Shown: positions 1-14,899 of the stretch, one piece after another
Layout: each line of letters starts with the position of its first letter
How positions within the stretch are numbered: the stretch's first letter is position 1
From: Phycisphaeraceae bacterium
GTDB taxonomy: Bacteria; Planctomycetota; Phycisphaerae; Phycisphaerales; Phycisphaeraceae
Direction of reading: 5' to 3'
Length of the DNA: 14,899 nt
Assembly: GCA_016763955.1 (NCBI GenBank)
Contig: JAESSU010000381.1
Location: forward strand, 1-14,899
The notes under the pieces: model-generated
What the model saw: the letters and a program-made list of their open reading frames with translations, nothing else
Database searches by the model: none
Told to the model about the DNA's origin: nothing
Position numbers and translations under genes: made by a program

Positions 1-684
1 CGCTTGGGTTTGATGTGCTTTGGGCTCAGGTGTGTCCATGAAGCGGTCGAGCGGTTTGAATTGAGGTAACATTTTGGCAATCGCCGGGGCGTGTGGATCA
101 TGGCAGTCGATACATGATTTGCGGGTGCGGGGGCCTTTAGATAGATCCCAGTAGCCATTCATCCCTCCATGTGCACCGTGCTGATAATCGTTGTAACGAC
201 CTTGGTGACATTGGGCACAAAGTTGCATCACATTGGGATAGGTCACAGATGATCCATCAGCCTTTTTCAAAGCATCATAGTCACTGGGGTTGTGGCAACT
301 TAAACAGGAAAGCTGACCGTGTGCCATGTTCAAATCTTCATGGAATTCATCCATGTCTGCGGCGGTCACATTTTTAGTGTCCGGCTCCCGTGTGGCATGG
401 CAAGTGGTGCAGGACACGGCAACGAGTTTGCCAGAATCCTTAGGGTCAGGCACCCAAGCAACCGGTGGCCCGGTGGGCACACTGATCGTCACAGGGTACA
501 ACTTTGCAGGCTTTGGAGCACTGGCAAGTGAGACTGGTTTAGCGGGGGCAGCCTGCTTCTTCTCGGTGGCAAGTGTATAGGCATGCCACGAAAAGAGGAC
601 CAATACAAGGGCCAAGACGCTTGTCGCAGGGTTAATAAAACCTTTGCGATGCGCCACCTTAGGCGAGTGTGGATCAATGGGCAT
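1..684 (-). CDS. Membrane-anchored tetrahaem (or larger) cytochrome c, 3' end beyond the window
   Basis: The reading frame begins at ATG 684-682 and stays open for 228 codons to the left edge, so the C-terminus is missing. A hydrophobic segment at residues about 16-38 is followed by a Pro/Ala-rich linker (45-75), which suggests an uncleaved N-terminal anchor with the haem domain in the periplasm. Four CXXCH haem c motifs are visible (Cys92, Cys127, Cys156, Cys191), with many extra histidines (H115, H122, H169, H172) that could be distal ligands. The stretch around residues 169-200, ending in CIDCHDPHAP, looks like cytochromes c3/NrfH-type proteins that accompany quinol-oxidising complexes; this is inference. 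The gene is divergent from napD, so it may share control with the nitrate reductase and could supply electrons in place of the missing NapC. It could equally head a separate operon to the left. The cytochrome assignment is firm; the partner is unknown. Confidence 0.9.
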   Translation of the reverse strand, partial: MPIDPHSPKVAHRKGFINPATSVLALVLVLFSWHAYTLATEKKQAAPAKPVSLASAPKPAKLYPVTISVPTGPPVAWVPDPKDSGKLVAVSCTTCHATREPDTKNVTAADMDEFHEDLNMAHGQLSCLSCHNPSDYDALKKADGSSVTYPNVMQLCAQCHQGRYNDYQHGAHGGMNGYWDLSKGPRTRKSCIDCHDPHAPAIAKMLPQFKPLDRFMDTPEPKAHQTQA

Positions 685-728
685 ATTCAATTCTCAGTTC
701 TTTCATGAGGTGTTGCAATTCAGATTAA

Positions 729-757
729 AATATAATAAGATTCTTTTAACTTGTAAA
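729..757 (-). promoter_or_regulatory. Predicted sigma70-type promoter for the left-edge cytochrome gene
   Basis: On the minus strand, TTTACA (757-752) and TATATT (734-729) are separated by exactly 17 bases. Each hexamer matches the sigma70 consensus at five of six positions. Transcription would start near 720, giving a leader of about 35 bases before the ATG at 684. The region is strongly AT-rich compared with the surrounding genes. This is a pattern match only. Confidence 0.4.
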
Positions 758-770
758 GACGCATTGTAAA
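751..770. promoter_or_regulatory. Direct repeat TTGTAAA x2 in the divergent intergenic region
   Basis: TTGTAAA occurs at 751-757 and again at 764-770, 13 bases apart, between the two divergent genes. It lies upstream of napD (ATG at 809) and overlaps the -35 element predicted for the opposite gene. It could be a regulator half-site pair or part of a weak napD promoter (TTGTAA 751-756, TATAAA 772-777, 15-base spacer). I saw no FNR-type TTGAT-N4-ATCAA palindrome in 685-808. Chance occurrence in AT-rich DNA is possible. Confidence 0.2.
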
Positions 771-808
771 TTATAAACCACAAACCATAACTGCAGATTG
801 GAAACCTC

Positions 809-1114
809 ATGCCAATTAGCGGATTGATCCTAACGCTAAGCAGCAACTCTGAAGCTGCTCAAACCGCCCTTGACAAATGCCATGCAGACCCTCAGGTCCA
901 AGTGGGTGAATTTGTCGGCCCGCGGCGTTGCCCTATTACTTTAGACACCAATAACCCAGAGGAAGACAAAGTCTCCTGGCAGCGATTGCAGGATGATCCT
1001 GGGATTGATTTTGTTGATGTGGTGTGTGTGTATTTTGATGAAGATGAAAAAGCTGAAGATTCCACTGTCCAAGTACCTGCTTCACATAGCGGTACGATGG
1101 CACTTGCAGACTGA
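809..1114 (+). CDS. napD: NapD, cytoplasmic chaperone for NapA maturation
   Basis: This 101-residue protein matches the NapD family in size and pattern. The N-terminus is a beta strand (ISGLILTLS). A mid-protein segment PQVQVGEFVGPRRCPITLD corresponds to the family's conserved second strand region. Next comes W-x2-L with a PGIDFVDVVCVYFDEDE strand, matching the usual ending of the ferredoxin-like fold. NapD binds the Tat leader of NapA in the cytoplasm and holds back export until the molybdenum cofactor is loaded. Its position directly before napA, 16 bases upstream, supports the call. The start ATG at 809 has a GGAAA element about six bases upstream. The acidic tail after residue 75 is slightly longer than usual. 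It is the first gene of the plus-strand operon. Confidence 0.85.
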   Translation: MPISGLILTLSSNSEAAQTALDKCHADPQVQVGEFVGPRRCPITLDTNNPEEDKVSWQRLQDDPGIDFVDVVCVYFDEDEKAEDSTVQVPASHSGTMALAD

Positions 1115-1130
1115 TCTGGAGATTTGAATT

Positions 1131-3599
1131 ATGTCTTTGATGCAATTAGACCGGCGTAACTTTCTTAAGAGTGTCGCAATGGCAACGGCCACAGCTGCTG
1201 CTCACGAAACCTTTGCGGCTACCACCAATGATGTTTCCTTACCTCAACTTGATCCGAAGGTGACTGATCCACCCGCGATTGATGGGGTTGTCTGGGACAA
1301 AGCACCTTGCCGATTCTGCGGTACGGGTTGCCATGTCATGGTGGGTGTCAAAAACAATCGCGTCGTCGCTGTTACAGGTGACCGGCATGCTGCGGTTAAC
1401 AAGGGATTGCTCTGCGTGAAGGGCTATCATGTGGGCTCGATCCTCTATGGTCAAGGTCGCCTAACACAGCCCTTGCTCAAAACAGACACAGGTTACAAGG
1501 CGATTTCTTGGGAAGAAGCGATCAAGGTCATTGCCAAACGCATTATCAAACGCCCCAAGACTTTTGCGATTTATGGTTCGGGCCAATGGACCATTCCCGA
1601 AGGTTATGCTTGCCAAAAGTTCATCAAAGGCGGACTTGCGAACAACCATATTGACCCCAACGCTCGGCTGTGCATGGCTTCGGCGGTCACCGGCTTCATC
1701 GGAACCTATGGCGTTGACGAACCCGCAGGTTGCTATGACGACTTAGATGCTGCAAACGTTATTATCACCTGGGGCAACAACCCTGCGGAGATGCATCCCG
1801 TGCTCTTTAGTCGGTTTATCGACCGACGCAGCCGTGGTGAAAAAGTCACCCTCATCGACATTGGTACACGCCGCACACGAACCACTGAGCAGGCAGACCA
1901 TTACCTTTGCTTTAATCCGCATAGTGACCTTGCAATTGCCAACGGTATCATGCAGCAGCTTATTGAAAATGACACGTTTGACAAAAAATTCGTTGAACAA
2001 CACTGCAACTTCCGCTATCAGGTCGATCCTAAGAAGCCCGGCCTCAAGGGGGCGCCCAGCACCTTTGAAGCCTTTAAGAAAGCGGTCGCCGAATATACGC
2101 CCGAACGTGTCGAAGAAATTTCAGGCGTGCCAGCGGACAAAATTCGCATGCTCGGCAAACTCTTTGGTAGACGAGACATTCGCATCACAAGCCTTTGGTG
2201 CATGGGCATGAACCAGCACTCCGCAGGCACGATGATTAACAACCTTGTTCATTCAGTACATTTACTCTCAGGCCATTTTGGTCGCCCAGGCGATGCCCCG
2301 ACCTCACTGACCGGTCAGCCTTCCGCTTGCGGGACAGCACGGGAAGTAGGCACATTGGCTCATGCATTGCCCGGCGGTCGCCTTGTGAAGTTAAAAGCCC
2401 ATCGTCAGCACTGCGAAGATATCTGGAACTTGCCACGCGGACGGATGAATCCAAAGCCCGGTTATCACACCGTTAAAATGTGGGAAGCCTTCTGCACACC
2501 AACCGATCAACCCGGAGGTGATATCGATACCATCTGGGTGCAGGTGACTAATCCAGGCCAAACACTGCCTAACCTGCATAAACTCTTTGACCCTAAAGCG
2601 AATCTTAAAGATAAATTTTTGATCGTTTCTGACGTGTATCCCACCGCGACCACACAGCTTGCGGACTTGATTTTGCCTGCCGCATTGTGGGTGGAAAAGA
2701 ACGGCATGTTCGGCAACTCCGAACGCCGTACGCAGCAATGGTTCCGTCAAGTCACGCCCCCCGGCCAAGCTCGCGATGACTGCTGGCAAGTGATTGCTGT
2801 AGCGCGTGCGATGTTTGACATGGGGCATGAAGGCATGCGTGATAAAGACGGTAAATTTATCTTCGAAACCAAAGACGACCAAGGCAGTGAAGTTCCTATC
2901 TGGGAATGGGAAAACTACTATGGCAAAGTTAATGTCGACGAAGCACTCTTTGAAGAGTATCGCAAATTTACACGCCTGAAACACAAAGACCTTGCGCCTT
3001 ACAGTGAATACGTCAAAGCACACGGACTCCGCTGGCCTGTGGTTCAGCAGCCTGATGGTTCGTGGCGTGAAACGGGTTTCCGCTTCTCAGGTTTTGATGA
3101 CCCGTATGTGGGTAAAGACGCAAGTGGTAAGCCTAAAGAGTTTGATTTCTATCACTCCACGACCAAAGACGGCCGTGCTCAAATTTGGCATTATCCTTAT
3201 CTTGATCCACCCGAAATGCCCGATGCGACGTATCCCTTCTGGCTCTGCACGGGACGTGTTTTGGAACACTGGCATAGTGGTACCATGACCCGTCGCGTCC
3301 CGCAACTAGCTCGCGCAGTTCCACGTGCGTATGTCGAAATTAATCCTGATGATGCCAAGGCAGCAGGGATTGCTCAAGGATCGCCGGTGAAAATCGAATC
3401 TCGCCGAGGCAGTATCGTTTTACCTGCACGAATCAATGGACGTGGCCAGCCGCCACGGGGATCGATTTTCGTTCCATTCTTTGATGAAACCAAATTAATT
3501 AATAATGTCACGCTTGATGTAACCTGCCCTATCTCCAAGGAGCCTGATTACAAAAAATGTGCGGTGAGTATTATGCCAGTTTCAACGAGTAAGGGGTAA
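1131..3599 (+). CDS. napA: NapA, periplasmic nitrate reductase catalytic subunit
   Basis: The 822-residue length is close to that of the proteobacterial enzyme. The protein reduces nitrate to nitrite at a bis-molybdopterin guanine dinucleotide site in the periplasm. A Tat leader is present: RRNFLK at residues 8-13, then an Ala-rich hydrophobic stretch and a likely cleavage site near residue 30. The N-terminal [4Fe-4S] site uses Cys60, Cys63, Cys67 and Cys95, with the conserved Lys97 after the last cysteine. Cys181 in NARLCMAS sits where NapA enzymes carry the cysteine ligand of molybdenum. The family blocks SLTGQPSACGTAREVG and, near the C-terminus, GRVLEHWHSGTMTRR, are also present. GGAG at 1118-1121 supports the ATG at 1131; a second in-frame ATG at codon 4 would also keep the Tat motif. 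The cysteine at 181 separates it from Asp-type NarG enzymes. The assignment is very secure. Confidence 0.98.
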   Translation: MSLMQLDRRNFLKSVAMATATAAAHETFAATTNDVSLPQLDPKVTDPPAIDGVVWDKAPCRFCGTGCHVMVGVKNNRVVAVTGDRHAAVNKGLLCVKGYHVGSILYGQGRLTQPLLKTDTGYKAISWEEAIKVIAKRIIKRPKTFAIYGSGQWTIPEGYACQKFIKGGLANNHIDPNARLCMASAVTGFIGTYGVDEPAGCYDDLDAANVIITWGNNPAEMHPVLFSRFIDRRSRGEKVTLIDIGTRRTRTTEQADHYLCFNPHSDLAIANGIMQQLIENDTFDKKFVEQHCNFRYQVDPKKPGLKGAPSTFEAFKKAVAEYTPERVEEISGVPADKIRMLGKLFGRRDIRITSLWCMGMNQHSAGTMINNLVHSVHLLSGHFGRPGDAPTSLTGQPSACGTAREVGTLAHALPGGRLVKLKAHRQHCEDIWNLPRGRMNPKPGYHTVKMWEAFCTPTDQPGGDIDTIWVQVTNPGQTLPNLHKLFDPKANLKDKFLIVSDVYPTATTQLADLILPAALWVEKNGMFGNSERRTQQWFRQVTPPGQARDDCWQVIAVARAMFDMGHEGMRDKDGKFIFETKDDQGSEVPIWEWENYYGKVNVDEALFEEYRKFTRLKHKDLAPYSEYVKAHGLRWPVVQQPDGSWRETGFRFSGFDDPYVGKDASGKPKEFDFYHSTTKDGRAQIWHYPYLDPPEMPDATYPFWLCTGRVLEHWHSGTMTRRVPQLARAVPRAYVEINPDDAKAAGIAQGSPVKIESRRGSIVLPARINGRGQPPRGSIFVPFFDETKLINNVTLDVTCPISKEPDYKKCAVSIMPVSTSKG

Positions 3600-3602
3600 G
3601 TT

Positions 3603-4499
3603 ATGAAAAATCCCCCCCGGAAGCCTAAGACAACAACTACCCCCGGATCATCCCCTAATACAACTTCCGGGGGTGATTCACAATCTTCTGAGATTGTGGG
3701 TGCCAAGGTTGCGACTGTGATTCTCTTTATGGTCTTCACGATTGCTGTCGTGGGCTATCTTGTGGGCATTCGTCATGTGACTGATTCAGGTGATAAATCG
3801 CATCCGGTACTCGATGCGATGAAAGTGTCCAAACAAGAAGCAGAGGTTCAGCATGTTGGGCCTGCGGTGCGGTACAACCAAATTAGCCAAGGCAATCTTG
3901 GCGCCAATGCGACTTGGCAGACACAGGTTAAACAAGCGGTCTTAGAGACTGCTTTAGTCATGCCCCGCGTTGATATTGCCTATGGTGGTGACAAGACCCA
4001 AGCACTAGCAAAGCGTGCTTCGCGTCGAGCTTTCGATGGTGCGCCTCCGACGATCCCGCATCAAGTGGATCATCTATCGACCCAGGCTTGTACGGTTTGT
4101 CATGGTGCTAACGGGCAGAGTCTGCGTATTGGGAGTCAAGTGGTTGCCTCGCCGATGCCTCATCCGCTGATGACCAATTGTACGCAATGTCATGTGCCTC
4201 AACAGCAGATTCAGGAAGATGAACAGCAGTGGCTGCGTAATAGTTTTGTCGGCAAACCTTCTGCCAAGCAAGGCGAGCGTGCTTTTACTGGCGCACCACC
4301 TATTATTCCTCATTCGGTGTGGATGAGACAGGATTGTCTGAGTTGCCATGGCCCAAATGGTCAGTCATCGATGCGATCGGGTCACGTTTGGCGGACGAAT
4401 TGTTTACAATGTCATGGACAGTCTGCCGATCTAAATCAGCTCGGTGGTGAAAATCAGTTCATTACACCTAATTTTAAACTTCCCGTCAGTCATGAGTGA
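3603..4499 (+). CDS. napB: NapB-like tetrahaem cytochrome c with two tandem NapB domains and a membrane anchor
   Basis: NapB is normally a soluble dihaem partner that passes electrons to NapA. This 298-residue protein contains the NapB pattern twice. Domain 1 (about 141-200) has RAFDGAPPTIPH, haem motifs at Cys163 and Cys193, and ends in NCTQCHVPQ. Domain 2 (about 226-275) has RAFTGAPPIIPH and haem motifs at Cys245 and Cys267. Each domain keeps histidines that could be the distal ligands (H153, H187, H237, H261), so four bis-His haems are plausible. A low-complexity Pro/Thr/Ser stretch (residues 3-30) precedes one hydrophobic helix at about 34-55 that looks like an uncleaved anchor. The gene begins three bases after the napA stop and overlaps the next gene by eight bases. 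Domain 2 lacks the MPHP segment and is shorter. Function as the NapA electron donor is inferred from homology and position. Confidence 0.9.
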   Translation: MKNPPRKPKTTTTPGSSPNTTSGGDSQSSEIVGAKVATVILFMVFTIAVVGYLVGIRHVTDSGDKSHPVLDAMKVSKQEAEVQHVGPAVRYNQISQGNLGANATWQTQVKQAVLETALVMPRVDIAYGGDKTQALAKRASRRAFDGAPPTIPHQVDHLSTQACTVCHGANGQSLRIGSQVVASPMPHPLMTNCTQCHVPQQQIQEDEQQWLRNSFVGKPSAKQGERAFTGAPPIIPHSVWMRQDCLSCHGPNGQSSMRSGHVWRTNCLQCHGQSADLNQLGGENQFITPNFKLPVSHE

Positions 4500-5202
4500 A
4501 AAGCCGGATAAATTTAGTCGTCGAGATTTTCTGCGAGGAAAAATCCTTAGCAGGTTCGTCGATGTCAGTACTCGAAGTTTACAGGCTAAAGGTGAACAGA
4601 TTGCTAATGTTGCGGCCCAGTACGCAGCGCCTGATCATCTCACTGAGCCTGCCCAGCAAACGCAAAGGCAATCAGGCTCTGGGACTTTCCCGGTGATTCG
4701 TGTGCCTGGGGCTATTCAGGAGTCGAAGTTTCTAGCACAATGCACACGCTGTGGTGATTGTATTACCGCTTGTCCGCATCATGCAATTGTGCTTGCGCCC
4801 CCAAGCTTTCGCCAAGCAGCAGGCTCGCCGATGATCAATGCATCGCAGCAGCCGTGTTTGATGTGTGAAAATTTTCCCTGTATTGCCACTTGTCCTGAAG
4901 GCGTCTTGCAGCCAATAGACAAGGGGCTAAAGTATAAAATTGCTGACGCTCGCATCCTTGACTATAACTGTCTAAACGGAACGGGCCGAGCAGCTGAGCA
5001 GTGTTCGATTTGTATCGAGCAGTGTCCTGAATTGGGTGCGATTGTTTTGGATAATGGCATGCCTAGCGTGGTCAACGACAAATGTACGGGTTGCGGGATA
5101 TGTCACTATGCTTGTCCAGCACCGACGAACGCCATTGCGATGATGCCTTTACTTCAAAGACCGGTGACGCTTACTGTAGGAAACATACCCCATGACAGTT
5201 GA
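4492..5202 (+). CDS. NapF/NapG-like ferredoxin with four [4Fe-4S] motifs, probably cytoplasmic
   Basis: This 236-residue protein has four cysteine clusters: CTRCGDCITACP, CLMCENFPCIATCP, CSICIEQCP, and CTGCGICHYACP near the C-terminus. The core resembles NapG, notably the C-x2-C-x4-C-x3-C second cluster and the IRVPGAIQESKFLAQC lead-in. The N-terminus, SRRDFLRGK followed by a polar helix, has no hydrophobic region and looks like NapF, which stays in the cytoplasm and acts on NapA before export. I therefore describe it as NapF/NapG-like and give no symbol. The ATG at 4492 overlaps the end of the napB-like gene (ATGAGTGA), which suggests translational coupling. A GTG further upstream at 4444 would add 16 residues that resemble no family member. 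There is no napH partner for it to dock with. Confidence 0.8.
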   Translation: MSEKPDKFSRRDFLRGKILSRFVDVSTRSLQAKGEQIANVAAQYAAPDHLTEPAQQTQRQSGSGTFPVIRVPGAIQESKFLAQCTRCGDCITACPHHAIVLAPPSFRQAAGSPMINASQQPCLMCENFPCIATCPEGVLQPIDKGLKYKIADARILDYNCLNGTGRAAEQCSICIEQCPELGAIVLDNGMPSVVNDKCTGCGICHYACPAPTNAIAMMPLLQRPVTLTVGNIPHDS

Positions 5203-5521
5203 ATCACCCGAGCCCCTGCAAACGGTCACTGCGGTGATTGATCATGCCCAGTTGATGTCATTGTTTCGTGATGTTGCCGCGTTGACGCAAGTGATCGACG
5301 TGAATGTCAAAGGGCCTGCGATGTCTCCTAATGCGGATGCTTGTCGCGTGGAAATCACCGAAGCGTTGCATTTAATTGAGACCGGTGCTGCCCGGGGTGT
5401 GCAACTTCGTTATGAGCACGATGGTTCAGTATGGTTTGATACCATTACACCCGTTGCTGCGGATGACCAATGGCAGATTGTCCGTATTCAACATGATTCG
5501 CCAGCCTCAACGGATGATTAG
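5192..5521 (+). CDS. Small protein of unknown function within the nap operon
   Basis: I do not recognise this 109-residue protein. It has no signal peptide, membrane helix or cysteine pair; its one cysteine is at about residue 51. The N-terminal half is probably helical and the C-terminal part strand-like (VQLRYEHDGSVWFDTITP followed by WQIVRIQHD), suggesting a small alpha/beta fold in the cytoplasm. It is likely real: it overlaps the preceding gene by 11 bases, has AGGA at 5178-5181 ten bases before its ATG, and sits tightly in a co-directional operon. From its neighbours (NapF/G-like upstream, moaA downstream) a role in NapA assembly or cofactor handling is possible, but nothing in the sequence shows it. 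Confidence 0.7.
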   Translation: MTVESPEPLQTVTAVIDHAQLMSLFRDVAALTQVIDVNVKGPAMSPNADACRVEITEALHLIETGAARGVQLRYEHDGSVWFDTITPVAADDQWQIVRIQHDSPASTDD

Positions 5522-5576
5522 TTGAACATGATTGCAAGAAAACAAACCACTAGACTGCAAGGAATCGTGAGCCTGG

Positions 5577-6545
5577 ATGTTTGACCGCCAACATCGCCAT
5601 ATTCATTATCTGCGACTGTCGTTAACGTCAGCTTGTCAGATGCGTTGTACTTATTGCCGGCCCACGGTTTTGCATAAGGACTGTCACACGCCTTTAACGG
5701 CTGCTGATTTTCAGCAGGTCGTTGAGCGTTTAGTTTCTGTACATGGTGTCCGCAAAGTCCGCTTAACCGGCGGTGATCCGACGACAAGGCCGGACTTAAT
5801 TTCGATTATTGAACATATTGCAGCGATTAAGGGCATTGACGATTTGGCGATGACCACCCATGGTTTGACGCTAGCTTCTCATGCACGCGCGTATGCTGCT
5901 GCGGGCTTACACCGAGTCAATGTCAGTTTGGATACGCTTGATAGCGAGCAGTTTGCTCGGATCACAGGTGTTGATGCGATGCAACGTGTGATCGATGGCA
6001 TTGATGAAGCAATCGATGCTGGGCTTACGCCTTTGAAAATTAACACGGTGGTTTTGCGTGATAGTAATGAAGACCAGCTTGCGGACTTGGTTGCTTTTGC
6101 AGCGAGTCGGAGCGTGGGGATTCGTTTTATTGAGTTGATGCCGATGGGGCCTTTGGCAGATCAGTGGGCCAAGCGATACATCAGTGCGGATCGCATGAAA
6201 AGTTTGCTCACTGAAAATATTGTCGACACATGGGAAGCCTTGCCTCAAGGCTCGGACTCTGCTCAGGTTTATCAGGCCTCGCTTCGTGACGGGTCGCAGG
6301 AGGACATTGGTTTTATCACTCCGATGAGCTGTCATTTTTGTGATGCTTGTAATCGTTTGCGTTTGACATCTGACGGCGCGATTTATCCTTGCCTTATGGA
6401 TCAGCCACGCGGTTCATTTTTGCCTGCTCTGACCCCGGAGTTTGATGGTGAGCGGTTTGATGAACTTCTTGAGCAAGCGTTAGCTTACAAAGCACCTGAG
6501 CATCCAGCACAAGGTGTCGGTATTATGACAACCATTGGCGGTTGA
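5577..6545 (+). CDS. moaA: MoaA, radical SAM GTP 3',8-cyclase of molybdenum cofactor synthesis
   Basis: MoaA catalyses the first step of molybdopterin synthesis, rearranging GTP to 3',8-cyclo-GTP. The 322-residue length fits. The radical-SAM cluster is CQMRCTYC (Cys20, Cys24, Cys27). The second, substrate-binding [4Fe-4S] site is Cys255, Cys258 and Cys272 in FCDACNRLRLT-x7-C, with the two arginines (R260, R262) the family uses. The protein ends in Gly-Gly (TTIGG), which is needed for activity in the family. Two deviations stand out: GGDP at 65-68 instead of the usual GGEP, and TTHG at 93-96 instead of TTNG. The lead into the first cluster (SLTSAC) also differs from the common SVTDRC. The ATG at 5577 is the only reasonable start because an in-frame TGA lies at 5568-5570. 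A possible ribosome site AAGGA (5559-5563) is rather far upstream. It is probably a nap-dedicated copy. Confidence 0.93.
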   Translation: MFDRQHRHIHYLRLSLTSACQMRCTYCRPTVLHKDCHTPLTAADFQQVVERLVSVHGVRKVRLTGGDPTTRPDLISIIEHIAAIKGIDDLAMTTHGLTLASHARAYAAAGLHRVNVSLDTLDSEQFARITGVDAMQRVIDGIDEAIDAGLTPLKINTVVLRDSNEDQLADLVAFAASRSVGIRFIELMPMGPLADQWAKRYISADRMKSLLTENIVDTWEALPQGSDSAQVYQASLRDGSQEDIGFITPMSCHFCDACNRLRLTSDGAIYPCLMDQPRGSFLPALTPEFDGERFDELLEQALAYKAPEHPAQGVGIMTTIGG

Positions 6546-6590
6546 TACTCATTAGCCGATCTGCAAGTAATTTGTTTTCGATTTGCAATT

Positions 6591-7781
6591 ATGAAACAAT
6601 CCCGCCCGGCCCCTATAACTGATAGTGATATGAAAGCTGCTTGTCCTTCTGTGCCGCTGCAATTTAATTTGCGTGAGTTGTCTGGATCACTGGGTGATAT
6701 GGGTACTTTTTTGCCTTTGTCAGTTGCCATGGCCATGACTTGTGGGATGGATATCGGCTTGATTTTTATTTTTGCTGGACTGATGAATATTGTCACCGGC
6801 TTATTGTTTCGTCAGCCGATCCCTGTCCAGCCTATGAAGGCCATCGCAGCCGTCGCTATTGCCGAGGGGCTAAGTCCGGGCACGATTGCATCAGCGGGGA
6901 TGTTGATGGGTGTGATCATGTTCTTGCTTGCAATCTTTGGGGGCATTGATTGGATTGCAAAGAAAATACCTTTGCCAGTGGTTCGCGGTATTCAGGCGGG
7001 TGTGGGCGTGAAACTGGCACTTAAAGGTTTAGCATGGATTGGGGCGCTGCCAGCAACAGGATGGGATAGTTGGCTTGTTGCTTTGCTAATTGGTTTGATT
7101 GTGGTTTTGTGTATACGACGATGTCAGCCGGTGTTGCTTTATGTTTTTATCGGGGGTTTTTTTCTGATGGGTTTATATCGCGGCGAATTGTTTGAAGGAT
7201 TGACGCTGAGTCTGCCTAACTTTGTCATTGTGCTGCCGGAGTTTTCGGATTGGCAGACGGGTTTGTTACGCGGAGCGATTCCTCAATTGCCCTTGACGCT
7301 GCTCAACTCGGTGATTGCAGTTTGTGCGTTGAGTGAAAACTATTTTCCCAAACGGGGTGTCGACCCTAGACGCATGGCAATGAGTGTGGGGCTAATGAAC
7401 CTATTATGCGTTCCTTTTGGTGGGATGCCCATGTGCCACGGCGCTGGGGGCTTAGCGGCGCAGTATCGCTTTGGTGCGCGCACCGGCGGCAGCGTGGTCA
7501 TGCTGGGCATTATGAAAATTGTCGCAGGCTTTTTGCTTGGCGGTATGCTACTGACCACGTTGACCTATTACCCGGTGAGTATTTTGGCGATCATGATTTT
7601 TGTGGCTGGGGTGACACTTGCCAAGGCTGCTGCTGATGTGATGCATGGACGCTCAGCAGTGATTGTCATCCTGATGGTTGTTGCCACCGTGTGGGTTAAT
7701 ACCTTGACGGGGTTTGTCATCGGTTGCTTGCTTGCAGCGGTGTTTTATCAGTTTTCAAAACGTAAAAAACCAACTGCGTAA
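6591..7781 (+). CDS. MOT1-type molybdate (or sulfate) transporter
   Basis: This 396-residue, strongly hydrophobic protein has about ten membrane segments. It carries the hallmarks of the MOT1 molybdate transporter family, a branch related to SulP carriers: ELSGSLGDMGTFLPL near residue 28, PIPVQPMKAIAAVA near 76, and FGGMPMCHGAGGLAAQYRFG around 279-298. MOT1 proteins import molybdate with high affinity. Placement directly after moaA in a nitrate reductase operon strongly favours molybdate over sulfate as substrate, since this operon needs the metal for NapA. The start at 6591 lacks a clear ribosome-binding site; an internal ATG at codon 14 would still leave all motifs intact. It is the last gene of the plus-strand operon. 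The substrate is inferred, not proven by sequence. Confidence 0.85.
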   Translation: MKQSRPAPITDSDMKAACPSVPLQFNLRELSGSLGDMGTFLPLSVAMAMTCGMDIGLIFIFAGLMNIVTGLLFRQPIPVQPMKAIAAVAIAEGLSPGTIASAGMLMGVIMFLLAIFGGIDWIAKKIPLPVVRGIQAGVGVKLALKGLAWIGALPATGWDSWLVALLIGLIVVLCIRRCQPVLLYVFIGGFFLMGLYRGELFEGLTLSLPNFVIVLPEFSDWQTGLLRGAIPQLPLTLLNSVIAVCALSENYFPKRGVDPRRMAMSVGLMNLLCVPFGGMPMCHGAGGLAAQYRFGARTGGSVVMLGIMKIVAGFLLGGMLLTTLTYYPVSILAIMIFVAGVTLAKAAADVMHGRSAVIVILMVVATVWVNTLTGFVIGCLLAAVFYQFSKRKKPTA

Positions 7782-7787
7782 TTTAAA

Positions 7788-7992
7788 TCACGTTGCATCA
7801 TTATCTGCTGCACGGGTCAGCGATGCGTCGCGTCGCAGCTGTTTTGTACGCGTCGGACGATTGATAAACCTTTGTAGCATTTACATTCGCCAGGTCAGTC
7901 ACGCACGAGTTTTAATCGTGATTGGTATTATTGCTACGGGAAATAGCTGCGACACAACGTGTCGCTGATGCATCGCAAGATGCAATACGTGA
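7788..7992. repeat. Imperfect inverted repeat of two self-complementary units (REP-doublet or MITE-like)
   Basis: Two 28-base arms, 7817-7844 and 7941-7968, match as inverted copies at 23 of 28 positions, and all five differences are transitions. Each arm folds on itself: the right arm has a perfect seven-base stem with a three-base loop (7949-7955 with 7959-7965), and the left arm has the matching stem with one G-T pair (7820-7826 with 7830-7836). Outside the arms, TCACGTTGCATC (7788-7799) is mirrored by GATGCAATACGTGA (7979-7992). Inside, GTAGCA and TGCTAC pair, as do CACGA and TCGTG around the centre. The element fills the gap between convergent genes, so it may act as a two-way terminator, although no T-run follows a stem. 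A third partial copy, GTCGCTGATG, lies at 8022-8031 inside the neighbouring gene's end. Confidence 0.55.
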
Positions 7993-8016
7993 CGCGAGGG
8001 GTCAAATCATAACGCA

Positions 8017-10065
8017 TTACGGTCGCTGATGATGATAGACGTGGCAGTTTAAGCAACTGTTATCTGCTTGGGTGGGTGTGTGACACGAAGCGCAAGTTGC
8101 TTTGTCGTGGGGCAAGAATTGACAACGTGATAAGACTGCGGATGTTTGGTCTTCAGGGCCAGGTTGTTTGTGACATTGAGTGCAGTTATCACTGTCGCGG
8201 AGCATGGTCATATGTGGGCCGTGATTAAATTTGGAGAAACCACTGACGGCTTGGGATCGGTTCGATGCTGTCCAGTTAATGGCTTGCGACTGGGCCTCCA
8301 TTTGATGACAGGTTAGACAAGCGGTGCGAGCGAACCCGCCGGAGTCGGTTAATTGCTTGAGGATCATGCTGCGTTGTTGAGCACGGGTTGCTGTTGCATC
8401 ACTTGTTTGCGCTTTGGCTGAATTAACTCCAGTCGATTCCGATTCTACCAATGCGTCCAAAAGCCCTTTGATGACCGGGTCTGCATGACCGATGGGCCGG
8501 TAGGACACAGCGATGTCATCCTGATCAACGTACCAGCCGGCATGGCCATCTGGGTAGCTCCAGTCCGGCTCTTGGGTTTCATTTTTCTTGACTTCTTCAC
8601 CCTCAAGATCATCACTTAAAAGGGGTAGCCAGCGTTGCTGGTAGGTAAGAAATGCAAAATTCGCAGCCGCTAAAGGTTTGGCCAATGCCGTGACACGCCG
8701 ATGATTGGGTGCGACATCAAGGGCTTTGGCGATACGCTTACGGCATGTTTTTTCATCACCGTGGGCGAGGTCGTCGAGCAGGTGCTTAACCGCCTTGGTG
8801 AACAGGCTCATACTTTCATCTTCATCAGGGAACCATTCAGCGGGGATGCCATCGGCATCGGCATCGATGCTTTGCAATGCAGCTAAGGCATCATCATCAC
8901 CCAGTAACAGCAGTCGCATCAATGGCGGGATTTCATCTTCACCCATGGCCGCATCTTCAGGCCAGTAAATATCTTCGACTTCCAATAGGGGCAGTTGGAA
9001 GACCAGATGGCTATTGTCTTTCAAACTACTGCCGTGCCAGTCCTCGGTGCCTTGATTATGGCAGCCCATGCACGCTTGTTCATAAGGTTTTAAACGCATG
9101 CTAATGCCTGCGGTATCGGGCATGTGGCAGTCTGCGCAGTTGCGTGATGCGTGCTTGGGTTTTTGGTGATCAAAAGCAATCCCAGATCGGGTATGTGAGA
9201 CCAAATCAAAGGCAGGATGCCCGTCATTAAAAGAAGCGAACGAGGTGGTGTGGCAGACTTGGCACTGTGTATCACTAAGCTGCGAGAGGTTGTGCATCTT
9301 GCCCCGGTGTTCCTGATGGCAGGTGGCGCAAGCGATATCATTTTGAATGTTTGTATGGATGCCAGGCATCGCAGTAGCAGCAACGAGCGCGAGGGTGGGT
9401 GATGCGGTCTGAGGTGTTTGATTATCGCGTTTGCCCCATGAGGCTAACTGGTCGATGTTTACATTATGGACGCGCAAGGCCGAATCGCGGTCTTGATTAA
9501 AGTGACACGTCAAACAGTTCTCACTTTGGACGAGACGGTCAGGTATGCCCAGATGGCCTAACGCTCCGGATTGCGTGACACCCGAGGCGTTGTGGCAGAC
9601 GGTACAGTTAGAAGACTGGCCATTGATAGGTTCAATGGCTAAGTGGGCATGACTTAATTGGCCTGGTGAAATAATTGCGGTGGTCCAAGGGCCGTTAAGA
9701 GCGACAGTCAACAAGCCTACCGTAAATGCCAAGCATGCGAAGACGATTCGGGTCCGTTTGGTGCGACCGCTTAGTCGTGGATGGCAGACATTAAATTCAG
9801 GCTGGGGATGACAGCAGCTGCCATCGGGATTGGGCCCGTTGGGGCAAGGTCCGCCGTAGACTCCTAGACGGGTGCATTGCCAGCGGTCGCCTTCTTTGAG
9901 TGGTTCACAGGAACATTGCGCAGCACTGGTGCAAGCGCCTTTGGCATCGGGCCCGAGTGGACACGGGCGACCGTCAGTGGTGTGACCGCAGACCCATTTT
10001 TGGTTGGGGCGTTCGTAGCGACTGTCTTCGTGTCCGATTTTTTGCAAGGGAATCTTCAACGGCAT
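8017..10065 (-). CDS. Membrane-anchored decahaem cytochrome c with cysteine-rich cytoplasmic N-terminal domain
   Basis: This 682-residue protein has three parts. Residues 24-94 hold ten cysteines in two similar units, each W-x-C-x(8-9)-C-x9-C with a PCP-x-GP core (units at 24-45 and 62-84). Residues about 107-125 form one membrane helix preceded by RTKRTR, so the cysteine-rich part should lie in the cytoplasm. The rest is periplasmic and has ten CXXCH motifs: six at Cys154, 184, 246, 268, 310 and 332, then a non-haem, acidic helical region of about 245 residues, then four at Cys583, 628, 658 and 671. Its ATG shares one base with the stop of the cytochrome b-like gene upstream (TAATG), implying coupled translation and a joint complex. 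It probably accepts electrons from that membrane protein and distributes them in the periplasm. The cysteine-rich domain could bind Fe-S or zinc. I cannot name the family. Confidence 0.92.
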   Translation of the reverse strand: MPLKIPLQKIGHEDSRYERPNQKWVCGHTTDGRPCPLGPDAKGACTSAAQCSCEPLKEGDRWQCTRLGVYGGPCPNGPNPDGSCCHPQPEFNVCHPRLSGRTKRTRIVFACLAFTVGLLTVALNGPWTTAIISPGQLSHAHLAIEPINGQSSNCTVCHNASGVTQSGALGHLGIPDRLVQSENCLTCHFNQDRDSALRVHNVNIDQLASWGKRDNQTPQTASPTLALVAATAMPGIHTNIQNDIACATCHQEHRGKMHNLSQLSDTQCQVCHTTSFASFNDGHPAFDLVSHTRSGIAFDHQKPKHASRNCADCHMPDTAGISMRLKPYEQACMGCHNQGTEDWHGSSLKDNSHLVFQLPLLEVEDIYWPEDAAMGEDEIPPLMRLLLLGDDDALAALQSIDADADGIPAEWFPDEDESMSLFTKAVKHLLDDLAHGDEKTCRKRIAKALDVAPNHRRVTALAKPLAAANFAFLTYQQRWLPLLSDDLEGEEVKKNETQEPDWSYPDGHAGWYVDQDDIAVSYRPIGHADPVIKGLLDALVESESTGVNSAKAQTSDATATRAQQRSMILKQLTDSGGFARTACLTCHQMEAQSQAINWTASNRSQAVSGFSKFNHGPHMTMLRDSDNCTQCHKQPGPEDQTSAVLSRCQFLPHDKATCASCHTPTQADNSCLNCHVYHHQRP

Positions 10066-10892
10066 TATCCTAGGAAAACGTGGATTAAAAAGGCATGAAC
10101 CACTGCCACGGCGATGAGCATATAGGTAAGGGGAATGTGAATGAATAACCAGATTTTGAGTATTCCCTGCATTGCCAAGTGGTAGTCCAACGCATCTTTG
10201 GTTTTAATTAAATCTCTTAATTCAACAGCAATGGCTCGTTCTTCCGTGCCCAAGTAGCGATCTTGAGTGGTGAGTTTGCTAAGGAGGTTATGCAGAGGCT
10301 TGTGGGATTGCATCAGATGAAACCGCAGGTTCCTAGATCGTGCAAAGTAATCCGCTAGGTGAGCGGTATAAAAATCTGAAAGGATGGTGGCGTTGGTTTT
10401 TTCAACCGATTGGATCATTAAGTTTTCAGCTCGTAAGCGAAGCTCGCGTCTGAACATGGGAATCCGTTCATAGATCACTTCCGAGCCTCGAACAGCGAGT
10501 CTTGGTGGGATGGCGCGTGTGAGAATGATCCCAAGAACGCCGCTGGTAAATGTTGTGATGTACAGGGTTGCGAGTGTGACTTCGATGATGCCGTTGGGGA
10601 TTCGAAATCCGATGTGGAAAGCAAACACTAGGAGGGTAATCCAAGCGACGTAGAGATGCAGTTGAAGCCATGTCGCAGATCGCAAGAGTGGCGGGTAGGT
10701 CAGCTTTTTTCGCAAGTTATAGCAGGCTAGAAAGAGGATCATTCCCAGCAAAGCCCATCCGGTGGCGTAATGGGTATCGCGCAATGACAAGTTGCTTGCG
10801 ATAAGCAGCAACGCTAAGCCAGCTGCCAAGGCTAGTGTTAAAAGCGATGACAAGTAACGTCTAAAGCGGAATGTTCTTATCGGTTGAACCAT
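10065..10892 (-). CDS. Five-helix membrane protein, predicted dihaem cytochrome b
   Basis: This 275-residue protein has predicted helices at about 13-32, 43-59, 74-96, 101-125 and 245-274. Helix 3 carries His79 and His93; helix 5 carries His252 and His266. Both pairs are spaced H-x13-H, the arrangement used by helix pairs that sandwich two b haems. Charge distribution (RFRRY before helix 1, RKK after helix 2) puts the N-terminus and the long 126-244 loop in the cytoplasm. His79 and His252 then lie near the cytoplasmic face, and His93 and His266 near the periplasmic face. Such a protein would carry electrons across the membrane between the overlapping upstream ferredoxin (16-base overlap) and the downstream decahaem cytochrome (1-base overlap). 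The loop is rich in charged helix and may dock the ferredoxin. It might also exchange electrons with quinone. The family is not recognised by name. Confidence 0.8.
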   Translation of the reverse strand: MVQPIRTFRFRRYLSSLLTLALAAGLALLLIASNLSLRDTHYATGWALLGMILFLACYNLRKKLTYPPLLRSATWLQLHLYVAWITLLVFAFHIGFRIPNGIIEVTLATLYITTFTSGVLGIILTRAIPPRLAVRGSEVIYERIPMFRRELRLRAENLMIQSVEKTNATILSDFYTAHLADYFARSRNLRFHLMQSHKPLHNLLSKLTTQDRYLGTEERAIAVELRDLIKTKDALDYHLAMQGILKIWLFIHIPLTYMLIAVAVVHAFLIHVFLG

Positions 10893-12688
10893 TGGCTGAG
10901 TATATCCATTTCGCGCATATCAACGCGTTTAAGGGCATCATGAGGGCAAGCACGTTCACAAGCAGGGCCGCCGTGATGGTCGGTGCACAGATCGCATTTG
11001 GTGGCTTTGGCAATGGGTTTGCCATTGTTAGGATTGACGACAATAGCGTCGCTGTTGAGTTGGTCTCGGATTTCGACCATGCGAATATTTTCGTAAGGGC
11101 AACTGCTTGCGCACACACCGCAGCCGATGCATGTGATGTCGTTGATAACCACTTCGCCGCCTTGTGTGGTGCGATGGATTGCGCCGGTGGGGCAGCCGAT
11201 CATGCACACCGGGTCTGCACAGTGCATACACGCATTGGCCACGAGGTAGTGATCGATGGTTGTGCCATGGCGGACAAAACGCGGATTGTTGTCATGTCCA
11301 CTAGAGCAGGCTCGGACACAGTCATCACAGCGTGTGCAGCGATCTAGGTCGATGAGCATGGTCGCCGAGCCGTTGATGAAGCGGTTTTCGACGAGGGATT
11401 CGAGTATCACCGGGGCGATGCGGTCTTTTTCAGCAGAGGGGTTTTGAGTCGGTGTCGATGGGCTAGGCGGTGAGGAAACTTTGTTTTGGAGAACGGGGAT
11501 TTGATCAACTGGGATGTTGGGGATGATCAACTGCTCGGCGGTGGCTGTGGGGACGCGCACGATGTCGACGTAGCCGATGGCCCGGAGGGTGGTGGTCAAG
11601 GGGGTGGGGTCGTTAGGGTGTTTGGCATTGTGAGCCAGTTCGGCAAGGCCGTAGACATCGCCTTTACTTAGATAGCCTAGGGTGTGTTCACCGCTACCTT
11701 GTTTACAGCTGATACGCGCGAATCCTGCTCGGATGATAATCAGGCCGTTGGGGTAATGTCCTTGGGCTGCGATCACGGGTTCTTGGGTGAGGGGGTTGGA
11801 ATTTTCTTCGCGCAATGCTTGATAGCTGCCATACCAGTCGTAAGAACCGTAGGTGGCAAACTCTGCGGTTTGGACGATGGGTTGAAGCTGCGTGTCACTG
11901 CGTTGGTGCAGATGAATTTGAGCTGCATTTTGCAGAGCATCTTTTAATCCGCGTTCACGGTAGAGCTGGTCAACGTATTGGCGCAGTGCGTTGTCGAGTT
12001 GGCGTAGGTCTCGCAAACCTTGCCAGCGGATTTCTAATAGTTGGGTATCGCCTTGAGCCACGCAGCTCGCAGCTCGTGGAATGCGTCCTAGTGCCGCAAG
12101 TTCACCAAAGAGTACGCCCGTTTCCATGGTGACGGTGTTGGTGATTTTTAGGGGACTTTTGGGATCCGTTGGGTCCAGAGGTTCTTTTAGCGCTTTAAGG
12201 ACATTTGGGATGTCTTGAATTGCAAACGTCGTGCCCGGTTTGGCAGTTGTGCCAGAACCCTCACGCAGTTGCGGGTAGAGGCGAGTGTCACGGGACTCAG
12301 GCATGCGTGGCAAGGTGAAGAGCTTGGTGAATGATCGCCAGCGACTTTGGGTTTTGGTCTTCTTGCGACCCAGCAGTGTCGGGTCCAGATCATCAAGTAG
12401 AACCTTGACGCTACCGACAAGTGTAATAAAAGCAGAGTTCCCGTAATCACCTTTACGGACGATGACATCACCATCATGGAACTGTAATAACCGAGTGTCA
12501 TTGTGGAGGATGTCCTTGAGCTTCTTGCGATTTTCCATCTTGGCAAAAGGTTCGATCACAAGGAGTCGTTGGACAAGTTCCTCCTGCGCTTTTTGAGCTA
12601 CCTCAGGCGTTTGATCACGCTGTGATCGCTCGGCAAAGAAGGGAATGTCCCAACGTTTGGGCCGATCTAGCACACTTGTTTTACTCAT
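10877..12688 (-). CDS. Soluble protein with two cyclic-nucleotide-binding folds fused to a 4x[4Fe-4S] ferredoxin domain
   Basis: This 603-residue protein has no signal peptide or membrane helix. The first cNMP-binding fold starts at FHDGDVIVRKGDYG (70-83) and ends with a phosphate-binding cassette FGELAALGRIPRAAS (194-208) that keeps the key Glu196 and Arg205. About 85 residues are inserted between the two halves (roughly 101-187). A second fold (about 279-380) has YGLAEL but no matching arginine, so it is probably a non-binding copy. After a Pro/Ser linker (402-420) comes an iron-sulfur domain of the DmsB/HybA kind with four clusters, at Cys451-461, 487-499, 520-530 and 565-581. It is probably a cytoplasmic electron carrier whose activity or docking responds to cAMP or cGMP. 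It overlaps the cytochrome b-like gene by 16 bases. A transcription role is unlikely because no DNA-binding helix-turn-helix follows the cNMP folds. Confidence 0.9.
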   Translation of the reverse strand: MSKTSVLDRPKRWDIPFFAERSQRDQTPEVAQKAQEELVQRLLVIEPFAKMENRKKLKDILHNDTRLLQFHDGDVIVRKGDYGNSAFITLVGSVKVLLDDLDPTLLGRKKTKTQSRWRSFTKLFTLPRMPESRDTRLYPQLREGSGTTAKPGTTFAIQDIPNVLKALKEPLDPTDPKSPLKITNTVTMETGVLFGELAALGRIPRAASCVAQGDTQLLEIRWQGLRDLRQLDNALRQYVDQLYRERGLKDALQNAAQIHLHQRSDTQLQPIVQTAEFATYGSYDWYGSYQALREENSNPLTQEPVIAAQGHYPNGLIIIRAGFARISCKQGSGEHTLGYLSKGDVYGLAELAHNAKHPNDPTPLTTTLRAIGYVDIVRVPTATAEQLIIPNIPVDQIPVLQNKVSSPPSPSTPTQNPSAEKDRIAPVILESLVENRFINGSATMLIDLDRCTRCDDCVRACSSGHDNNPRFVRHGTTIDHYLVANACMHCADPVCMIGCPTGAIHRTTQGGEVVINDITCIGCGVCASSCPYENIRMVEIRDQLNSDAIVVNPNNGKPIAKATKCDLCTDHHGGPACERACPHDALKRVDMREMDILSQWFNR

Positions 12689-12772
12689 TACGTCTTTAGC
12701 TTTCTATCAGCACAGGGCGATTGATCTATACACCTGATGGCAGGATATCTGCGTTGATACATGGGGCATGCT

Positions 12773-13861
12773 TTATTGCTGATGAGCAGTTCCCTTGTAA
12801 TCCTTCTCGGCGGGCAACAAGGCATCGATAGCAGTCAATGTTGAGCCATCATGTTTTTTGAGAAATGCCAGTGATGCGGCTTTGAGTTTCTCAGGCAGTG
12901 CAGCGTCAATCGCAGTGGATTCATCAATCGTCTTAGGGACATCGCTGATTGCAGCGGCTAGCTCTTCGATGGGTTGTGCATCTAATATCGCTTGAACCTT
13001 GTCGCGAATCTTGTTTGCACGTGCGACCATGGCCTTGTGGAAAACGCCTCCTTTGGCAGTGACGATCGTGATGTTTTTGAGCGTGGTTTCAAGATCAACC
13101 ATCGCACCGATCACATAAAGACGACGCAGCTGGTTCGGTGAAGACTTGCGGTTTTTTGGGGCAGCTGTTGCTGCGGTGTCCAAAAAGTTATGACGAATTT
13201 CACCTTGAGACCATGCGACCAAATCAAAGTCACTGCCTGCGTGGTGACCTCCCTTATTGACCATTTCTTCGTTGGGAACGGTATGACAACTAAAGCAGTT
13301 GCTTGCGATGTCATAGATCATTGCGGAGTGAATCATGCCCATTTTTTGAGCTGCGGCGATACGCTTTTGCTTACTTTCAGCAGGCTGGTCTTTGCCAGTC
13401 CCCATCTCCATGGCTTTGGCGGTGGGGTCGCCGCCTTGTTTGTTGTGCACGTCAAACCAATCACTCGCCGGTGAGTGACAGGATTCACAGCTAATACCCC
13501 ATGCGGATTTTAGACGTGTACCTTTGAGCTTGGAGGTGTAGTGACACTGACGACAAGCTCCGGCACTTTTCATACTACGCTGGCCCATTTTTTCTAAAAT
13601 AGCTTTGGCCTGGGGTGTGCGACCCCGGCTTTTAAATGTCGCAAAGTGGGTCGTCTGTTTCCAGGCCTCAGCTTCTAAGGCGTGGCATGATGAACAATTG
13701 TTGTCGTACTTTAAGGGGCCAATGATTTTTGCGGCTTTTGCGATTTCTTCTGCTTCGGTGGCAGCAAAAATTTGAACGCTAAGCATTGGGATTAATACCA
13801 TCACCAATAACAAAGAAGCGATCGAGCGTGTGTTTGATTTTAGATTGTTGTGGTGTGACAT
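12773..13861 (-). CDS. Periplasmic tetrahaem cytochrome c554-like protein
   Basis: This 362-residue protein starts with a signal peptide (hydrophobic 14-30, likely cleaved after IFA, residue 33). Four CXXCH motifs lie at Cys56, Cys103, Cys125 and Cys189, a spacing like the tetrahaem cytochrome c554 family, whose members shuttle electrons in nitrogen-compound metabolism. Candidate distal histidines include H72, H138, H178 and H206/H207. The last 130 residues carry no haem motif and look helical, with an Ala/Lys-rich character. The gene lies 84 bases before the cNMP-ferredoxin gene on the same strand, so it may be in the same operon. It could be the soluble periplasmic acceptor or donor of the membrane-bound conduit. 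The ATG at 13861 has only a weak upstream purine run. The substrate cannot be read from sequence. Confidence 0.88.
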   Translation of the reverse strand: MSHHNNLKSNTRSIASLLLVMVLIPMLSVQIFAATEAEEIAKAAKIIGPLKYDNNCSSCHALEAEAWKQTTHFATFKSRGRTPQAKAILEKMGQRSMKSAGACRQCHYTSKLKGTRLKSAWGISCESCHSPASDWFDVHNKQGGDPTAKAMEMGTGKDQPAESKQKRIAAAQKMGMIHSAMIYDIASNCFSCHTVPNEEMVNKGGHHAGSDFDLVAWSQGEIRHNFLDTAATAAPKNRKSSPNQLRRLYVIGAMVDLETTLKNITIVTAKGGVFHKAMVARANKIRDKVQAILDAQPIEELAAAISDVPKTIDESTAIDAALPEKLKAASLAFLKKHDGSTLTAIDALLPAEKDYKGTAHQQ

Positions 13862-13967
13862 GTGAGGGCTTTCTTTGATGGTTTAAGACGTTGGGTTTGT
13901 TAGGCCCCGGTGGGTTATGGATCGATTTGTTTGATTTAAAATAAAGTAGAAGGCTTGCGTGATAAGT

Positions 13968-14899
13968 TTATGCGTCCAATGTGATTTCACCTTTGGGTTT
14001 GCAACAGCACACTAAACAGGAGCCTGCTTCACACTCGAAGTCTGGGGGTGATTCGTACTGGACTTCACCGGAAATGATGGCTGTTAGACAAGTGCCACAA
14101 CTGCCTTTGCCGCATCCTATTGGGATTGTTGCGCCCATTGAATCAGCGAACTTCCAGAGTGTCTGGGCGCTATCGTCCCAGTTGGCGGCCTTGCCGTTAC
14201 GGTTGAGGGTGACCTTGGGGCCGGTGGCATTGGGATTGACTTTTTTCACGACTTTCGTGCCGGCAGCAGGCCCAAAAGCTTCTAAGTTAATGCTCGATTT
14301 GGGAACGCCCCAAGACTTAAGGTCTTTGACGATCGAATCCATCATCGGCGGTGGGCCGCACATGTAAAACTCGTAGTTGTTAGAGGGGAGCAAGCTTTTG
14401 AAGAGTTCAACACTCACACGTTGGGCATGGGCGTAGTCTTGTCCTTGAACACAGTCATCAGTCGGGTTGGAATAACAAATATGAAGATGGATGTTGTCAT
14501 GAGCACTAGCGAGATCTTCGAGGTGCTGTTTCATAGCATGCTCGCTCTTATTGCGAACACCATAAAAGAACCAAGTTTCGCGACTGGATTCAGATTCGAC
14601 AATCGTGTTAAGCATGCTGACCACAGGTGTCAGGCCCACACCCCCGCCAATAAGTACCACAGGTCGTTCGTCAGTCATGTCCAGATAAAAGGCCCCTGCG
14701 GGGGTACTCACATCAAGAATCGTTCCGACATTAACATGGTCGTGGAAATAATTGGACGAAAGTCCAGCAGGTGCGTCAGGCGCGTTGCGCGGCGGTGGCA
14801 CACGTTTGATAGAAACACGGTAATAATCTGGATGCGATGAATCCGATAGAGAATAACAACGTACCACAGGCGCGTTCTGACCGGGAATATGCAGATGAA
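13968..14899 (-). CDS. Flavohaemoglobin-type FAD/NAD(P)H reductase with C-terminal [2Fe-2S] domain, 5' end beyond the window
   Basis: The frame is open to the right edge. Codons upstream of the GTG at 14867 read HLHIPGQNAPVVRCYSLSD, the family's FAD-binding P-G-Q and R-x-Y-S-L-S motifs, so that GTG is internal and the true start is outside. PAGLSSNYFHDHVNVG and VLIGGGVGLTP follow, closely resembling the reductase half of Hmp flavohaemoglobins, then CGPPPMM of the NAD(P)H-binding domain. The C-terminus is a plant-type ferredoxin with CGKGSCGTC and a final CLVCCC. The protein should move electrons from NAD(P)H through FAD to [2Fe-2S] and on to an acceptor. The acceptor might be a missing N-terminal domain or a separate protein such as hybrid cluster protein (as with Hcr). 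In a nitrate-reducing setting, detoxification of nitric oxide or other reactive nitrogen is a reasonable guess only. It ends 106 bases before the cytochrome c554-like gene. Confidence 0.88.
   Translation of the reverse strand, partial: HLHIPGQNAPVVRCYSLSDSSHPDYYRVSIKRVPPPRNAPDAPAGLSSNYFHDHVNVGTILDVSTPAGAFYLDMTDERPVVLIGGGVGLTPVVSMLNTIVESESSRETWFFYGVRNKSEHAMKQHLEDLASAHDNIHLHICYSNPTDDCVQGQDYAHAQRVSVELFKSLLPSNNYEFYMCGPPPMMDSIVKDLKSWGVPKSSINLEAFGPAAGTKVVKKVNPNATGPKVTLNRNGKAANWDDSAQTLWKFADSMGATIPIGCGKGSCGTCLTAIISGEVQYESPPDFECEAGSCLVCCCKPKGEITLDA

Follow-up and report, generated by a model that had tools for sequence, protein, structure and literature searches.

Transmembrane redox complexes of the Hmc/Tmc type in sulfate reducers combine an iron-sulfur protein, a b-haem membrane protein and a periplasmic multihaem cytochrome c, and to our knowledge none of them carries a cyclic-nucleotide domain. 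Ferredoxin subunits of the HycB/HydN/DmsB/NrfC type serve catalytic partners. Direct control by cyclic nucleotides is familiar from kinases, channels and acetyltransferases, but we know of no electron-carrying subunit that is controlled in this way. He et al. (2017, PMC5566968) gave the closest published description, that of PCC4 subgroup II, a putative porin-cytochrome c complex with a predicted role in extracellular electron transfer. According to the PCC4 sections of that paper, the subgroup combines a porin with cytochromes that have 4, 5 and 10 haem sites. The tetrahaem gene is preceded by a redox gene, and the inner membrane contains a five-TM protein with two WX3HX13H motifs (TM3 and TM5) and SGXXG in TM4, whose gene has an Fe-S (pfam13247) gene just upstream. 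Planctomycetes are among its hosts. In iron oxidisers, where PCC4 also occurs, the proposed electron flow is inward. The main text of the paper makes no mention of cyclic nucleotides or cyclic-nucleotide domains, and its PCC4 sections describe no Cys-rich N-terminal stretch in the decahaem protein. Another candidate for the same system, a porin-cytochrome cluster of freshwater Verrucomicrobia, has periplasmic cytochromes with eight haems, and the terms "cyclic nucleotide", "ferredoxin" and "cytochrome b" are absent from the main text of its description (PMC5615132); some of the Verrucomicrobia loci collected here nevertheless have a large barrel-like and a large multihaem protein nearby.

The window, meaning the whole stretch of DNA that was analysed, is a 14,899-nucleotide contig of a Phycisphaeraceae bacterium. 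As the first-pass annotation had proposed, it contains three overlapping genes, the first two sharing 16 bases and the last two a single base, that encode a soluble four-cluster iron-sulfur protein with two cyclic-nucleotide (CNB) folds, a di-haem membrane protein and an anchored decahaem cytochrome. The features are as follows.

13968..14897, (-) strand: FAD/NAD(P)H/[2Fe-2S] reductase, C-terminal part, running off the contig (Pfam NAD_binding_1 E 3.4e-21, Fer2 E 5.7e-9)
12773..13861, (-) strand: tetrahaem cytochrome c554-like protein with 4 CxxCH and a hydrophobic N-terminus (cytochrome c554 1bvb, E 1.9e-5)
10877..12688, (-) strand: tandem-CNB / 4x[4Fe-4S] fusion protein (CNB-FeS), 603 aa
11948..12598, (-) strand: CNB-A, residues 31-247; about 85 inserted residues interrupt the fold (model, by eye)
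12065..12109, (-) strand: phosphate-binding cassette of CNB-A, F194-G-E196-LAALGRIP-R205-AAS208
11489..11965, (-) strand: CNB-B, residues 242-400, which keeps the fold and E350 but has lost the cassette Arg
10946..11338, (-) strand: Cys sets for binding four [4Fe-4S] clusters, residues 451-581, HycB3/HycB4-like
10065..10892, (-) strand: five-TM di-haem cytochrome b, 275 aa, with W75-x3-H79-x13-H93, SG-xx-G at 117-121 and W248-x3-H252-x13-H266
8017..10065, (-) strand: membrane-anchored decahaem cytochrome c, 682 aa, ten CxxCH
9784..9990, (-) strand: Cys-rich N-terminus of the decahaem protein, probably cytoplasmic, C26,35,45,53 and C64,74,84,94
9685..9756, (-) strand: the one TM segment that anchors the decahaem protein, residues 104-127 (hydropathy)

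A periplasmic nitrate reductase (Nap) cluster adjoins the three-gene unit in the window.

The first-pass annotation knew of no described complex with this make-up, a view that has to be given up because these genes agree with PCC4 subgroup II, judged by the published description of its gene make-up and motifs (PMC5566968). Genes with four and ten CxxCH lie in the window and one with five on the host contigs C34/C56; the membrane protein has W75/H79/H93, S117-G118..G121 and W248/H252/H266 on five long helices; the PF13247 ORF overlaps the downstream cytochrome b gene; and the reductase gene at 13968-14897 corresponds to the redox gene that precedes the tetrahaem gene. The conserved unit is larger than three genes, as it also includes the tetrahaem gene, the reductase gene and genes on other host contigs: a pentahaem cytochrome, a barrel-like protein and the remainder of the reductase are encoded on C34/C56. 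The N-terminal part of the reductase, with a TM-like stretch, is on contig C56 (2848-3162 of locus L098). The pentahaem gene is split over C34/C56 with 3+2 CxxCH, counted by eye, and 20 of 21 members of the pentahaem cluster of relatives have five. It is followed on C56 by a 493-aa barrel-like ORF, strands not counted, whose family ends in a C-terminal F in 19/23 members and matches no Pfam family above cut-off. Since these contigs are separate from that of the window, the host barrel and pentahaem genes are tied to it by synteny and by the cut reductase gene.

The three genes are not a peculiarity of this one locus. Cytochrome b lies directly downstream of the CNB-FeS gene in 78/80 loci, far beyond chance; one of the two exceptions is cut by a contig end and the other is real (L055, no cytochrome b in the 566 bases after the CNB-FeS gene). 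The gene after cytochrome b has exactly ten CxxCH in 72/72 untruncated cases, and in a sample collected from cytochrome b first (20 loci, including 3 on contigs already in the first set) a cNMP/iron-sulfur gene is upstream in 20/20. Thus the three families co-occur in fixed order across phyla, the check that the first-pass annotation had named. The locus is also present in a named strain, Hwanghaeella grinnelliae Gri0909 (L092). In L072, CNB-FeS and cytochrome b looked naturally fused, a reading that was rejected because the long cytochrome b ORF overlaps CNB-FeS in another frame. The reductase profile matches in 75/80 loci, in 71 of them on the same strand, and the tetrahaem profile, which also catches other c554-type cytochromes, in 74/80, with 41 on the same strand.

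Sixteen Cys in CNB-FeS fall into four [4Fe-4S] patterns (residues 451-461, 487-499, 520-530 and 565-581), all of which are kept in the 32/32 ORFs of a second CNB-FeS set, and PF13247 matches with E 1.3e-9. This region, the less certain part of the AlphaFold model (block pLDDT 61-87), is of the same type as HycB3/HycB4 of HDCR and the four-cluster ferredoxins HydN/DmsB/NrfC. The best-matched of these (HycB3 184 and HycB4 210 residues; HydN and DmsB models 181 and 161) are too short to leave room for CNB domains. In the cytochrome b, modelled as five long helices with pLDDT 94.0, where the first-pass annotation read two pairs, H-x13-H spacing occurs four times (79/93, 178/192, 238/252 and 252/266); those invariant among aligned relatives are H79/H93 and H252/H266, so that the partner of H252 is H266 and not H238. 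The decahaem protein is far under the HmcA cut-off (23.7 vs 400 bits), and the three component types are nevertheless those of the Hmc/Tmc complexes as we know them. Its Cys-rich tail, which the first-pass annotation did not mention, probably lies on the cytoplasmic side; of 66 aligned decahaem proteins, 98% or more have each of the eight Cys of its two four-Cys modules, Pfam gives no match to it, and the 4+4 Cys may form further metal centres at the gate.

The first-pass annotation read the three genes as a complete path, and a transmembrane path they do provide, whereas entry and exit probably lie outside them, in the upstream reductase and the pentahaem/barrel pair. If the proteins form a complex, NAD(P)H would reduce the FAD/[2Fe-2S] reductase, which would pass electrons to the four [4Fe-4S] clusters in CNB-FeS, from there across the inner membrane over the two b haems to the ten c haems, with the tetrahaem protein, and finally by way of the pentahaem cytochrome and outer-membrane barrel to an extracellular acceptor. 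A possible but less probable reading is that the same conduit runs inward, with Fe(II) or another extracellular donor feeding the quinone pool at cytochrome b through the porin and cytochromes, and the iron-sulfur protein and reductase making NAD(P)H or a reduced carrier. This is the direction modelled for PCC4 of iron oxidisers (PMC5566968), and the neighbouring Nap cluster would suit nitrate-dependent oxidation. Against it, the prevalence of the reductase-family gene suggests that on the cytoplasmic side the path ends at NAD(P)H, and no quinone site was identified in the cytochrome b, which has no clear solved relative to judge by. In addition, direct reduction of NAD+ by a donor at the level of Fe(II), without a proton-motive coupling site, is uphill, and many of the hosts here belong to Verrucomicrobiota and Planctomycetota that are not known to oxidise iron.

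Pfam cNMP_binding matches the CNB-FeS protein in two stretches (E 4.1e-20), and structural alignment places two CNB folds in the model at ~31-247 and 242-400, arranged in series as in the tandem-CNB regulatory subunits of PKA and PKG. These subunits are also the best Foldseek matches (top E 2.4e-14), and a CNB-FeS profile retrieves PKA/PKG CNB domains. CNB-FeS differs from them in that its output is a four-cluster ferredoxin domain and not a kinase, in the CNB-A insert and in the degenerate CNB-B cassette. The 12 Pfam families matched at E 0.001 are one cNMP_binding and eleven iron-sulfur families, and with no C-terminal helix-turn-helix DNA-binding domain among them a CRP/FNR transcription factor was rejected. 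CNB-A combines its predicted fold with a cassette Glu and Arg nine residues apart, our mark of a receptor, and its cassette aligns gap-free and in the same register with that of PKA/PKG. F194, E196, R202, R205 and T/S208 are each kept in 199/199 aligned rows (196 distinct, judged by the last 250 residues), and the cassette Glu and Arg are present in all 32 ORFs of the second set, of which 6 repeat the first set and 26 are new. Thus the fusion of a cyclic-nucleotide domain to an electron carrier has held up, with a strictly conserved predicted ligand cassette; the two folds are not equal, however, as in the window's clade the Glu/Arg cassette is found in CNB-A only. Relatives at 35-40% identity have the CNB-A cassette intact and a full FGE..R cassette in CNB-B as well. 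From sequence, the iron-sulfur protein seems to have a well-kept docking site for a cyclic nucleotide (e.g., cAMP), apparently overlooked until now.

Cyclase genes are near the operon more often than chance: in 15/80 loci against 2.06 expected, and in 6/29 clusters against 1.77 expected after collapsing at 65% identity (P 0.002). In a second sample they are near in 10/30 genomes, or by genus in 3/16 against 0.41 genera expected (P 0.006), one genus being linked in 7/7 genomes that have just two cyclases each. Most loci (65/80, and 13/16 genera of the second sample) have no nearby cyclase. The linked cyclases have CHASE2, 7TMR-DISM or FHA domains, with no sensor domain found in those of L093, L095 and L146, and the single cyclase match of the host genome is a CHASE2-cyclase. 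A PF00211 match is absent from the genomes of 3/80 loci, and in the two of these inspected (L030, L032) the cassette is intact.

Taken together, we lean somewhat toward the view that the genes encode an electron conduit through the envelope, of the PCC4-II type, in which the iron-sulfur subunit acts as the receptor for a cyclic nucleotide. A class III cyclase would make cAMP or cGMP, which would bind CNB-A, and the ligand-bound PKA-R-like tandem would shift relative to the cluster domain to open or close contact with the reductase or cytochrome b. The current would drain reductant and membrane potential, and such gating would control it quickly and post-translationally. The allosteric control of respiration put forward by the first-pass annotation is plausible. 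It is unlikely, in our estimation, that the CNB domains are instead a docking or assembly scaffold, with fold and cassette kept without cyclic-nucleotide binding in the cell. CNB-B is still well conserved although its cassette Arg is lost, and E350 nearly as strongly as E196, so that conservation alone is no proof of ligand binding; furthermore, solved trypanosome PKA regulatory subunits are cAMP-independent and guanosine-bound, according to the structure titles. Set against this are the presence of E196 and R205 in every sequence checked, from several phyla, at positions that we take to be the phosphate contacts of true cNMP receptors, and the enrichment of nearby cyclase genes. We are similarly doubtful that the unit is a respiratory module of the periplasm, serving nitrogen oxides or some soluble acceptor, with the barrel an ordinary porin and no extracellular electron transfer: matches to the cytochrome c554 family were obtained for both the tetrahaem and the pentahaem protein, barrel and pentahaem genes were each found in only 23/80 loci within the fetched stretch and the Nap cluster is beside the unit, but the barrel and pentahaem genes are adjacent in the host and in the same gene run in relatives, and the gene set equals the published porin-cytochrome prediction (PMC5566968).

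A role of this widespread bacterial gene set in moving electrons through the cell envelope was predicted in 2017 (PMC5566968); new here is that the first cNMP domain keeps the phosphate-binding cassette Glu/Arg in 199/199 rows and 26/26 further sequences. The combination of CNB-FeS, cytochrome b and decahaem protein is a genome marker for a common, uncharacterised electron-transfer complex. We consider the chances about even that it represents a widespread class of bacterial trans-envelope conduits gated post-translationally by cyclic nucleotide, a PKA-R-like wire with sensor cyclases beside it in several lineages. If CNB-FeS binds cyclic nucleotides, a valve worked by a second messenger would be built into outward respiration in Planctomycetota, Verrucomicrobiota, Proteobacteria and others, and with it the cell could open or shut an extracellular current without new transcription.

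The first-pass annotation had described three overlapping genes as a transmembrane electron conduit with a cyclic-nucleotide-sensing entry point, and the three open reading frames are indeed present, all on the minus strand and overlapping by 16 bases and 1 base.

10877-12688, minus strand: CNB-FeS, a fusion of two cyclic-nucleotide-binding domains (CNB-A, CNB-B) and a 4x[4Fe-4S] part, 603 aa
10065-10892, minus strand: cytochrome b, five-helix membrane protein, 275 aa
8017-10065, minus strand: decahaem cytochrome, 682 aa, one TM segment, ten CxxCH
9784-9990, minus strand: two four-Cys modules (eight Cys) in the decahaem N-terminal tail, a conserved duplication

Pfam cNMP_binding matches CNB-FeS in two stretches (E 4.1e-20) ahead of the 4Fe-4S domains, where four sets of cysteines, 16 in total, are found. 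The AlphaFold model of the cytochrome b has a mean pLDDT of 94.0, and W-x3-H-x13-H is present on helices 3 and 5. Residues invariant in a 51-row alignment include W75, H79, H93, G118, G121, H252 and H266, with W248 and S117 almost invariant. Across 66 aligned proteins, each of the eight cysteines in the N-terminal tail of the decahaem protein is conserved to at least 98%, and nothing in Pfam matched this region. By eye, the tail is down to one module in three loci (L144, L148, L149) and is missing from the readable N-termini of a distant clade (L009-L017, L150-L152). Cytoplasmic placement is suggested by the positive residues that precede the TM segment. The modules likely bind metal, a putative role read from sequence, and the duplication is possibly a new metal site.

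Scanning a CNB-FeS alignment over named genome contigs gave at least 526 confirmed matches among at least 587 stretches, the best 80 of which were kept as loci. Judged by submitters' record titles, a few of which look wrong (one MAG is titled Klebsiella pneumoniae), these span Planctomycetota, Verrucomicrobiota, Alpha- and Gammaproteobacteria, Nitrospinota, SAR324 and Poribacteria. Co-occurrence and order of the three families were borne out from both directions. Among the best 80, cytochrome b lies directly downstream of CNB-FeS in 78. One exception, L090, reaches its contig end 125 bases on, with the first ~40 cytochrome b residues visible; in the other, L055, the 566 bases after CNB-FeS (L055 11700-12266) hold an unrelated open frame and no cytochrome b, so that either the locus is rearranged or the assembly is wrong here. 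A multihaem frame follows cytochrome b in 76 of 80, with exactly ten CxxCH in 72 and six in 4, all four of the latter being cut off by a contig end. In reverse, a cytochrome b profile matched 68 of 392 Planctomycetota genomes at E 1e-10, and in all 20 regions examined (mostly best matches; L133-L135 repeat the first-set contigs L063, L088 and L028) a single frame with CNB-A, CNB-B and the cluster domain lies upstream and a decahaem-family frame downstream. The same core occurs in the distant Planctomycetota clade (L009-L017, L150-L152), where both CNB domains fit the phosphate-binding cassette pattern in 12 of 12 CNB-FeS frames. The precomputed Pfam list for a further CNB-FeS relative, P0110, also shows FHA domain hits, an additional signalling input on the same protein. 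In a quick tree the window's protein shares a group (support 99) with gammaproteobacterial and planctomycete sequences. Of 60 sampled relatives, only 3 gave a full-length match above 50% identity. Together with a patchy spread over phyla, this suggests possible lateral transfer.

Two genes lie upstream of the core in the window: one for a c554-like tetrahaem protein, the other for an FAD/NAD/[2Fe-2S] reductase, of which the contig end leaves just the C-terminal part. Relatives such as L019, L023, L025 and L027 have pentahaem, barrel-like protein and reductase genes first, then tetrahaem and the core of CNB-FeS, cytochrome b and decahaem, in that order. By profile, and with many loci short, the reductase matched in 75 of 80 loci, the barrel and the pentahaem in 23 each, and the tetrahaem in 74 (same strand in 41), a profile that also catches other c554-type cytochromes. 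In the host genome (559 contigs and 3.58 Mb, at 78.5% completeness), a pentahaem gene begins at the end of one contig (C34), and its second part is on another (C56), which also carries a barrel-like gene with terminal Phe and a reductase start leaving the contig. Given the synteny, we infer that the window, C34 and C56 are probably one operon split over three contigs. Eight Verrucomicrobia loci (L043, L060, L061, L078, L079, L089, L096, L097) have an ~800-aa barrel-like and/or a large multihaem protein near the core (1146-1339 aa, 7-10 CxxCH; LVIVD repeats in L096), perhaps an alternative outer-membrane part.

The first-pass annotation knew of no described complex of this make-up, and this part of its interpretation did not hold; taken as a whole, the interpretation is partly supported. 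The gene set agrees with the putative porin-cytochrome c complex PCC4 subgroup II of He et al. 2017 (PMC5566968), whose main text gives PCC4 a porin, cytochromes with 4, 5 and 10 haems, and a five-TM protein in which WX3HX13H occurs twice, along with SGXXG. Subgroup II alone has an Fe-S (pfam13247) gene upstream of the five-TM protein gene; in it, a redox gene also precedes the tetrahaem gene, and Planctomycetes are among its hosts (PMC5566968). Among the papers listed in a search for PCC4, the name occurs in this one and in a 2026 paper (PMC13264449), which uses it once, as a comparison. The three genes and their neighbours are a member of an already predicted kind. Nowhere does the main text of PMC5566968 use 'cyclic nucleotide', 'cNMP', 'cAMP' or 'pfam00027', and no paper on such a protein was among those listed in literature searches joining cyclic-nucleotide or cAMP binding with iron-sulfur and cytochrome or porin. 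The part for which we found no earlier report is the cyclic-nucleotide cassette of the electron-carrying subunit, which is intact and strictly conserved.

As a possible ligand source, class III cyclase genes (PF00211 matches) are present in the genomes of 77 of 80 loci (37/40 and 40/40, one genome counted twice) and were not found in G066, G073 and G075; the cassette is intact in L030 and L032, the two loci of PF00211-less genomes inspected. Given cyclase number and genome size, 2.06 of the 80 locus stretches would be expected to hold a cyclase; 15 do. Ten of these 15 form one Verrucomicrobia cluster that shares its arrangement. After collapse at 65% identity (79 loci, L023 dropped), 6 of 29 clusters retain one against 1.77 expected (P 0.002), and 4 of 27 against 0.92 without cyclase-rich genomes (P 0.007). 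In the cytochrome-b-first sample a cyclase lies within ~10 kb of the gene in 10 of 30 genomes, or 3 of 16 genera against 0.41 expected (P 0.006). All seven sampled genomes of one genus have just two cyclases, one of them 4.7 to 5.1 kb away. At L139-L141, Planctomycetota loci of that genus, it adjoins the tetrahaem gene, between the pentahaem/barrel and tetrahaem/CNB-FeS genes (the L140 stretch is without pentahaem), and has an N-terminal FHA domain (Pfam for L139, by eye for L140 and L141). Other linked cyclases carry CHASE2 (L060, L081) or 7TMR-DISM (L027), and in three more the catalytic domain alone was detected. The host's sole PF00211 match is a CHASE2-cyclase on another contig than the core. 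Since most loci are without a nearby cyclase, the linkage is supportive of the cyclic-nucleotide reading, not decisive.

Elsewhere in the window, a periplasmic nitrate reductase cluster (1131-5202, plus strand) comprises NapA-like (best NCBIfam score 880, below the cut-off of 904), NapG-like and NapB-like genes. The NapB-like protein combines an N-terminal TM segment with four CxxCH, where two haems are usual for NapB. Behind the cluster, at 5577-7781 (plus strand), a molybdenum supply block consists of a radical SAM frame judged MoaA-like by eye and a gene for a MOT1-type molybdate transporter (PF16983, E 3.7e-60). A divergent tetrahaem cytochrome (c7/NrfB-like; 1-690, minus strand) reaches the contig end.

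He et al. proposed, as a prediction, inward electron flow to quinones (PMC5566968). The nitrate reductase cluster beside the core would suit either direction. Contrary to the inward model, we favour an outward path, because a reductase is present and redox potentials weigh for outward flow. Electrons would pass from NAD(P)H through the reductase, the four clusters, the two b haems and the c haems to the outer membrane, and ligand binding to CNB-A would gate this path.
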